NCBI GenBank assembly: GCA_025057015.1
Contig: JANWYG010000008.1
Span: 152,722-216,721 of the forward strand
Direction of reading: 5' to 3'
Length of the DNA stretch: 64,000 nt
From: Blastocatellia bacterium
GTDB taxonomy: Bacteria; Acidobacteriota; Blastocatellia; Chloracidobacteriales; JADJPF01
The notes below the pieces were generated by a model. That model did not search any database. It saw only the letters and a list, made by a program, of their open reading frames with translations, and had not been told where the DNA came from. Position numbers and translations under genes: made by a program. The first letter of the stretch is position 1. Each line of letters begins with the position of its first letter. Below, piece by piece: positions 1 to 64,000 of this stretch.

Positions 1-729
1 CATCACGGCGAGTTGTATTGCAGTGATGCCTATACCATCTCCATGACTACACACGCGAGGAGAGAAGTTGTTTTCAGTGGGTAAGTAGCCAGGTACTTCG
101 CCGGCTAGATTGATTCCCGTCAATTGGCCTAAGCCCCACTCGCGGGCATACTCGAGCAGGATTTCATAGCCGAGCTGGTCACCAAGTACTTGAAAGTACT
201 CATTATTCGAGCGAGCAAGGGCTTCTATCATATTCATCCGTAGGCCGTATCCTAGATCCATTGGCTTATCAGGATCTACTAACCCTTCGCCTAGGGCGGC
301 TACTGAAGTCAGCAACTTAATCGTGGAGCAGGGCTTGAAAGGTTTACCTACTGCCCATGCCTGGTTGACTATGCTGTAGACACGACCATTGTTGGGATTC
401 ATTAGTACTACAGTTCCAGGATGTCCCCCAAGTGCTTTCAGAGCAGCTCTACGCATTTCTCTATCTTCGCCAGAGAGATCGTCTTTCATTATCTCTTCTT
501 CTGAGATCCTAAGTAGCGAGTTATCGAGGGCTCTAAGTCGCAGTAGATATCTTACTTCTCGTCGCGAGATTCGTTTGACCTTAGCTCGCACTCGCTTTTT
601 ACCTGCCTTGAGATAGGCTTTTCTTTTGACTGAGACTCTTCCGCTTCTTTTTGACGAACGCGCTTCAGCTATGTCAGGGAAAGAAGCCAGTAGGAACATG
701 GCAGAAAAGACGAGCGCTAGCAGTTTCAT
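1..729 (-). CDS. penicillin-binding protein, transpeptidase domain (partial, C-terminus outside window)
   Basis: The reading frame is open from an ATG at 729 to the left edge, giving 243 residues with no stop. A signal peptide-like hydrophobic stretch (residues 3-17) is followed by a very basic segment (about 25-60). Next comes a transpeptidase-type region with the serine motif S-T-I-K (S135, K138) and an S-N-N motif (174-176). The third signature (K-T/S-G) would lie beyond the window. Known role of the family: DD-transpeptidase or carboxypeptidase acting on peptidoglycan in the periplasm. The spacing between the first two motifs fits a small class B-like enzyme; the exact class cannot be decided from this half. 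It is divergent from the VWA gene, with 180 bases between them. Confidence 0.8.
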   Translation of the reverse strand, partial: MKLLALVFSAMFLLASFPDIAEARSSKRSGRVSVKRKAYLKAGKKRVRAKVKRISRREVRYLLRLRALDNSLLRISEEEIMKDDLSGEDREMRRAALKALGGHPGTVVLMNPNNGRVYSIVNQAWAVGKPFKPCSTIKLLTSVAALGEGLVDPDKPMDLGYGLRMNMIEALARSNNEYFQVLGDQLGYEILLEYAREWGLGQLTGINLAGEVPGYLPTENNFSPRVCSHGDGIGITAIQLAVM

Positions 730-894
730 ATTACTTACTCCCTGTGAAGACAAATACTTCAAGTATGACTTTAATTTTATCATCTAAGTTCACTGATAAT
801 AAAGTACTTTTTGGAGTTTTAAACTATATATTACCCTACCAAAGCATGGGTTTAGATGTATCGAGGTGACTTTTAGGATTGCCCTGACAGATAT

Positions 895-909
895 TATATT
901 ATCCTTACT
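895..909 (+). promoter_or_regulatory. possible -10 element close to the VWA gene start
   Basis: The 180-base gap between the divergent PBP and VWA genes is AT-rich. A TATATT hexamer at 895-900 ends only nine bases before the ATG at 910, and no Shine-Dalgarno sequence lies between. If it is the -10 element, the transcript would start at or just before the start codon (leaderless). No convincing -35 hexamer is visible at 16-18 bp, so this is tentative. Confidence 0.3.
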
Positions 910-1914
910 ATGTGGAGAAAAGGGCTTGGCATAGTGTTATTTCTGTCAATTGCGGCATATGGTCAGAGTGGGCGTCGAGTTGATTTTGAGGCCGCTGGTG
1001 AAGAGGATACTACTGTAGTCAAAGTGAAGACGAGCGAAGTTTTGCTCGGTGTGACGGTAAAAAATCAGTACGGTAGGCCAGCAACCGGTCTTTCTCAGCA
1101 GGATTTCATAGTAATAGAAGATGGACAAAGGCAACAGATAACTAGCTTTAACGTACGTGAGGTACCGATCAACGTTGTTCTGCTACTAGATGCGTCTAGC
1201 AGCATGTTTGGCAAAATGCGGCAAGTGCGCATGGCAGCCATAAAGTTCATAGAGCAAATGCGTGCGCAGGATAAAGTGGCTATCGTGCAGTTTGCTGAAA
1301 AAGTGGAGCTGATACAAGACTGGACGTCTAACCGTGCTGATTTGCGGCATGCAGTGAACTGGCGCTACAGGCCTGGCGAAACGACCAATCTCTGGGATGC
1401 GTTGTATTTGGCTTCTGAGGAACTACTTTCTAATGTCGAGGGTCGTAAAGCGATAGTCGTACTTACTGATTGTCTAGACACTACGAGTAAAGTGACGCAG
1501 CAACAGGCCTATTGGGCAGCTATACGTGCCGGAGCAAGTATCTATGTGATAAGCGAAGCTAGCGCCTTAGCAAGCGATGTTCGCCGCAATTATGGTGGCA
1601 CTGCTGGAACTCTGGCTGGTACGAGAATGTCGGCCGAGGCTATAGCGGCTCAACTACTTGCTGCTGAGCGTAGCTTAGAAGAAATGGCTAACAGAACTGG
1701 TGGTGGATTGTTTGCCCCTGTGGATCCTACGCAGCTGGAGCAAGCCTACCTACAGATAGCCGAGGAGTTGAAGACCCAGTACCTAATTACTTACATACCC
1801 AGTTCTGACAGGATCGATGGCAAGTTTCGTACTATCAAGGTGTTGCTTACTCGGCCGGGTCTGACGGCTATTCATAAGGAAGGTTATTTTGCTGTAGGAA
1901 GAGGAAGTGGGTAG
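910..1914 (+). CDS. VWFA-related acidobacterial-type secreted protein
   Basis: 334 residues. A signal peptide occupies about residues 1-19. The segment at 42-80 (bacterial Ig-like strand pattern with E-D-G at 70-72) matches the N-terminal part of the VWFA-related proteins abundant in Acidobacteria. A von Willebrand A domain follows, with the metal-binding motif D-A-S-S-S at 94-98, further acidic and threonine residues around 155-190, and a C-terminal tail ending near the transition to the terminator hairpin. The family is exported and thought to mediate metal-dependent protein contacts; the partner is unknown. It stands alone between a divergent PBP gene and a convergent DUF2934 gene. The ATG at 910 has no ribosome binding site, unlike most genes here. 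Confidence 0.88.
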   Translation: MWRKGLGIVLFLSIAAYGQSGRRVDFEAAGEEDTTVVKVKTSEVLLGVTVKNQYGRPATGLSQQDFIVIEDGQRQQITSFNVREVPINVVLLLDASSSMFGKMRQVRMAAIKFIEQMRAQDKVAIVQFAEKVELIQDWTSNRADLRHAVNWRYRPGETTNLWDALYLASEELLSNVEGRKAIVVLTDCLDTTSKVTQQQAYWAAIRAGASIYVISEASALASDVRRNYGGTAGTLAGTRMSAEAIAAQLLAAERSLEEMANRTGGGLFAPVDPTQLEQAYLQIAEELKTQYLITYIPSSDRIDGKFRTIKVLLTRPGLTAIHKEGYFAVGRGSG

Positions 1915-1932
1915 CCTCGGTTGTGGCTACCC
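1909..1932. terminator. hairpin between convergent genes
   Basis: A perfect 8-bp inverted repeat (GGGTAGCC / GGCTACCC) with an 8-base loop overlaps the stop codon of the VWA gene and lies just past the end of the DUF2934 gene on the other strand. There is no clear T-tract on either side, so termination efficiency is uncertain. Confidence 0.5.
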
Positions 1933-1947
1933 TAATGTTAGGCCTGC

Positions 1948-2340
1948 TTATAGCGTCTCTTCGACAGTCTTCTTAGTCCTGCGAGCTGGCTTAGCGGTAG
2001 TTGACTTTTTAGACTTAGAGCGGGGAGCTTCTGTTGGTTCTTCTGCTAACTTATTTTCTTCGGACTTCTTTGCGCTTTTCCTACGGCTAGTCTTCTTAGG
2101 TGCTTCTGTTGTAGTTTCAGTTGATTTTGAATCGAGTGCGGTCTGCATCGTTTCGGCAAGGCGTTGCATTTCGGCTTCTACTAGGGGAGCAACTATCTCG
2201 TTTTCAGCTTGAAACCAATCTTCGTGTGCACGTCCCTCAGTGCCCCCGCGCTGGATATATATCTCGTAGGCACGACGGTGTATCTTTTCTCTTATAGATT
2301 CGTCGCGAAGCAGTCGCTCTCGAATCTGGTTTGAATCCAT
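1948..2340 (-). CDS. DUF2934 domain protein with basic C-terminal tail
   Basis: 130 residues from the ATG at 2340 (a TTG nine bases upstream lies closer to the GGAGG and is an alternative start). Residues 1-55 match the DUF2934 pattern: an arginine-rich helix, R-A-Y-E-I-Y, R-G-G, then D-W-F-Q-A-E-N-E. From about residue 75 the chain is low-complexity, rich in Lys, Ser, Thr, Glu and Ala, resembling a histone H1-like tail. The molecular function of DUF2934 is not known. The tail suggests a nucleic-acid or polyanion contact, which is inference only. Confidence 0.75.
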   Translation of the reverse strand: MDSNQIRERLLRDESIREKIHRRAYEIYIQRGGTEGRAHEDWFQAENEIVAPLVEAEMQRLAETMQTALDSKSTETTTEAPKKTSRRKSAKKSEENKLAEEPTEAPRSKSKKSTTAKPARRTKKTVEETL

Positions 2341-2621
2341 GATTTGCAAGGAACCTCCAATTTTATTTTTCTAGGTAAAATATTCTACCCTTTGTCTTAT
2401 AGCACAGTTTTAAGCTGCACGAAAAGCTGCCAATGCTGATCGAAAGTCAGCAGGTACTGCCATTTTCGGCGCATGTTTTATGCAAATCCTGCCGTTTTTG
2501 GCACTGCGATAGCACTGCTATTCCTTGCTAAAGCAATATCTTAGCAACCCAAGCTCAGTTTTTCTGCAGGCATAGCCTTTGCTTTCCGGAAAAGGCTGCT
2601 AGTTTGGATGGAGGAATATTT
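2341..2621 (+). other. structured noncoding region upstream of the sigma factor gene
   Basis: No gene is supported here. The stretch holds a series of short inverted repeats on the plus strand: CGAAAA 2420-2425 with TTTTCG 2463-2468, enclosing TGCTGA 2434-2439 / TCAGCA 2447-2452; GCAT 2471-2474 / ATGC 2480-2483; ATAGC 2509-2513 / GCTAT 2517-2521; TTGCTAA 2525-2531 / TTAGCAA 2541-2547; AGCCTTT 2574-2580 / AAAGGCT 2591-2597. The last hairpin ends 12 bases before the GGAGGA (2610-2615) of the sigma factor gene. This density suggests a structured 5' leader or a small RNA, but no known riboswitch consensus was recognised. Confidence 0.45.
2525..2576 (+). repeat. copy A of a short dispersed element
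   Basis: Shares, in the same order, TTAGCAAC, TCAGT-x-TTCTG (one base differs) and GCAGGCATAGC with 7929-7979. In both copies the TTAGC block is the right arm of a hairpin (here TTGCTAA/TTAGCAA, 7 bp). The shared order and hairpin make chance less likely; two copies alone do not prove a family. Confidence 0.5.
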
Positions 2622-3239
2622 ATGTGCTTTTATTCGCAGATGAGCGATGAAGATTTAGTACGTGTCTGTGGAGCATCTTTTTCGACCCTAGCTTGGGAGG
2701 AATTTACCCGTAGGTTTGACAAGCTTATACGGTATTACATAAAGAAAGCTTGGCTGCGGTATCGCCAATCGGAGGATATGCTTGTCGAGCTACAGGACGA
2801 TTTGACGCAAGAGGTTTACCTCAAGCTGTTTAAGGGTGGGATGCAGAGTCTTAGGCAGTTTAAGGCGGCGAATCGGGCATCTTTTCCGGCGTTTATATGG
2901 CGAATATGTTTTAATGCTGTTGCTGGCTATCTTAGGAAAACTAGAGCGTATAAACGCAGAACACCAACAGACTTTTATGAAGCTAGCAGAGCAGATGATT
3001 GGTACGATCCAGAGCCCCAAGTGATGAGTAGGATACTGATAAGAGAGATAAGCGAGCAGACTGGATCTGACAGGCAGATGAAAGCTCTCAGACTTTATTT
3101 ACAAGAACCTGACACAGAACGGGTTGCTAGACTATTAGGGATAAAACGCCACTCAGCAGAGCAATTAATCAAGCGAGCGGGGAAGAGGTTGCAGCAGGAT
3201 CTTTGTGTGAGCTCGGCAAGCAGCAGAACAGCTGCTTGA
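2622..3239 (+). CDS. ECF-like sigma-70 family RNA polymerase sigma factor
   Basis: 205 residues from the ATG at 2622, chosen because GGAGGA lies six bases upstream. An in-frame TTG 18 bases earlier is a poorer start. Residues about 15-115 resemble sigma region 2 (core binding and -10 recognition), including the acidic D-D-L-T-Q-E-V-Y-L-K-L-F stretch typical of region 2.2. A helix-turn-helix near 163-190 (E-R-V-A-R-L-L-G-I ... L-I-K-R-A) serves as region 4. No anti-sigma gene lies next to it; the next gene is a sensor kinase 60 bases downstream. The preceding 280 bases are unusually structured, so control through the leader is possible. Confidence 0.75.
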   Translation: MCFYSQMSDEDLVRVCGASFSTLAWEEFTRRFDKLIRYYIKKAWLRYRQSEDMLVELQDDLTQEVYLKLFKGGMQSLRQFKAANRASFPAFIWRICFNAVAGYLRKTRAYKRRTPTDFYEASRADDWYDPEPQVMSRILIREISEQTGSDRQMKALRLYLQEPDTERVARLLGIKRHSAEQLIKRAGKRLQQDLCVSSASSRTAA

Positions 3240-3299
3240 CTGGAAGTATCGTTAAGATACAAACTGTTGTCTGTCTGGGCTTTTTGTGAGGTGACGGCA

Positions 3300-5549
3300 G
3301 TGCTTGTAAAGAAGAGGCGTAGCAACGCTAGAGTATACAGAATAGTAACTTTAGCTCTAGCTACGTCTGTCTTTGTTCTTATCTCGTCGGGTTATCTCCA
3401 ACATTTGCTGCCCCGACCTGAGCCTGGCAGCAATACTATACCTAGTGATACATTGCTGCTTTATGCTCTTACCTCGGTAAACTTCATAGTTACGCTGGTT
3501 TTGCTGACTATTCTAGCTCGTAATCTCTTAAAACTACGACAAGAGCGATTTGAAGAGCGCCTAGGGTCGAAGTTCAAAACGAAGATGGTAGTATTCTCGA
3601 TAGGTATCTCGCTTTTACCTGGGGCGCTGCTTTTTTTCTTTGCCTATGGGTTGCTCAACAGCAGCTTGGATCTTTGGTTTAGTTCGCCTACGAGCCGGTT
3701 TTTGGAAAGTGCTGACCTCATCAAGCGTGCTTTTATTGATAGAGAGATGAGCGACCTGATACAGACGACGCGTACTCTGATGAGGGCAACGGGTCTCAGG
3801 GGGCGTTCCGATAGTAGGGGCAAGAAGGGACTAAGTAATGAAGATGTCAAGCTGCTTAAGAGGGAGTATCTGAATCAGAAACTGGTGTTTTTGCAGGTGG
3901 TCATAGGCGACAGAGAACAGCTTTTGTTGTCAAATGACCTTGAGCTTGGCAATGCTGAGGCCGCGGCAGAAACTGCTAAAGGGAGAAGCTATAAGACGAG
4001 TATTGCCAAAGGCAATAGGACTATTCTTTTTGTAGGCGTGCCTATATTGGAAGCCAGCCGACCGATCGGTGCGTTTTATGCCGCAAGAGAGCTGCCTAAG
4101 AATCTGGCTGACAGTTTCCGTGAGATAGACAAAAGTGCCCGTGATAGAGATGCTTTAGTAAGCAATGCTCGGCGTGTCAAGGTGACCAATCTTTATCTGC
4201 TTGCTGCTATGACGTTGCTGCTTATCTTTGCTGCCACTTGGACGGCGCTACATGTTGCAAGAAGCATAACCGTGCCAATACAAGCACTTGCCGAGGCTAC
4301 CAGAGCTGTTACCTTAGGCGATTATGATGCGCGAGTAAGGTGCCAAGCAGAAGATGATGAGTTGGCTACACTGATAGATTCTTTCAATCAGATGGCAGCA
4401 CAGCTAAGCGAAAACAAGCGTACTCTGGAGCTAGCAGCCAGTCATCAACTTGCTACTAATCGTGCCTTAGAGGAGAGAAAACGCTACATCGAGACTATAC
4501 TTGAAAGCTTGTCTACGGGTATTATCTCGCTAGATAGTAGCCACTCTATCACTACCTACAACCGTTCCGCACTGCAGATTCTTGGATGGGTAACTCCTCC
4601 GAGTGTGGGTATGCCGGTAGAGCAGTTGTTTCCTCAACAGAATCAAAGCGAGATACTGAGGCTAGTGCGCAGAGCAAGACGGCTTGGTCATGTCAGCCGT
4701 GAGATCGACCTACAGCTAGAAAGACAGGTGCATGCTGCCGTTACTATTACTACTCTTAGGGATATAGATGGCAAGTATCTCGGATCAGTGCTGATGATAG
4801 AGGATGTATCGGAGCTTATTGAGGCTCAACGTAGCGCTGTCTGGAGCGAAGTAGCAAGACGTATGGCGCATGAAATAAAGAATCCGCTTACTCCTATACA
4901 GCTATCAGCAGAGCGTATAGCAAAGCATACTAGAAAGATTAGCCATAGACTAGATGACAGATATCTGCAGATGGTAGAAGAGTGTACGCAGATGATTAAG
5001 CAAGAGGTGACGACGCTAAAAAGGATGGTAGATGAATTTTCGAGTTTCGCTAGATTGCCGCAAGCTCAACTGCAGATACAGTCACTCAATGAGGTGGTTC
5101 TCGAAACGGTTAAGCTCTATGACGAACGCTTGGAAGGTATCGAGCTTCGTTTGGAGCTGCAAGAAGAACTGCCTCAGTTGAACCTCGACCGCGAGCAGAT
5201 AAAGCGTGCTTTGGTAAACCTCATAGATAATGCCGTGGAAGCTACTGAGGGTGTTCAGGGCGAAAGGGCTATTTCTGTAGTTACGCGGTACAAGAAAGAC
5301 TCCGAAACTGTTATTCTCGAAGTGGCTGATACTGGTCACGGCATTCCGCTTCAAGATCGGGAGCGTCTTTTTCAACCATACTTTTCTACTAGAAAGCGGG
5401 GTACTGGCTTGGGGCTTGCGATAGTATCTCACATCGTCTCGGATCATAGTGCCAGAATAAGAATGGAAGACAACCTTCCTCGCGGCACGCGGTTTATCAT
5501 AGAGCTGCCTGTGCCGATCGGCGTACAGTCTGAAGTGCTTGCCGGATAA
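3300..5549 (+). CDS. NtrY-like membrane sensor histidine kinase
   Basis: 749 residues from a GTG at 3300, preferred because GAGGTGA (3288-3294) lies five bases upstream; the frame is open back to a TTG at 3267. Three N-terminal membrane helices (about 13-34, 52-74, 95-118) precede an extracytoplasmic region and a fourth helix (about 297-320). Then follow HAMP (about 320-372), PAS (about 393-500), a HisKA dimerisation domain with H524 in M-A-H-E-I-K-N-P, and a HATPase domain with N and G boxes (about 610-745). This is the architecture of NtrY. No response regulator gene is adjacent, so the partner is encoded elsewhere. A short inverted repeat (GTATC/GATAC, 3246-3260) separates it from the sigma gene. 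Confidence 0.85.
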   Translation: MLVKKRRSNARVYRIVTLALATSVFVLISSGYLQHLLPRPEPGSNTIPSDTLLLYALTSVNFIVTLVLLTILARNLLKLRQERFEERLGSKFKTKMVVFSIGISLLPGALLFFFAYGLLNSSLDLWFSSPTSRFLESADLIKRAFIDREMSDLIQTTRTLMRATGLRGRSDSRGKKGLSNEDVKLLKREYLNQKLVFLQVVIGDREQLLLSNDLELGNAEAAAETAKGRSYKTSIAKGNRTILFVGVPILEASRPIGAFYAARELPKNLADSFREIDKSARDRDALVSNARRVKVTNLYLLAAMTLLLIFAATWTALHVARSITVPIQALAEATRAVTLGDYDARVRCQAEDDELATLIDSFNQMAAQLSENKRTLELAASHQLATNRALEERKRYIETILESLSTGIISLDSSHSITTYNRSALQILGWVTPPSVGMPVEQLFPQQNQSEILRLVRRARRLGHVSREIDLQLERQVHAAVTITTLRDIDGKYLGSVLMIEDVSELIEAQRSAVWSEVARRMAHEIKNPLTPIQLSAERIAKHTRKISHRLDDRYLQMVEECTQMIKQEVTTLKRMVDEFSSFARLPQAQLQIQSLNEVVLETVKLYDERLEGIELRLELQEELPQLNLDREQIKRALVNLIDNAVEATEGVQGERAISVVTRYKKDSETVILEVADTGHGIPLQDRERLFQPYFSTRKRGTGLGLAIVSHIVSDHSARIRMEDNLPRGTRFIIELPVPIGVQSEVLAG

Positions 5550-5622
5550 AATCTCTGTTGACTAAGAACTTAGATCGGCATATAAGCAACGACATCAAGA
5601 CTAGCCAAAGGAGGTCCCAAAA

Positions 5623-6366
5623 GTGGCAAACGTCTACAAGGAAGTGCATTGGTGGTATAGTCCAAATCTTGGCAAGCAGATGCCGATCTCTGTCTATGGA
5701 ACTTTCGGCCATCCTCTCCTACTATTTCCTACAGCAGCAGCAGACTTTGAAGAGTATGAAAGGTTTTATCTCATAGATGCTATGTCTGAATATATCAACA
5801 GCGGAAGAGTCAAGGTCTTCAGCATTAACAGCATCAACAGAGACAGTTGGTTTAACGATCGTATTCCGGTAGCAGAAAAGGCTCGCAGACATGCTTGCTA
5901 TGATCGGTACGTCTCGCAGGAGGTTGTGCCGTTTATTCAACACCACTGTAGAACCCCTGGGATTCGCATAGGTGCGTCAGGAGCAAGCTTTGGTGCGTTT
6001 CATGCTGCAAATACTGTCTTTAAGCACCCAGATCAATTTGACGTGCTGCTTGCAATGAGCGGGTTTTACAACCTTAGAAGCTACTTTGACGGTTACTACG
6101 ACGAGAATTGCTATTTTAATAATCCTGCTGACTACCTGCCCAACTTACAAGATCCATACTATCTCGACAGGCTGCGTAAAGAGGTCAGGATCTATATAGT
6201 AACCGGACAGGGCGCATATGAGGCGCCAGAGCACTCGCGCAGGCTGTCGGATTTACTTAATTCTAAGGGTATCCCTCATCATCTAGATCTCTGGGGTTAT
6301 GATATACCGCACGATTGGCCAAGCTGGCGCAGCATGGTAAAGGTCTATATTCCTAAGATCTTCTAA
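5623..6366 (+). CDS. putative esterase (alpha/beta hydrolase, esterase D-like family)
   Basis: 247 residues from a GTG at 5623 with AAAGGAGG about eight bases upstream. It carries the nucleophile elbow G-A-S-G-A-S-F-G-A-F with S122 as the likely nucleophile, and a C-terminal P-H-D-W that supplies a candidate catalytic histidine. There is no signal peptide, so it should be cytoplasmic. The family includes carboxylesterases and related acyl hydrolases; the substrate cannot be deduced. A strong terminator follows directly after the stop codon, so it ends its transcription unit. Confidence 0.8.
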   Translation: MANVYKEVHWWYSPNLGKQMPISVYGTFGHPLLLFPTAAADFEEYERFYLIDAMSEYINSGRVKVFSINSINRDSWFNDRIPVAEKARRHACYDRYVSQEVVPFIQHHCRTPGIRIGASGASFGAFHAANTVFKHPDQFDVLLAMSGFYNLRSYFDGYYDENCYFNNPADYLPNLQDPYYLDRLRKEVRIYIVTGQGAYEAPEHSRRLSDLLNSKGIPHHLDLWGYDIPHDWPSWRSMVKVYIPKIF

Positions 6367-6373
6367 AACTGTA

Positions 6374-6400
6374 GCAGCAGGTAAATCCTGCTGCTTTTTT
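6374..6400 (+). terminator. rho-independent terminator
   Basis: A perfect 8-bp stem GCAGCAGG (6374-6381) / CCTGCTGC (6387-6394) with a 5-base loop is followed at once by six T residues. It starts seven bases after the esterase stop codon. It is the clearest intrinsic terminator in the window. Confidence 0.9.
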
Positions 6401-6404
6401 GCAA

Positions 6405-7232
6405 ATGTCCCAAGGAGGATTAGTCTTAACCGACGACGATTATTCTCTGGAAGTTATACTGCTTGAGTCTGTCTTAGAAAAAACCAGCTTTGATTATCTG
6501 ATATGCAGTTCTCTGAGCGAGATGAGGCTTCTGCTGGATGCTGAACAAACAGATGTGGCAGCTGGAGAGCTTGTGTTCATATCACCAATGAAGACCTTTC
6601 GCATCTGGCCAAAGATTAGCCGCCAAGTAGTGAGCTTGTTATGCCTCAGAAGTGAATATGTAAGGACACTGGCAACGAAAGTGGGTTATGTACTTGACGG
6701 TGAACTCTTCTTTCTACGTACCTGCTTAGAGGATTTCTATATTGGACGCTTGTTGAGTGACTGTATTGACGAAGCCCGGTTGAAGCGTCCTGGCTATAGG
6801 TTAGCGACGGATGCACTGATTACGCTGCTAGCTTTGCAGGTTTGCAGACGGAACTTGCGTGTGAGGCTGAACCCACAGATAGAATTTTCTCGCGTAGGAC
6901 CAGTCGATAGGCGGCTTCGTCGTGCCGTAGAGTATATCCATGCACACTACGAGAATAACCTTAGCTTGGCCGAAATAGCGGCAGAGGCGTTCTTGAGCGA
7001 GTATCACTTTGCTAGGCTGTTTAAGAGAGTCTTCGGAACTAGCCCGCACGCCTATCTTGCCGCAGTGCGCATAGAGCAAGCTAGGAAACTGCTTGCAACA
7101 AGTGACCTAGCTATAGTGGATATAGCGCTTCGCGTTGGCTACAGCAGTCAGAGCCACTTTACTAAACTCTTCCGAGAGCAGACCGGCTTTACACCTGCCG
7201 AGTATAGAATGTTATCGCGTGGTCGAGAATAA
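6405..7232 (+). CDS. AraC family transcriptional regulator
   Basis: The frame is 275 residues from the ATG at 6405. The C-terminal ~100 residues hold the two helix-turn-helix units of AraC/XylS proteins (L-A-E-I-A-A-E-A-F-L-S-E ... F-A-R-L-F-K-R-V-F-G and I-A-L-R-V-G-Y-S-S-Q-S-H-F-T-K-L-F). The N-terminal ~165 residues are not a recognised sensor domain. The start is doubtful: the ATG sits five bases past the T-run of the esterase terminator, and a GGAGG at 6413-6417 is followed by no ATG, GTG or TTG at a usual distance. The true start may be an internal codon. Target genes are unknown; the neighbouring esterase or tlpA-like gene are candidates. Confidence 0.8.
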   Translation: MSQGGLVLTDDDYSLEVILLESVLEKTSFDYLICSSLSEMRLLLDAEQTDVAAGELVFISPMKTFRIWPKISRQVVSLLCLRSEYVRTLATKVGYVLDGELFFLRTCLEDFYIGRLLSDCIDEARLKRPGYRLATDALITLLALQVCRRNLRVRLNPQIEFSRVGPVDRRLRRAVEYIHAHYENNLSLAEIAAEAFLSEYHFARLFKRVFGTSPHAYLAAVRIEQARKLLATSDLAIVDIALRVGYSSQSHFTKLFREQTGFTPAEYRMLSRGRE

Positions 7233-7304
7233 GTCTCTGTACGACGGACTTCTTTGACTTGTATCATTTCTAAAGTGGCGTGAAGTTCTAGATGGGAGAT
7301 GCTT

Positions 7305-7820
7305 ATGCAGGCTTTTAAAACGGTTTTCCTGTTCTTTGCAGCAGGTTTGTTTGTATACCTTATCAATACTCCAGCAGAGCTTAAAAGCTCTAAGTACTTT
7401 GGTGAGTCTGATCCTGTGAAAGATTTTTCTCTAAAAACGCTCGACGGTGAGACGGTAGGCTTGTCAGAGTTTAAGGGCAAGATTTTGATACTTAACTTTT
7501 GGGCTACTTGGTGCCCGCCTTGCCGTAAGGAAATTCCCGATCTAATAGCCGTACAAAAGGCTTACAAAGACAAGGGAGTTGTAATACTAGGCGTGGCAGT
7601 GGATGAAGAATTAGATGACGTACGCAGCTTCGTCCGTAAGTATGAGATAAACTACATGGTGGCACTCGATGATGGCAGCATTTTCAGTCAATGGGAGGGA
7701 GAAGGTATACCACTCACCTTTTTTATCGATCGAAGAGGTAGAATAAAAAATCGCTCTGAGGGAATGCTCACCCGTCAGGAAATAGATGAGATATTGCAGC
7801 AGTTGCTGGCTGAAGAATGA
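7305..7820 (+). CDS. TlpA/ResA-like membrane-anchored thiol-disulfide oxidoreductase
   Basis: 171 residues from the ATG at 7305 (GGGAG six bases upstream; an ATG two codons earlier is less well placed). One N-terminal hydrophobic helix (about 4-20) anchors or exports the protein. A thioredoxin fold of the AhpC/TSA-TlpA type follows, with the active site W-C-P-P-C at about 69-73 and a cis-proline region at I-P-L-T near 135. Such proteins reduce disulfides in the periplasm, for instance in cytochrome c maturation. No ccm or ccs gene lies nearby, so its client is not known. Confidence 0.88.
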   Translation: MQAFKTVFLFFAAGLFVYLINTPAELKSSKYFGESDPVKDFSLKTLDGETVGLSEFKGKILILNFWATWCPPCRKEIPDLIAVQKAYKDKGVVILGVAVDEELDDVRSFVRKYEINYMVALDDGSIFSQWEGEGIPLTFFIDRRGRIKNRSEGMLTRQEIDEILQQLLAEE

Positions 7821-7995
7821 GCCTAACTGTCACTTGAAGCTAAAAGCTTTACCTTCTAGGAGGAGTTATAAAGGCTTTTCAAGCTCATTACATAGGGCTA
7901 TGCCTGCGCCTGCTGTGTCTGTAATTGAGCTAAACTGCTTAGCAACAGGGTCAGTCTTCTGTTGACAGGCAGGCATAGCTTTTAAAGTCGATGAG
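7821..7995. other. gap between convergent genes with a large imperfect hairpin
   Basis: No gene is supported. An 11-bp perfect inverted repeat (7897-7907 and 7969-7979) encloses 61 bases that contain a further small hairpin (GCTAA/TTAGC, 7929-7943). It may act as a two-way terminator or as a small structured RNA. An AGGAGG near 7858 is not followed by a start codon at a usual distance. Confidence 0.4.
7929..7979 (+). repeat. copy B of a short dispersed element
   Basis: Contains the blocks TTAGCAAC, TCAGTCTTCTG and GCAGGCATAGC found in the same order and orientation at 2525-2576. The 11-base last block is identical in both copies. Here it also forms the right arm of the 11-bp closing stem of the gap hairpin. 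Confidence 0.5.
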
Positions 7996-9525
7996 TTATG
8001 GGATAGGGGCCTTGGGTAGCATGCCCGTCATTCCAGTAGCACCAGGGCTTGCGCTCAAGGCTCGCGAGTGTGCCCAGCTCTTGATCTGCTTGATCTGTTC
8101 GGTCATCGTTTGTGAGAGCGGTATAGTATGGGAAATTACTTTGAGCAAATGGGCCTGTGAAAGGGGCTGTTTTTCATGATGTGCTTCTATTATAGCTGAA
8201 GCAACACAGCTTTCAATCTCTGCGCCGTTCCATCCTTCTGTAGCTTTGGCTAGCACGTCAAAGTCAAAATCTGCAGTGATGTTTCTCTTTTGCAGATGGA
8301 CCTTGAAAATTTGTACTCGCTCCCTTTCGTTAGGTAGTCCAAAGAAGAAAACCTGGTCAAAGCGTCCCTTGCGGATGAATTCTGCTGGCAGTAGATCGAT
8401 ACGGTTTGCTGTAGCGGCTACAAAAACCATAGACTCTTTCTCTTGCATCCAGGTGAGAAAGGCAGCCAGGATTCTGGAAGCTGGGCTTGACCCACTGTCT
8501 TTGACGCCCGTCATTCCTGCTTCGATCTCGTCTATCCATAGTATTACAGGAGCGATGCTTTCTACATCTCGTAGCGCCTGTGAAAACGCCATTTCGGGCG
8601 AGCCATACTGACCGGAGAAGACAGCTCCCATGTCCAGCCTAAACAGCGGCAAGTTCCATAGCGTCGAGATTACTTTCACGGCTAGACTCTTTCCGCAGCC
8701 AGAGATGCCCATCATTAAGAGTCCCTTAGGAATAGGAACTCCGCTGTCTCTAGCCTCTGGCGTGAAGAGATTGGCACGCATCTTCAGCCATTGTTTGAGG
8801 TTATCATACCCTCCTATGTCGTCGATACTATAGCGAGGATAGATGAATTCCAGAGGGCTCTCTCGGTGTGTAATCTGTTCTTTTTGTAGTAAGATTTGGT
8901 CGAGCATGCCGAGAGTAAACTGCGAGTTCCCATAGAAGACTTTGTTCAGTACGTGCTGAATTTCGTTGTAAGTAAACCCTTTGAGGCCGTTGACTATGGA
9001 ATTTAGTAGCGCTCGGTCTTGGATTGTTGTTTTGAAGAACTTGCGCGAAGTATCTTCTAAAATTGGCCTTATCTCGTCTTCTCCGGGAAGTCCTATCTCT
9101 ATTAAGTAGATCTCTTTCTTTAGCTCGATTGGGATGTTTAGCACAGGTCCGAGCAGGAAGATAGTCTTGTTTTGACCTTTGAGCATGTAGTAGCAATCGC
9201 GTAAGCGACGGATGAGTAGCAGATTATCAGCAAGGTGCCTATGAAAGTCCTTGAGTACATAAAACCCTGGACTGGGAGACCTGAGAACGAATTCTAGCGC
9301 CTTCATTGGCTCTTGCGTGTTTTGTATAAAGCCTTCTACCGATCTGAACCCTTGTGTGAAAGTCCAGTTAAAATATTTTCGGTTTTCAGGTAGTGATTTG
9401 CATATGTTGAAAAGCATCCTCTCTACTCTGTCCTCTTCCCAGCTTAGGAGGTATATAATCGGGTAATTGCCAAAAACTGCACCTTTGATCTTGTCTATGG
9501 GAGATACGTTCATTGCGGCTCTCAT
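7996..9525 (-). CDS. Ycf46-like AAA+ ATPase
   Basis: 509 residues. The N-terminal half (about 1-225) is a divergent helical region; the C-terminal half is an AAA+ domain related to FtsH/Cdc48. It has Walker A G-I-S-G-C-G-K-S (273-280), Walker B V-I-L-W-I-D-E-I-E (328-335) and an arginine-rich R-K-G-R-F-D sensor region. This arrangement matches the cyanobacterial and plastid Ycf46 family. The start ATG at 9525 has GGAG six bases upstream. It lies 65 bases downstream of the mla operon and could be cotranscribed. The biological role of Ycf46 proteins in bacteria is poorly defined; links to CO2 use have been proposed in cyanobacteria. Confidence 0.85.
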   Translation of the reverse strand: MRAAMNVSPIDKIKGAVFGNYPIIYLLSWEEDRVERMLFNICKSLPENRKYFNWTFTQGFRSVEGFIQNTQEPMKALEFVLRSPSPGFYVLKDFHRHLADNLLLIRRLRDCYYMLKGQNKTIFLLGPVLNIPIELKKEIYLIEIGLPGEDEIRPILEDTSRKFFKTTIQDRALLNSIVNGLKGFTYNEIQHVLNKVFYGNSQFTLGMLDQILLQKEQITHRESPLEFIYPRYSIDDIGGYDNLKQWLKMRANLFTPEARDSGVPIPKGLLMMGISGCGKSLAVKVISTLWNLPLFRLDMGAVFSGQYGSPEMAFSQALRDVESIAPVILWIDEIEAGMTGVKDSGSSPASRILAAFLTWMQEKESMVFVAATANRIDLLPAEFIRKGRFDQVFFFGLPNERERVQIFKVHLQKRNITADFDFDVLAKATEGWNGAEIESCVASAIIEAHHEKQPLSQAHLLKVISHTIPLSQTMTEQIKQIKSWAHSRALSASPGATGMTGMLPKAPIP

Positions 9526-9589
9526 AGGCTGCTCCGAAAAGTTGATATCGAAGATTTTTTCAAATCATAGCATGACAGCTTGGCAAAAA

Positions 9590-10666
9590 CTAAAACAAAG
9601 TAAACTTGATGTACTTGCGAGGGGTTTGTTTCATATCGTAGGCTATCTTGTCTATCTCGGCCAGTATTTGTGATAGGTTGCTACTTAGACGTGGGTCTTT
9701 TATCAGTCGTCCTAGCGAGCCGTGTTGCTCTTCGGTAGCTTGGTAGAGCTTGCCTAAATTTTGTCGCAACGCTTGTAATTCGCTTGTGTGGATGGATAGA
9801 TTTTGCTTGCGGATTTTGTCTATTGCGTTGAAGATTCTTTCTAAGCGTTTTTGTAGAGTAAAGAGCTTTTGCTCGATTTCTTGTCGCTGCGAGATGAACT
9901 TAGCAGCGCTGCCTTCAGAACGCTCGAGAAGAGCCTTCAATTGTCGTAGCAAAGAAGAGAGGTTTTCTATGCGCTCTAGGTTTTTCGGATCCCTTTTGAA
10001 CCGAGCTAGACTCTTGCTCTCTTCCAGTTCCTTAGAAAGTAACTCTACTTCTTGCTGTAGGCTCCTTACACTGGCTTCGAACTCGTCTGTCCGGGCAAGT
10101 TTACCTGCCGTACCGCGTCCGGCCTTATAGTGCTTCTCGGATTGTCGCATTAATTCCAATGTGCGTTCAAAGTTGCTTCTCATATCGTGGCTGCGGTCTA
10201 CTAGCATACTGATGTTGACTTCTACGTCACTGGCTATGTAGTCACCGCTACTTGTTGCAGCAGCTGCTGCCGTGCCTGGATAAATATCCACCGAGCGGTC
10301 GCCTAAAGATCCTGATACTATCAGTGTAGCTTTGGCGTCTTTACGGATCATCTCGCCTGTGGGATGGCCATTTATTTCGTTTTCTAGTTCAAAGACTATT
10401 TCAAAGTATTCTCTAGAGTTTCTGTTTTGTGGCGGTTGTAGGAAACGTATTTCCTTTACCGAACCTACTTTCACACCTGCAAGGTATACAGGAGCTCCTG
10501 TTTTAATACCGTCTGCATATTCAAACTTAGCCTTGAGTATGAATGGATTATAAAATTGTTGCCAAAGTAGGAAATCAACTACGACAGCAAGCAGCAAGCC
10601 TATGACGACTATCGTTAATAGTTCACTTTGTGGCTTTGGAGGTTTTGGAAGTAATCTTTTTCGCAT
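9590..10666 (-). CDS. MCE domain lipid-transport substrate-binding protein (second MlaD-like)
   Basis: 358 residues. An N-terminal membrane helix (about 17-35) precedes an MCE domain (about 40-145, with the A-P-V-Y-L-A-G-V-K-V-G pattern). A long helical, coiled-coil-rich C-terminal region follows (about 160-350). One copy of the G-R-G-T-A-G-K-L motif and a degenerate G-S-L-G-R-L-I-K-D-P motif are seen, echoing the repeats of its neighbour. Its ATG overlaps the stop codon of the upstream MCE gene (TGATG), so translation is coupled. As part of an Mla system it should sit at the inner membrane facing the periplasm and bind phospholipid. Confidence 0.85.
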   Translation of the reverse strand: MRKRLLPKPPKPQSELLTIVVIGLLLAVVVDFLLWQQFYNPFILKAKFEYADGIKTGAPVYLAGVKVGSVKEIRFLQPPQNRNSREYFEIVFELENEINGHPTGEMIRKDAKATLIVSGSLGDRSVDIYPGTAAAAATSSGDYIASDVEVNISMLVDRSHDMRSNFERTLELMRQSEKHYKAGRGTAGKLARTDEFEASVRSLQQEVELLSKELEESKSLARFKRDPKNLERIENLSSLLRQLKALLERSEGSAAKFISQRQEIEQKLFTLQKRLERIFNAIDKIRKQNLSIHTSELQALRQNLGKLYQATEEQHGSLGRLIKDPRLSSNLSQILAEIDKIAYDMKQTPRKYIKFTLF

Positions 10667-11787
10667 CAGAATATGCGTATCTTTATAGTCAAGTACTTTT
10701 TCGGGTCGCGCCTAAAATCTGAGAGCAATTTGATAGTTTCTAAAGACGCAGAGTTGAGATTTTCATAAAGCGAGGGATCTTTGAGTAATTTGCCGGCGGA
10801 GCCTTCACCGCGAGCAAGACTTGCTGAGATACGGTTGAGGTTTGCGACCGTGGCATTTGCTTCGGTATAGAGGCTATCGTCGGTAATTAACTTGCCAACA
10901 GTGCCTTCGCCGCGATCTATTTTAGCTACGATTTGTTCTAGTCTATCTGCTATGCGGTCGAGCCGGGCTATGCTGCTTGCAGTGTTATCATATAACTGTT
11001 CGTCGCGGGCAAGCTTTCCAAGAGTGCCGCGTCCAGAGGCTATCTCGTTGAGTATCTTTTCAAGTTGCACCGTGACTTTTACTACTTGCTCGTAGAGCTG
11101 GGGATCGTTAAGCAGTTGTCCTACAGTGCCGCGCCCTTCGCGGACACGTTTTACTAAGTTTTGGGCTTCTACTACAGTTTGATTGAGGTTGTTGTAGAGC
11201 GTTTCATCAGTGATAAGTTTGCCAGCTGTGCCCTGACCTTTGTTGATCTTTTCGGCAATCTCTTTAACTTCGTTAGAAAGCAAAGTAAAGTTTGCTAGTA
11301 TGTCATTTGCACCGGTGACCAGTTGTTTTATGGTCATTTCTTGAGCACTTTGTATCTCCCCACCGTTCGGCACTGGTTTACCGCCTTCGAGCGTACCTGG
11401 GGTGATGTCAATTACCTTATCACCAAGTAAACCAACCGAGCCAAGTATTGCTCTTGAATCAGTGCGAATGCGCTGTCCTGCGGGTATGCCATCTATGGTA
11501 TCGCTTATCTTCATTACGACTTCGACGCTGCGACTCTCCTGCTCGTTTTGTGCTATAGGTAGTAGGTTAACTTCTGTGACTTGACCGATACTCACTCCAG
11601 CTAAGCGAACCTCTGTTCCGGGCCTTAAGCCCTCTACCTGTGCTAGCTTTGTCCTGATATAGTAAGGTCTTTCGAAGAAAGTGAGATCTCCGCTAATGCT
11701 CAATATCATCGCTATTAGTATGCAGATGCTTATGAAGACTAGTAAACCTACCCTGAGATCGGCAAACCCTACACCTCTTTTAGTCAT
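10666..11787 (-). CDS. mlaD: MlaD-like MCE protein with repeat ladder
   Basis: 373 residues: one N-terminal membrane helix (about 12-34), an MCE domain (about 38-132), then a helical tail carrying five copies of a motif G-x-G-T/S-x-G-K/Q-L-x-x-D-x-x-L-Y starting at residues 184, 218, 252, 293 and 327. The spacing is 34, 34, 41 and 34 residues. In Mla systems such proteins form hexameric rings that pass phospholipid across the periplasm. The regular repeats could build an extended tube or needle; that is inference. It follows mlaF by 16 bases. Confidence 0.9.
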   Translation of the reverse strand: MTKRGVGFADLRVGLLVFISICILIAMILSISGDLTFFERPYYIRTKLAQVEGLRPGTEVRLAGVSIGQVTEVNLLPIAQNEQESRSVEVVMKISDTIDGIPAGQRIRTDSRAILGSVGLLGDKVIDITPGTLEGGKPVPNGGEIQSAQEMTIKQLVTGANDILANFTLLSNEVKEIAEKINKGQGTAGKLITDETLYNNLNQTVVEAQNLVKRVREGRGTVGQLLNDPQLYEQVVKVTVQLEKILNEIASGRGTLGKLARDEQLYDNTASSIARLDRIADRLEQIVAKIDRGEGTVGKLITDDSLYTEANATVANLNRISASLARGEGSAGKLLKDPSLYENLNSASLETIKLLSDFRRDPKKYLTIKIRIF

Positions 11788-11803
11788 CTTTGACCTCCTT
11801 TCA

Positions 11804-12601
11804 TCAGGAGATAAACTCTCTTATATAAGGATCCTGGGAAGCCCAAAGCTCATTACCAGAGCCTTCGAAGATTATTTTACCTTCTTTGAGCATGACAAAT
11901 TCTGTGCTGTCGCCATTCATTCCTTGTTCGTTCTTAACTACTTGTAGCTTGCCAGCTTCGTCTACTATGATTTTTTCCGAAGCGAGCTTCCTGGCATCTC
12001 GCAACTGATGAGTGACGAATATCGAACTTACTCCTTCTATATCACGCAGTTTCATTGCCAGTTCTACTATTGTACAAGAGGTGGGTGGATCTAGTCCTGC
12101 TGTAGGTTCATCGAAAAGTATAATCTTGGGATGACCTACAAGTGCTCGTGCTATGCCGACACGTCGTCTCATACCGCCAGAAAGTTCTGAAGGCATCTTG
12201 TAGATAGCTTCTTCAAGATCTACGAATCTCAACATCTGACGAACGACTCGCTCGACGTCTTTTTCCTTAACTCCTTTTTCAAAGAGCTTGAACCCGACAT
12301 TTTCGAACACGTTCAGACTATCAAATAGAGCTCCTTCTTGAAAGACCATGCCTATTTTTTGTCTTACTTCTATTAGCTCCCGTTCTGACAGATCTGTTAT
12401 GTCCTGTCCGTCGACGAATATTCTACCGCCGTCGGGCTTAAGCAGTCCTAGCACGAGTTTGAGTGTAGTCGATTTACCGGTGCCAGAGCCACCCATCAGT
12501 ATCAAAGTCTTACCTTGCTTGACGCGAAAACTTACGCCGTCGAGTATCTTTTGCTCTCCAAAGGATAGATACACGTCTTTAAACTCTATAGCTGGGTTCA
12601 T
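11804..12601 (-). CDS. mlaF: ABC transporter ATP-binding protein of the Mla lipid transport system
   Basis: 265 residues. Walker [10 protein letters not shown] (37-45), ABC signature L-S-G-G-M (140-144), Walker B I-L-F-D-E-P (161-166) and a switch histidine in F-V-T-H-Q are all present, so it should hydrolyse ATP. The A-G-L-D-P-P sequence after Walker B and the R-R-R-V stretch after the signature are typical of MlaF. It overlaps the mlaE stop codon by four bases (ATGA). Confidence 0.92.
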
Positions 12602-13368
12602 AGTTTGGTACCTTCGGAGAGAGCCAAAATCAGCTTTGTTAGGAAGAAGTCAGCAACAAGAATGATTAATATGGATACGACTACGGATTGTGTGGTTGAG
12701 CGCCCGACGCCTACTGTACCACCATAAGTCCTTAGGCCACAGCGGCATCCCACGACGGCAACTATCAAACCAAAGACTACGGGTTTTAGTAAAGTGCTAA
12801 AAATATCGTTGTAATTGAGAGCTTCTTTTGCGGAGGCTATGTATACTGATGTGGGTATATGTAGTAGCGTCGTAGATATGACCCATCCTCCTATGGTGCC
12901 TACTACGTTGGCGAAGATGGTCAGTGTGGGTGCCATAAATAGCAATGCTAGTAGTCGTGGTCTTACAAGTTTTTTGAGTGGATCTGTTCCAAGAGCACGC
13001 ATTGCGTCTATTTGTTCAGAGACTTTCATAGCACCCAGTTCGGCAGCCATTCCTGAGCCTATGCGGCCCGCAAGAAGTATACAGGTAAGTACAGGACCTA
13101 GCTCGCGTATTAGAGACGTGGCTACAAGGCGACCTGTGTAGTTCTGTGCCCCAAAAGATAGCAGTACGTTAGAGGTTTGCAGCGCCAGGATTGAGCCTAT
13201 AGAAAAGCCGGCTAGCAGCACTATAGGCAGACTGCCTACGCCTATTATATCCATCTGATGTATGGCTTCTCGAATGTAGTATGGTCTGCGTGTGAGACCT
13301 CGTAATGAGTTTACGACCATCAAGGTCGATTCTTGAAGTTCTATCAGTACTAGAAATATCGGGTTCAT
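12598..13368 (-). CDS. mlaE: ABC transporter permease of the Mla lipid transport system
   Basis: 256 residues, within the usual MlaE length. Five to six hydrophobic segments and the conserved [20 protein letters not shown] block identify the family. With MlaF it forms the inner-membrane core that moves phospholipid between membranes, which implies a diderm envelope. It is the first gene of the operon mlaE-mlaF-mlaD-mlaD. AAGGA lies just before the ATG. Confidence 0.92.
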
Positions 13369-13405
13369 TATGTCCTTAAGAGCCGAATATGAAGCAACCT
13401 GCTAA

Positions 13406-13411
13406 ATTATA
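13406..13411 (-). promoter_or_regulatory. -10 element of the mla operon promoter
   Basis: A perfect TATAAT reads on the minus strand, 38 bases upstream of the mlaE start codon. No good -35 hexamer is seen at 16-18 bp, so the promoter may need an activator or be weak. Confidence 0.5.
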
Positions 13412-13461
13412 CGACCGCTTTGCAAATGCTGCTATCCGAGATTCATTCTTTTGACGGCAGA

Positions 13462-14928
13462 TTAAAATTGTTTACCAAAGAACTTGGCAATTTGCGGGCT
13501 CGCCCAAAGTTGCCAACCTAGCCTAATGGTGTTATATATCCTGCTCCAGTTGATTTTTCCTGACTTTACGTCATGTAGGCTATCGATTACATGTTGCCTC
13601 AGTAAAGCAGTTTCCCGTCTGAGTAGGAAATCTCTTGCGTAAGGTCTGGCTACTTCCATAAAGTTGAACTCTGGATTAGTTTGTATGCTTATTCCTTCAA
13701 GCGTCATTAGTGCCCTAATTATGAAGGTGAAAGATGAAGGCGTAGTAAACGGATACTTGTACATCAGTTCGCCGACTTCGTAAGTCAATTCTTTGAAATT
13801 CACCTCTGAGAGCTTTAGATCGATCTTGCGCTCGAACATATTTCGCAAGACTTGTCTAAACTCAGACATATCAATTTCACCTTTGAGAAAGTCCAAGGCT
13901 ATTAGGTCGTCTATCAGTCCATCAAAATCTCTTTCCAAGATGTGGAAGAAGGCGGAAACCATAAGCTGTTGTAACCTAGGGGTTATGATACCCACCATAC
14001 CAAAATCAAAGAATGTCAAACGGCCGTCGTAAGTTACTAGCAGGTTGCCTGGGTGTGGATCAGCATGAAAGAAACCATCTTCTAGAAGTTGTTTGAAATA
14101 CGTTCTATGCATCAGCTCGTTTATCGCTTTGGGCGATTGTCCTTGGGCAATCAGAGCGTCAAGATCTACTACTTTAACACCTCTGATGAACTCCATAGTA
14201 AGGACGCGTTTGGAACAAAACTCCCAGTAGATTCTAGGGACATAGACTTCTTTCCAGTCTTTGAAGTTTTCCTTGAATCGCTCTGCGTTTCTAGCCTCGC
14301 GTAAGTAGTCAGTTTCTTCGGCTACCATACGTTCAAACTCATCCAGCATTCCCAACCAATCGTACCCTGCTAGAAGTTTAGTTCGCTCGCTTAGCAAACG
14401 GACTATGCTACGCAGTATTTTGAGATCAAAAGCGATTACAGCTTCTAGGTTTGGACGTTGTACCTTGATGGCCACTTCTTGCCCTGATTTCAGACGCGCA
14501 TGATAGACTTGCCCTAGGCTTGCTGCAGCTATTGGTTCTGGGGTTATCTCGGCAAAAAGTTCTTGAGGGTGACGTCCAAGCTCTTTTTCTACTATGGCGA
14601 ATGCAACCTCGTTTGGAAACTTCGGAACTTTGTCTTGTAGTTTGGATAGCTCATCGATGTAAGGGATCGGCAACAGATCGGCGCGAGTACCAAGAGCTTG
14701 ACCTATTTTGATGAAAGTAGGGCCTAACCAGAGAAGTCTTTCTAAGAGCTTGCGGGCTTGTCTGCGTAGCCTCGCTTCACGAGAAGCTTGCTTACCTAGC
14801 CATCCTTTGAAATCAAGATAGACATAGAGCAAGAAGTTAAATAGTGTCCATACTATTACTATCGGCCGAGTTACTCGGTGCCAGAACGAAAGATGCTTTT
14901 TATCATCAGGCATCTGCATTTTCTTCAA
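13462..14928 (-). CDS. UbiB/AarF/ABC1 family atypical kinase
   Basis: 488 residues. The family marker K-x-G-Q (K-I-G-Q-A-L-G-T-R) lies near 72-80, followed by the alanine-rich loop A-A-A-S-L-G-Q-V-Y, an ATP-binding lysine in V-A-I-K-V-Q-R, the catalytic H-A-D-P-H-P-G-N-L and the metal-binding D-F-G. Two hydrophobic segments may anchor the N-terminus and C-terminus. The family supports isoprenoid quinone or other isoprenoid lipid metabolism through ATPase activity. The start may be the TTG at 14928 or the ATG at 14919; the GGAGG upstream is rather distant from both. Confidence 0.88.
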   Translation of the reverse strand: MKKMQMPDDKKHLSFWHRVTRPIVIVWTLFNFLLYVYLDFKGWLGKQASREARLRRQARKLLERLLWLGPTFIKIGQALGTRADLLPIPYIDELSKLQDKVPKFPNEVAFAIVEKELGRHPQELFAEITPEPIAAASLGQVYHARLKSGQEVAIKVQRPNLEAVIAFDLKILRSIVRLLSERTKLLAGYDWLGMLDEFERMVAEETDYLREARNAERFKENFKDWKEVYVPRIYWEFCSKRVLTMEFIRGVKVVDLDALIAQGQSPKAINELMHRTYFKQLLEDGFFHADPHPGNLLVTYDGRLTFFDFGMVGIITPRLQQLMVSAFFHILERDFDGLIDDLIALDFLKGEIDMSEFRQVLRNMFERKIDLKLSEVNFKELTYEVGELMYKYPFTTPSSFTFIIRALMTLEGISIQTNPEFNFMEVARPYARDFLLRRETALLRQHVIDSLHDVKSGKINWSRIYNTIRLGWQLWASPQIAKFFGKQF

Positions 14929-15009
14929 GTAGAATAATGTCCCTCCTTCAGAGTAGGATATTACAGGCAGCAGCCAGTGAAAATGACAGATGCCGACGAT
15001 TAGGCAGAG

Positions 15010-15564
15010 CTACTGGCTCTGAAACTCTATAAGAGCATCTTTGATCGCTTTGTCGATCATATCGTCATCTGACTTTATAGCAGCAGCATATAGTCCTTCA
15101 GAAATTATCCTTCTGCCATCCTGCGAGAGCATCTGAAACTGAGGCAAGCTATACTCCTTGTGGAACTCAGTCGGAAACTTTAGCACTATGACCGCTGCCT
15201 TTGGTTCGAGGATCTTGAACTGTATGATGTCTTCAGCGTTAAAGCTACCTTTTGGTATAAAAGTAGCCACTTCAACTTCGAAGCCTTCTTTGCGGACTAG
15301 GTATTCTAAAAACCTTTCCATAGGACTTTTAGCTGGTTTTTGAGCTTCTGGCTTTGTTTTAGGCTCGGATGACTGTGCGGTGCTCGGTTGGGAGGAGTTT
15401 TTGTTAGGCTGTACTTCGCTTGTTTTATCTAGCTGCGATTTGTCAGAGCCTTGTGCAGTTGTAACTGTCTGTATTTCAGGTTGCTTAACGGATGAAGACA
15501 CATCGTCTCCGCATCCAGCAAATACTAGTGCTATGGTTAAAACACAGAATAAGCGAAAAAACAT
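15010..15564 (-). CDS. predicted lipoprotein of unknown function
   Basis: 184 residues. The signal ends in a lipobox F-A-G-C (Cys18), so it should be lipidated. A Ser/Gln/Thr/Lys-rich linker (about 20-75) precedes a small folded region (about 78-184). No known domain was recognised. The ATG follows the stop codon of the acyl-CoA dehydrogenase gene by two bases and uses a GGAG inside that gene's last codons, so the two are translationally coupled. Confidence 0.7.
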   Translation of the reverse strand: MFFRLFCVLTIALVFAGCGDDVSSSVKQPEIQTVTTAQGSDKSQLDKTSEVQPNKNSSQPSTAQSSEPKTKPEAQKPAKSPMERFLEYLVRKEGFEVEVATFIPKGSFNAEDIIQFKILEPKAAVIVLKFPTEFHKEYSLPQFQMLSQDGRRIISEGLYAAAIKSDDDMIDKAIKDALIEFQSQ

Positions 15565-15566
15565 AT

Positions 15567-17198
15567 CTACTCCATATTTAAAGATTCTAATTCGCCAAGG
15601 ACTAACTTTCGGGCATTGGCTAAATTTATCCCATCTCCTAGGTGTTTATCAATGTAACATTCTGCTACTAGCGATGCATCTGGGGCGTTAGTTTCAGAGA
15701 TAAGAAATACGGCCTGTATCAGTCTACACAGCCTATCGGTGAGCATTTTGGCTGTAAACTCTCTTTCTGGGTTCTCCTCAAGCAGTAACTCAAACTCTCT
15801 GGTCAGCTCTATTAAAGCTTTTTCTACAGTTTCTGATTTATCTTTGACCTTTGCTGCCAATGCGTCAAACAGCGCTAGGTGGGCAGATTCTTTGCGGGCA
15901 GCGCGCAAGGCATCCAGTACGAGAATATTTGTCGTTCCTTCCCATATGGGCAAAACTTGAGCGTCTCTTAGTAGCCTTGCAGTGACGAACTCTTCTATAT
16001 AGCCGTTTCCACCTAGTACTTCCATAGCTTCGCTTGCTGCCCAGACGGCCATGCGTGCCGTATAGTACTTAACAAGCGGTGTAAGGAGTCTAACTTGGGC
16101 CGCTTCAGAAGAAGTACCAGATCCGCTTTCCACCTTATCAAGCAGCCTGATGGTCTCTAGTACTAACAGCAGGCAAGCCCGCTGCTCTAGAATGAGATCC
16201 GCAAGCACTCGTGTTGTAAGCGGTAAATCTATTATCCGCTTCCCAAAGGCATGTCTGCCAGAGGAATGTATGAGAGCTTCGACTGTGGCACGTCGCATTA
16301 TTGCTACTGAAGCCACTGCGTTATAGAGCCGCGAGAGATTGATCATTTCTGCCATTTGAACGAAGCCTCTATCGAGCCGGCCGACGGGGTAAGCGAGAGC
16401 TCCGTTGAGCGTAATCTCACCTGTAGGCATCGAACGTACACCAAGTTTGTCTTTTAGGCGGTTTATTCGGTAACTGTTCCGTGTACCGTCATCAAGATAT
16501 TTGGGCATGTAGAAGAGCCCTAGGCCACGAGTACCGCTTGGAGCTCCGTCGGGACGCGCAAGCACGAGGATAGCTTCTGCACCAGCGTTGCTACAGAACC
16601 ATTTTTCGCCGTGCAGCCGCCACCAGCCAGAAGTGTCTTTTGTAGCTCTACAGGTATTTGCACCTACGTCGGAGCCACCTTGCTTTTCGGTTAAAAACAT
16701 CGCCCCTTGGTACAGATTCTCAAAGCTTCTGGATATTAGCCTGGGTAAGACATGTTGTTTTAGGTAGTCATCGCCGAATTTTTCTATCACTCTAGCAACG
16801 CCATCGGTCATGCAGATTGGGCAGAAAAGACCGCTTTCAGCTTGAGCAAAGAGGTAACCCATACCACCAATCGTAAGTAAGTACGGTATATAGCCGTATT
16901 CTCTACGCATTTCTGGGTCATAGTGTAGCCAGACTAAACCGGCTTCATAGCCGGCTATAGCCATTTCGATGTAAGCGGGATGAAACTCTATCTCGTCTAT
17001 TCGGTTGCCGTACCGGTCATAGGTTCTAAGCACGGGTGTTAGCTTGTCTGCGATTGCAGCGCATCGATCTATCTTTCCTGCAGCGGTTATTCCCAAGCTT
17101 GACAGGCGAGTCTCGGCCATTGGCCTGAGTGATTGTGGCAGGTGTCCTAGTATGTAGATCTGCAAGAATCGGTCTGTGCTCCAAAAACTAATTAACAT
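15567..17198 (-). CDS. AidB-like acyl-CoA dehydrogenase family protein
   Basis: 543 residues, matching the AidB subgroup (about 540) rather than the ~380-residue core acyl-CoA dehydrogenases. Matching motifs are D-R-Y-G-N-R-I-D-E-I-E-F-H-P-A-Y (61-76), T-E-K-Q-G-G-S-D (170-177), H-G-E-K-W-F-C-S-N (196-204) and L-G-G-N-G-Y-I-E-E near 410. In E. coli AidB is an FAD protein induced in the response to alkylating agents; its substrate is unsettled. Here it heads a two-gene unit with a lipoprotein. Two identical-architecture palindromes lie upstream (17216-17264), which suggests repressor control. Confidence 0.87.
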   Translation of the reverse strand: MLISFWSTDRFLQIYILGHLPQSLRPMAETRLSSLGITAAGKIDRCAAIADKLTPVLRTYDRYGNRIDEIEFHPAYIEMAIAGYEAGLVWLHYDPEMRREYGYIPYLLTIGGMGYLFAQAESGLFCPICMTDGVARVIEKFGDDYLKQHVLPRLISRSFENLYQGAMFLTEKQGGSDVGANTCRATKDTSGWWRLHGEKWFCSNAGAEAILVLARPDGAPSGTRGLGLFYMPKYLDDGTRNSYRINRLKDKLGVRSMPTGEITLNGALAYPVGRLDRGFVQMAEMINLSRLYNAVASVAIMRRATVEALIHSSGRHAFGKRIIDLPLTTRVLADLILEQRACLLLVLETIRLLDKVESGSGTSSEAAQVRLLTPLVKYYTARMAVWAASEAMEVLGGNGYIEEFVTARLLRDAQVLPIWEGTTNILVLDALRAARKESAHLALFDALAAKVKDKSETVEKALIELTREFELLLEENPEREFTAKMLTDRLCRLIQAVFLISETNAPDASLVAECYIDKHLGDGINLANARKLVLGELESLNME

Positions 17199-17215
17199 AA
17201 TAGTTCTCCCTCGAA

Positions 17216-17264
17216 TGACATCTATTGTCAGGCTACCCCACTAAAAGAGTGACAAAAAGTGTCA
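17216..17264 (-). promoter_or_regulatory. pair of TGACA-N5-TGTCA palindromes (candidate operators)
   Basis: Two perfect inverted repeats of the same form, TGACA-N5-TGTCA, lie at 17216-17230 and 17250-17264, with centres 34 bp apart. They are 18 and 52 bases upstream of the AidB-like gene start. The spacers differ, so only the arms are conserved, as expected for a dimeric repressor site. The distal one contains a TTGACA on the minus strand that could be a -35 hexamer. The opposing pilin-like gene starts 145 bases away. Confidence 0.6.
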
Positions 17265-17408
17265 ATTTTTACTGAGATTCGAGTAGCCAGACAGCTGTTA
17301 TTGCAGCTCTAATATAAGACTAGCAATATTTTTCAGGGCAAAGTCTGCTTTGTAGCACGAAATTTGCTCAGATCGAGTGCAGGTCCTTTAGCTGCTAGGA
17401 GTATAGCT

Positions 17409-17924
17409 ATGAAGCGTCAGTCGGGATTTAGTCTTATAGAGCTGCTTATAGTAATCGTTATCATCGGTATTCTGGTGACTCTGTCTACATTATATGTCAT
17501 AGCATCGCGCCGGGCTGCTAACAGTGCCTCGGCTATAGAATCGATGAGGGTTATATCTGCTGCTCAAGCTAGCTATGAAGCTGGTATTGGAAACGGTAAC
17601 TACGGTCAGCCTCAGAACCTTTTCTATGAAGAATATATAGACGTAGCGTTAGGTGCAGCTTGTATTCCTACGCCTATGGGCACATCTCGGGGTGGTCTGA
17701 ACGCCTTGCCACCATTTCCTAAATCGGGCTATTTGTTTAACTTCAACGTAGATCCTCCTGGTTCAATACCTATGACCTACCAAGTAGTAGGAGTTCCGCA
17801 TGTGACTACTGGTCTTCCCAGGACGGGTGACCGAGCGTTCTATCTTGACCAAAGTGGCGTTATAAGAGTTTCTTCAGATCCTACGCAACTGCCTGACGTA
17901 AATAGTCAACCGCTCAATAACTGA
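17409..17924 (+). CDS. type IV pilin-like protein (prepilin)
   Basis: 171 residues from the ATG at 17409 (AGGAG about eight bases upstream). The type III leader M-K-R-Q-S-G followed by F-S-L-I-E-L-L-I-V is the prepilin peptidase cleavage and methylation site, with the conserved Glu at position 5 of the mature chain. One hydrophobic helix then leads to a globular region of about 130 residues with a single Cys near 95. It resembles major or minor pilins and type II secretion pseudopilins. No other pilus gene is nearby, so its class cannot be decided. Confidence 0.85.
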   Translation: MKRQSGFSLIELLIVIVIIGILVTLSTLYVIASRRAANSASAIESMRVISAAQASYEAGIGNGNYGQPQNLFYEEYIDVALGAACIPTPMGTSRGGLNALPPFPKSGYLFNFNVDPPGSIPMTYQVVGVPHVTTGLPRTGDRAFYLDQSGVIRVSSDPTQLPDVNSQPLNN

Positions 17925-17951
17925 GCCTTTGAGGAGCTGGTACGAAGGCGC

Positions 17952-18341
17952 TCATAGGGGTTGCCTGCCAGCAAAACCAGAGTCGACTTCGTGCCAGTAT
18001 CCTATTTTTTCTTCATCTACCTTCCAGCATAGATAAACGAGTCTGCCGTCTCTTATATGGGGAAAATCACAAAGACCTATCCGAAGATCCTTTACTAACA
18101 CTCCCATTTCGTCGATCTTAGAGTAAGTTGCCACAAACTCTTCGGCAAGCTTGATATATGCTACGCCAAAAACACTGCCACCGTCCATAAGATTTTTTTG
18201 ACGTGCAGGTTGTATGTGCGGTTCTAGCTCTAGCATGCTACGGTAGCTTTTTAGAAGTTTCCTCATCAGCGGGCGCAGTAACGGCAACAGGTTGTTTGCC
18301 TGCTCTAAGGAAAAGATTTTAACTTGATGTCCTGACTTCAT
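17952..18341 (-). CDS. DUF2203 family protein
   Basis: 129 residues. The N-terminal F-S-L-E-Q-A-N-N-L-L-P-L-L and the C-terminal block with L-C-W-K-V-D-E ... Y-W-H-E ... G-F-A-G-R-Q-P-L match DUF2203, whose function is unknown. Its ATG lies inside the last codons of the IscU-like gene (23-base overlap), so the three genes iscS, iscU-like and this one form one unit. A role linked to Fe-S or sulfur handling is inference from position only. Confidence 0.78.
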   Translation of the reverse strand: MKSGHQVKIFSLEQANNLLPLLRPLMRKLLKSYRSMLELEPHIQPARQKNLMDGGSVFGVAYIKLAEEFVATYSKIDEMGVLVKDLRIGLCDFPHIRDGRLVYLCWKVDEEKIGYWHEVDSGFAGRQPL

Positions 18342-18699
18342 GACATATCTTCTCCAGAGCTTCTTGGATCGCTTCTGCAGCGAGCACCGCAGCGTGCCGT
18401 TTGTTTTTTGGTAGTCCGTCTAAAGCGGCCTCTATCTGCACTGCGCCTATTTTTGCAACTTCAGACAGAGTTTTCGCTATCAGCATTTCGCATAGAACTG
18501 ATGCTGAAGCTATCGTAGGTGGGCATCCTACAGCCTTCATAGCAGCAGCTTTTATGATACTACCTTCGGCGAGTATCGAAAGCTTTATCCGATCGCCACA
18601 AGCAGAGTTCACTACTTCTACAGAGACTGCTGGATGAGTTAACTCGCCTACAAATCTGGGATGCTCGAAGTGTTCTAATACCTTGGCGGAGTAAGTCAT
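18319..18699 (-). CDS. IscU/NifU-like iron-sulfur scaffold protein lacking the third cysteine
   Basis: 126 residues from an ATG at 18699 that overlaps the iscS stop codon (ATGA). C34 and D36 in N-S-A-C-G-D and C59 in V-G-C-P-P-T match IscU positions 37, 39 and 63. The expected third ligand is replaced by alanine: R-H-A-A-V-L-A has A103 where IscU has Cys106. Two extra cysteines (C70, C119) are not at the canonical site. Known role of the family: scaffold that receives sulfur from IscS. With one ligand missing, this copy may bind cluster differently. A longer start at 18714 would lie inside iscS. Confidence 0.82.
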   Translation of the reverse strand: MTYSAKVLEHFEHPRFVGELTHPAVSVEVVNSACGDRIKLSILAEGSIIKAAAMKAVGCPPTIASASVLCEMLIAKTLSEVAKIGAVQIEAALDGLPKNKRHAAVLAAEAIQEALEKICHEVRTSS

Positions 18700-19877
18700 C
18701 TTGCATGCGACCATCTAGGTGATAACTTGCGAAGCCGTTCTACTATTTCCGGCAGTACCTGTATTAGATAGTTGACTTCGTCAAGTGTGTTAAACCGCGA
18801 GAAAGAGAACCTTAGGCTACCGCGTATTAGTTCTTTGTCAAGTCCCATAGCTGCAAGTACATGACTTTGTTCCGTAGACCCAGAAGAGCAAGCTGCACCT
18901 GTTGATACAGCGATGCCTTTCAGATCAAGTGAGATGAGAAGCCCTTCGCCATCCACATGTTTAAACGTGATGTTAGAAATATTTGGCAACCTTCGTTCTC
19001 TATGGCCGTTTAGTAGAACATCTGGTATGAGTCGAGAAATTTCATCTTCAAGATAGTCTCGCAGATACCGAATGTGTGCAAATGCATCTAGATTAGCCAC
19101 GGCAAGCTCGGCGGCACGAGCTAGAGCGACTATCCCAGGGACGTTTTCCGTACCAGCTCGCCTGTCTCTTTCTTGATGGCCACCAGTAGACTGTGTAACT
19201 AATCGTACTCCTTTACGTACAAATAGAGCACCTATGCCTTTCGGGGCATGAATCTTGTGTCCAGATATAGACAATAGATCTACCCCAAGCTGCTTGACGT
19301 TTATCGGTAACTTGCCAAAAGTTTGTACAGCGTCACTGTGGAAGAAAATATTCCGCCGCTGCAAACGTATCTCACGTACAACCTTGCCTATCTCTTCTAT
19401 GCATTGCACAGTGCCTACTTCGTTGTTTGCGTGCATTATGGTTATCAGCACAGTCTCATCGGTGATTGCCTCAAGTAGATCCTCGACACGCACGAGGCCG
19501 TCTTTGTAAACCGGTAGGTACGTCACGCGCCAGCCTTGCTTTTCTAGAGCGGCACAAGTGTTTAATACTGCCGGATGCTCAAACTGACAAGTGATGATGT
19601 GCCTACCTTTGTCGGCTTGTGCTTGAGCTATTCCACGAATGGCTAGGTTGTTTGCTTCCGTGCCACCGCTTAGAAATACTATTTCTGAAGGGTCTGCTCC
19701 TATCGACAGAGCTAACTTTCTGCGGGCATCTTCGACAGCAGCACGTGCTTTCTGTCCGAAGCTGTGTACCGAAGAGGGATTTCCATAAAACTCTGTTAAA
19801 TATGGTTGCATAGCTTCGGCCACTTCGGGCAAAACGAAGGTGGTTGCACTGTTATCAAAATAAATCCTTCTTGTCAT
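18696..19877 (-). CDS. iscS: cysteine desulfurase (IscS/NifS type)
   Basis: 393 residues. The PLP-binding lysine is K208 in S-G-H-K-I-H-A-P-K-G; the catalytic cysteine is C330 in G-A-A-C-S-S-G-S. The substrate-contacting H-A-N-N-E-V-G-T block is at 149-156. It removes sulfur from cysteine for Fe-S clusters and other thio-compounds. It is followed by the overlapping scaffold gene. The start codon lacks a Shine-Dalgarno sequence; a TAAAAT on the minus strand at 19887-19892 could be a -10 element giving a very short leader. Confidence 0.93.
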   Translation of the reverse strand: MTRRIYFDNSATTFVLPEVAEAMQPYLTEFYGNPSSVHSFGQKARAAVEDARRKLALSIGADPSEIVFLSGGTEANNLAIRGIAQAQADKGRHIITCQFEHPAVLNTCAALEKQGWRVTYLPVYKDGLVRVEDLLEAITDETVLITIMHANNEVGTVQCIEEIGKVVREIRLQRRNIFFHSDAVQTFGKLPINVKQLGVDLLSISGHKIHAPKGIGALFVRKGVRLVTQSTGGHQERDRRAGTENVPGIVALARAAELAVANLDAFAHIRYLRDYLEDEISRLIPDVLLNGHRERRLPNISNITFKHVDGEGLLISLDLKGIAVSTGAACSSGSTEQSHVLAAMGLDKELIRGSLRFSFSRFNTLDEVNYLIQVLPEIVERLRKLSPRWSHAR

Positions 19878-19905
19878 AATGCTTTGATTTTAAACTACCT
19901 ACAAG

Positions 19906-21450
19906 CTAAGTTACCACAGACTTTTGCTCTTTTGATGAGGTGCTACCGGTCATCATTAATCCGAGTTCTTGTTGTGAAACAGTATCAGGGTCTACTATGG
20001 CAACTATTTGTCCGTCGTAAATAACGCCGACGCGATCGCTTAATGATAGAACTTCGTCTAGTTCCGCTGAGACAAGTAGTATAGCGGCGCCAGATTCTTT
20101 CAGTTCTAATAGCTTTTTATATATGAACTCTATGGCTCCGATATCTACGCCTCTTGTAGGCTGCGCAGCTATGAGGAACTGTGGACCGATGGAAAACTCG
20201 CGAGCTATGATGAGCTTTTGCTGATTACCTCCAGATAGTCCGCGAACCTGCAGGCTCGGTTCTGGTGGACGTACGTCGAAGCCTTCTATTAAAGTTTTGG
20301 TATGTCGCTCTATCTTCTTGTAATCAAAGACTGTTCCACCTGTAACCTGCGTGTATTGCAAGCCTAGGATGGAATTTTCCAGGAGATTGGAATCCAATAA
20401 CAGCCCCCTTCTATGCCTGTCTTCAGGTATATGGCCTATCTTGAGTGCCTTGATCTCTCGTGGGCTGTAGTTTGTTATGTCTATATCATTTAGGAAGATC
20501 TGACCTTTTGTGGGCTTTGTTAATCCGGCGATAACTTCGATGAGTTCGGTCTGTCCGTTACCTTCTACGCCGGCTATACCGAAGATTTCTCCGGCTGCTA
20601 TCTCGAAAGATATGTTTTTAAGCGCGTGCGGTTTAAAGCCTTTTGCCAAACTTAGGTTACTTACACGGATGACTTGCTGAGAAGGGCCACTGTAGCGGTG
20701 AGCTTTGCGATCGACCTTCAGAAGCACGTCGCGTCCTACCATCATTCTTGCCAGCTCTTCGGCAGAAGTCTTAGCGGTTTCTACCTCACCGACCACCTTG
20801 CCTGCTCGCATTACGGTCACTCGATCGGAAATTGACAGCACTTCAGCTAGCTTGTGAGTAATGATTACTATAGTTTTACCTTGAGCTTTGAGTGAGCGGA
20901 GGATTTTGAAAAACTCCTCTGTTTCTTGTGGCGTTAGCACGGCGGTAGGTTCGTCTAGTATTAGGATTTGAGCTCCTCGATAGAGTGCCTTGAGTATCTC
21001 AACCCTCTGCTGTTGACCTACGGAGAGATTATCGATAGTGGCATCAGGATCTATCTGCAGCCCATATTGCAGAGATAGTTCCTGGATACGGTTCTTAGCT
21101 GCTGTGTAGTTGAGCAAAAAACTGCTACCTGGTTCTGAGCCTAAGATGATGTTTTCTGTAACGGTGAGCGTTCCAGCTAGACAAAAGTGTTGGTGAACCA
21201 TTCCCAGACCTAGTGCTATAGCATCGTGGGTGTTACGAATGTGAGCTTTCTTGCCGCGTATCCAGATTTCACCTTCATCAGGCAGATAAAATCCATACAG
21301 GATGTTCATTATCGTGCTTTTGCCGGCTCCGTTTTCACCAATCACAGCGTGGATACTCGCATCTGCAATACTTAACGAGACGTCACTGTTGGCTTTCACT
21401 GCTCCAAAGCTCTTGCTGATGTGTTTCAGCTCGACTGCGTAAGATGACAT
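19906..21450 (-). CDS. sugar/nucleoside-type ABC importer ATPase (YufO-like, two nucleotide-binding domains)
   Basis: 514 residues with two fused ABC domains. The first has G-E-N-G-A-G-K-S-T, signature L-S-V-G-Q-Q and Walker B I-L-I-L-D-E-P. The second has a degenerate P-loop (G-V-E-G-N-G-Q-T), signature L-S-G-G-N-Q-Q and Walker [12 protein letters not shown], which lacks the catalytic Glu. This asymmetry is normal for the nucleoside/simple sugar importer ATPases such as YufO. The permeases and binding lipoprotein that normally accompany it are absent here: downstream is iscS and upstream bshB1. AGGAG lies five bases before the ATG. Confidence 0.9.
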
Positions 21451-21459
21451 GGCGCGCTC

Positions 21460-22188
21460 CTATGAATAGTAGCTCATACTGCGGCTTAAAAGGGCTACTG
21501 GGTCGTCGACATTTAATGCTTCGCGTACATAGAAGGCTTCAGCATGTCCGACATTGATGAGAGAGCCGAAGTAGCGTTGCCGCGCTATTACGTGATCGAT
21601 GAACTGCTTCTGGCTGATAGCTGACGCTGGTTCACTGCTGTTTGGATCATAAAACTGGGATTTGTGAAGGAGCATCACTTCTAACTTCTTTTCAGCGAAA
21701 TCAGATATGTCCACTAAGAAGCTAGGGACAACCGTCCGTGGAAAGAGAAAATGGGCTATTGCCAATGGACGGTGGCGTGTTTGTCCGTCTTCTAGAGCAT
21801 ACTTGTACAGCCCGGCTAGGTGTGCACTTTCTCTCACTATCCTAGCCGTAGCAGCATGGTCAGGGTGTGGATCATCCCAAAAGTGGGTAAAGACTACTTT
21901 CGGGCGCAGTTTTCTCAATGCTCTGACCATTAGAGTGCGAGAAGTGTCGTCGCAGGATATACGTGCATCAGGCAAGGACAGAGTCTCTCGTATAGTAAGC
22001 TGCATGGCTGCTGCAGCCGCTCTAGCTTCGGCAGCTCGTACTTCGCGAGTCCCACGCGTACCCATCTCGCCAAGAGACATATCTATTACTGCGACTTTGT
22101 AGCCCATCGAGACGAGCTTGAGGATGGTGCCTCCGGCGCTTATCTCTACATCATCAGGGTGTGCTCCTATGAATAGAGCATCTATCAT
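21460..22188 (-). CDS. bshB1: bacillithiol biosynthesis-type N-acetylglucosaminyl-malate deacetylase
   Basis: 242 residues of the LmbE/PIG-L zinc deacetylase family. The A-H-P-D-D-V-E metal-binding and catalytic motif lies at 9-15; D-P-H-P-D-H-A near 106-112 gives another metal ligand. The pattern of the N-terminus (M-I-D-A-L-F-I-G-A-H-P-D-D) and length fit BshB1. Known reaction: removes acetyl from GlcNAc-malate, the second step to bacillithiol. bshA and bshC are not in the window. It overlaps the phosphatase gene upstream by four bases (ATGA). Confidence 0.85.
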   Translation of the reverse strand: MIDALFIGAHPDDVEISAGGTILKLVSMGYKVAVIDMSLGEMGTRGTREVRAAEARAAAAAMQLTIRETLSLPDARISCDDTSRTLMVRALRKLRPKVVFTHFWDDPHPDHAATARIVRESAHLAGLYKYALEDGQTRHRPLAIAHFLFPRTVVPSFLVDISDFAEKKLEVMLLHKSQFYDPNSSEPASAISQKQFIDHVIARQRYFGSLINVGHAEAFYVREALNVDDPVALLSRSMSYYS

Positions 22189-24194
22189 AGCTTTACTCCT
22201 ATTATAGTGACATCATCGCGTTGAGGTGTATTGCGGCAAAAAGCATCAAATTCTGCTTCAAGAAGCGATTTCTGTACTTCTGTCGGCAGGGTGTGTATTC
22301 TGCTCAAAAGTTCTACAAATCGCCTACTGCTATAACGCGGGATAAGCTCGGAATTCTGATCTATAAATCCGTCTGTCGTCAGATATATCATCATCCCTTC
22401 CCACCGGGATAGGAACTTTTCTTCTTTTTTCTTGACTTCTTTTTTCTTGCCCGAGAAGGAAAAAGATTTGGAAAGTACACCTATCTCACCGCTTTGTGTG
22501 GAGTAGTAGAGAGGTCGACCTGCTAACGCCACTGTTATACCTAGTTCATCTATGCGACAAAGCAGTATGTCTAAATTTATGTTCTCCCGTGAGAACTTGC
22601 CCAAGGCTTCTTCTAATAGAGATAGTATTTGTGCTGGGCTATTGATCTGTTCTTTCATGATTTGTGAGAGTAAGACAGTCGCCATTACGGCTGTCATAGC
22701 TGCTGGTACGCCATGACCTTCACAATCTATCACTGCAAGAAACTTGGCCGATGGTGTTTCATAAAACCAGTAGAAATCGCCTGATACTATGTCTTTGGGT
22801 CTATATATGACGAAGACGTCCAGTTTTTCTTTTAAGCGCTCGGGAGTCGGCAGCATAGACTGCTGTATTTTCTGGGCGTAGGTAATCGACTCTATAATAT
22901 TCTTGTTTTTAAGTTCTATTTCTTCATGCTGACGTGCTATCTCTTGTGTCCTTTCAGCTACTTTTTGCTCTAGCTTTTTGTTCAGTTCTTCAAGTTCGTT
23001 GTGAATATCGACGAAGCGATTTGCCAGCGATATTGCCATGGTATAGATGAATATCGCGAAACCTGTCTTAGGTAACTCCCTCTTTAGCATAGGTGATAGA
23101 GGCACGTCAAACACGTTTATGATGTCTATGAGATAGACTAACACTAGTAAAGCTAGGACTGAGAACCCTAGCATTATGGATAGTAGCTGTTGTTTGCGTA
23201 TTGGAAGTTGTTTTATTAGAATCCACAAAGAAGTAAGGACCGTGATAGTTCCGCAAACAAAAAGGAGAAAGAGACCTGACCTTCCGGTGACAAATTCTAG
23301 TTTGCCGGACATATAGACTAGCATAGCTAAGATGCATAGTCCGGTTTGTGCCTTCATCCAAAACTTAAACCTAATCGATAACAGCGTGACGAAAAAAGGC
23401 AGAGATAGCATCAACGTCGCACTGGCAGTGGTTCTTGCCATAACGTGGGCTAGCTTAAAGCTCAGTACTTCAGCCCTCCAAAGTGGTAGCATTGCAGAAT
23501 TTATAGAGAACAAACAAGCTATGAGTCCGTAAAATAGGTATTCTTTTAGGGCTTTTCTGCGTCGGTATAGATGTAGGTGATATAGTCCTACCACAAAAAA
23601 CAGTACCGAGAGAGTGTAAGAAAATAGGCTTTTATCTCTGTCATCAAGTATTTGTTCGAGCCTACTTACTTTTAAGTGAGTATATTCGCCTAGAATGATG
23701 CTTGGTAACCTTAGATTATCGTATTGTAAGGCTTTAAATTCGGGATCGAGCCAGATACGTAGGGCTAGAGAGGACACTTTGTTTGGTTGTATAGGTAGTT
23801 CATGGATCGATAAGAACAGTTTATTGCTGTGGGCTATGACTGGAGGAAAGCTTCCTTGTGAGGCAACTTTTGCTCCATCTAGATAAACTTCGTAGGCAGC
23901 TCCGGGATAGATTTGTATTCCTATGGCAGGTTTAAATGTCTGGCAATTTACACTGAGCTTGATGTCTCGGCGTAGCCAATAGTAACCGTCGAGGCTTGCT
24001 GGGCTAATATCTTTAGTGCTTTTCCAAATTTCTTTACCGTGTGTCCAAGCTGGAAGATCACCTTTGCGACAATATAGCTCAGATAAGTGGTGCTGAGTAT
24101 TGGAGATCTCAAATACAGTATCGGCGCCTGAAGCCAGGCTGTGCATGGAGAGTGAACTTGTTGTTGTAAGCAAAATAAGGAGTAGTCTAGTCAA
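22185..24194 (-). CDS. 7TM-DISM-like membrane receptor with SpoIIE (PP2C) phosphatase domain
   Basis: 669 residues. A signal peptide (about 1-22) leads to a ~170-residue extracytoplasmic domain, then about seven membrane helices (about 190-400), a coiled coil (about 405-445, with V-A-E-R-T-Q-E-I) and a SpoIIE-type PP2C domain. The metal-binding residues are in V-S-G-D-F-Y and D-C-E-G-H-G-V-P-A-A-M. Such proteins dephosphorylate anti-sigma factor antagonists in partner-switching pathways; no such partner is next to it. The start is a TTG at 24194, supported by the complete signal peptide. It is divergent from the antiporter operon, with under 40 bases between them. Confidence 0.83.
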   Translation of the reverse strand: MTRLLLILLTTTSSLSMHSLASGADTVFEISNTQHHLSELYCRKGDLPAWTHGKEIWKSTKDISPASLDGYYWLRRDIKLSVNCQTFKPAIGIQIYPGAAYEVYLDGAKVASQGSFPPVIAHSNKLFLSIHELPIQPNKVSSLALRIWLDPEFKALQYDNLRLPSIILGEYTHLKVSRLEQILDDRDKSLFSYTLSVLFFVVGLYHLHLYRRRKALKEYLFYGLIACLFSINSAMLPLWRAEVLSFKLAHVMARTTASATLMLSLPFFVTLLSIRFKFWMKAQTGLCILAMLVYMSGKLEFVTGRSGLFLLFVCGTITVLTSLWILIKQLPIRKQQLLSIMLGFSVLALLVLVYLIDIINVFDVPLSPMLKRELPKTGFAIFIYTMAISLANRFVDIHNELEELNKKLEQKVAERTQEIARQHEEIELKNKNIIESITYAQKIQQSMLPTPERLKEKLDVFVIYRPKDIVSGDFYWFYETPSAKFLAVIDCEGHGVPAAMTAVMATVLLSQIMKEQINSPAQILSLLEEALGKFSRENINLDILLCRIDELGITVALAGRPLYYSTQSGEIGVLSKSFSFSGKKKEVKKKEEKFLSRWEGMMIYLTTDGFIDQNSELIPRYSSRRFVELLSRIHTLPTEVQKSLLEAEFDAFCRNTPQRDDVTIIGVKL

Positions 24195-24231
24195 ACCTCA
24201 CCTATGGTTCATATTTGAGATAGTGAAGGAT

Positions 24232-25572
24232 ATGATAATACATTACAAAATAACTATAGGGTTTCTATTTTTGGTAGATATGGAACAAGCGAGTGTATTT
24301 GGTTTGTCACTGGCATATTTACAATCTCAAGGATCGTCCCCACTCAAGCAAGCACTATTTCTACTTGCTTTGCTTGCTTTGGCATATGCGGTAAGTCACT
24401 TAGTTATCGAACGAGTCTCACAGCGTTTCGGGATAGTTACCGGAGTGGAATATATACTTTTTGGAGCTATACTTGGCGGTATAGGTTCCTTGGATACAGA
24501 AATGGCTTATCGTTTCCGTCCCCTTATCTTTCTGGGCATTGGGACGCTGGGGCTTCTCACAGGGCTGAGGCTTAATCTGAGGCAGTTCGGCAGGCTTGAT
24601 TTTGAGGCACTAAGAGTCGCTGCGGTAATTTCTTTTGTTACTTTGTTACTTGTTTCAGCACTTCCTGCTGCAGTACTGTTTGCAGCTGGTAAACGAGAAC
24701 TTTTGGTTACAATTTTGCCGGCTCTGCTCTGCATAGGTGCTGTATCGATGGTGGCTACACCGAAGTCAATTGCCTCTCTGATAGAGTTTATGAAAGCCGA
24801 AGGTGAAAGCGCTCTGTTGGTTGTTTCTGTGGCAAAGTTTTGTGCGAGCTTTGCCGTGATAGTTTTCGGGTTGATATTTTGCTTTTTTAATCCACGTGAA
24901 AGCCCAGTAACGAGTAGCTTTGGCTTCTGGCAGTGGATGGGAGTGCACCTGCTACTTGGTACGGTATTAGGCACTATCTTCGCAATGTTCCTGCGCAAGG
25001 GTTTTTCACAAGAGAAGACGCTGACGGTGGTCTTAGGAATGGTGGTATTTTCAAGTGGGCTGGCCTACTACCTACAGCTATCTCCTATACTGGTTAATGC
25101 CGTGCTGGGATTAGTGTTGATAAATACTTGCAGCCAAGGTGAAGAAGTCGAGCAAATGCTTTCCTCCATAGAGAGGCCTCTTTGCATAGTGCTTTTTGTC
25201 TTTGCGGGTGTAAGCTGGAACTTTGTACATCGCTGGTGGAGTTTTTGGCTCTTTGCTCCTTACCTATTGCTGAGATACATAGGGCGCGGGCTAGGCGGAG
25301 CAGTTGCATCGTTTGGCTCGCTTTTGGATAAGCGGTTGCCAGGTATGGGGAGGGCCTTGCTCGCTCCTGGAGGGTTAAGCGTGGCTATGATACTGAACTT
25401 TGATGCTGTCTACGGACAGACACTTTATGGACCTGCCGTATATACTACCCTCCTGCTAGGGGTCATCATCAGTGACGTACTGTCTTATTCTCGCACTAGA
25501 TCTTGGTTGATAGATGCTACAGGTGTTAGGCTAGAAAAGAACTTGGAAAAACCGTCTGAGGAACTTGTCTGA
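24232..25572 (+). CDS. Na+/H+ exchanger-like membrane protein, probably lacking the ion-binding aspartate
   Basis: 446 residues from the ATG at 24232; the frame is open upstream but would run into the divergent gene. About 11-12 hydrophobic segments resemble the CPA2/Kef-type cation:proton antiporter fold. In the helix that normally carries D or DD, this protein reads V-V-S-V-A-K-F-C-A-S-F, with K202 near the usual acid. The unwound-helix region A-T-P-K-S-I-A-S is present at 175-182. It may be a non-transporting or altered partner of the next protein. Its stop overlaps the start of the next gene (TGATG). The start codon choice is uncertain since no good ribosome binding site is visible. Confidence 0.75.
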   Translation: MIIHYKITIGFLFLVDMEQASVFGLSLAYLQSQGSSPLKQALFLLALLALAYAVSHLVIERVSQRFGIVTGVEYILFGAILGGIGSLDTEMAYRFRPLIFLGIGTLGLLTGLRLNLRQFGRLDFEALRVAAVISFVTLLLVSALPAAVLFAAGKRELLVTILPALLCIGAVSMVATPKSIASLIEFMKAEGESALLVVSVAKFCASFAVIVFGLIFCFFNPRESPVTSSFGFWQWMGVHLLLGTVLGTIFAMFLRKGFSQEKTLTVVLGMVVFSSGLAYYLQLSPILVNAVLGLVLINTCSQGEEVEQMLSSIERPLCIVLFVFAGVSWNFVHRWWSFWLFAPYLLLRYIGRGLGGAVASFGSLLDKRLPGMGRALLAPGGLSVAMILNFDAVYGQTLYGPAVYTTLLLGVIISDVLSYSRTRSWLIDATGVRLEKNLEKPSEELV

Positions 25573-28500
25573 TGTGGCAGATAGCAACTATTGTCGTAAT
25601 GCTGCTTCTGATGATAGGCCTTAGACTGCTAGGTATTAGCTCATTTTCTGGCGAGCTTCGACCTGAAAGCACCGTAGCAGCAGGCTTTCTGTTAGTTTGC
25701 GGCTTTACTATGGGTGAGCTGTTTAGGAGGCTGGGACTACCTGCGCTGCTAGGTTATATAGCTCTTGGAATCTTGTTCGGACCTAGCTTAGTCCCTTTGG
25801 CCTTTGGTTCGGAAGTGACGCTATTTAGCAGCGAAGTAATCCAGGATCTGTCATTAATAAGCGTGCCTACGATTGGAGTAATAGGAATCATAGGAGGTGG
25901 TGAGCTTAAAATAGCAGATGTAAAAAATAATTTGAAATATATCCTTGCAATAGTTGCAGCTATTTTTGTAGCTACTACTATAGCTATAGTTGGACTTATA
26001 CTGTGTATGTCACATTTGTTTATTAATAACATAAGTTTCCTAATAAATGTATCATTTCAAGAGAAGTTAGCAGCAGCATTAATATTTGGAATACTTGCCG
26101 TAGGAATGAGTCCTTCCGCTACGATAGCTGTCATACAAGATCTACGTGCAAAAGGTAGTCTGACTTCGCTCGTACTGGGCATAGTTGTAGTACTTGATAT
26201 GTTGTTAGTGGCAAGTTTTTTGCTCAGCCTTGCGATAGCTAGGCTGCTGGTCAATGCGCAATTGGAGCTTAATTCGATAATGGAAGTACTGCCCAAGATA
26301 GGTTCTGAGTTTGGTTGGGCTATATTGATAGGTGTAGCTACTGCTTTTACGTTTGTAATATATTTACGCTATATTCATCGAGAAAAGTTACTTTTTACAC
26401 TTCTGATAATTTTTGGAGCATCCTATGCTTGTTCTTTGCTACATGCAGAAACGCTGCTTGCCTTTCTAATAGCTGGTTTTTGTGTGCAAAACTTTTCACG
26501 CCATGGCAGTAACTTAATACATACTTTAGAGACCATAAGTCTTCCGGTATTTGTTTTGTATTTTTCCATACAAGCTATGAGTCTAGATCTAAGCGTTTTA
26601 CCTAGGTATCTAACTCTGACTCTAGCTATTATAGCTACTAGAATAATTGTGTTTACCGCTGCTATTTGGCTTGCTGCTAAGTGGGTGGGCCTGTCTGAGG
26701 CTATTAGCAAGAACATATGGATGTGTTTTTATTCTCAGGGAGGGGTTGATTTAGTATTGGCGGCGATGGTGCCTCCGGTGATACCTACTTGGGGAACAGA
26801 GCTGCAGATAGTGACCATAGCGACGGTGATAGTGTACATAGTGATGGGGCCACCTTTGCTTAAGTTAGCGCTTGATCGAGCCAGTGAAACAGAGCAGGCA
26901 CGCCAGAAAGCGAGGGAAGAAACGGCGGCGTTAGATCAGGCCTTCAGTAGGCAGCGGCCGGTGGTTACTGCAAGTCAGCCGTTTTATGTACCTACGTGTA
27001 GTGATGCTGAACTTAGCGAGAGACTTTCACAGCTACGAAGGCTTTTCGTCGACTTATATCAAGAGTATCTCGTTCAACCTTCACAAGCCTACAATGATAA
27101 ATTGAGCAACCTTGTACACAAGCTTGATGAGGCGTCTAAGAACGTGTTTGTAAGGTTACAAGAGTTACTAGCTAAGCAAGATCGGATAGAAAGTGAGCTA
27201 GAGCGGCTCAAAGTAGAGTGGCGGCTTAGTATACAACCTGAGGTTAACCAGTTAGGGCTTGTACCTGCTTTGCCGGTCTCTCTAGCCATGATAAAAAAGA
27301 TCCTTGCACAAGTGCATAGTGCCGTACAGTTTGACTTAGTGATTAAAGTCAAACTCGAGGAGGAACTCTTTAGGCGGGGGCCGGACGATCGACTGCTAAG
27401 GCGTTTTCTTAAAGGGCTTCGTAGATTACGACAGGCTTGCCTAGGTACTAGCAGCCGTAGCGTCTATCTAGGAAAGCTGTGGTGTTACTATGTAGAGCTT
27501 TCGCTTGCAAGGTACCTTGCCAGCGCTGCGGCGACGACTTCGAGGCAGAACATACTGTTTTGGTATAACCTAGGGCTGCATATAAGGAAGGTGGATAGAG
27601 GGCTGGATGAGCTTGTTAAATTAGCTGGAGAGAATCCTAGTCTGTTGGCAGAAGCAGTTCAGAAGCAAGCCAAAGACAATGAAGCTAGGTTACGACAGAT
27701 ACGTGAGCAACTTGCTTTGGCTACAAGTTCGAGACTGGAAAAGTACTCTTGGGGGCTGCACCAGGTATTTAAAGAGTTCATTCAAGGTGTAAGCAAGTGT
27801 GGTACTTTGGAACTTCCCTCGTTTAACTATCGCCCTTCTACTAGGATTGACGCTGCTCGTCGTGCTGAAGAGCACCTTCGTACGATTCTGTCAAGAGAGG
27901 AAAAGATAGTCACGGGTTATCGCGGTTGGTTGTATTTAGACCAGCAACTAGCCTTGTTCAATAGTAAGTATAGGGAGTATCAGAACAAGGTTTTAAGGCT
28001 GCTAGAAGAGAATTTAGGGGATTGTGGAAACGATTTTGAACTGCTTGCAAGACAGCTAACTACAGCCTCACAAAAGTGTCTACCTTCTGAGGAGTTTCGA
28101 ACTCACTGGATAGAGTCTCTAGTTGAGTCCATAAAGCCAACGCTTGAGCTTACCCGCAAGAGGATTGAACAGGGAACAGTGCTTTTTAGGGAGAGTGCTA
28201 CGAGGGAGCTATTTGAGCTACTTGCAGGTATAGTCGACCGGTTTTCAGAGAGTCTGACGGTGACGCTGCAAGATCCGGACGTAGAGCCGCCTAACAACAG
28301 CAGCATTGAGACATTGAATCTACCTATAAGACGATGGTTTGAGACGAAGCTAGTGCGTGATATAGCCATCAGGCTTGCGGAGTTTTCTGAGCGTACTGAA
28401 GTGCTTTTGCAACGTGCTTCGGTGGATTTAAATCGCGTGCAAAGCATCCTAGACTTCAATCTGATAGTGCTTGAACGCGAAGCAGATGAACTTGCTCTGC

Positions 28501-29927
28501 TTGAAAAGCAGATGCTAAATGCGCTTCGTCGGGCGGCGAAGATAGCCGAGCAGTCGGCTGAGCACATAAAGTCGCAGACTAGCGAATTGAGCCGCTGGAT
28601 GCGCAAAGAAATGGCCCAGATATTGAGTCGTGCCAGTTATCCGTTTGAAGCACATAAAATACAGGAAGTACAGCGCGAGTTTCCTGCTAGGGCAGAGCGC
28701 GTGCAGGAGGTTGCAAAAGCAACTCTTTCTCTCTACCGTCAGTATTTCCCGCTTGTAGCCGAGTTTGTAGAAACCGCTCGTCGAAAGGTAACTGATAGTC
28801 AGCCCTGCATGCGCCGGGACGAGTTCCTGAGCAAGGCCAGGGACTTGCATTTACTGCCGCGAACATATAGAAGGCTTTTTCTACCTTTGCCCTTGGACAT
28901 AGCAGATTTTTACGTGCAGCGTCCTGCTATAGAAGCTGAGCTTGCTGCTGCGATCAACGGTTGGGCAGCAGGTCAAGCTGTCTCGATTCTGGTCTATGGT
29001 GAGCGCGGTACAGGCAAACGTACTGTAGTTCAGCACTTGTTACATCAAAACCAGCAGGTTTTGCAGATAGGAAGTCACCTTGAAGAGTGTACTCTTAGGC
29101 TAGATGATTTGACTTGTAGCGAGGAAGATGTCTGTAGACAGATGGCAGCATTGAGGGGTGAAGGGCTGGTAGGCAGTTTTGAGGCGTTTACTTCGCTTGT
29201 ACGTGCTGATGAATCTAAGCGCGTCTACGTGGTAGAAAATGCAGAAAAGCTGTATGAACGCTCAGAACGAGGGATGAAGCTTTGCAAAGCATTCTTGAAG
29301 ATGGTTTCGGCTACGTCTAATCGCGTCTTGTGGATAGTCTTGCTGCGCAGGCCAGCGGTAACATTGTTACAGAGCAGTTTGTGCCTGTATGATTATTTCA
29401 CCCATAAAGTGGAGGTAGAGGCTTTTGATTTCGAGGCCTTGGTACAGCTTATTCAAAAACGGCATAGTGTAAGCGGCTTTGAGCTTGAGTATAGTTTGCC
29501 TAGGGTACAGAGGTGGATTGGGAAAGCAGAGCAGCCGCAGCAACTTTTCTTCGAGAGGCTCTATCAGGTGAGCAAAGGTATACCCTTGTTGGCTATGATC
29601 TACTGGTTGAATTCTATTCATACTGTGTCAGAAGACGAGATGTTGCTTAGGGTCGAACTGCCACCTGAGGAGCCGTTGGTGCTTATCGACGATTTGAGTC
29701 TGAACAAACGTCTATTGCTTTCTTACTTGCTTCAGCATAGTTCTCTCACTGCTCCGCAAGCAGCGCGACTGCTCGGATGGAACAGCGAGCAGGTGGAGAC
29801 CGAAGTTGAACACCTTATGCGGCTGGGTCTAGTCGAAAGAATCAGTGCTACGATGAATAGCTATAGGGTTAGAGCGTTCTTTGAGCCTCTGTTAGCTATG
29901 GAGCTACGTAGGCAGAATTTTTGTTGA
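25572..29927 (+). CDS. giant fusion: Kef-like antiporter domain, long helical region, P-loop ATPase, winged helix
   Basis: 1451 residues. Residues about 1-432 hold ~12 membrane helices of a CPA-type exchanger; here the expected acid is kept (D209 in V-V-V-L-D-M) and the A-V-G-M-S-P-S-A-T-I-A loop is at 176-186. Residues about 440-1110 are charged and mostly helical, with likely coiled coils. From about 1120 a AAA/STAND-like NTPase follows: P-loop G-E-R-G-T-G-K-R-T at 1143-1151 (Arg where S/T is usual, Thr next), a degenerate Walker B V-Y-V-V-E-N-A-E (1218-1225). A winged-helix-like end lies near 1395-1435. Fusion of an exchanger with such an ATPase is not an architecture I know a name for. 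It is between an exchanger-like gene and an MscS-like gene, all in one operon. Confidence 0.85.
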   Translation: MWQIATIVVMLLLMIGLRLLGISSFSGELRPESTVAAGFLLVCGFTMGELFRRLGLPALLGYIALGILFGPSLVPLAFGSEVTLFSSEVIQDLSLISVPTIGVIGIIGGGELKIADVKNNLKYILAIVAAIFVATTIAIVGLILCMSHLFINNISFLINVSFQEKLAAALIFGILAVGMSPSATIAVIQDLRAKGSLTSLVLGIVVVLDMLLVASFLLSLAIARLLVNAQLELNSIMEVLPKIGSEFGWAILIGVATAFTFVIYLRYIHREKLLFTLLIIFGASYACSLLHAETLLAFLIAGFCVQNFSRHGSNLIHTLETISLPVFVLYFSIQAMSLDLSVLPRYLTLTLAIIATRIIVFTAAIWLAAKWVGLSEAISKNIWMCFYSQGGVDLVLAAMVPPVIPTWGTELQIVTIATVIVYIVMGPPLLKLALDRASETEQARQKAREETAALDQAFSRQRPVVTASQPFYVPTCSDAELSERLSQLRRLFVDLYQEYLVQPSQAYNDKLSNLVHKLDEASKNVFVRLQELLAKQDRIESELERLKVEWRLSIQPEVNQLGLVPALPVSLAMIKKILAQVHSAVQFDLVIKVKLEEELFRRGPDDRLLRRFLKGLRRLRQACLGTSSRSVYLGKLWCYYVELSLARYLASAAATTSRQNILFWYNLGLHIRKVDRGLDELVKLAGENPSLLAEAVQKQAKDNEARLRQIREQLALATSSRLEKYSWGLHQVFKEFIQGVSKCGTLELPSFNYRPSTRIDAARRAEEHLRTILSREEKIVTGYRGWLYLDQQLALFNSKYREYQNKVLRLLEENLGDCGNDFELLARQLTTASQKCLPSEEFRTHWIESLVESIKPTLELTRKRIEQGTVLFRESATRELFELLAGIVDRFSESLTVTLQDPDVEPPNNSSIETLNLPIRRWFETKLVRDIAIRLAEFSERTEVLLQRASVDLNRVQSILDFNLIVLEREADELALLEKQMLNALRRAAKIAEQSAEHIKSQTSELSRWMRKEMAQILSRASYPFEAHKIQEVQREFPARAERVQEVAKATLSLYRQYFPLVAEFVETARRKVTDSQPCMRRDEFLSKARDLHLLPRTYRRLFLPLPLDIADFYVQRPAIEAELAAAINGWAAGQAVSILVYGERGTGKRTVVQHLLHQNQQVLQIGSHLEECTLRLDDLTCSEEDVCRQMAALRGEGLVGSFEAFTSLVRADESKRVYVVENAEKLYERSERGMKLCKAFLKMVSATSNRVLWIVLLRRPAVTLLQSSLCLYDYFTHKVEVEAFDFEALVQLIQKRHSVSGFELEYSLPRVQRWIGKAEQPQQLFFERLYQVSKGIPLLAMIYWLNSIHTVSEDEMLLRVELPPEEPLVLIDDLSLNKRLLLSYLLQHSSLTAPQAARLLGWNSEQVETEVEHLMRLGLVERISATMNSYRVRAFFEPLLAMELRRQNFC

Positions 29928-29931
29928 GACT

Positions 29932-30621
29932 ATGCTGTTTGTGTTTCTATCTTTCTTGCTGATAGTCACTACTGGTTTAACTTCCAGATTATCTCGGCTT
30001 CGGTTGACAAATCGTTTCAGAGGATGGTTGCTGTTAATTCAAGTGCTTGTCTGGTTGGTGTTTATAACTAGTGTGGGGTTTGCTCTGGCTGACATGCTAG
30101 ACAGACGGAAATACTTCTTCTTGGTAGCTGTATTAGCAGCGGTTGCAGGAGCAGGCTTTCCATTATTGCGGAGCATACTGGCTGGTATATCAATAGCTTG
30201 GGAAAATAGCTTGAAGTTTGGGGATTACGTCTCGATAGGCTCTTACAGTGGTTACGTGCAGGGATTTGGATTGCGTAGCGTGAGGCTAGAGACGAAAGAT
30301 TCTGTCCTGATTGACATACCTAACTACGAGTTTGTTGGTAAGCCATTTACTGTGCTGTGCACATCTAGCGCATATCCTTGTGAGTTAGAGCTAACCTTGC
30401 CTTCACTTGCAATCTCAGAAGAGGTGTTGGATAAGCTCAGTTTTATAGCACAGCTTAATCCGTATGCTGCTCCTTCAGCTAGGGCAGAAGTATTTTTGAT
30501 AGACTCTTCAAAAAACTCTTGTCGGATACTTCTAAGAGGATATGTGTTGAATCCTTGTTATAGTGCGCACTACCGCAGTGAGGTAATCAAACGTGTGTAT
30601 CTAGAGCTGCATGACCGATAG
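29932..30621 (+). CDS. small MscS-like mechanosensitive channel family protein
   Basis: 229 residues. Three hydrophobic segments (about 1-20, 27-52, 58-82) are followed by an MscS pore/beta region: G-I-S-I-A-W-E-N-S-L-K-F-G-D-Y-V-S-I-G near 85-105 and the D-I-P-N-Y-E-F motif near 128. It is shorter than E. coli MscS (286). The family forms heptameric tension-gated channels. It starts four bases after the stop of the fusion gene, which points to one mRNA and a shared function. A hairpin of 7 bp overlaps its stop codon (30615-30633). Confidence 0.82.
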   Translation: MLFVFLSFLLIVTTGLTSRLSRLRLTNRFRGWLLLIQVLVWLVFITSVGFALADMLDRRKYFFLVAVLAAVAGAGFPLLRSILAGISIAWENSLKFGDYVSIGSYSGYVQGFGLRSVRLETKDSVLIDIPNYEFVGKPFTVLCTSSAYPCELELTLPSLAISEEVLDKLSFIAQLNPYAAPSARAEVFLIDSSKNSCRILLRGYVLNPCYSAHYRSEVIKRVYLELHDR

Positions 30622-30687
30622 TTTTTCTGTCGGAGTTTATGAACTTAAGCTATTTCGGAGCGTTTATTTATCTTGTTGAGCGGTACT

Positions 30688-30726
30688 CTCTAGGGGTTTG
30701 ACAACCTTTAGAGGGCTCGCTAAAGT
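30688..30726 (+). promoter_or_regulatory. htrA promoter with palindrome over the -35 element
   Basis: A perfect TTGACA (30698-30703) is followed 17 bp later by TAAAGT (30721-30726). The -35 hexamer sits at the centre of an interrupted palindrome, 30688-30713: half-site CTCTAGGGGTT, four-base centre, and the inverse of CTCTAAAGGTT (9 of 11 match). This suggests control by a dimeric regulator, or a leader hairpin if transcription starts further upstream. Confidence 0.6.
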
Positions 30727-30758
30727 CTTAATAGAAAAAATGATCGAGGGGTTTGGTC

Positions 30759-32246
30759 ATGATAAACAGAACCAAAAGGGCATTTTGGGCAGCGTTTGCT
30801 TCTGTGGCTGCTCTGGCGCTCGTCTTCTCGGTGTCTTTTTCTGCTACCAGAGGCAAGATCAAAGCAGCGGAAAATGCTGTTAGGCCAGTGGCCGATCTCA
30901 TAGCGAAGAATTCTCCGATAGCCGAGCAAGTTGTTTCTCCGACGGAGCTTTCCTCTACTTTTCGCAAGGTAGCTAAGGCTGTTGGGCCGGCTGTAGTAAA
31001 TATCAGGACTGTAGAGAAAGTGAATGCCACGATAGATATTTTCCCGTCTTTTCCTGGCTGGCCTTCACCGCATTCTTTTAATCAGCGTGGTAATGGTAGT
31101 GGAGTGATAGTCACCGAAGATGGTTATATTTTGACTAACAATCATGTTGTTGGTAAGGCTGATGCTATAGAAGTTAAGCTTGCTGACGGAAGTAAGTACA
31201 AAGGGAGACTGATAGGAAGCGATCCTCAGACGGACATTGCCGTAATCAAGATAGATGTAGAAGAAGGTAAGCGCCTGCCTAAGGCCGTGCTGGGTGATTC
31301 TGATGCTATAGAGCAAGGAGATTGGGTGATAGCTATAGGGTCGCCTTTTGGGCTTGAGCAGACTATTACTGCTGGCATAGTAAGTGCCAAAGGGCGTAGG
31401 GTAGGTGCAAGCCAGTACAATAATTTCATACAGACCGACGCTTCTATTAATCCTGGTAACTCTGGCGGCCCGCTGGTGAACATGAAGGGTGAAGTCATAG
31501 GCATCAATACCATGATTTTTTCAGAAACAGGTGCTAATCAGGGAATAGGATTTGCCGTACCGTCGAGGCTTGCAAACAGTATATACAAGCAGATAGTCAG
31601 TAAAGGTAAGGTAGTACGTGGCTATCTAGGAGTCATTATAGAAGATCTCACACCGGAGATGGCCAAAGGACTGGGTCTTAAGTCTACTGCCGGTGCCCTT
31701 ATAAACGACGTGCAGCCTTCTAGTCCTGCTGCTACTGCAAATCTCCAGCCTGGAGACGTCATAGTTGGTTTCGATGGTAAAGAGATACGCAGCGGATATG
31801 ATCTAACCAGTATAGTTGCGGAAACTCCAGTAGGTAAGAACGTAGAAGTTAAGTATGAGAGAGCTGGCAAGATCGAGACTGCTAGTGTTGTTGTGGCTCA
31901 GAGGCCGGACGATAGCTCTGTTGGCAGATTTAACCGAGCAGGTTTTCCGGATAGCGGCGAAGAAAGTGTGAGCAAATTAGGATTTTTTGCGTCTGATCTA
32001 AGTGCAGAGCAAGCAGCAAATCTCAGGATAAAGAGTGGGGTGTTTGTGGAGAGAGTTGAGCCAGGTAGTCCTGCTTATGAGGCTGGCCTGCGCCCCGCAG
32101 ATGTAATCCACAGGATCAACCGTACTGAGATTAGATCAGTAGCGGATTTAGCGGATGCGGTTAAATCGCTTAAGAAGGGTGATACCGTGATACTGCAGGT
32201 CGAAAGTCGCGGTCAGCTACGATTCCTGACGATTACTGTCGAATGA
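30759..32246 (+). CDS. htrA: HtrA/DegP-type periplasmic serine protease with two PDZ domains
   Basis: 495 residues from the ATG at 30759 (GAGGGG seven bases upstream). An N-terminal membrane or signal helix (about 8-30), a trypsin-like domain with the triad H129 (T-N-N-H-V), D159 (T-D-I-A-V) and S235 (N-P-G-N-S-G-G-P-L), then two PDZ domains (about 290-375 and 405-490). The family degrades or refolds damaged envelope proteins. It is followed after a hairpin by a peptidoglycan-binding gene and an M16 peptidase gene, an envelope-related group. Confidence 0.93.
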   Translation: MINRTKRAFWAAFASVAALALVFSVSFSATRGKIKAAENAVRPVADLIAKNSPIAEQVVSPTELSSTFRKVAKAVGPAVVNIRTVEKVNATIDIFPSFPGWPSPHSFNQRGNGSGVIVTEDGYILTNNHVVGKADAIEVKLADGSKYKGRLIGSDPQTDIAVIKIDVEEGKRLPKAVLGDSDAIEQGDWVIAIGSPFGLEQTITAGIVSAKGRRVGASQYNNFIQTDASINPGNSGGPLVNMKGEVIGINTMIFSETGANQGIGFAVPSRLANSIYKQIVSKGKVVRGYLGVIIEDLTPEMAKGLGLKSTAGALINDVQPSSPAATANLQPGDVIVGFDGKEIRSGYDLTSIVAETPVGKNVEVKYERAGKIETASVVVAQRPDDSSVGRFNRAGFPDSGEESVSKLGFFASDLSAEQAANLRIKSGVFVERVEPGSPAYEAGLRPADVIHRINRTEIRSVADLADAVKSLKKGDTVILQVESRGQLRFLTITVE

Positions 32247-32272
32247 GCTTTGCTTTTGCCCTGTTATTACGC

Positions 32273-32296
32273 AAGACCGGCCGTTGGGCTGGTCTT
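32273..32296 (+). terminator. hairpin after htrA
   Basis: A 10-bp stem with one G-T pair (AAGACCGGCC / GGCTGGTCTT) and a four-base loop lies 26 bases past the htrA stop codon. The bases after it (TGACTTT) form only a weak T-rich tail, so it may be partial. Confidence 0.5.
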
Positions 32297-32319
32297 TGAC
32301 TTTAAGATATGGAGGGTTT

Positions 32320-32664
32320 ATGAGCCAAATACTAAAGTCTATTCTTGCAACTGTTGCAATTTTGATTTCTCTCTGTTCAGTTGGACAGACTATGACTTTT
32401 GCTCAATCAACTGAAGAAAAGACTAGGGCTGTTCGGGTGGAGTATCAGCCAGAGACAATACAGAAAGCCCAGCAGGCGCTTAAGGACAAAGGGTTCTATA
32501 AGGGTCAGGTTACTGGTAAGATGGACGCTGCTACAAGAGAGGCAATCAAGTCGTTTCAGCAGCAGCAAGGCCTCAAACCCACTGGACGTCTGAACAAGGA
32601 CACCAGGCAAGCTCTTGGTATCGAGCTTGTAGCAACTCAGCCTGCTAAGAAGACTAGCAAATAG
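32320..32664 (+). CDS. secreted peptidoglycan-binding domain protein
   Basis: 114 residues from the ATG at 32320, with GGAGG directly upstream (four-base spacing). A signal peptide occupies about 1-26. A PG_binding_1 domain follows (about 42-102), with the pattern of three helices and Y-K-G-Q-V-T-G-K-M-D-A-A-T-R-E-A-I-K-S-F-Q. No catalytic domain is attached. It should bind cell-wall peptidoglycan in the periplasm. Confidence 0.85.
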   Translation: MSQILKSILATVAILISLCSVGQTMTFAQSTEEKTRAVRVEYQPETIQKAQQALKDKGFYKGQVTGKMDAATREAIKSFQQQQGLKPTGRLNKDTRQALGIELVATQPAKKTSK

Positions 32665-32680
32665 CCCAAGTCGTGGACGG

Positions 32681-32702
32681 CGAAGGGGGATTCTACCCTT
32701 CG
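32681..32702 (+). terminator. hairpin before the M16 peptidase gene
   Basis: A 7-bp perfect stem (CGAAGGG / CCCTTCG) with an 8-base loop ends 11 bases before the M16 start codon. There is no T-tract and no Shine-Dalgarno sequence between it and the ATG. It may modulate translation rather than end transcription. Confidence 0.35.
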
Positions 32703-32713
32703 TCTTGTGAACT

Positions 32714-35416
32714 ATGCAATTCCTTCTGCTTTTATTTTCAGGGTTTCTTGCATTTCAGCAAATACCGACATTTAAGGAAACTAGTATTTCGCAGTACACC
32801 TTAGAGAACGGGTTAAAGGTGCTGTTGTTGCCTGACAAAACTGCTCCTGTAGTGACTGTAATGGTTCTCTATCACGTAGGTTCTAGGAACGAAGCTGTGG
32901 GATGTACCGGAGCTACGCATTTGCTTGAGCACATGCTTTTTAAAGGTACATCTAAATTCAACAAGGAAAATGGTAGGCAAATTGCCGCTGTTTTAGAAAG
33001 TGTAGGTGCTGATTACAATGCTACTACATGGTTTGACAGAACAAATTACTATGAGACCTTGCCATCTGAGCAGCTTGAGCTAGCTTTGATGATAGAAGCT
33101 GATAGGATGCGCAATGCTTTAATGAGAGATAGCGATAGGGCTACTGAAGTTATAGTGGTACTTAATGAGCTAGAAGCAATGGAAAATGATCCAGTAGCCG
33201 TGCTCGACATTAATGCTTATGCCATATCTTATCGCGAGCACCCTTATCATCACCCTAGTATTGGATGGCGCTCTGACATATTAGGCGTGCCAATAGAGCG
33301 TTTGAGAGAGTTTTACGATACCTTTTACTGGCCTAATAATGCTACTCTTGTTGTGGCAGGCGATTTTGATGAAGCTACGGCCCTTTACCTGATCCAAAAG
33401 TACTTTGAGCCGATACCCCGTTCGCCTAAGCCTGTACCACAGGTCTATACTGTAGAGCCGAAACAGGAAGGAGAAAGACGGTTTGTCCTGCGCAGGGCTG
33501 GTCAATTGAGATACTTACAACTGCTGTGGCATACAGTAGACGGGCGGCATCGAGACTTTTATCCGTTACTTGTACTTGAGGCTGTTCTTACGCGGGGACA
33601 AACTTCGCGGCTAAGGCGAGCTTTGGTGGAAACTGGATTGGCTATTCAGGTGCAGGCATATGCTACACGGTTGTATGACCCTGGCACTTTCGAAGTGAAG
33701 GCTACTGTAGCTGCTGGTGTGGAGAATGCTAAAGTGGAAGGTGTTATTCGCTCTGAAATCTCGAAGGTTCAAAAAGAAGGTATATCACAGGAAGAGCTAG
33801 CTAGAGCTAAGGTTCAGCTGCTGGCTGAAAGAGCTTACACCTGTGACGGACCAACCGCCGTTACAGATTGCCTGTCGGAAGCTATTTCCATAGGTGAATG
33901 GAAAAGTTATCTAGACTTTGAGCGAAAGCTTTCTGCAGTTACTGCTGAGGAAGTTTGCTACGTAGCGAAGAAATATCTCATAGATGATAATTTGACCGTA
34001 GGTCATTTCGAACCGACGGCTATACCTTCTTCGACGGCCAAAAATGCTGTCTACAATAGAGGAACGCTAGCTTTGCGACCGAAAGGTCATCGTCAGCCGG
34101 TAGGCCCTCTGGCAGATATACCTCAGCTTGTGACGGATAATTTCAGGTTTGCTGACAAGATAAAACGCACGGTGATGAAAAACGGTGCCGTTGTTGTCAC
34201 CCTCGAGCGTGATATGTCTTCTTCGGTGGTAGTCTCTGGAGTGGTCGCTGCGGGCAATTACTTCAATCCACCTGCTAAGCCTTACCTTGCGCAGGTTACT
34301 GCTAGACTTCTTATGACCGGGACGAGGTTCAGTAGCAAGCTCCAGCTGGCCCATAGATTGGAGAATATAGGAGCACGGTTGGATTTTGATACGGACAGCT
34401 TTTTTGTATCTTTCAAGGGACGATGTTTAAAGAAAGACGTCTCTGAATTGCTATCTGTCCTTGCAGAGGTATTGATATCACCTGCCTTTTCTGAAGTTGA
34501 GCTGCAGAAGATCAAGCAGCAGTTAGTGGCAGAACTACTTCAAGAGCAAGATGATACTTATCTGCGGGCCTATCAAGCTTTGACGCAGATGGCGTTTGGA
34601 AAGCATAGCCCTTATTATCGCCATCCGGCGGAAAGTTTGATCTCTTCTGTAGAGAAGATAACCTTGCAAGACGTAGAGAGTTTTTATCATAGGTGCTATG
34701 GTGCAGCTTCTACGGTGATAGCTATAGTTGGTAATGCTGACATGAATGTTGCTGCACAGACAGCAAGGAAGTTGTTTGAAAGTTGGAAGACGGGATTTCG
34801 GGTCAAGATAGACTTACCTGCTACCTCTTGGAATGGCGCAAGAGAGAATTACGTGTTGTTGTTGGACAAAGCTAATACCGATATCTTTATAGGCCATCCG
34901 ATCTATCTAAGGCGCAATTCGCTCGAGTACTACGCAGCAGCGTTGGCAAATCATGCGCTTGGTCAATCTACACTGTCATCTCGTCTGGGTTTGCAGGTTA
35001 GAGATACGGAAGGTCTGACTTATGGTATTGTCTCAAGATTTTTCGAAGTAGGTTTTGGAGATGGACTGTGGGCGATTTCGGTAAGTACTAGCCCACAGAA
35101 TGTTAGACGAGCTATAGACTCCTCTCTGAAGGTGCTAAGTGAATATGTTCAAAGTGGCATTACGGATAGAGAACTTGCTGAATCCAAAAGCTCTATGATA
35201 GGAAGCTTTAAAGTTGCTCTGGCTAATAGTCTTGTGGTGGCTGATATGTTGGTGCAAATGGAGGTCTATGACTTGGGCATGGACTATATTGATCAGTATC
35301 CCAAGTATATTACTGCTCTCACTAAGGAGAATGTCAATAAAGCTATCAAGAAGTATTTTCGTCCTGACCTAGTCTTGATAGCAATAGCTGGAGCTAGCAG
35401 TAGTGATGGACAATAG
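32714..35416 (+). CDS. M16 family zinc metallopeptidase, double domain, secreted
   Basis: 900 residues with a signal peptide (about 1-16). The N-terminal half has the inverted zinc motif H-x-x-E-H (H69, E72, H73) and a distal Glu near 152, so it should be active. The C-terminal half (about 480-890) repeats the fold but has A-Q-V-T-A-R in place of the zinc motif, and so is probably inactive, as is usual for two-domain M16 proteins where one half completes the chamber. It should act in the periplasm. Its last codons overlap murI by 11 bases. Confidence 0.9.
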   Translation: MQFLLLLFSGFLAFQQIPTFKETSISQYTLENGLKVLLLPDKTAPVVTVMVLYHVGSRNEAVGCTGATHLLEHMLFKGTSKFNKENGRQIAAVLESVGADYNATTWFDRTNYYETLPSEQLELALMIEADRMRNALMRDSDRATEVIVVLNELEAMENDPVAVLDINAYAISYREHPYHHPSIGWRSDILGVPIERLREFYDTFYWPNNATLVVAGDFDEATALYLIQKYFEPIPRSPKPVPQVYTVEPKQEGERRFVLRRAGQLRYLQLLWHTVDGRHRDFYPLLVLEAVLTRGQTSRLRRALVETGLAIQVQAYATRLYDPGTFEVKATVAAGVENAKVEGVIRSEISKVQKEGISQEELARAKVQLLAERAYTCDGPTAVTDCLSEAISIGEWKSYLDFERKLSAVTAEEVCYVAKKYLIDDNLTVGHFEPTAIPSSTAKNAVYNRGTLALRPKGHRQPVGPLADIPQLVTDNFRFADKIKRTVMKNGAVVVTLERDMSSSVVVSGVVAAGNYFNPPAKPYLAQVTARLLMTGTRFSSKLQLAHRLENIGARLDFDTDSFFVSFKGRCLKKDVSELLSVLAEVLISPAFSEVELQKIKQQLVAELLQEQDDTYLRAYQALTQMAFGKHSPYYRHPAESLISSVEKITLQDVESFYHRCYGAASTVIAIVGNADMNVAAQTARKLFESWKTGFRVKIDLPATSWNGARENYVLLLDKANTDIFIGHPIYLRRNSLEYYAAALANHALGQSTLSSRLGLQVRDTEGLTYGIVSRFFEVGFGDGLWAISVSTSPQNVRRAIDSSLKVLSEYVQSGITDRELAESKSSMIGSFKVALANSLVVADMLVQMEVYDLGMDYIDQYPKYITALTKENVNKAIKKYFRPDLVLIAIAGASSSDGQ

Positions 35417-36263
35417 GCCTATAGGGATATTCGATTCAGGCGTAGGAGGCCTTACCGTTTACCGTGCAATTAAGCGTCGGCTTCCTTGCGAGAAAATGAT
35501 TTACCTTGGTGACACAGCGCGCATACCTTATGGAACAAGATCGCCTTCTACGGTCAAGCGATATGCTTATCAGGACGCTGCGTTCTTAGTAAAACAAGGG
35601 GTCAAACTGCTCGTTGTAGCCTGTAATACTATTTCTTCTGTAGCGCTTAGATTGCTGCAAAGTAGCTACGACGTGCCGATAGTAGGAGTGATAGAGCCTG
35701 GAGCTAAAGCTGCGGTAAGAAGTACTAGAAATGGAAGGGTTGGTGTAATAGCTACTGAGGCTACAGTAGAAAGTAGGGCATATGAGTTGGCAATAAAGAA
35801 CCTGGATGCCGAGGTGGAAGTTTTCTCGCAGGCCTGTCCTTTATTCGTACCGCTTGCGGAGGAAGGCTGGTTAGAGCATGATGCTACTGCACTCATAGCG
35901 AGGCATTATCTAGAACCGCTTATTGACGCTGGGGTAGATACTCTTGTGCTGGGTTGCACTCATTATCCTTTGCTGCGCAGAACGATACAGAAAATAATGG
36001 GCGAAGAGGTCATGTTACTTGATTCAGGCGAGTGTGTTGCTGCCGAGATAGGACAGGTTCTCAAGAAGACTGCAGAAGGAGAGGCAGCTATAGAGGATGA
36101 CGTTTTCTATGTTACGGATTCAGGGAACAGATTTCGCCGAATAGCTAATCTCTTCCTAGATAATCCTATAGGACGGCTGATAGCCGTGGATATATGGGAG
36201 GAAAAGGTGCAGTTTGATGAGGGCGGCTTGGGTTTGCTTCAGGAGGCTTTTCGAAAAGGTTGA
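35406..36263 (+). CDS. murI: glutamate racemase
   Basis: 285 residues from the ATG at 35406 (a GTG one codon earlier is possible). The N-terminal I-G-I-F-D-S-G-V-G-G and the two catalytic cysteines C73 (A-C-N-T) and C184 (G-C-T-H-Y) identify it. It makes D-glutamate for peptidoglycan in the cytoplasm. It overlaps the M16 gene and is followed after three bases by rph, as is common in bacteria. Confidence 0.95.
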   Translation: MDNRPIGIFDSGVGGLTVYRAIKRRLPCEKMIYLGDTARIPYGTRSPSTVKRYAYQDAAFLVKQGVKLLVVACNTISSVALRLLQSSYDVPIVGVIEPGAKAAVRSTRNGRVGVIATEATVESRAYELAIKNLDAEVEVFSQACPLFVPLAEEGWLEHDATALIARHYLEPLIDAGVDTLVLGCTHYPLLRRTIQKIMGEEVMLLDSGECVAAEIGQVLKKTAEGEAAIEDDVFYVTDSGNRFRRIANLFLDNPIGRLIAVDIWEEKVQFDEGGLGLLQEAFRKG

Positions 36264-36266
36264 AAC

Positions 36267-37016
36267 ATGGGATTTAACACCATAATCATTCCGCGTACTA
36301 ATGGTAGGGCGAATAACGCCCTGAGGCCAGTCAGGATTACTCCTGGCTATACAAGACATGCCGAAGGCTCGGTGCTGATAGAGTTTGGTGAGACGAAAGT
36401 AATTTGTACAGCTAGCGTAGAGGATCGCGTGCCGCCTCACCTCAAAAATAAAGGTGTGGGGTGGGTTACGGCTGAATATGGGATGTTGCCTCGAGCTACG
36501 GAAACACGTACTCCGAGGGAAGTAGGTCGAGGCAGTCCATCAGGTAGAACTCACGAGATACAGCGCTTAATAGGACGTAGTTTGAGAGCCGTAGTGAATA
36601 TGGAAAAGCTTGGCGAGCGGACTATCACGCTCGATTGTGACGTTATCCAAGCCGATGGTGGCACTCGCACTGCTTCAATAACAGGTGGGTTTGTGGCTAT
36701 GGTACTTGCTTTGAGAAGGTTGAAGGAGCACAAGAAGATAGATTGCATACCAGTAAGTGACTATGTTGCAGCAGTCAGTGTTGGGCTTGTGAATGGCAAA
36801 GTCTTGTTAGATTTGGAGTATATAGAAGACGCTCGCGCTGAGGTCGACATGAATGTGGTTAAGACTGGCTCTGGTAAGTTCATAGAAATACAAGGTACGG
36901 CAGAGACTACGCCGTTCTCCCAAGAACAGATGGCTGAGATGCTAGGCCTAGCAGACAGAGGTATAGAACAGCTCATATCTATACAACGCCAAATCCTTGG
37001 AAACATCAATAGATAG
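36267..37016 (+). CDS. rph: ribonuclease PH
   Basis: 249 residues, near the family's usual ~240. R-P-V-R-I-T-P-G-Y at 21-29, the [11 protein letters not shown] block and the phosphate-site [16 protein letters not shown] are conserved. It trims tRNA 3' ends using phosphate. The first 13 residues replace the usual short M-R-x-x-G-R start and are a little longer than in E. coli. Confidence 0.95.
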
Positions 37017-37042
37017 TAGTATTTTGGCTTGAGGTAAAGGCA

Positions 37043-37543
37043 ATGCAGCTGCTGTTATTCGTATTTCTGGCTTTGGTTAGCTTGCAAGATGATAGAAACT
37101 TTATCGATCCCGAGGGTCGGTTTGAGCTGCTACTACCTTCAGAAAATTGGAAAATCGTGCAGTACAAGGATGGAGCAAACAACGATCGCACTGATATAGT
37201 CTATCGCGATAGGGCTTATGGGTTGCTTAAAGTGACTCGCGAGCGGCTGCCAGACTCAATGGATTTGCAGTCATTCGTACAGTCGGAAATAGAACAGAAC
37301 CTGCGTTTCCGGCCAGGATATGTCTATAATTCTACCGAGCGATTTACAGGTGCTTACCTGCGCGGCGTGTTGCTAGAATTCGAGTTCTCTCTTGCTGGCA
37401 AACCCAAAAAAGCTAGAAACTACTATCTGCTATCTAAAGATGCAGGCTCAGTGTGGGTACTTCGCTTTAGCGGCAATAAGGAAATACTAGGTCCGCTTAG
37501 GCATGAAAGCGATTCAATAGCACGTAGCTTTAAAGAGAAGTAG
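37043..37543 (+). CDS. small secreted protein of unknown function
   Basis: 166 residues with an N-terminal hydrophobic stretch (about 2-14) that can act as signal peptide. The remainder (F-I-D-P-E-G-R-F-E-L-L-L-P, then alternating strands and helices) resembles PsbP/DUF1795-like folds in pattern, but no family could be named with certainty. GAGG lies eight bases before the ATG. It is 26 bases after rph and probably cotranscribed. Confidence 0.6.
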   Translation: MQLLLFVFLALVSLQDDRNFIDPEGRFELLLPSENWKIVQYKDGANNDRTDIVYRDRAYGLLKVTRERLPDSMDLQSFVQSEIEQNLRFRPGYVYNSTERFTGAYLRGVLLEFEFSLAGKPKKARNYYLLSKDAGSVWVLRFSGNKEILGPLRHESDSIARSFKEK

Positions 37544-37919
37544 CTGGAATTACCTATTTCTTTGAATTGCCTAGTTCTTTAAAGTAGCTAACTCGGTTGC
37601 CTCTCACAGGACTTCCGAAGGGAAGGTCTCTATTTTGCGTCTTCTTTCGGAAGTGTCATGCTCAGGTAATATACTTTTGGTCTGTAAGACATCCGAATGC
37701 CAGGAGGAAGACTTTAGCCTCAAGCTTCTCTTCGCAGGGTTAGCGCTCTACTGGTTTAGCTAAAGTCGTTCTGGCACGTTGTAGGCTGACTAAAGAAAGC
37801 TTTTCTTCTTGTTACAGAGGTTGTGGGAGGTTTTCTAACTGCAGTAATCGCCGTTTCAACGTGGACTTCTAGCCTTGTTAGAGTGTAGCAGGGCATTTCG
37901 AATCTTCTACTTTGAAGAG
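37544..37919. other. 376-base gap with strong inverted repeats (possible structured RNA)
   Basis: No coding frame is supported between these convergent genes. Two features stand out. First, ACTTCCGAA (37611-37619) pairs with TTCGGAAGT (37646-37654). Second, a nested pair: TGCCAG (37698-37703) with CTGGCA (37771-37776), enclosing GACTTTAGC (37710-37718) with GCTAAAGTC (37759-37767). A further AAGAAA/TTTCTT hairpin follows. No match to tmRNA, RNase P RNA, SRP RNA or 6S RNA was recognised. It may be a small RNA gene or a terminator complex. Confidence 0.5.
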
Positions 37920-39932
37920 TCAGTTGCTTAAGGAATCTAGGTTTCTTTTCGCTTCTTCATAGGAAGGTTGAAGCCTTAGGGCTGCTATAAAGTGATCTTT
38001 GGCCTGATCGGTTAGACCTTTCTTAGCATAGATCATGCCTAGGTAATTGTGTAGTTGAGGTATATCTAAGCCTAGAGTTAGGGCTCTTTGAAATTTCTGT
38101 AGCGCCTCGTCAAGCCGTTCTTTGCGGAAGAGTAAAACTGCATGTTGATATATACAGGGAATATAGTTTGGAGATAGCCTAAGTGACATCTCAAGGAGTT
38201 GTAGGGCTTCGTCAACTCGATTGAGAGCAGTAAGCGATAGGGCTAGGGCGTATAAGGCTTCTACTTTGTCTGACTCTAGTTCTAGGATTCTCTTTAAATA
38301 CTTGATTGCTTCTTCGTGTCTTTCAAGTTGTTGTAAGGTAGTTGCTAAAGTTAGGTATAGTGGAATATTGTCTGGAGAAAGCTGAGCTGCTTTGAGCAGG
38401 TACTCTAGGGCTTTGTCCCGGTCACCCTGAATGTTTAGCAACTTACCCATCATTACTAAAGCTTCTATGTTTCTATCGGAAAGGGCTAAGGCTTTTTGTA
38501 TGCACTCATAAGACTCTTGATATCTTTTTTGTTGGTAAAGAAAGACTCCGAGAGCGGAGTGTGTATGTGCTAGTTTAGGTGACAGTAGTACCGCCAGTCT
38601 ATACTCGTTCTCAGCTTCTTTCAGCCGACCCTCGCCTTCGAATACGGCCGCCCTTACGAACCTGCCTTTCACGTTGCCTGGCGCATCTCGTACGTAAGCC
38701 TCACCGTAGCTTTTTGCGTTCTGCCAATCTTTATTGCGCTCTATGCAGCGTATAGAGGCAGCGGTAATTATAAAACAGATCACCACGGCTGTGGCAAATT
38801 TCCATATTTTTGCAGGTTTATCAAGTAGCAGCGAAAGTAGCCTTGCCACTATTAGACCAACTGAGATGGCAGGTAAGTAGAGGACCCGCTCTGCTATTAG
38901 GATACCTATGGGAACTAAGATATTGGAAACTATGAAAATACTTATGAAGAAAAAGAGTATGGAGTAAGAGATAATGCGCTCGCGCTTGAATAAGACTACG
39001 CCTAGGACGAAAAGGCCTAGTATTAAACCTCCTGCAATAGCTACTTCTGCTGTTATGTTATCTTGCCTTGGAATAACACTGAAGTCATAGTCAAAGCAGA
39101 GTCTGTCGGGCCACAGCATTAGCCGGAAGTAGTTGAGAAAGCCGATTGTCATTGTGCAGAGTCTACTTATAACTCCTACGTCTTTAAAAAAAATGGCAGA
39201 GTTGGGGATGGTTAAGGTACCCAGCACGGCTATTTTGACCAAGACGTAGATGACTATTGGAGCTACGAAAATGGCGTATGGCTTTAAGTTCTTCTTTAGC
39301 CAGCTTCTGATGCCTTCTCCTTGATATGTCTTATAAAACTGCGACATCAGAATTATGGCTGGGAGAGTAGCTGTACTTTCTTTAGAAAGTAAAGCAAGCA
39401 GGAATAGTACGGCTGTGACTACATACTTACCCCGATTTAATCTTATGAATGCTGTCCAAGAAAGTAGCAGAAAAAATGCTGAAAGGAGCTCGGATCTTCC
39501 ACTTATCCAGGTTACTGCTTCAGTTCTGACGGGATGTACTGAGAAGAACATTGCATTTAGAATAGCTATGGACTTATGTTCAGTATAATGAAGAGTTAAA
39601 TGATAAATTAATAGTGCATTAAATAGATGCAAGATGATGTTTACTAAATGATAGCTAAAGCTTTCTAATCCACCAAAGTAATAGTTAATCGCAAACGAAA
39701 GCAGTATCATAGGTCTATAAACCTTTTCATTGCCGCCTGCTCCGAAATAGTCTCTGGTAAAAAGGGCTGATAGGTTTAGGTTGTGTATGTCATAGTTTCT
39801 AGTTATCAGTAGTATGTCGTCGCTGAGAAAGTCGCCGGTAAGGCCATTTGAATAGCAGATTGCTGTAACAATTGTAAGCAGCAATAAGATGGTGTAGTTA
39901 CTTTTAGTTAGCTGGGAGAGTATAGCAATCAT
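37920..39932 (-). CDS. GT-C-type membrane glycosyltransferase-like protein with C-terminal TPR repeats
   Basis: 670 residues. The N-terminal ~400 residues contain about 10-12 membrane helices and the D-D motif in F-L-S-D-D-I-L-L-I (near 34-42), typical of PMT/ArnT/TMTC-type enzymes that use lipid-linked sugars. A conserved V-H-P-V-R-T-E-A-V-T-W-I-S-G-R loop is seen near 133-147. The C-terminal ~250 residues are six to seven TPR repeats. The TMTC-like combination is common in bacteria; acceptor and sugar are unknown. AGGAG lies about ten bases before the ATG. Confidence 0.8.
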   Translation of the reverse strand: MIAILSQLTKSNYTILLLLTIVTAICYSNGLTGDFLSDDILLITRNYDIHNLNLSALFTRDYFGAGGNEKVYRPMILLSFAINYYFGGLESFSYHLVNIILHLFNALLIYHLTLHYTEHKSIAILNAMFFSVHPVRTEAVTWISGRSELLSAFFLLLSWTAFIRLNRGKYVVTAVLFLLALLSKESTATLPAIILMSQFYKTYQGEGIRSWLKKNLKPYAIFVAPIVIYVLVKIAVLGTLTIPNSAIFFKDVGVISRLCTMTIGFLNYFRLMLWPDRLCFDYDFSVIPRQDNITAEVAIAGGLILGLFVLGVVLFKRERIISYSILFFFISIFIVSNILVPIGILIAERVLYLPAISVGLIVARLLSLLLDKPAKIWKFATAVVICFIITAASIRCIERNKDWQNAKSYGEAYVRDAPGNVKGRFVRAAVFEGEGRLKEAENEYRLAVLLSPKLAHTHSALGVFLYQQKRYQESYECIQKALALSDRNIEALVMMGKLLNIQGDRDKALEYLLKAAQLSPDNIPLYLTLATTLQQLERHEEAIKYLKRILELESDKVEALYALALSLTALNRVDEALQLLEMSLRLSPNYIPCIYQHAVLLFRKERLDEALQKFQRALTLGLDIPQLHNYLGMIYAKKGLTDQAKDHFIAALRLQPSYEEAKRNLDSLSN

Positions 39933-39955
39933 CAGCTGTCGTTCTCCTAGATACT

Positions 39956-41002
39956 CTAATAGCTTTGCGAATTTTTTAGCACCTTTCTGATTATTGAGAG
40001 CGCTTGCTTGCAGTCATTGCGGTTGATGTCATAATGTGTGACGATACGCATTTGTGTGTGGCTGATACCGTTAATTAGTACGCCATTTTCTTTTAGTTTT
40101 GCAGATAGCTCGGCTGAGGTCAGGCCTGTACCGGATATGTCAAAGATCACTATGTTTGTTTGTACGGATTCTAAGTGGAGCTTTATGCCGTTTAGTTGCA
40201 GAAGCTCTTCTGCTAAAAACCTTGCATTTAGGTGATCTTCAGCAAGTTTTGCCGGTGATTCTTCTAGTGCTACTAGGCCTGCAGCGGCAAGTACTCCCAC
40301 TTGTCGCATTCCACCACCTAACATTTTTCTAACACGTCGAGCTTGTTCTATGAAGTCGCGGCTGGCAACTAGTAGTGATCCTGCAGGTGCTCCTAAGCCT
40401 TTGGAGAGGCAAAACATGATGCTGTCACAGCGATCGGCAAGCTTTGCAACTGGCAGGTTGAGGTAAGTTGCAGCATTGAATATTCTTGCACCGTCCAAGT
40501 GTACGGCAAGCCCGCGGGCGTGAGCGCTGGCTACTATTTCGTGGGTCTCTTTTGCGGACATGACCGTTCCGCCGGCCATGTTGTGAGTGTTTTCAAGACA
40601 GACAAGTCGTGTCTGAGCGCAGTAGTATATGTTGGGGCGAATGCAATCTTCTATCTGAGGCCAGCGAAGGTGACCTGTTACAGTGGTTATGGCTCTGGGT
40701 ACTACACCTGCTATTGCGGCTAGCGAGCCTAGTTCATAGTTCAATATGTGACTGCGTGAGTCGAGAATTACTTCATCGCCAGGTCGAGTGTGCAGCTTTA
40801 CTGCTATGAGGTTGCCCATGCTGCCTGTGGGTACGAAGAGAGCTGCTTCACGTTCAAAGAGCTCTGCTGCACGCTCCTGTAGCTTTTCGACTGTGGGATC
40901 TTCTAGATATACATCGTCACCTACTTCTGCTTCTGCCATCGCTCGGCGCATCCGTGGCGTTGGACGAGTTACTGTATCGCTTCTAAGATCTATTATCTTC
41001 AT
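39956..41002 (-). CDS. ltaE: low-specificity L-threonine aldolase
   Basis: 348 residues. Family blocks are [11 protein letters not shown] (5-15), G-D-D-V-Y near 28-32, [11 protein letters not shown] and the PLP lysine in [10 protein letters not shown]. It cleaves threonine or allo-threonine to glycine and acetaldehyde. Its start lies inside the end of terC (20-base overlap), so the two are coupled although their functions are unrelated. Confidence 0.92.
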
Positions 41003-41975
41003 CTTGGCTCCTCAACCTTGTTTGCACCAATGTCTTCTGTTCTGTAGCTATTTCGTTCGGGCTGGGAAACACGAGCGAAGCTAGGATTGACAGGCCTAAA
41101 ACTACTGCTATGACGGCAAGAGCTATAAGTATCGGAACCTTGTAGTATCCGCTCAGGAGCATCTTTGCACCTATAAATGTCAGTACTATTGATAGTCCTA
41201 CTTTAAGGTAGTGAAACAGGTTCATGATTCCGGCAAGCGCAAAGTATAGCGCTCGCAGGCCAAGTATGGCAAAGATGTTCGATGTGTAAACCACAAATGG
41301 GTCGCTACTTACGCCGAAAACTGCAGGTATAGAGTCTAGGGCAAATACAAGATCGGTGGTCTCTACTATTATTAAGACTATAAATAGCGGAGTGGCGAAG
41401 AGCCTACCTTCCTTACTTATGAAAAAATGGTCTTCGTGGAACTTGCCGGTAATAGGGAAAAACCTCTTGAATACTCGGACAAAGGGATTGTTTTCTGGCT
41501 GAATTTCTTCATCGTCATCCTTCGATAGACCTAGCTTGATGCCTGTATAGACTAGGAAAGCACCAAATAGATACATTACCCAGTGAAAACGGCTTATCAA
41601 TGCCGTACCTAGGCCGATAAAGATGGCTCGCATCACTAACGCGCCTATTATGCCCCAAAACAGCACCTTGTATTGATAATTTGTTGCTACACGGAAGTAG
41701 GAGAAAATTAACAAGAATACGAACAGGTTATCGACGCTGAGTGACTTTTCTAGTAAATAGCCTGCTAGAAATTGCAGAGCCACTTCTGAGCCCATCCAGA
41801 AATAGAGCCCCACGTTGAATGCTAGCGCAATGGCGATCCAGAAGCCACTCATTAGCAGCGCCTCTCTTATGTCGATTGACTTGGTCTTTTTGTGAAATAG
41901 ACCGAGATCGACAAGAAGCATCAGAACCACCAGTAGGCTAAATCCGGCTAAAAGTAAGAACTTGTTCTGTAACAT
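40983..41975 (-). CDS. TerC family integral membrane protein
   Basis: 330 residues with about nine membrane helices. The conserved acidic membrane motifs S-V-D-N-L-F-V-F (first half) and [11 protein letters not shown] (second half) mark the TerC/Alx family, linked to metal ion (manganese, calcium) export or tellurite resistance. Which ion it moves cannot be told. It overlaps the upstream O-antigen ligase-like gene by 38 bases and the downstream ltaE by 20. No yybP-ykoY riboswitch, often upstream of such genes, was seen. Confidence 0.88.
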
Positions 41976-43503
41976 TCGAGCTCCGTAAGGTTTGTTCTTC
42001 CAGATAAAGAGTCGAAAATGCTAGGCCGACCAGCAGCCAAAGTACCATTATTACTTCACCGTCGCCGAAGTTGAAATGGACGAAGGAGCTTGTGCAGAAG
42101 CCGCAGACTCCGCCTAGACTGCCTAGCACGATACCGTGGCAGATCCAGTCTTTTGGTGGATGCTTGGTTAGGTTTTTTATCAAAGTCGAGATGATTTTGT
42201 ACATAAGTAAGACGAGGAACCCTAGCGCTGGTAATCCCCACCAGACAGCTACTTGCAGGGGTGTAGAATGAAAGTGCCCAGGTGGTAACTTGCCATCGTT
42301 ATAAAGTCCCCATTCTTTCCAATGCAGCTTCTCGCTTCCTCTACCTATGCCTAGTATGGGATCTCGAGCTATCAGGGTCAGCCCTTCCTTCCAGACTTGT
42401 AGCCTCCAACTAAGGCTACCGTCATTTGGATCTACTATGCCTACGCCGCGCCAAACAGCGACCGCATAAATGCCTATAATCATGGCTATGAAGGCTAAGG
42501 CTGCTATGGCAAACTTCTTAGATTTTAAAATCGATGGCTTTGTTTGTTTACCTAGGATGAGAATTTGTACGAGTACAGAACATACCAGACCGAACAGTGG
42601 GGCGCGGGTGGCAGTAAATATTAGTGCTGTAGTAACGGAGATAGCGAGTATGCCAAGTATGAGCTGTAGCTTGCGGTTAGAGCAAGTTAGGAGGATTCCA
42701 AAGTAGAGTGAGGCTATTAGCTGCAGCACTTCTGCGTAAGTTGCATAGTGGCTGTAAAAACCTTTTGCTCGGAAATCTCTTGCAGGTGTAACTTCCAAGC
42801 CAAAACTTTCTGCTCCTGAGGAGCGTTTTGAAAGTAGACGTTTCTTAGTAAACTCGAACGTAAGTAGTAGCTCACCACGCCTTATTTCCAGTCTGATCCT
42901 AGCATTTTGCGGACTTTTCTCCACTATATTGTAAAGTTCTTCAAGCGAGTCGAGATTTTCTCCGTTTGCCTTAAGCAGCACGTCTCCTGCCAATAGTCCA
43001 CTGCGATCTAAGTGACTGTGTGGGTGCATGACCTCTATCTTGAGGCCTTGACCGAGAGCTTTTTGGTAAAAGCTCAGACCTACGTTAACAAGGCATGAGA
43101 GCATAAGAGTTAGTGCAAGCCATCTTATTGTAACACGGTCGGTGGCTTTAGCCATAACTAGGTAAAAAGCACTGAAGAAGGCTAGGTTCCGTAGGCCTTT
43201 GACGCTTAGCTGTGGCTCGTAAGAGAAGGCTGAAGAGAGAGTAGCAAACAGAAATAGTCCAAAGAAGGGTATTTCTAAGCCTGTACGCCTAACGAGCCAG
43301 CTTTTGTCTAACAAGCTCGCTAGTAGGAAGAAGAAGGCTGAGATAAGAAATCCCCCTTGAGAGCCTGCTATCGAATGCGGGGCTGCTAGTGCGTATAGGA
43401 ATAGGAACACTGTAGAAACGTACTGGCAGAGCCGAGCCACTTTTGCGAAAAAGGACTCATAGGTACCTATTTCTGTCAGATCGGCTTTTGTATCTGAAGA
43501 CAT
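41938..43503 (-). CDS. O-antigen ligase-like membrane protein with inserted PDZ domain
   Basis: 521 residues with about 11-12 membrane helices and a Wzy_C/O-antigen ligase-type pattern (L-G-I-G-R-G-S-E ... H-S-T-P-L-Q periplasmic loop). Between the helices near 125-145 and 255-272 lies an extra soluble segment; residues about 150-222 read as a PDZ domain (S-G-L-L-A-G-D-V-L-L-K-A-N-G-E-N-L, then V-R-L-E-I-R-R-G-E). Ligases usually have no PDZ domain, so this is unusual. It could recognise a protein partner in the periplasm. It starts three bases after the stop of the upstream secreted-protein gene. Confidence 0.8.
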   Translation of the reverse strand: MSSDTKADLTEIGTYESFFAKVARLCQYVSTVFLFLYALAAPHSIAGSQGGFLISAFFFLLASLLDKSWLVRRTGLEIPFFGLFLFATLSSAFSYEPQLSVKGLRNLAFFSAFYLVMAKATDRVTIRWLALTLMLSCLVNVGLSFYQKALGQGLKIEVMHPHSHLDRSGLLAGDVLLKANGENLDSLEELYNIVEKSPQNARIRLEIRRGELLLTFEFTKKRLLSKRSSGAESFGLEVTPARDFRAKGFYSHYATYAEVLQLIASLYFGILLTCSNRKLQLILGILAISVTTALIFTATRAPLFGLVCSVLVQILILGKQTKPSILKSKKFAIAALAFIAMIIGIYAVAVWRGVGIVDPNDGSLSWRLQVWKEGLTLIARDPILGIGRGSEKLHWKEWGLYNDGKLPPGHFHSTPLQVAVWWGLPALGFLVLLMYKIISTLIKNLTKHPPKDWICHGIVLGSLGGVCGFCTSSFVHFNFGDGEVIMVLWLLVGLAFSTLYLEEQTLRSSNVTEQVLTFSRI

Positions 43504-43506
43504 TTT

Positions 43507-44412
43507 TTATCTCTGAATTGGCACGAGCCGGACGATGCTTCTGTTGCCGCTGGCATCAAACAGCGCTACTGCGGCGAATTTGAACGGCGTAGTGTCTACT
43601 TCTCTTTTTAGCCCGCTTACAGCAAAGCTTATTCGAAAAGTCTCTTGCCCCTTTACGGAATTGTTTACCAGTTCTAAGGTGAAAGGTGCAAAGTTTACCA
43701 AGCCTTGCTCTCCGACGATTCCGAAGGCATATACCATGCGATCGTTGTCATCGAGGAAAGCTATACTTATGCCAGTCGTATCTTTATCAACATCTTTGCC
43801 GTCGATGTTAATTCCGAATACGTCTCCGTTTTGTAAAAGCTGTGCGAAGACCGAATTTATTTCGGGTGGTGTACCGCTGGTTGTAATTCTGCCGGCTATA
43901 CCAGCACTCATCGGCGCAAGCGAGAGGTTGCCATCATTATCGCGAATAGAACTAACCCAGATAACTGCTTCCGTCAGTCGCTTGAGCCCTTTGAGCGTAA
44001 AATCGAAGCTCGCTTCAGTCTTGCCGTTTAATCCTAAGTCTTCTGGGAAGATCTCGCGGTTGCCGAAAGTGAGTATGCTGCCGTTTGCAGCTGCGGTGAC
44101 TTTTTTAATATCTTTGTTATAGAGCAATACGGAAATACCACCACGATCGCCCAGGTTCGCATCCGGATCAGCTACTTTGTAGGTCGCTATGGCTTTGTTC
44201 TTGCCTTTCATTTTTGCTGATAGCTCTACTATGCTCGGACGTTTACCTGACTGCTGCGTTTGGATAAGTCCTATGTGGCAGCGTTCTAGGCGTCCATCAA
44301 AATGGGTTAGCTCGAAACTGCGCTGGGCAAGCTCAGTCAGTGGTATCTGTGCTACTGATACTTTGGCTAATGAGAAGTAGAGGAATAAAAGTGTAAACCA
44401 GAATTTAAACAT
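43507..44412 (-). CDS. secreted protein of unknown function
   Basis: 301 residues from the ATG at 44412; the frame is open to a TTG 18 bases upstream. A signal peptide (about 1-21) precedes a beta-rich chain with several repeated stretches of hydrophobic strands and N-G/D-G turns (for example D-N-D-G-N and D-A-S-G-N-R), suggesting Ig-like domains. No family was identified. It is the first gene of a five-gene minus-strand run, followed by the PDZ-ligase after three bases. Confidence 0.6.
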   Translation of the reverse strand: MFKFWFTLLFLYFSLAKVSVAQIPLTELAQRSFELTHFDGRLERCHIGLIQTQQSGKRPSIVELSAKMKGKNKAIATYKVADPDANLGDRGGISVLLYNKDIKKVTAAANGSILTFGNREIFPEDLGLNGKTEASFDFTLKGLKRLTEAVIWVSSIRDNDGNLSLAPMSAGIAGRITTSGTPPEINSVFAQLLQNGDVFGINIDGKDVDKDTTGISIAFLDDNDRMVYAFGIVGEQGLVNFAPFTLELVNNSVKGQETFRISFAVSGLKREVDTTPFKFAAVALFDASGNRSIVRLVPIQR

Positions 44413-44543
44413 AGAGTGCTTCGTCCTCAACCCTTTTAGAAAATCATAGATGCTTTTGACGGCTGCGTCTAGAACTTGACGCTCTATCTTTTAAGAGCTG
44501 CTTCCTCTAGGATTTTCGATGCCAAGCTAATTTTCTACAGTGT

Positions 44544-44574
44544 TTGCTAAATTTTTGGATCGTTGTAGTATAAT
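44544..44574 (+). promoter_or_regulatory. candidate promoter for cphB-cphA
   Basis: TATAAT at 44569-44574 is 38 bases upstream of the cphB start codon. The best -35-like sequence is TTGCTA at 44544-44549, but the 19-bp spacer is longer than ideal. The 200-base gap to the divergent secreted-protein gene holds no other obvious signal. Confidence 0.5.
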
Positions 44575-44612
44575 GCGTTACTCTGCTGAGGTAACGAAGA
44601 AGGTGTTTTTTC

Positions 44613-45425
44613 ATGCAAGGAGCACTTGTCGCTATAGGTGGAGCGGAAGATAGATACGAAGAGAAGTTCATACTCAACAAGTTTTTTCAACTAGCTGGTG
44701 GCAAGCAAGCACGTGTAGTAATCTTGCCCAGTGCTTCTTCTGACGAGCGTACAGGGAGCACTTATCAGCGTATTTTTAGAGAGTTTGGCGCTGCTTCCGT
44801 GGAAGTGCTTCCATTATTTAGAAGAGAGGATGCAGAAGATCCTGCTGTAGCAGAGCAGCTAAAGGCTGCTAGTGGGATTTTTATGACCGGCGGTGACCAA
44901 AATAGGATAATGGCCGTATTAGAATCCACACAAGCACTGGATGCTATAGTAGAGGCAAATGGCAGAGGAACAGTTGTAGGTGGCACGTCTGCTGGTGCTG
45001 CTGCCTTATCTAATCCTATGATAGCTGGTGGTATGAGGGGCAGTCTTGCTCGCTCCGGTATGACGAGGATATCAACAGGAATTGGGCTTGCTAGAGGATT
45101 TATCATAGATCAGCATTTTAGTCAGCGTGAACGGCTAGGGCGCTTGTTGTACGCGGTGATTCTGCATCCAGAGTGTCTAGGCTTGGGAGTAGATGAGGAT
45201 ACTGCAGCTATCATAAAGCTTGCTGAGGGCGAAGTGGAAGTCATAGGTCGCGGTACGGTTACAATAGTCGATGGTTCATCTGTAAAGATGTTTAATCCGG
45301 CAAGCGTGCCAGACAAAAGCCCTATTGTTTATTCCGGCATGCTGCTTCACAGTTTCACGCATGGTTGCAGATTTTCTATTAAAGACAGAACTCTTGTTAT
45401 GAATAGACGGGTGCATGGAGAGTGA
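44613..45425 (+). CDS. cphB: cyanophycinase
   Basis: 270 residues, near the usual length. The serine-peptidase nucleophile S126 sits in G-G-T-S-A-G-A-A, and the M-T-G-G-D-Q-N-R block near 88-95 is conserved. This enzyme cuts the storage polymer cyanophycin to beta-Asp-Arg dipeptides in the cytoplasm. The cphA gene follows after three bases, so degradation and synthesis enzymes share one transcript. The isoaspartyl dipeptidase needed to finish degradation is not in the window. Confidence 0.93.
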   Translation: MQGALVAIGGAEDRYEEKFILNKFFQLAGGKQARVVILPSASSDERTGSTYQRIFREFGAASVEVLPLFRREDAEDPAVAEQLKAASGIFMTGGDQNRIMAVLESTQALDAIVEANGRGTVVGGTSAGAAALSNPMIAGGMRGSLARSGMTRISTGIGLARGFIIDQHFSQRERLGRLLYAVILHPECLGLGVDEDTAAIIKLAEGEVEVIGRGTVTIVDGSSVKMFNPASVPDKSPIVYSGMLLHSFTHGCRFSIKDRTLVMNRRVHGE

Positions 45426-45428
45426 GCG

Positions 45429-48050
45429 ATGAAGGTACTTGAAACGAGAGTTTTTCGCGGGCCGAACATCTACAGCTTAAAACCTGTAATACGGTTACTT
45501 CTAGATATAGAAGAATTGGAAGAACGTCCCTCAAATACTATAGAAGGGTTTACTGACAGGTTAATAGAGATGATACCCACTCTTTATGAGCATCGGTGCT
45601 CTGAGGGTGTGCCAGGGGGATTTATCTCGCGGCTGAGAAGTGGTACTTGGATGGGGCATATAGTCGAGCACATAGCGTTGGAGCTCCAGTGCCTAGTAGG
45701 TACACATGTTGGTTATGGCAAATGCCGCTCTGCTGGAAAGCCTGGTCTATACAACGTGATCTATTCTTACGTGGAAGAGAAGGTCGGGTTACAAGCTGGT
45801 CAAATGGCCATACAGCTCGTAGAGCATCTCGTCTATGGAAAAGAGTTTAACTATGAACAACAGCTACGTGAGCTTTCTCGTACTCTGGAACGCTGTGCCT
45901 ACGGACCTTCTACACAGGCGATGATAGACAAAGCAAAGGAGCGCGACATACCTGTATTGAGGCTAAACGACCGCAATCTGGTACAGCTCGGCCATGGAGT
46001 CTATCAAAAACGCATACAGGCAACAGTGACGTCATTTACTAACCTCATAGCTGTAGACATAGCTTGTGATAAGGAGCTGACTAAGAAGCTACTTGATGAT
46101 GTAGGAATACCTGTGCCGAAGGGTGAAGTGGTTGAGGATGTGGAAGCTGCGCTTGAGGCTGCTCGTACGCTAGGGTATCCGGTAGTGGTTAAACCGCTAG
46201 ATGGGAATCACGGTAAAGGAGTTGCTATAAACGTCCAAGACGATGAGACTCTACGGCGAGCTTTCGAAGCTGCGTATCAGTATTCTAGGGAGGTAATAGT
46301 AGAGCGCTACATCAAGGGTCGAGACCATCGTATTCTGGTGATAAACGGTGAGGTAGTGGCTGTAGCTGAGCGTGTGCCGGCCCATGTAGTAGGCGATGGG
46401 CGACATACTGTGAAGGAGCTAGTAGAGATTGCTAATCGTGATCCGAGACGTGGAGAAGGGCATGAAAAACCATTGACCAAGATAGTAATCAACGCCGAGT
46501 CCGAACGATTGCTCGAGGAGCAAGGTCTGACGCTAAACTCTGTTCCTAAGGAGGGGCAGGTAGTTTATTTGAAGTATACGGCCAACATCAGTACTGGGGG
46601 GACGGCCATAGATAGAACGGATGAGGTGCACTACTCTGTGGTGGAGATGGCAAAGCGTGCGGCTCGGGTCATAGGATTAGATGTGGCAGGTATAGATCTT
46701 ATTACGACGGATATAACTCGACCTGTAGAGGAAACTGGCGGAGCTATTTGCGAGGTCAACGCGGCACCAGGTTTTCGCATGCACGTGCACCCGACTGAAG
46801 GTAAGCCTAGAGACGTGGCCACGCCGGTACTGGAAATGCTCTTTCCACCTGGTACACCAAGCCGTATACCTATAGTTGCTGTTACGGGAACGAACGGCAA
46901 GACTACCACTGTTAGGATGGTAGCGCACATACTAAAGATGGCTGGTAAGAAGGTAGGCTTGTCGACCACTGATGGTATATATATCGACGGTAAGAAGATA
47001 CTGACTGGAGATCTAACAGGTCCTTGGTCGGCGCAGATGGTCTTGCGCGATCCTACAGTGGAGTTTGCTGTGCTGGAGACTGCCCGCGGAGGGATCTTAA
47101 GAGCTGGCCTTGGTTTTGATAGATGCAACATCGGTGTAATCACTAATATCAGTGAAGATCATCTTGGGTCAGGTGGCATAGAGACTCTAGAGGATCTGGC
47201 ACATGTTAAGTCGTTGGTAATTGAGGTGGTCGATCCTAAAGGATATGCGATCTTAAATGCTGAAGATCCAACCGTGGTCAAACTTGCTGAGAGATCTGGT
47301 GGACAAGTGGCTTACTTTGCTCTCAATCCGGAAAATGAGACCATAAAGAAACATCGTGCTGCGCAAGGAACCGTCATCACGGTTGTGGATAATGTGATCA
47401 AGATCTTTCAAGGAACTTATGAGATACCAGTAATGAACGTGAATTCTATACCTGCTACCTTTAATGGTAGGGCGACGGTTAATGTTGCAAACGCTATCAC
47501 GGCTGTCTTAGCTGCATATCTTTCTGGTGTAAAGATAGATGATATTAGGGCTGGACTAAAGACTTTCAGCACGAACTTCAACTCTGCTCCTGGCAGACTC
47601 AACCTAGAGACCGTTGGCGACTTTCACGTACTGCTTGATTACGCGCATAACATAGCAGCTTATGAATCGCTTTGTAAGTTTGCGGCAAATTTCAAGGTAG
47701 ACCGAAAGATAGGAGTAATAGCAGCTCCTGGTGACCGCAGAGACATAGACATCGAGCGTATAGGGCAAGTTGTCGGCAAAACCTTCTCATATTTGATCAT
47801 AAAGGAGGATGATAACCGTCGTGGGCGTGCTATCGGTGAAGTAGCTGCTAAGCTAAAGGCTGCTGCGGTATCGGTGGGTATGCCTGAGGAGAAGATTGAG
47901 GTGATAGTGGACGAGCCGGCAGCAGTGGATGCCGCACTAAAGATGGGGCGGAAAGACGACTTGATACTGATTACTTGTGATAACATCAAGAGGTGTTTTG
48001 AGCAGGTGGTAAGGTTTAGGGATGCTAAGCAGTCGGCACTTGTTGTCTGA
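45429..48050 (+). CDS. cphA: cyanophycin synthetase
   Basis: 873 residues, the expected length. An N-terminal domain (about 1-160) is followed by an ATP-grasp domain (about 210-475, with V-V-K-P-L-D-G-N-H-G-K-G-V) that adds aspartate, then a Mur ligase-like domain with P-loop T-G-T-N-G-K-T-T (486-493) that adds arginine. No truncation or missing block was seen. The product, multi-L-arginyl-poly-L-aspartate, stores nitrogen and carbon. GGAG near the end of cphB serves as its ribosome binding site. Confidence 0.95.
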   Translation: MKVLETRVFRGPNIYSLKPVIRLLLDIEELEERPSNTIEGFTDRLIEMIPTLYEHRCSEGVPGGFISRLRSGTWMGHIVEHIALELQCLVGTHVGYGKCRSAGKPGLYNVIYSYVEEKVGLQAGQMAIQLVEHLVYGKEFNYEQQLRELSRTLERCAYGPSTQAMIDKAKERDIPVLRLNDRNLVQLGHGVYQKRIQATVTSFTNLIAVDIACDKELTKKLLDDVGIPVPKGEVVEDVEAALEAARTLGYPVVVKPLDGNHGKGVAINVQDDETLRRAFEAAYQYSREVIVERYIKGRDHRILVINGEVVAVAERVPAHVVGDGRHTVKELVEIANRDPRRGEGHEKPLTKIVINAESERLLEEQGLTLNSVPKEGQVVYLKYTANISTGGTAIDRTDEVHYSVVEMAKRAARVIGLDVAGIDLITTDITRPVEETGGAICEVNAAPGFRMHVHPTEGKPRDVATPVLEMLFPPGTPSRIPIVAVTGTNGKTTTVRMVAHILKMAGKKVGLSTTDGIYIDGKKILTGDLTGPWSAQMVLRDPTVEFAVLETARGGILRAGLGFDRCNIGVITNISEDHLGSGGIETLEDLAHVKSLVIEVVDPKGYAILNAEDPTVVKLAERSGGQVAYFALNPENETIKKHRAAQGTVITVVDNVIKIFQGTYEIPVMNVNSIPATFNGRATVNVANAITAVLAAYLSGVKIDDIRAGLKTFSTNFNSAPGRLNLETVGDFHVLLDYAHNIAAYESLCKFAANFKVDRKIGVIAAPGDRRDIDIERIGQVVGKTFSYLIIKEDDNRRGRAIGEVAAKLKAAAVSVGMPEEKIEVIVDEPAAVDAALKMGRKDDLILITCDNIKRCFEQVVRFRDAKQSALVV

Positions 48051-48068
48051 TTGAGAATCAAGTAAGGT

Positions 48069-48512
48069 TTAGTTTATAAAGTTGCTGTCGAGCTCGTCGC
48101 TTAGCATCAGCATAAGTGACTCATCCCGATGTTGCTCTATCAAATCTTCTATTCGCAATCTGATAATGTGTTTTAGGGGTTCTTCGGAGGGACGCTCAAA
48201 GTCTAGCCAGAGGTTCATAATCGGCTTGCCAGTTTCTGTTTCCATAGTGACGGTGCAGAGTCTACTTTTGACTGACTTGTTGTCAGAATCGAAAATTCTT
48301 TCTAATGTAGTTACTATGGTGCAGTAATCCTCAGCAGATAACTCTTTGCGCTCCATTATGTTCCAGGTTGAGCCTATCTGTATGCTGAAGTATAGTACTC
48401 CTGAGTCAAAGTTGATCTTACAGGCCGTAGCTTCTTGCCAGTAGGCTTCGCAGCATAGCTCGACTAGATGTCCTAGTACTGAAAGTTCTTCATCGTTGAG
48501 TGTTCTGGACAT
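48069..48512 (-). CDS. unknown protein encoded with a sigma region-4-like protein
   Basis: 147 residues, acidic, without signal or membrane helix. No domain was recognised. AAGGAG lies seven bases before the ATG at 48512, and its start lies inside the upstream gene (23-base overlap), so translation of the two is coupled. It may be a partner or regulator of the sigma-like protein; this rests on position only. A weak 5-bp inverted repeat separates it from cphA at the convergent end. Confidence 0.6.
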   Translation of the reverse strand: MSRTLNDEELSVLGHLVELCCEAYWQEATACKINFDSGVLYFSIQIGSTWNIMERKELSAEDYCTIVTTLERIFDSDNKSVKSRLCTVTMETETGKPIMNLWLDFERPSEEPLKHIIRLRIEDLIEQHRDESLMLMLSDELDSNFIN

Positions 48513-48816
48513 AGGAAACTCCTTTCTGTAAGGAGAGTAGTTCTTGCTTAAGCCTGTACTTAGCAGTCATAAGCCACATTTTGGAAGTTGCAGGGCTTAT
48601 GCTTAGTAACTGGGCTATCTGTTCGTGGCTTAATCCTTTTATAACGTGTAGGATGAATACGAGCTTTATTTGCTTTGGGAGCTTCGAAACGGCTCTTTTT
48701 ATCTTGAAAGTAAGAGACTGTTGCTTGCGTGTGAAGAGTTTTGAAATGCTGTGCTTGAGTTTTCTATGGGTAGTAGCCAGCAGGTTCAGACTTATAGGCT
48801 GTGGTAATGCTTTCAT
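48490..48816 (-). CDS. short protein with sigma-70 region 4-like helix-turn-helix, region 2 absent
   Basis: 108 residues with an excellent AAAGGAGG eight bases before the ATG at 48816, so this is not a leftover fragment of a longer frame. Residues about 40-95 match sigma region 4 (L-P-K-Q-I-K-L-V-F-I-L-H-V-I-K-G-L-S-H-E-Q-I-A-Q-L-L-S-I-S-P-A-T). The first 40 residues are basic and do not resemble region 2. Without region 2 it should not act alone as a sigma factor. It could bind -35-like DNA or RNA polymerase, as region-4-only regulators do. The following overlapping gene is its likely partner. Confidence 0.72.
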   Translation of the reverse strand: MKALPQPISLNLLATTHRKLKHSISKLFTRKQQSLTFKIKRAVSKLPKQIKLVFILHVIKGLSHEQIAQLLSISPATSKMWLMTAKYRLKQELLSLQKGVSYVQNTQR

Positions 48817-48908
48817 AAGTGTTTCCTCCTTTCAGTAAGTTGGATGCATTTAGGTAACTTATGGCAGCCTATAGTTTTGATGCTCTCTGCGGTCTTACGG
48901 ATCGATCG

Positions 48909-50444
48909 TTACCAGTACTGGTCAAGGGAGCGATACTGTATGGCCTCATATATATGCTCAGCTAAGATCTGGCTGTGTCCTGCTAAATCGGCTATAGTGC
49001 GGCTTACTCTGAGTATCCTGTCATATGCTCTAGCAGATAGGCCTAAGCGTTGTATAGAGTTTTCCAATAGCTTTTTGTTCTGTTCGTTTAGTTGGCAAAA
49101 GCGTTTTATGGCTGATGAGCCCATCTGTGCGTTGCAATAAATCTTTTCTGAAGTGAGTCTTTCAAGTTGTACTGACCTTGCTTGGTTTACTCTTGAACGT
49201 ATCTGCGAAGATGTTTCCCCTTTGAATGATGAGGAGTATTCTTCGAGGCAGAGGGCAGGTACTTCGATATGTATGTCTATTCTGTCAAGTAGTGGCCCGG
49301 AGATCTTGTGTATGTATCGTTGTATCTGAGCGGAGCTGCAGCGGCAAGATCTAAGCTTGCTGCCGTAGTATCCGCAGGGGCAGGGATTCATAGCTGCTAC
49401 TAGCATGAACTTCGAAGGAAAAGTGAGCGAGGTATTTGCTCTGCTAATAGTAACACAGCCATCTTCGATGGGCTGGCGCAGGGCTTCTATAGTGCTTCTT
49501 GAAAACTCTGGCAGTTCGTCTAGAAAGAGCACGCCATGGTGAGCTAGCGAGACTTCGCCTGGACGAGGACTGCTACCGCCGCCTATGAGGCCTGCTTCGC
49601 TCGTCGTATGGTGTGGAGCTCTGAAGGGTCTTTTAGAGACGAGCCCTTTTCCGTTTACTAGGCCGACTACAGAGTGTATTTGAGTTACTTCAAGAGCTTC
49701 ATCAAAGTTAAGAGGAGGTAGTATTGTAAGTAGGCGTCGGGCAAGCATGGTTTTGCCTGAACCTGGCGGGCCTATCAGCAAAATGTTGTGCCCGCCGGCG
49801 GCGGCTATTTCTAGTGCTCGCTTTGCTTGAAGTTGTCCTTTTACTTCGGAAAAGTCTATGTTGTATTTAGAGCCTTGTTCCAGTATTTCTTTACAGTTTA
49901 TCTGCATTGGCTTGCGGTCGAAATTTCTTCTGATTAGTTCTATTGCCTCGATTAAGGTTTTTACTGGGTAGGCTTGTAGTTCTTGGACTACACTTGCTTC
50001 GGCGGAGTTTTCATAAGGTACGACGATGCGCTGAATTTGGGAGCTTCTTGCTTTGATTGCGCTGGAGAGCACGCCTCTGACGGGTCTAAGTCGGCCGTCG
50101 AGCGATAGTTCTCCTAGCAGAAGCACGTCTTTTAGCTGTTGTTGCTGAATCTTGCCTGAAGCTCCCAGTATCCCTAGGGCTATTGGCAGATCGAAGCCTG
50201 TACCTTCTTTTCTGACGTCTCCTGGTGCAAGGTTGACTGTGATGCGGTCTGGAGGAAATTCTAGACCGGAGTTAGTTATTGCCGATCTTATGCGTTCTCG
50301 GCTTTCGCGCACAGCGGCATCAGGAAGTCCTACTACAGAAAATACTTGTGTTTCCGTCCCGTTGGATTTTATGTCCACTTCTACCTCTATCAGTGAGGCT
50401 TCTATTCCATAGACCGCTGAAGTAAGTGTTCTAAAAAGTGGCAT
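48909..50444 (-). CDS. yifB: YifB/ComM family Mg-chelatase-like ATPase
   Basis: 511 residues, full length. An N-terminal ChlI-like/Lon S16-type domain (about 1-180), a AAA+ domain with P-loop G-P-P-G-S-G-K-T (near 226-233) and Walker B V-L-F-L-D-E-L-P, and a C-terminal Mg_chelatase_C domain are present. Cysteine pairs (C-P-C-G-Y and C-R-C) lie after Walker B, as in the family. ComM, the best studied member, is a hexameric helicase that aids branch migration in natural transformation. AGGAG is nine bases upstream of the ATG. Confidence 0.92.
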   Translation of the reverse strand: MPLFRTLTSAVYGIEASLIEVEVDIKSNGTETQVFSVVGLPDAAVRESRERIRSAITNSGLEFPPDRITVNLAPGDVRKEGTGFDLPIALGILGASGKIQQQQLKDVLLLGELSLDGRLRPVRGVLSSAIKARSSQIQRIVVPYENSAEASVVQELQAYPVKTLIEAIELIRRNFDRKPMQINCKEILEQGSKYNIDFSEVKGQLQAKRALEIAAAGGHNILLIGPPGSGKTMLARRLLTILPPLNFDEALEVTQIHSVVGLVNGKGLVSKRPFRAPHHTTSEAGLIGGGSSPRPGEVSLAHHGVLFLDELPEFSRSTIEALRQPIEDGCVTISRANTSLTFPSKFMLVAAMNPCPCGYYGSKLRSCRCSSAQIQRYIHKISGPLLDRIDIHIEVPALCLEEYSSSFKGETSSQIRSRVNQARSVQLERLTSEKIYCNAQMGSSAIKRFCQLNEQNKKLLENSIQRLGLSARAYDRILRVSRTIADLAGHSQILAEHIYEAIQYRSLDQYW

Positions 50445-50775
50445 AAGAGACTGCTCCTAACTCTTTTTACATGACAAGAACGCGAAAGACTTGCCTAGTA
50501 GCACTGCTTTTTCTGCTTGACAGAATCTACCTCTGTAGGTAGCATACAACTTTTCGTTGACTTAGCATTTTTGGCAAAAAGCTTCTCTACTCTATGAGCT
50601 ATTGTGGCGTTAAAAAAGATAGAGCCTTGCGGGCTTGGAATAAGGTCAGATAGTTTCACGTCGTGTGATTCACGCCACAGATAAGGTAAGGAGTAGGTCT
50701 TCTTCTTAGTGAGAAGCTTGAAGGCGCGTAAAGGGTTAGAAAGCAAAGGCTTATAATTTTTAAGGAGCGGAAAAA
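50445..50775. other. gap upstream of the rpsL operon
   Basis: No gene is supported in these 331 bases. It should hold the promoters of the divergent yifB and rpsL genes. A TATAAT at 50752-50757 lies too close to the rpsL start (it would put the transcript start inside the ribosome binding site) and has no -35 partner. A minus-strand frame at 50495-50746 has no ribosome binding site and no recognisable features. Confidence 0.4.
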
Positions 50776-51695
<920 letters not shown>

Positions 51696-51739
51696 ATTGT
51701 GTACTGGCCTGCAGTTTTTTGTAGTGCCGGAGAAGCGTT

Positions 51740-53833
51740 ATGGGGAGACAAGAGCCTTTAACTTTATTTCGGAACATAGGCATTATGGCGCACATTGATG
51801 CTGGTAAGACGACTACTACTGAGCGCATTCTGTTCTACACCGGCGTCAGTCATAAGATGGGCGAAGTGCATGAAGGCACTGCTGTTATGGACTGGATGGA
51901 GCAGGAGCAGGAGAGAGGTATAACAATTACGTCGGCGGCTACTACCTGCTTTTGGAAGCGTAACGGCTATGATTACAGAATAAACATAATAGATACGCCT
52001 GGTCATGTGGATTTCACGATAGAGGTAGAGCGTTCTTTGCGTGTGCTTGACGGAGCGTGTGCTGTATTTTGCGCGGTTGGTGGCGTTGAACCGCAGTCGG
52101 AGACTGTTTGGCGTCAGGCAGATAAGTATCGTGTTCCCAGAATAGCTTTTGTAAACAAGATGGACAGGCCTGGGGCAGATTTTATTCGGGTAATAGAGCA
52201 GCTACGTACGAAGCTAAGTGCCAATCCGGTTCCGATACAAATACCTGTGGGTGTAGAAGAGCAGTTTTGTGGTGTAGTTGATCTGATTGAGATGAAGGCG
52301 TTCATTTGGGATGATGAAAGTAAAGGTGCTAGTTACGAAGTGGTTGATATTCCTACTGCTCTTGTGGGAGAGGCTGAGAGGATGCGGGAAAAGATGATTG
52401 AAGCCGTAGCAGACTATGATGACAATGTAGCCTCTAAGTATTTGGAAGGAATTGAGATAGATGCAAATGAGCTAAGAACTGCCATACGGCGTGGCACTAT
52501 AGAGCTCAAACTTGTGCCTGTGTTATGTGGGGCTGCTTTTAAGAACAAGGGTGTGCAGAAACTTTTAGACGCCGTAGTAGATTATTTGCCGTCGCCTGTA
52601 GATATTCCAGCGGTCAAAGGAATTAATCCTAAAACTGGCGAACAAGAAGAGCGGCCTGCAGATGATGAAGCACCGTTTGCTGCTTTAGTTTTTAAGATTA
52701 TGACCGACAAGCACGTAGGAAATCTCTCTTTTGCCAGGGTGTACTCCGGCAGGCTACAGGCTGGTTCTTATGTAATGAACTCGACTAGGCGCACTAAGGA
52801 GCGTGTTGGACGGCTAATGCGAATGCATGCAAACAAACGGGAAGACATACCTGAAGCCTTTGCTGGTGAGATTGTGGCTATAGCTGGACTCAAGCAGGTG
52901 ACTACTGGGGATACGATTTGTTTGGAGGCTGCTCCCATAATTCTCGAGGCAATGGAGTTTCCCACGCCGGTTATTTCGGTAGCTATAGAGCCTAAGACTA
53001 GACAGGATCAGGAGAAGTTAGGTATAGCCTTGGCTAAGCTGGCGCAGGAAGATCCATCTTTTCGAGTCACTATGGATCAAGAGACGGCTCAGACGCTTAT
53101 CTCTGGCATGGGAGAGTTGCACCTAGAGATTATAATCGACCGTCTTAAGAGGGAGTTTGGTGTAGACGCAAATGTTGGCAAGCCGCAGGTAGCTTACCGT
53201 GAGACCATTCGCAAGGCTGCTAAAGGAGAGGGGAAGTTTATTCGTCAGACGGGTGGTCGTGGACAGTATGGACACTGCAAGGTGGAGCTAGTTCCGCTAG
53301 AGCGAGGAGCCGGTTTTGTTTTTGAGAACGCTATAGTGGGTGGTGTTATTCCGAAGGAGTACATACCTGCTGTAGAAGCTGGCGTGAAGGAAGCTATGGA
53401 ACGTGGTGTGCTTGCTGGTTATGAGATGGTTGATATAAAGGTAGTGCTTTATGATGGCAGCTACCATGAGGTCGACTCAAGTGAGATGGCTTTTAAAATA
53501 GCTGCTTCTATGGCATTTCAGGATGCTGCCATGAAGGCAGAACCTGTATTGCTAGAGCCTGTTATGAAGGTCGAAGTAGTTACGCCAGAAGAGTATGTTG
53601 GAGCTATTACTGGGGATTTGAACTCGCGTCGAGGTCGGATTGAAGGCATGGAGGCTAGGCCCGGAACGCAGGTAGTTACTGCTGCAGTGCCGCTATCTCA
53701 GATGTTTGGTTATGCTACGGACATGCGGTCTGCTACTCAGGGTAGGGCTACGTATACTATGCACTTCAAGTGCTACGAAGAGGTGCCTAAGTCTGTAAGT
53801 GATGAGATTCTAGCTAAAGGGCGAGGCTACTAG
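51740..53833 (+). CDS. fusA: elongation factor G
   Basis: 697 residues. G1 motif [10 protein letters not shown] (near 17-26), G2 R-G-I-T-I, G3 D-T-P-G-H and G4 N-K-M-D are intact. Domains II-V follow in order. It drives translocation on the ribosome. There is no fusion or gap; a second fusA copy elsewhere cannot be excluded. Confidence 0.98.
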
Positions 53834-53915
53834 GCGTGGGACTACTTGTCTGGACGCTTTGGTTTACCGAAACCGTAAAAATCTAATGTAAAAGCGAAGG
53901 AGTAGAGAAGTTACT

Positions 53916-55103
53916 ATGGCAAAGGAGAAATTTGATCGTAGTAAGCCGCACGTGAACGTGGGAACGATTGGACACGTAGACCACGGGAAAACGACGCTAA
54001 CGGCGGCGATAACGAAAGTGCTGGCTAAAAAGAACCCGAAAGTGCAGGTAAGACCTTTTGATTCTATAGACAATGCGCCAGAAGAGAAGGCCAGAGGTAT
54101 TACGATAGCTGCATCGCATGTCGAGTATGAAACCGATAAGAGACACTATGCGCATGTGGACTGTCCGGGACATGCTGACTACGTTAAGAACATGATAACT
54201 GGTGCGGCACAGATGGATGGGGCGATACTCGTGGTAGCAGCTACTGATGGGCCTATGCCTCAGACCAGAGAGCACATATTGCTTGCAAGGCAAGTAGGCG
54301 TGCCTGCAATGGTGGTGTTTATGAACAAAGTCGATGCTGTAGACGATCCTGAGCTGCTGGACTTAGTGGAATTAGAGGTGAGAGAGTTGCTGTCGACGTA
54401 TGATTTTCCGGGTGACGAGATTCCTGTCATAAGAGGATCGGCGCTGGGAGCTTTGAACGGTGAGGAGAAGTGGGAGCAGACTGTGCTGGAGCTAATGGAT
54501 CAAGTAGATAAGTGCATACCTACGCCACAGCGCGAAGTTGATAAGCCCTTCTTGATGCCGATAGAAGATATTTTCTCCATAGCCGGACGCGGTACTGTAG
54601 CTACGGGTAGAATAGAGAGAGGGGTCATTAAGGTAGGTGATCCGGTCGAAATAGTTGGACTTCGTCCGACTCGCAACACTGTGGTAACTGGTGTAGAAAT
54701 GTTCAAGAAGCTGCTTGATGAGGGTCGTGCCGGGGACAACGTAGGGTTGCTGCTGAGGGGCGTAGAGCGCAAGGAAGTTGAGCGAGGTCAGGTCGTAGCA
54801 AAACCCGGGTCAATTACACCTCATACCAAGTTTAAGGCTGAAGTCTATGTGTTAACTAAGGAAGAAGGTGGACGTCACACGCCTTTCTTTTCTGGATATA
54901 GGCCACAGTTTTACTTCCGTACTACAGACGTGACGGGTGTGGTTCAGTTGCCTGAAGGTGTAGAGATGGTGATGCCTGGGGATAATGTTTCCCTTGAAGT
55001 CGAGCTCATCACGCCTATAGCGATGGAAAAGGGTCTGCGTTTTGCCATTCGCGAAGGGGGTAGGACTGTCGGTGCAGGTACTATTTCTGAAGTCTTAGAA
55101 TAA
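53916..55103 (+). CDS. tuf: elongation factor Tu
   Basis: 395 residues. G-H-V-D-H-G-K-T-T at 19-27, R-G-I-T-I, D-C-P-G-H and N-K-V-D are present, then domains II and III. It brings aminoacyl-tRNA to the ribosome. The 82-base gap after fusA contains a short GGTTT/AAACC hairpin and an AAGGAG 13 bases before the ATG, an unusually long spacing. Confidence 0.98.
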
Positions 55104-55111
55104 GTACGTCT

Positions 55112-55135
55112 AAGCCGCACTTTGTGGTGCGGCTT
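55112..55135 (+). terminator. hairpin between tuf and rpsJ
   Basis: A perfect 9-bp stem AAGCCGCAC / GTGCGGCTT with a 6-base loop starts nine bases past the tuf stop codon. It is followed by CAAATT, a weak tail, and the rpsJ start lies 16 bases on. It may attenuate read-through from the str into the S10 genes. Confidence 0.65.
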
Positions 55136-55151
55136 CAAATTAGGAAAGCTT

Positions 55152-55478
55152 ATGTTAAACGAGAAGATCAGAATAAGGCTTAAAGCTTACGATTACAGAG
55201 TGCTTGATCAATCGACTCTTGAAATCGTAGATACTGCGAAGAGAACTGGCGCTAGAGTGGCTGGCCCTATACCTTTGCCTACGATTAAGAACAGGTATAC
55301 AGTGTTGCGTTCTCCTCACGTGGATAAAAAGTCTCGCGAGCAGTTCGAGATCCGCACGCACAAAAGACTGATGGACATTCTCGATCCGACTCCGCAGACG
55401 GTAGAGGCTCTGATGAAGCTGGACTTACCGGCTGGAGTAGATGTGGAGATAAAGGCTTTTGGTAGGGACCGTAAGTGA
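55152..55478 (+). CDS. rpsJ: 30S ribosomal protein S10
   Basis: 108 residues from the ATG at 55152 (AGGAAA upstream), matching the usual N-terminus [10 protein letters not shown]. An open frame to 55122 overlaps the hairpin and is not used. S10 is part of the 30S head and of the NusB antitermination complex. First gene of the S10 cluster. Confidence 0.97.
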
Positions 55479-55522
55479 GTCTTGTTGGTTGAGGTAAGCA
55501 AAAGTTAAAGCAGAGGGCTGAT

Positions 55523-56182
55523 ATGGTCAATGGAATTATCGGAAAAAAGATAGGAATGACGCAGGTCTTTTCTCCAGACGGGACCGTGACACCGGTTACG
55601 GTGATCAAAGCTGGGCCTTGCGTTGTAGTGCAACGTAAGACTGCCCAGCGCGACGGGTATGAAGCGGTACAACTTGGTCTTGTCGAAGACAAACCGCCTA
55701 AGAGAGTAACCAAACCTTTGCTAGGACATTTTGGACAGACCAAACGAGCCAAAGAAAGAGGTAAACAGCCTATACCGCCTACTAGGATTTTGAGAGAGTT
55801 TCGTCTTGAATCCAGCCAAGACAGTACTAAGGTAGGAGATACGGTGTTGGTGGATCAGTTCAGAGAAAACGACATTGTTGATGTTGTAGGTACGAGCAAA
55901 GGGCGTGGGTTTGCTGGGTTTGTCAAACGGCACGGCTTTGGTGGTGGTCGAGCTACTCATGGCTCTATGTTTCATAGAGCGCCTGGTTCAATCGGAGCAT
56001 CGGCTTTCCCTTCTCGTGTGATTAAGGGTACGCGTATGGCTGGTCACATGGGTGTCGAACGTAAAACTGTCAAGGGCTTGAAAGTGGTCAAGGTAGACCT
56101 GGAGAAAAACATAATGCTGGTCAAGGGTAGTGTACCAGGGCCGAATGGTGGTTATCTCTTGATAAAGAAGAGGATAGTCTAA
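55523..56182 (+). CDS. rplC: 50S ribosomal protein L3
   Basis: 219 residues, full length. The G-K-K-I-G-M-T-Q start and the [15 protein letters not shown] block are typical. It binds near the peptidyl transferase centre and nucleates 50S assembly. GAGG-like sequence precedes the ATG. Confidence 0.98.
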
Positions 56183-56202
56183 GCTTTAGGTGGAGAAAGT
56201 CA

Positions 56203-56826
56203 ATGCCTGTAGTCAAGGTTAGGGATCTAGAAAACAACGAGGTCGGAGAAATAGAGCTGAAGGATTCTGTTTTTGCGGTACCGCTTAATAAGCCGCTTAT
56301 ATACGATGCCGTTAAAGCTTATCTGGCTAATCAGAGGCAAGGTACTTCATCTACAAAGACGCGAGGCGAGACTTCAGGTTCAGGTAGAAAGTTATGGAGG
56401 CAGAAAGGTACTGGGCGTGCTCGTGTGGCATCGCTGCGTTCACCGCTATGGAAAGGGGGTGGTAATGTCCACGGGCCTAAGCCTCGAGATTGGGGCTATC
56501 GTATACCAAAGAAGATGCGTCGAGGAGCCATATGCTCTGTTCTTTCTGAGAGGTTGCGCGAGGGTGGACTAATAGTGGTGGACAACTTTCAGTTGCCTAG
56601 CCATAAGACCAAAGTTATGGTGAAAGTTTTGGCTGCTTTGGGGATTAGCAGAAAAGCTCTGCTGGTCGACTTGCAGGAGAACAGAAATTTGACGCTTTCT
56701 TCGCGTAATATTCCTGGGGTAAAGCGTGTGGGACTTGGAGTAAACGTCTACGATCTGTTGCTGCACGACAAGATACTGATAAGCCGTGAGGCAGTTATGA
56801 AGTTGCAAGATGTATTAAGCAGTTAG
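56203..56826 (+). CDS. rplD: 50S ribosomal protein L4
   Basis: 207 residues, full length, with the exit-tunnel loop region [12 protein letters not shown] (near 63-74) where macrolide-resistance changes occur; it reads as the common wild type. In some bacteria L4 represses the S10 operon; no leader structure for this is evident here. Confidence 0.98.
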
Positions 56827-56836
56827 GGAGCCGATT

Positions 56837-57142
56837 ATGCGTTCTATATGGGAAGTGATAAAAGGCCCGGTAATAACGGAAAAGACACTCAGACTGAAAG
56901 AAGCTACTCAGGATAAGAAGCAGCAGCTGGCTTTCTATGTAGATGCTGAGGCCAATAAGATAGAAGTCAAACAAGCTGTGGAGAAGATATTTGGAGTTAA
57001 GGTTGAAGCCGTCAGGATAGCTAATTTTTTGGGTAAGAAAAAGCGTAGAGGTCGCTTTGTGGGTAAGCAATCAGATTACCGCAAGGCCTATGTTACGCTC
57101 AAGGCTGGCGAAAAGCCCGTAGAGTATGGAGAAATGATTTAG
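56837..57142 (+). CDS. rplW: 50S ribosomal protein L23
   Basis: 101 residues with the G-P-V-I-T-E-K start motif and V-N-K/A-N-K-I-E-V-K-Q-A-V-E strand-helix core. It sits at the exit tunnel and is the docking point for trigger factor and SRP. Confidence 0.97.
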   Translation: MRSIWEVIKGPVITEKTLRLKEATQDKKQQLAFYVDAEANKIEVKQAVEKIFGVKVEAVRIANFLGKKKRRGRFVGKQSDYRKAYVTLKAGEKPVEYGEMI

Positions 57143-57164
57143 GGTCTGATTGGGGAAATGACAC

Positions 57165-57986
57165 ATGGGTATAAGGAAGGTTAAGCCTACATCGTCTGCA
57201 AGGCGCTACCAGACTTTTCTTACTAATGAGGAACTTTCTGATGTACGTCCTGAAAAAAGCCTGACTGTAAAAAAGTGCCAAAAAGCTGGGCGTAATAACC
57301 TAGGCCACATTACGGTAAGGCATCGCGGCGGCGGGCATAAGAAACTTTATCGGTTAATAGATTTCAAGCGCGATAAGGTTGGTATTCCTGCAAGAGTCGC
57401 TACTATAGAGTACGATCCGAATCGCTCGGCCCGAATAGCATTGCTCAAATATGCCGATGGTGAGAAGCGCTATATTTTAGCACCGCTGGGTTTAAAAGTA
57501 GGTCAGACGGTAGTTTCTGGGCCTGAGGCAGATATTATTCCGGGTAACGCGCTTCCTCTCAAGAATATTCCTCTTGGTACGCAGCTACATAATATAGAGT
57601 TGAGACCAGGTAAGGGCGGGCAGCTAGCGCGTAGTGCTGGCGCAAGCGCCCAATTAGTTGCCAAAGAGGGTGAGGTGGCGCTATTGCGGTTGCCTAGCGG
57701 TGAGATCCGGAAGGTCAGAAGCGACTGCATGGCTACCGTTGGGCAAGTTGGTAATATTGAGCATGAGAATGTCTCGATAGGCAAAGCGGGACGTAGCCGA
57801 TGGCTGGGTAAGAGACCGGCAGTAAGGGGTGTGGCGATGAACCCCGTGGATCATCCCCATGGTGGGGGTGAAGGTAAGACTAGTGGTGGGCGTCATCCTG
57901 TTACTCCTTGGGGACAGCCTACACGAGGTTATAAGACTCGCAATAACAAAAGGACTGATAAGTTCATAGTCAAACGCAGGAAGTAG
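57165..57986 (+). CDS. rplB: 50S ribosomal protein L2
   Basis: 273 residues, full length. The R-H-R-G-G-G-H-K block (N-terminal) and the conserved histidine-containing [13 protein letters not shown] loop near 223-235 are intact. L2 is required for subunit joining and peptidyl transferase function. Confidence 0.98.
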
Positions 57987-57996
57987 GAGTCAAGAC

Positions 57997-58284
57997 ATGG
58001 CGCGTTCGGTTAAGAAAGGTCCGTTTGTAGACAGGCATCTGCTGCGAGCTATTCAGAAGATGAATGAAGCTAATGAGAGGAAAGTTTATAAGACGTGGTC
58101 GAGGCGTTCTACGATCTTTCCTGACATGGTAGGGCATACTTTAGCGGTACACAATGGCAAGAAGTTCATCCCGGTCTACATAACGGAAAACATGGTGGGA
58201 CACAAGTTGGGTGAATTTGCTCCGACGAGAACTTTCAAGGGACATGCAGGTGATAAGACAGAAAAAGGCGCTAAGAAAAAGTAG
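57997..58284 (+). CDS. rpsS: 30S ribosomal protein S19
   Basis: 95 residues: [12 protein letters not shown] start and T-W-S-R-R-S-T-I core are as usual. It forms part of the 30S head with S13. Confidence 0.98.
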
Positions 58285-58298
58285 TAGGAGAGCGAAGA

Positions 58299-58703
58299 AT
58301 GCAAGCCTATGCTAGAGGAAAGTACGTTCCAGGGTCAGCGCAGAAGGCGCGTCTAGTAATAGATTTGATTCGTGGTCGCCTTGTAAATGAAGCGTTGACC
58401 ATACTGAAGTTTACTAAGAAGAGAGCGGCAAAGCCTATCGAGAAAGTGTTGCGGGCCGCTATAGCTAATGCTCAGCAGCTAGCTGAAAAGAAAAACATTT
58501 CCGTCGATGTGGATAATCTGTACATCAACAAGTGTTATGTCGATATTGGGGCGACAAAGTTTCGCAGGAGGATAAGGCCGGCTCCTATGGGCAGAGCTTA
58601 TCGCGAGCGTAGGCATCAGTGCCACATAACGGTATACGTTTCTAGTAAGGCTAGTGGGCAGGAAGCAAAAAGCTCGGCTGCCGCAGAGAGTAAGCGAAGC
58701 TAG
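58299..58703 (+). CDS. rplV: 50S ribosomal protein L22
   Basis: 134 residues, slightly longer than the usual ~110 through a Ser/Ala/Lys-rich C-terminal tail. The A-R-L-V-I-D-L-I-R-G core and the tunnel-lining hairpin (R-R-I-R-P-A-P-M-G-R-A-Y) are conserved. Confidence 0.97.
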   Translation: MQAYARGKYVPGSAQKARLVIDLIRGRLVNEALTILKFTKKRAAKPIEKVLRAAIANAQQLAEKKNISVDVDNLYINKCYVDIGATKFRRRIRPAPMGRAYRERRHQCHITVYVSSKASGQEAKSSAAAESKRS

Positions 58704-58712
58704 GAGGGCGTA

Positions 58713-59393
58713 GTGGGTCAGAAAGTACATCCTTACGGCTTTAGATTAGGCATCAACCGAACTTGGCATTCGATTTGGTATGCCAAGAAGGCTTTTGGTA
58801 AGTTGCTGTTGGAGGATTTGGAACTCAAGAGCAACTTGAAGGAGCGTTTCGAAGGAGCTGGTGTGTCTCATGTAGACATCGAGCGAGCTGCAAACAAGCT
58901 CAAGATCATTATTCATACTTCACGACCAGGGGTAATTATAGGACGCAAAGGAGCTGAGATTGAAAAGCTCAAGGCCGAGATACAAAAGAAAACTGGCCGC
59001 GAGGTAATAATCAACATACAGGAAATCAGCAAACCTGAGCTGAATGCTCAGCTACAGGCTGAGCAGATAGCCGCACAGCTAGAAAAGCGCGTAGCTTTTA
59101 GGCGTGCTATGCGTAAGGCTGTAGACAGTGCTAAGCGGTTCGGAGCTCGAGGCATCAAGGTGAGAGTTTCTGGTCGACTGGGTGGAGCTGAAATAGCACG
59201 TTCGGAGTGGTATCTCGAAGGACAGTTGCCGCTTCATACTCTCAGGGCAGATATAGACTATGGATTTGCTGAGGCAAATACTACTTTTGGAGTGATAGGC
59301 GTTAAGGTCTGGATATATCGTGGGGAGTCGGCTGGCATGCAGCAGCGGTCAGGTACTACTGCTCGGGAACGTGCTTTGCGGGCTCGAAACTAA
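58713..59393 (+). CDS. rpsC: 30S ribosomal protein S3
   Basis: 226 residues from a GTG at 58713 (GGAGGG upstream): the usual [13 protein letters not shown] start. A KH domain with G-R-K-G-A-E-I (near 76-82) is present. It lines the mRNA entry channel. Confidence 0.98.
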
Positions 59394-59408
59394 TTTTGGA
59401 GCAGGGAA

Positions 59409-59846
59409 ATGGCCGAGTATAAGATTCCTAAGAAGGTAAAGTATAGGAAGCAGCAGCGGGGTCGGATGAGTGGCATAGCAACACGTGGTTCTACTATTGC
59501 TTTCGGTGAATTTGGACTTAAGGCTGTAGAGCCAGGCTGGGTATCGGGTAAGCAGATAGAAGCTGCCCGTGTGGCTATTACTCGTACTGTAAAGCGAGGT
59601 GGCAAACTGTGGATACGCGTTTTTCCAGATAAACCCATAACGAGGAAGCCTGCGGAGACTCGTATGGGCAAAGGTAAAGGCGCTCCTGAAGGCTGGGTAG
59701 CGGTAGTCAAGCCAGGGAGGATAATGTTTGAGATAGAAGGTGTGAGCGAGGAGCTAGCTAGACAGGCTATGAGCCTTGCTGCAAGTAAGCTCTGCGTAAA
59801 AACTAAGTTTGTCTCAAGGCGTGACGAGCAAGGGGGAGTGCTATGA
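59409..59846 (+). CDS. rplP: 50S ribosomal protein L16
   Basis: 145 residues, a few more than usual. The N-terminus M-A-E-Y-K-I-P-K-K differs from the common M-L-x-P-K-R start, but the core [13 protein letters not shown] and [11 protein letters not shown] are typical. It contacts tRNA in the A and P sites. It overlaps rpmC by four bases. Confidence 0.97.
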
Positions 59847-60034
59847 AGGTCAAGGAGATAAGGGAGCTGTCGGATGAAGAGCTCAAATCTAGAGAGGAAG
59901 AGTTAAGGGAGCGAATTTTTCGCGCTAGGTTTCGCAAGAGTTTAGGTGAGATAGACGCGGTGAAAGATATACGCAGGCACAAAAAGGAATTAGCCAGAGT
60001 GCTTACCATAAGACGCGAGCGCATGAAAGGATGA
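59843..60034 (+). CDS. rpmC: 50S ribosomal protein L29
   Basis: 63 residues, two helices, with the usual M-K-x-K-E-I-R-E-L start. It lies at the exit tunnel next to L23. Starts within the last codon of rplP (ATGA). Confidence 0.96.
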
Positions 60035-60041
60035 AGGAATT

Positions 60042-60335
60042 ATGTCAGAGGAAGTTATGTCAGAGCAAGTAAAGGTTGTAGCGCCTTTGCGCCGCCGTAC
60101 CGAGAAGATAGGTATAGTTGTCAGTAACAAGATGACTAAGACCGTAGTTGTCAGAGTTGACAGGTTGGTTAAGCATCCTAAATACAAGAAGTATGTTCAT
60201 CGTCATAGCAAGTTTATGGCACATACTGAAGTAGAGTGTAACATCGGAGACAAGGTTAGAATAATTGAGACCAGGCCGTTGTCAGCTCGCAAGCGGTGGC
60301 TAGTTGTGGAAATAATGCAGAAGGCAAGCGTCTGA
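60042..60335 (+). CDS. rpsQ: 30S ribosomal protein S17
   Basis: 97 residues. The first 15 or so residues are an N-terminal extension; an in-frame ATG at residue 6 could be the start instead. The core [14 protein letters not shown] and [11 protein letters not shown] are conserved. Confidence 0.96.
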
Positions 60336-60351
60336 TAGGGGGAGGTGCTGT

Positions 60352-60720
60352 ATGATTCAGATGAGGAGTATTCTCGAAGTTGCGGATAACTCTGGGGCAA
60401 AGAAGCTGGCTATGATACTGCCTATCGGAGGCAGTACTGGACTGAAAGCCTCTTTAGGAGATGTTGTAACAGCTTCTGTGAAGGAGGCTAGTCCTGATGG
60501 CAGTGTTAAGAAAGGACAGGTAGTTAAGGCTGTCATAGTTAGGACGAAAAAAGAAGTCAGGCGTAAAGATGGGACTTACATAAGGTTTGATCAGAACGCG
60601 GCTGTATTGATAAAAGGAGATGGAGAGCCTATCGGCACGCGTGTTTTTGGACCTGTGGCTCGTGAGCTGCGCGAGCGCAAGTTTATGAAGATAGTTTCGC
60701 TTGCGCCGGAGGTGATCTGA
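60352..60720 (+). CDS. rplN: 50S ribosomal protein L14
   Basis: 122 residues, exact family length. Conserved D-N-S-G-A-K (near 12-17) and G-P-V-A-R-E-L-R at the C-terminus. It forms an inter-subunit bridge. Its stop overlaps the rplX start (TGATG). Confidence 0.98.
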
Positions 60721-61037
60721 TGGGGCTAAAGGCACTCAAACGCAAGAATTTTCGAATCAAACATGTCAAAAAGAACGATCGAGTAGTGATACTTGCTGGA
60801 AGTGATAGAGGAAAACAGGGACGAGTAATAGATGTCTTACCCAGAGAAGGTAAGGTTCTTGTCGAAGGCATAGCGCTTGTCAAACATCATCAAAGGCCTA
60901 ACTCAGCTCGCGGGATAACTGGTGGTATAGTGGAGAAGGAATCTTACATAGATGCGTCTAATGTGATGGTTATCTCTCCTGTTACAGGTAAGCCTGAGCG
61001 TGGCTACCATAAGAAAGCTAAGAAGACAGCTAAGTAG
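60720..61037 (+). CDS. rplX: 50S ribosomal protein L24
   Basis: 105 residues with the KOW motif [15 protein letters not shown] (near 20-34). The C-terminal part after P-V-T-G-K-P is a short Lys-rich tail and lacks the T-R-V-G/K-R-I-x-x-G segment of many L24 proteins. It is an early assembly protein near the exit tunnel. Confidence 0.95.
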
Positions 61038-61056
61038 ACTTTGGTATGATGGGTTA

Positions 61057-61617
61057 ATGATTATGACGCCAAGACTTAAGGTTAAGTATAAGGAAACAAT
61101 AGCGCCTGCTTTGATGAAAGAATTCGGCTACAAGAACCCGATGGCGGTTCCGAAGCTAGCGAAGATAGTAATTAACATGGGGCTGGGTAGGGACTATATC
61201 TCTACTAATAATGCCAAGATTTTTGATGTTGCTTCAGACGAAATAGCAGCTATAACCGGCCAGCGACCCGTAGTTACGCGGGCTAAGAAGTCTATAGCTG
61301 CCTTCAAACTGCGGCAGAATATGACGGTTGGCGTGATGGTTACGTTGAGAGGTGATAGGATGTATGAATTTCTAGATCGGCTGATTAACATAGCGCTGCC
61401 GCGTGTACGGGATTTTCGTGGTGTTTCGCCGAAAGCCTTTGATGGGCGGGGTAACTATACTTTGGGTCTCAAGGATCAGCTAATTTTTCCTGAGGTGGAC
61501 TTTGCCAAAGTTGACAAAGCTCGCGGAATGAATGTTTCTATCGTCACTACGGCTCGTACGGATGAAGAGGCGCTAGCTTTGCTGCGGCACTTTGGTATGC
61601 CATTTAGGAGTAACTAA
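61057..61617 (+). CDS. rplE: 50S ribosomal protein L5
   Basis: 186 residues from the ATG at 61057 (61063 is also possible); the frame is open to 61000 inside rplX but that part is not L5-like. The P-R-L-K-x-K-Y start, I-V-I-N-M-G-L-G and [15 protein letters not shown] blocks are typical. The ribosome binding site is weak, so coupling to rplX is likely. It binds 5S rRNA. Confidence 0.96.
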
Positions 61618-61635
61618 TCTGCTGAAGGAGAAGAG

Positions 61636-61821
61636 ATGGCGAAGATATCTTGGATAGTTAAAGCGAACAAAAAACCGAAGTTTAAGGTAAGAGCTCGTAA
61701 CAGGTGCAAGAGGTGTGGCAGGCCTCGCGGATATCTGCGCAAGTTTTCGCTTTGTCGCATTTGTTTCCGCACCCTGTCCCTAGAAGGACAGATTCCCGGA
61801 GTGATCAAGGCAAGCTGGTAG
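61636..61821 (+). CDS. rpsN: 30S ribosomal protein S14, zinc-binding type Z
   Basis: 61 residues with both C-x-x-C pairs (C-K-R-C-G and C-R-I-C), the zinc ribbon of the short form. The longer cysteine-free form would be ~100 residues. It helps build the 30S head. Confidence 0.97.
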
Positions 61822-61830
61822 GGAGGAAGC

Positions 61831-62226
61831 ATGATTACAGATCCGATATCAGATATGTTGACTCGAATGAGGAATGCGCTGGCTGCTCGGCATGCCAAGG
61901 TAGATGTACCGGCCTCTAAGATAAAGCTGGAAATTGCAAGGATTCTCAGAGATGAAGGATATATTACCAACTATAAGATAAGCGGAGAAGGGGCACGCAA
62001 ATCCATCAGAATATACTTGCGCTACGGGCCAAAAGGTGAGTCAGTAATCAACCATCTAGAGCGCGTCTCTAAGCCAAGCTGCAGGCGCTATGTAGCAAAG
62101 CGCGATATACCGAGCGTACTCGGAGGGCTAGGTATAAGCATAATCAGCACTTCGAAGGGGGTAATGACTGGCAAACAGGCGCGAAAGCAGAACCTAGGCG
62201 GCGAGCTAATCTGCAAGATCTACTAG
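61831..62226 (+). CDS. rpsH: 30S ribosomal protein S8
   Basis: 131 residues, standard length. D-P-I-S-D-M-L-T-R-M-R-N-A start and S-T-S-K-G-V-M-T C-terminal motif. It binds helix 21 of 16S rRNA and in some bacteria represses the spc operon. Confidence 0.98.
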   Translation: MITDPISDMLTRMRNALAARHAKVDVPASKIKLEIARILRDEGYITNYKISGEGARKSIRIYLRYGPKGESVINHLERVSKPSCRRYVAKRDIPSVLGGLGISIISTSKGVMTGKQARKQNLGGELICKIY

Positions 62227-62244
62227 ATCCAGGGGTTTACGTTT

Positions 62245-62859
62245 ATGTCAAGAATAGGGAAGAAGCCTATACAAGTACCTGCTGGTGTGCGGGTAGAAAT
62301 TGGAGAAGAGGAAGTAAAGGTAACCGGACCCAAAGGCACGCTCAGCACCAAGATTCCTAAAGGTATAAAGTTTACTCTTGAAAATAACCAGCTACGTGCT
62401 GAGCGCACAAGTGATCAATATGCTGCTTTGCATGGGCTAGCTAGAGCTTTGGTAGCTAATTCGATACAAGGAGTTACTACTGGCTTTACTCGTGAGTTAG
62501 ACATAGTAGGTGTGGGCTATAGGGTAGAGACTGATCGCAACAAAGTAGTTGACAGCAAGAAGCCTATTCGCAAGTATCCGAATTCTTCAGGTAGTAGGAC
62601 GCTTATTTTTGATCTTGGATACTCCCATTTAGTTGAGTTTGCAGTTCCAGACGGAATAGATTTTAAGGTCGAGAAAGTCGCTGGTCGTACGATAAGTCAG
62701 TATCAAGCGACTTTGACACTTTCTGGCATAGACAAGCAGCTACTTGGTCAAGTGGCAGCGAAAATCTATAGCCTACGCAAGCCTGATGCCTACAAAGGCA
62801 AAGGGATAAGGTACGTAGGTAGAGAGCTAAAGCTGAAAGCTAGTAAGACAGGCAAGTAG
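62245..62859 (+). CDS. rplF: 50S ribosomal protein L6 with an insertion
   Basis: 204 residues, against about 177-180 in most bacteria. The start S-R-I-G-K-K-P-I and the end P-D-A-Y-K-G-K-G-I-R-Y are normal. The extra residues lie mainly near 95-118, after V-G-V-G-Y-R and before the L-G-Y-S-H block, and include K-P-I-R-K-Y-P-N-S-S. The reading frame is continuous and the insert is not an intein. L6 lies near the sarcin-ricin loop. Confidence 0.96.
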   Translation: MSRIGKKPIQVPAGVRVEIGEEEVKVTGPKGTLSTKIPKGIKFTLENNQLRAERTSDQYAALHGLARALVANSIQGVTTGFTRELDIVGVGYRVETDRNKVVDSKKPIRKYPNSSGSRTLIFDLGYSHLVEFAVPDGIDFKVEKVAGRTISQYQATLTLSGIDKQLLGQVAAKIYSLRKPDAYKGKGIRYVGRELKLKASKTGK

Positions 62860-62871
62860 GAGTTCAAGGAG

Positions 62872-63234
62872 ATGATAAGGGTCAAGGATAAAGCTAAGGC
62901 TAGGCGGGCCATACATGCTAGGATCAGGAAGAAAATATCTGGCACGGCTGAGCGTCCTCGTTTGTGTGTGTTTAGGAGTCTTAAGCACATTTATGCACAA
63001 CTTATAGACGATACCAAAGGTGTTACCTTATGTGCAGCGTCTACCTTGGAGAAGGAGCTTAGAGATGCTTCGGGCGGTAATATCAAAGCTGCTAGGGTTG
63101 TTGGCAAGTTGATAGCTGAGCGAGCTCTTGCAAAAGGGATAGAGGAGGTAGTTTTCGATCGAGGAGGATATCTCTATCACGGACGGGTAAAGAGTCTTGC
63201 TGATGCTGCTAGAGAAGCTGGACTTAAGTTTTAG
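62872..63234 (+). CDS. rplR: 50S ribosomal protein L18
   Basis: 120 residues. [20 protein letters not shown] and [12 protein letters not shown] are conserved. It binds 5S rRNA with L5. Confidence 0.98.
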
Positions 63235-63248
63235 CCTAGGAGATTTTG

Positions 63249-63746
63249 ATGGAACGTATTTCGGCTAGCAATTTAGAGTTAAAAGACTTTGTAATTTCGA
63301 TAAATAGAGTTACTAAAGTAGTCAAGGGTGGCAAGAACCTAAGCTTCAGTGCTTTGGTAGTTGTTGGCAATGAAAGCGGCATAGTTGGTTTCGGTTCGGG
63401 CAAAGCAAAGGAAGTGCCTAGTGCCATCCGCAAAGGATTAGAGTCTGCTAAGAAGAATCTGATCAGAGTTCCTCTCAGAGGTACTACAATAACTCATGCT
63501 GTGATCGGGGAGTTTGGAGCTGGAAAAGTTCTTCTCAAGCCTGCTCCTGAAGGAACTGGAGTTATAGCTGGTAGTGCAGTTCGTGCGGTGATGCAGTCTT
63601 TAGGCGTAAAGGATGTGGTTACGAAGGTACTAGGCTCGACTAATCCTCACAATACTATCAGGGCAGTCTTTAATGGGCTGCGCAAGCTGAAGAGTCGTGA
63701 GGAGGTCTTTAGGCTGAGGAGCAAGATAGTAGAAGAGCAGCGCTGA
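63249..63746 (+). CDS. rpsE: 30S ribosomal protein S5
   Basis: 165 residues from the ATG at 63249 with AGGAG seven bases upstream. The [17 protein letters not shown] loop and the G-F-G-x-G-K-A-K-E-V-P motif are typical. It helps decoding fidelity. Confidence 0.98.
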
Positions 63747-63759
63747 TGGGGAGGCTTCG

Positions 63760-63933
63760 ATGATGATAAAGATACAATGGTATAGAAGTACTATCGGTGC
63801 GCCCAAAAAGCACAAGATAATGGTGCGAGAGATGGGCTTTAAAAAACTCAACCAGATAATTGAGCGACCTGATAATGCGGCTACGCGCGGCGTAGTAGCC
63901 AAGATACCGCATTTGCTCAGAATAGTTGAGTAA
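63760..63933 (+). CDS. rpmD: 50S ribosomal protein L30
   Basis: 57 residues, a normal L30 length. From the ATG at 63760: I-K-I-Q-W-Y-R-S-T-I-G-A-P then L-N-Q-I-I-E-R-P-D-N-A and R-G-V-V-A-K-I-P-H-L near the end, as in the family. It lies 13 bases after rpsE. Confidence 0.95.
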   Translation: MMIKIQWYRSTIGAPKKHKIMVREMGFKKLNQIIERPDNAATRGVVAKIPHLLRIVE

Positions 63934-63945
63934 GGGAGCTGAAGA

Positions 63946-64000
63946 ATGGTTCTAGGACTACACAATATAGGGGCGCCAAAAGGCGCAAACAAGTCTAAGA
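63946..64000 (+). CDS. rplO: 50S ribosomal protein L15 (partial, N-terminal 18 residues)
   Basis: The frame starts at the ATG 12 bases after rpmD (GGGAG upstream) and runs off the right edge. Only 18 residues are visible (L-G-L-H-N-I-G-A-P-K-G-A-N-K-S-K); the L-H-N-I-x-A-P-K-G pattern and the position after rpmD identify rplO. Confidence 0.85.
   Translation, partial: MVLGLHNIGAPKGANKSK

What the first reader, a model, noticed from the sequence alone, without database searches (positions are those of the whole stretch)
24232..30621. Three-gene operon: antiporter-like protein, antiporter-ATPase fusion, MscS-like channel
Three plus-strand genes overlap by one base and by a 4-base gap. The first is an exchanger-fold protein, the second a 1451-residue chain that joins a Kef-like exchanger (about 1-432), ~680 helical residues and a C-terminal P-loop ATPase with winged helix, the third a short MscS. 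I know of no named system with this set. It reads as an ATPase-gated ion exchange device, with a pressure valve, perhaps for turgor or pH stress, or as a defence-like effector. All function here is inference; the domain calls are by pattern.
Basis: partly seen in the sequence, partly recalled or inferred. Interest (0 to 1): 0.78.

Follow-up and report, generated by a model that had tools for sequence, protein, structure and literature searches.

The report
Antiporter–P-loop fusion with MscS channel
Three adjacent genes for two ion-exchanger proteins (one fused to a nucleotide-binding module) and a pressure-channel protein form a real, unnamed unit that recurs in several bacterial phyla, most often together with potassium-uptake genes, so it probably helps cells control potassium and water pressure.

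Summary
The three-gene operon is real and at the stated coordinates. Gene 1 is a cation/proton-antiporter-fold protein without the usual ion-binding acid. Gene 2 is an antiporter that keeps that acid, fused to ~640 helical residues and an ORC/Cdc6–STAND-like P-loop domain with a winged helix. Gene 3 is a short MscS.

It is not unique. Of 27 fused relatives examined (Acidobacteriota, KSB1, Myxococcota), all have gene 1 upstream and MscS downstream. In 19 of them trkA and trkH lie between gene 1 and the fusion, giving a five-gene potassium operon; eight, including the window, lack Trk. The P-loop/helical module also occurs alone or fused to a K-Cl cotransporter-like protein. In 68 of 68 loci across at least five phyla an MscS gene lies downstream on the same strand (67 directly), and the two proteins co-diverge. 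The antiporter half is elsewhere fused to trehalose-phosphate synthase.

Best reading: a potassium/turgor homeostasis unit in which a nucleotide-binding module links an antiporter to an MscS channel. 'ATPase-gated' is doubtful: Walker motifs are altered in this lineage. Defence is not supported. No database family or paper I could find names the system. Function is untested.

The parts
24232..25572 (+). Gene 1 ('EXA'): CPA-fold exchanger-like protein, 446 aa, probably a non-transporting partner subunit
   Evidence: Pfam PF00999 6.9e-8; AlphaFold2 pLDDT 77.7, Foldseek to MjNhaP1/NapA TM 0.64-0.72; TM5 pair Cys-Ala where active exchangers have Asn/Asp-Asp
25572..29927 (+). Gene 2: EXB-helical-P-loop fusion, 1451 aa
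   Evidence: full-length relatives in 26 other loci, 34-42% identity to Trk-less myxococcal ones
25572..26900 (+). Exchanger domain EXB of gene 2, residues 1-443
   Evidence: PF00999 2.3e-17; profile aligns to MjNhaP1, NHE6, NapA
26196..26198 (+). Asp209 codon, TM5 ion-binding Asp (Leu-Asp, aligned with the Asn-Asp of NHE/NhaP)
   Evidence: invariant in the EXB alignment A6; aligned to ND of NHE6 and MjNhaP1; Asp or Glu in nearly all EXB
26889..28823 (+). Long helical region, residues ~440-1084
   Evidence: AlphaFold2 model, long helices up to 80 residues, moderate confidence; homologous to the stand-alone ~930-aa proteins
28824..29927 (+). P-loop domain plus winged helix, residues 1085-1451
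   Evidence: AAA_16/AAA_22; Foldseek to ORC/Cdc6, TnsC, STAND proteins, E down to 2e-7; profile A2 to AAA+
28998..29024 (+). Variant Walker A GERGTGKRT (Arg replaces Ser/Thr after Lys)
   Evidence: alignment of 41 and 31 family members
29223..29240 (+). Variant Walker B VYVVEN
29932..30621 (+). Gene 3: short MscS-family channel, 229 aa, three predicted transmembrane helices plus beta domain
   Evidence: PF00924 3.6e-13; family profile spans MscS residues 30-266; nearest relatives are the MscS partners of the nearest P-loop relatives

Best explanation
The operon encodes a potassium/proton-exchange and turgor-release unit. EXB (gene 2, N-terminal) is the active cation/proton antiporter, probably working as a heterodimer with EXA (gene 1), which has the fold but lacks the ion-binding acid. 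The C-terminal helical stalk and ORC/STAND-like P-loop module docks onto the cytoplasmic side of the dedicated MscS channel (gene 3) and couples the state of antiporter and channel to a cytoplasmic signal, most likely a bound nucleotide, so that cation efflux and emergency solute release are controlled together. In most relatives TrkA/TrkH add the uptake arm. Shown: gene content, order, conservation, co-divergence of P-loop protein and MscS, conserved and altered motifs, folds by prediction. Inferred: K+ as the ion, heterodimer, physical complex, direction of control, nucleotide as signal.
For: EXA-fusion-MscS order in 27 of 27 fused loci, with trkA-trkH between EXA and the fusion in 19 (TrkH/TrkA). 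MscS downstream of the P-loop gene on the same strand in 68 of 68 loci, 67 directly. The loci were found with P-loop or fusion queries, not MscS. P-loop and MscS similarities correlate (Spearman 0.69, 0 of 2000 permutations) and MscS follows the P-loop type, not the genome, in two genomes that hold two pairs (trees). The genome has only 4 MscS domains, 2 of them beside its 2 P-loop family members. Swapped transporter partner: K-Cl cotransporter-like in G142. Osmolyte link: EXB fused to trehalose-phosphate synthase in 10 loci. EXB keeps the TM5 Asp, EXA generally does not.
Against: No experiment. The window copy lacks Trk, and no TrkH, KdpA or Kup was found in its genome, so the K+ link is by analogy. 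Walker motifs are altered in this subclade and in most Trk-type fusions, so nucleotide binding is not assured. Helical region is modelled at moderate confidence, pTM 0.55. Some EXA proteins keep an acidic residue at one of the two TM5 positions (GD, SD, DE), so 'non-transporting' is least secure outside the window. Two EXB have Asn and two have Glu at the Asp position.
Confidence: 0.55

Rival explanations
1. Ion and pH homeostasis (Na+/H+ or K+/H+ antiport) is the job, and the P-loop domain is a degenerate scaffold that only anchors MscS to the antiporter; there is no nucleotide control.
For: Walker A loses Ser/Thr (GKR, GKA) or the Lys itself (GRT, GNA) in most fused proteins.
Against: The variants are conserved within subclades (GKRT and VEN in the window and five myxococcal relatives), which suggests a retained function; stand-alone and K-Cl-fused members keep canonical GKT/GKS.
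Confidence: 0.2
2. It is a stress or anti-phage effector: a STAND-like sensor that opens MscS and the antiporter to depolarise or kill the cell.
For: The P-loop/winged-helix fold is shared with STAND proteins (NLR, Apaf-1 and CED-4 among Foldseek hits); MscS could act as a pore effector.
Against: Trk genes in the operon, trehalose-synthase fusions, vertical-looking P-loop/MscS co-divergence, only marginal PADLOC hits (best 0.0012, to generic AAA parts), no phage match and no fused protein on plasmids. No recognised defence genes among the neighbours annotated by Pfam.
Confidence: 0.06
3. The three genes are independent transport genes that merely sit together; the fusion is a chance read-through.
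For: All three belong to families common in bacteria.
Against: 27 of 27 conserved order over at least three phyla, trees with the fusion as a stable protein over long divergence.
Confidence: 0.03

Closest known systems
KefC/KefB (with KefF/KefG)
   Same: Antiporter of the CPA superfamily with a C-terminal cytosolic, nucleotide-related regulatory module and a helper gene; potassium efflux (features of Kef from PMC10224563).
   Different: No KTN/RCK domain; LD/KD in place of the QD signature; TSP/MSP in place of SST; a P-loop plus winged helix on a long helical stalk instead; an exchanger-like partner and MscS instead of KefF. The genome has a separate Kef/RosB-like protein with QD and TrkA-N (G000:C23).
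MscS / MscK / MscM channels
   Same: Gene 3 and its relatives carry the MscS TM3-beta domain and align along most of E. coli MscS.
   Different: Dedicated to a P-loop partner gene; the window protein is short and divergent. One P-loop subfamily itself has an MscK-like N-terminus (signal/periplasmic coiled coil plus TMs), by appearance only.
TrkAH potassium uptake
   Same: Genes of this system lie in the same operon in 19 of 27 fused loci.
   Different: Absent from the window; Trk is not known to be coupled to an antiporter-P-loop fusion.
ORC/Cdc6, TnsC and STAND NTPases (Apaf-1, NLR)
   Same: Fold of the P-loop domain followed by a winged helix.
   Different: Joined to membrane transporters; altered Walker A and B; no sign of a DNA role.

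Membership tests
Cation:proton antiporter superfamily (PF00999) | Na_H_Exchanger domain above the curated cut-off | tested here: met
   Genes 1 and 2, 32.2 and 63.4 bits against 26.2
Cation:proton antiporter superfamily (PF00999) | TM5 ion-binding Asp | tested here: met
   EXB of gene 2: Asp209
Cation:proton antiporter superfamily (PF00999), gene 1 as an active exchanger | TM5 ion-binding Asp | tested here: not met
   Cys-Ala at the position in the window EXA
Kef | C-terminal KTN/RCK (TrkA-N) domain | tested here: not met
   No TrkA_N hit in gene 2
Kef | SST...QD signature | tested here: not met
   MSPS...LD in the window; signature from PMC10224563
Kef | KefF/KefG oxidoreductase gene next door | tested here: not met
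   Neighbours are EXA and MscS
Kef | Glutathione-conjugate gating | not testable with these tools
   needs transport assay
MscS (PF00924) | beta domain above cut-off, preceded by the TM3 region | tested here: met
   49.9 bits against 20.2; three predicted TMs
MscS (PF00924) | Opens by membrane tension | not testable with these tools
   needs patch clamp
AAA+/STAND P-loop NTPase | P-loop fold with winged helix | tested here: met
   Pfam scores only just below cut-offs
AAA+/STAND P-loop NTPase | Canonical Walker A GxxxxGK[ST] and Walker B hhhhD[DE] | tested here: not met
   GERGTGKRT and VYVVEN
Trk-type five-gene operon | trkA and trkH between EXA and the fusion | tested here: not met
   absent in the window; no TrkH in the genome
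Known anti-phage defence system | PADLOC model match | tested here: not met
   only marginal hits

The most novel reading that the evidence does not exclude
A previously undescribed class of ion-homeostasis machine: an ORC/STAND-like P-loop module that is the obligate partner of a dedicated MscS channel across at least five phyla, and that recruits different cation transporters by fusion (CPA antiporter pair with or without Trk, K-Cl cotransporter-like, MscK-like membrane part), so that uptake, exchange and emergency release of K+ are run by one nucleotide-responsive assembly.
Probability: 0.35. Interest if true: 0.9.

Novelty: new variant of a known kind. Interest (0 to 1): 0.72.

Why it matters
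How bacteria coordinate K+ uptake, cation/proton exchange and emergency release is usually studied with separate systems (Trk, Kef, MscS). Here the genes for all three are tied together by a P-loop protein of unknown function that is always next to an MscS gene. If the coupling is physical, it would be the first MscS channel with a dedicated nucleotide-binding partner that I know of, and it makes a direct question testable: can an MscS channel or a cation antiporter be gated by a STAND-like protein? The families are unnamed in Pfam and NCBIfam, so many genes in Acidobacteriota, Myxococcota, Bacteroidota/Balneolota and others would gain a working hypothesis.

Tried and rejected
(1) Reading the window's altered Walker A as decay: rejected, because GKRT/VEN is shared by five myxococcal relatives of the same Trk-less clade; it had looked like a lone outlier among the first 41. 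(2) Membership in Kef: rejected on three tested features. (3) Anti-phage defence or mobile element: searches gave no support. (7) PDB search by sequence with gene 1 or its family profile found nothing; its fold was shown by model instead. (8) Paper searches for an MscS-ATPase pair, an antiporter-ATPase fusion or a Trk-antiporter-MscS operon found nothing relevant; only open-licence papers are held. (9) Simple promoter and terminator scans gave no more than shuffles, so the operon end is not fixed by them.
Full report
What is there. Three plus-strand genes, 24232-25572, 25572-29927 and 29932-30621, overlap by one base and are separated by four bases. Upstream and divergent is a SpoIIE-type phosphatase gene (22185-24194 minus), downstream after 131 bases an HtrA-like protease gene with a promoter-like site of its own. 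The contig also carries the translation-factor and ribosomal-protein cluster at the end of the window (ORFs; protein names from my own reading), so the operon is chromosomal. The genome is a 3.33-Mb assembly of 23 contigs; its 'same order' relative G005 is the record titled Blastocatellia bacterium SSF51 (same 39,500-base contig), so the host is probably in Blastocatellia, Acidobacteriota.

Domains. Gene 1 and the N-terminus of gene 2 are exchangers by Pfam; gene 3 is MscS. The C-terminal domain of gene 2 is AAA-like by Pfam and ORC/Cdc6/STAND-like by model comparison. The gene 1 model is a clear CPA fold. Gene 2's exchanger keeps the TM5 Asp (Asp209), aligned with the Asn-Asp of NHE6 and MjNhaP1. 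Gene 1 has Cys-Ala at that place; its relatives have NQ, DT, CS, CT, GD, SD and others, without a fixed acid. I infer that gene 1 is a partner subunit in which transport has been lost or altered.

Not unique. Searching relatives and the phylum showed three separable things. First, EXA+EXB pairs without the P-loop module are widespread. In ten Acidobacteriota loci EXB is fused to a trehalose-phosphate-synthase-like glycosyltransferase, and once to RCK plus EIIA domains. Second, a stand-alone ~930-1030-aa helical/P-loop protein is followed by an MscS gene; the window's own genome has one such pair elsewhere (G000:C13). Third, the fusion as in the window.

Spread of the fusion. It is present in G018 and G181 (Acidobacteriota), in a KSB1 genome, and in many genomes of the Myxococcota group around G412. 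By my reading of the listing, at least 42 of 284 genomes there have one open frame covering both ends. I read 27 fused loci in detail. All have EXA upstream and MscS downstream. In 19 the order is EXA-trkA-trkH-fusion-MscS, with a steady 2.8-3.4 kb between the two exchanger domains. Eight lack Trk. The TrkA/TrkH call rests on Pfam for L109 trkH, on profiles built from L109 and L054, and on my reading of the L109 and L054 proteins.

Obligate MscS partner. Counting each locus once, I have 68 P-loop loci from Acidobacteriota, KSB1, Bacteroidota/Balneolota, Margulisbacteria, Myxococcota and two MAGs labelled Burkholderiales and UBP9. All 68 have MscS downstream on the same strand. In 67 it is the next gene, allowing for over-long ORF starts; in L187 it is 2.07 kb away. 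None of the queries contained MscS. The window genome has only four MscS domains in all. Similarity among P-loop domains predicts similarity among MscS partners (Spearman 0.69; 0 of 2000 permutations as high). In the two genomes holding two pairs, each MscS follows its own P-loop type: the five nearest MscS relatives of the window are the partners of its five nearest P-loop relatives (trees). Shared descent of genomes can inflate the correlation, but not the within-genome comparison.

Where the window belongs. In a tree of 27 fusions the window lies in a Trk-less clade with five myxococcal-group proteins (support 100/100; full-length identity 39% to L187), not with G018 of its own class. That hints at transfer between lineages; sampling is too thin to say in which direction. 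This clade shares Walker A GxxGxGKRT, and EN or ED at Walker B. Among Trk-type fusions Walker A is often GKA, GRT or GNA, while stand-alone and K-Cl-cotransporter-fused members keep GKT/GKS. So ATP hydrolysis by the window protein should not be assumed; altered nucleotide sensing or a structural role are both open.

How it most likely works. Comparative context points to K+ and turgor: Trk in the operon, a K-Cl-cotransporter-like protein in place of the antiporter in one fusion (G142; TIGR00930 5.9e-108 below its cut-off), an osmolyte-synthesis enzyme fused to the same antiporter elsewhere, and MscS throughout. The simplest model is a membrane assembly in which the helical stalk and P-loop module link antiporter and channel and set both by one cytoplasmic signal. 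Steps shown: gene sets, order, co-divergence, motifs, predicted folds. Steps inferred: ion identity, EXA-EXB heterodimer, contact with MscS, nucleotide as signal.

K+ uptake in this genome. No TrkH, KdpA or Kup family member was found, in an assembly estimated 97% complete. There is a K+-channel-like protein with an RCK domain and a Kef/RosB-like antiporter (both identified by reading plus PF02254). So the window operon would have to work with some other uptake route.

Novelty. The parts are members of known families; the assembly and the P-loop/MscS partnership have no name in Pfam, NCBIfam or PADLOC and no paper found. I class it as a new variant of a known kind (ion-homeostasis system with a nucleotide-related regulatory module, as in Kef), with a 0.35 chance that it is a new kind of machine.

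Noticed in passing
L055-L062, L090, L093 (for example L061 7792-10551): EXB antiporter fused to a trehalose-phosphate-synthase-like glycosyltransferase (GT20) in ten Acidobacteriota loci, with EXA next door or fused in front: an apparent direct link of ion exchange to osmolyte synthesis.
   Followed up: partly
L066 7290-12353 (G142): K-Cl-cotransporter-like protein fused to the same P-loop domain (1687 aa), followed by an MscS gene.
   Followed up: partly
L067, L068, L069, L121, L122, L124: P-loop subfamily with N-terminal coiled coil and several TM helices, MscK-like in layout, again followed by MscS, in Acidobacteriota and Polyangia.
   Followed up: partly
G000 (whole genome): No TrkH/KtrB, KdpA or Kup family K+ importer found in a genome estimated 97% complete; only a K+-channel-like protein with RCK (L198 1129-2193).
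   Followed up: partly
L025 4448-10668 (G000:C13): The genome's second P-loop/MscS pair follows a VWA-domain gene and an OmpA-like gene with a coiled coil, closely spaced: possible envelope link.
   Followed up: no
L094, L095, L101: Several MscS-family genes clustered around stand-alone P-loop/MscS pairs, in L094 also with an exchanger gene.
   Followed up: no
L087 6566-9064: EXB-like exchanger fused to TrkA-N/TrkA-C and a PTS EIIA domain (832 aa).
   Followed up: no
L187 14939-17130 and L188 14106-15457: A protein resembling 3-hydroxyanthranilate dioxygenase (by my reading only) lies just beyond the MscS gene in two myxococcal-group loci.
   Followed up: no
window 22185-24194 (-): Divergent gene with a SpoIIE phosphatase domain and many N-terminal TM helices starts 38 bases from gene 1; the two may share a control region.
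   Followed up: no
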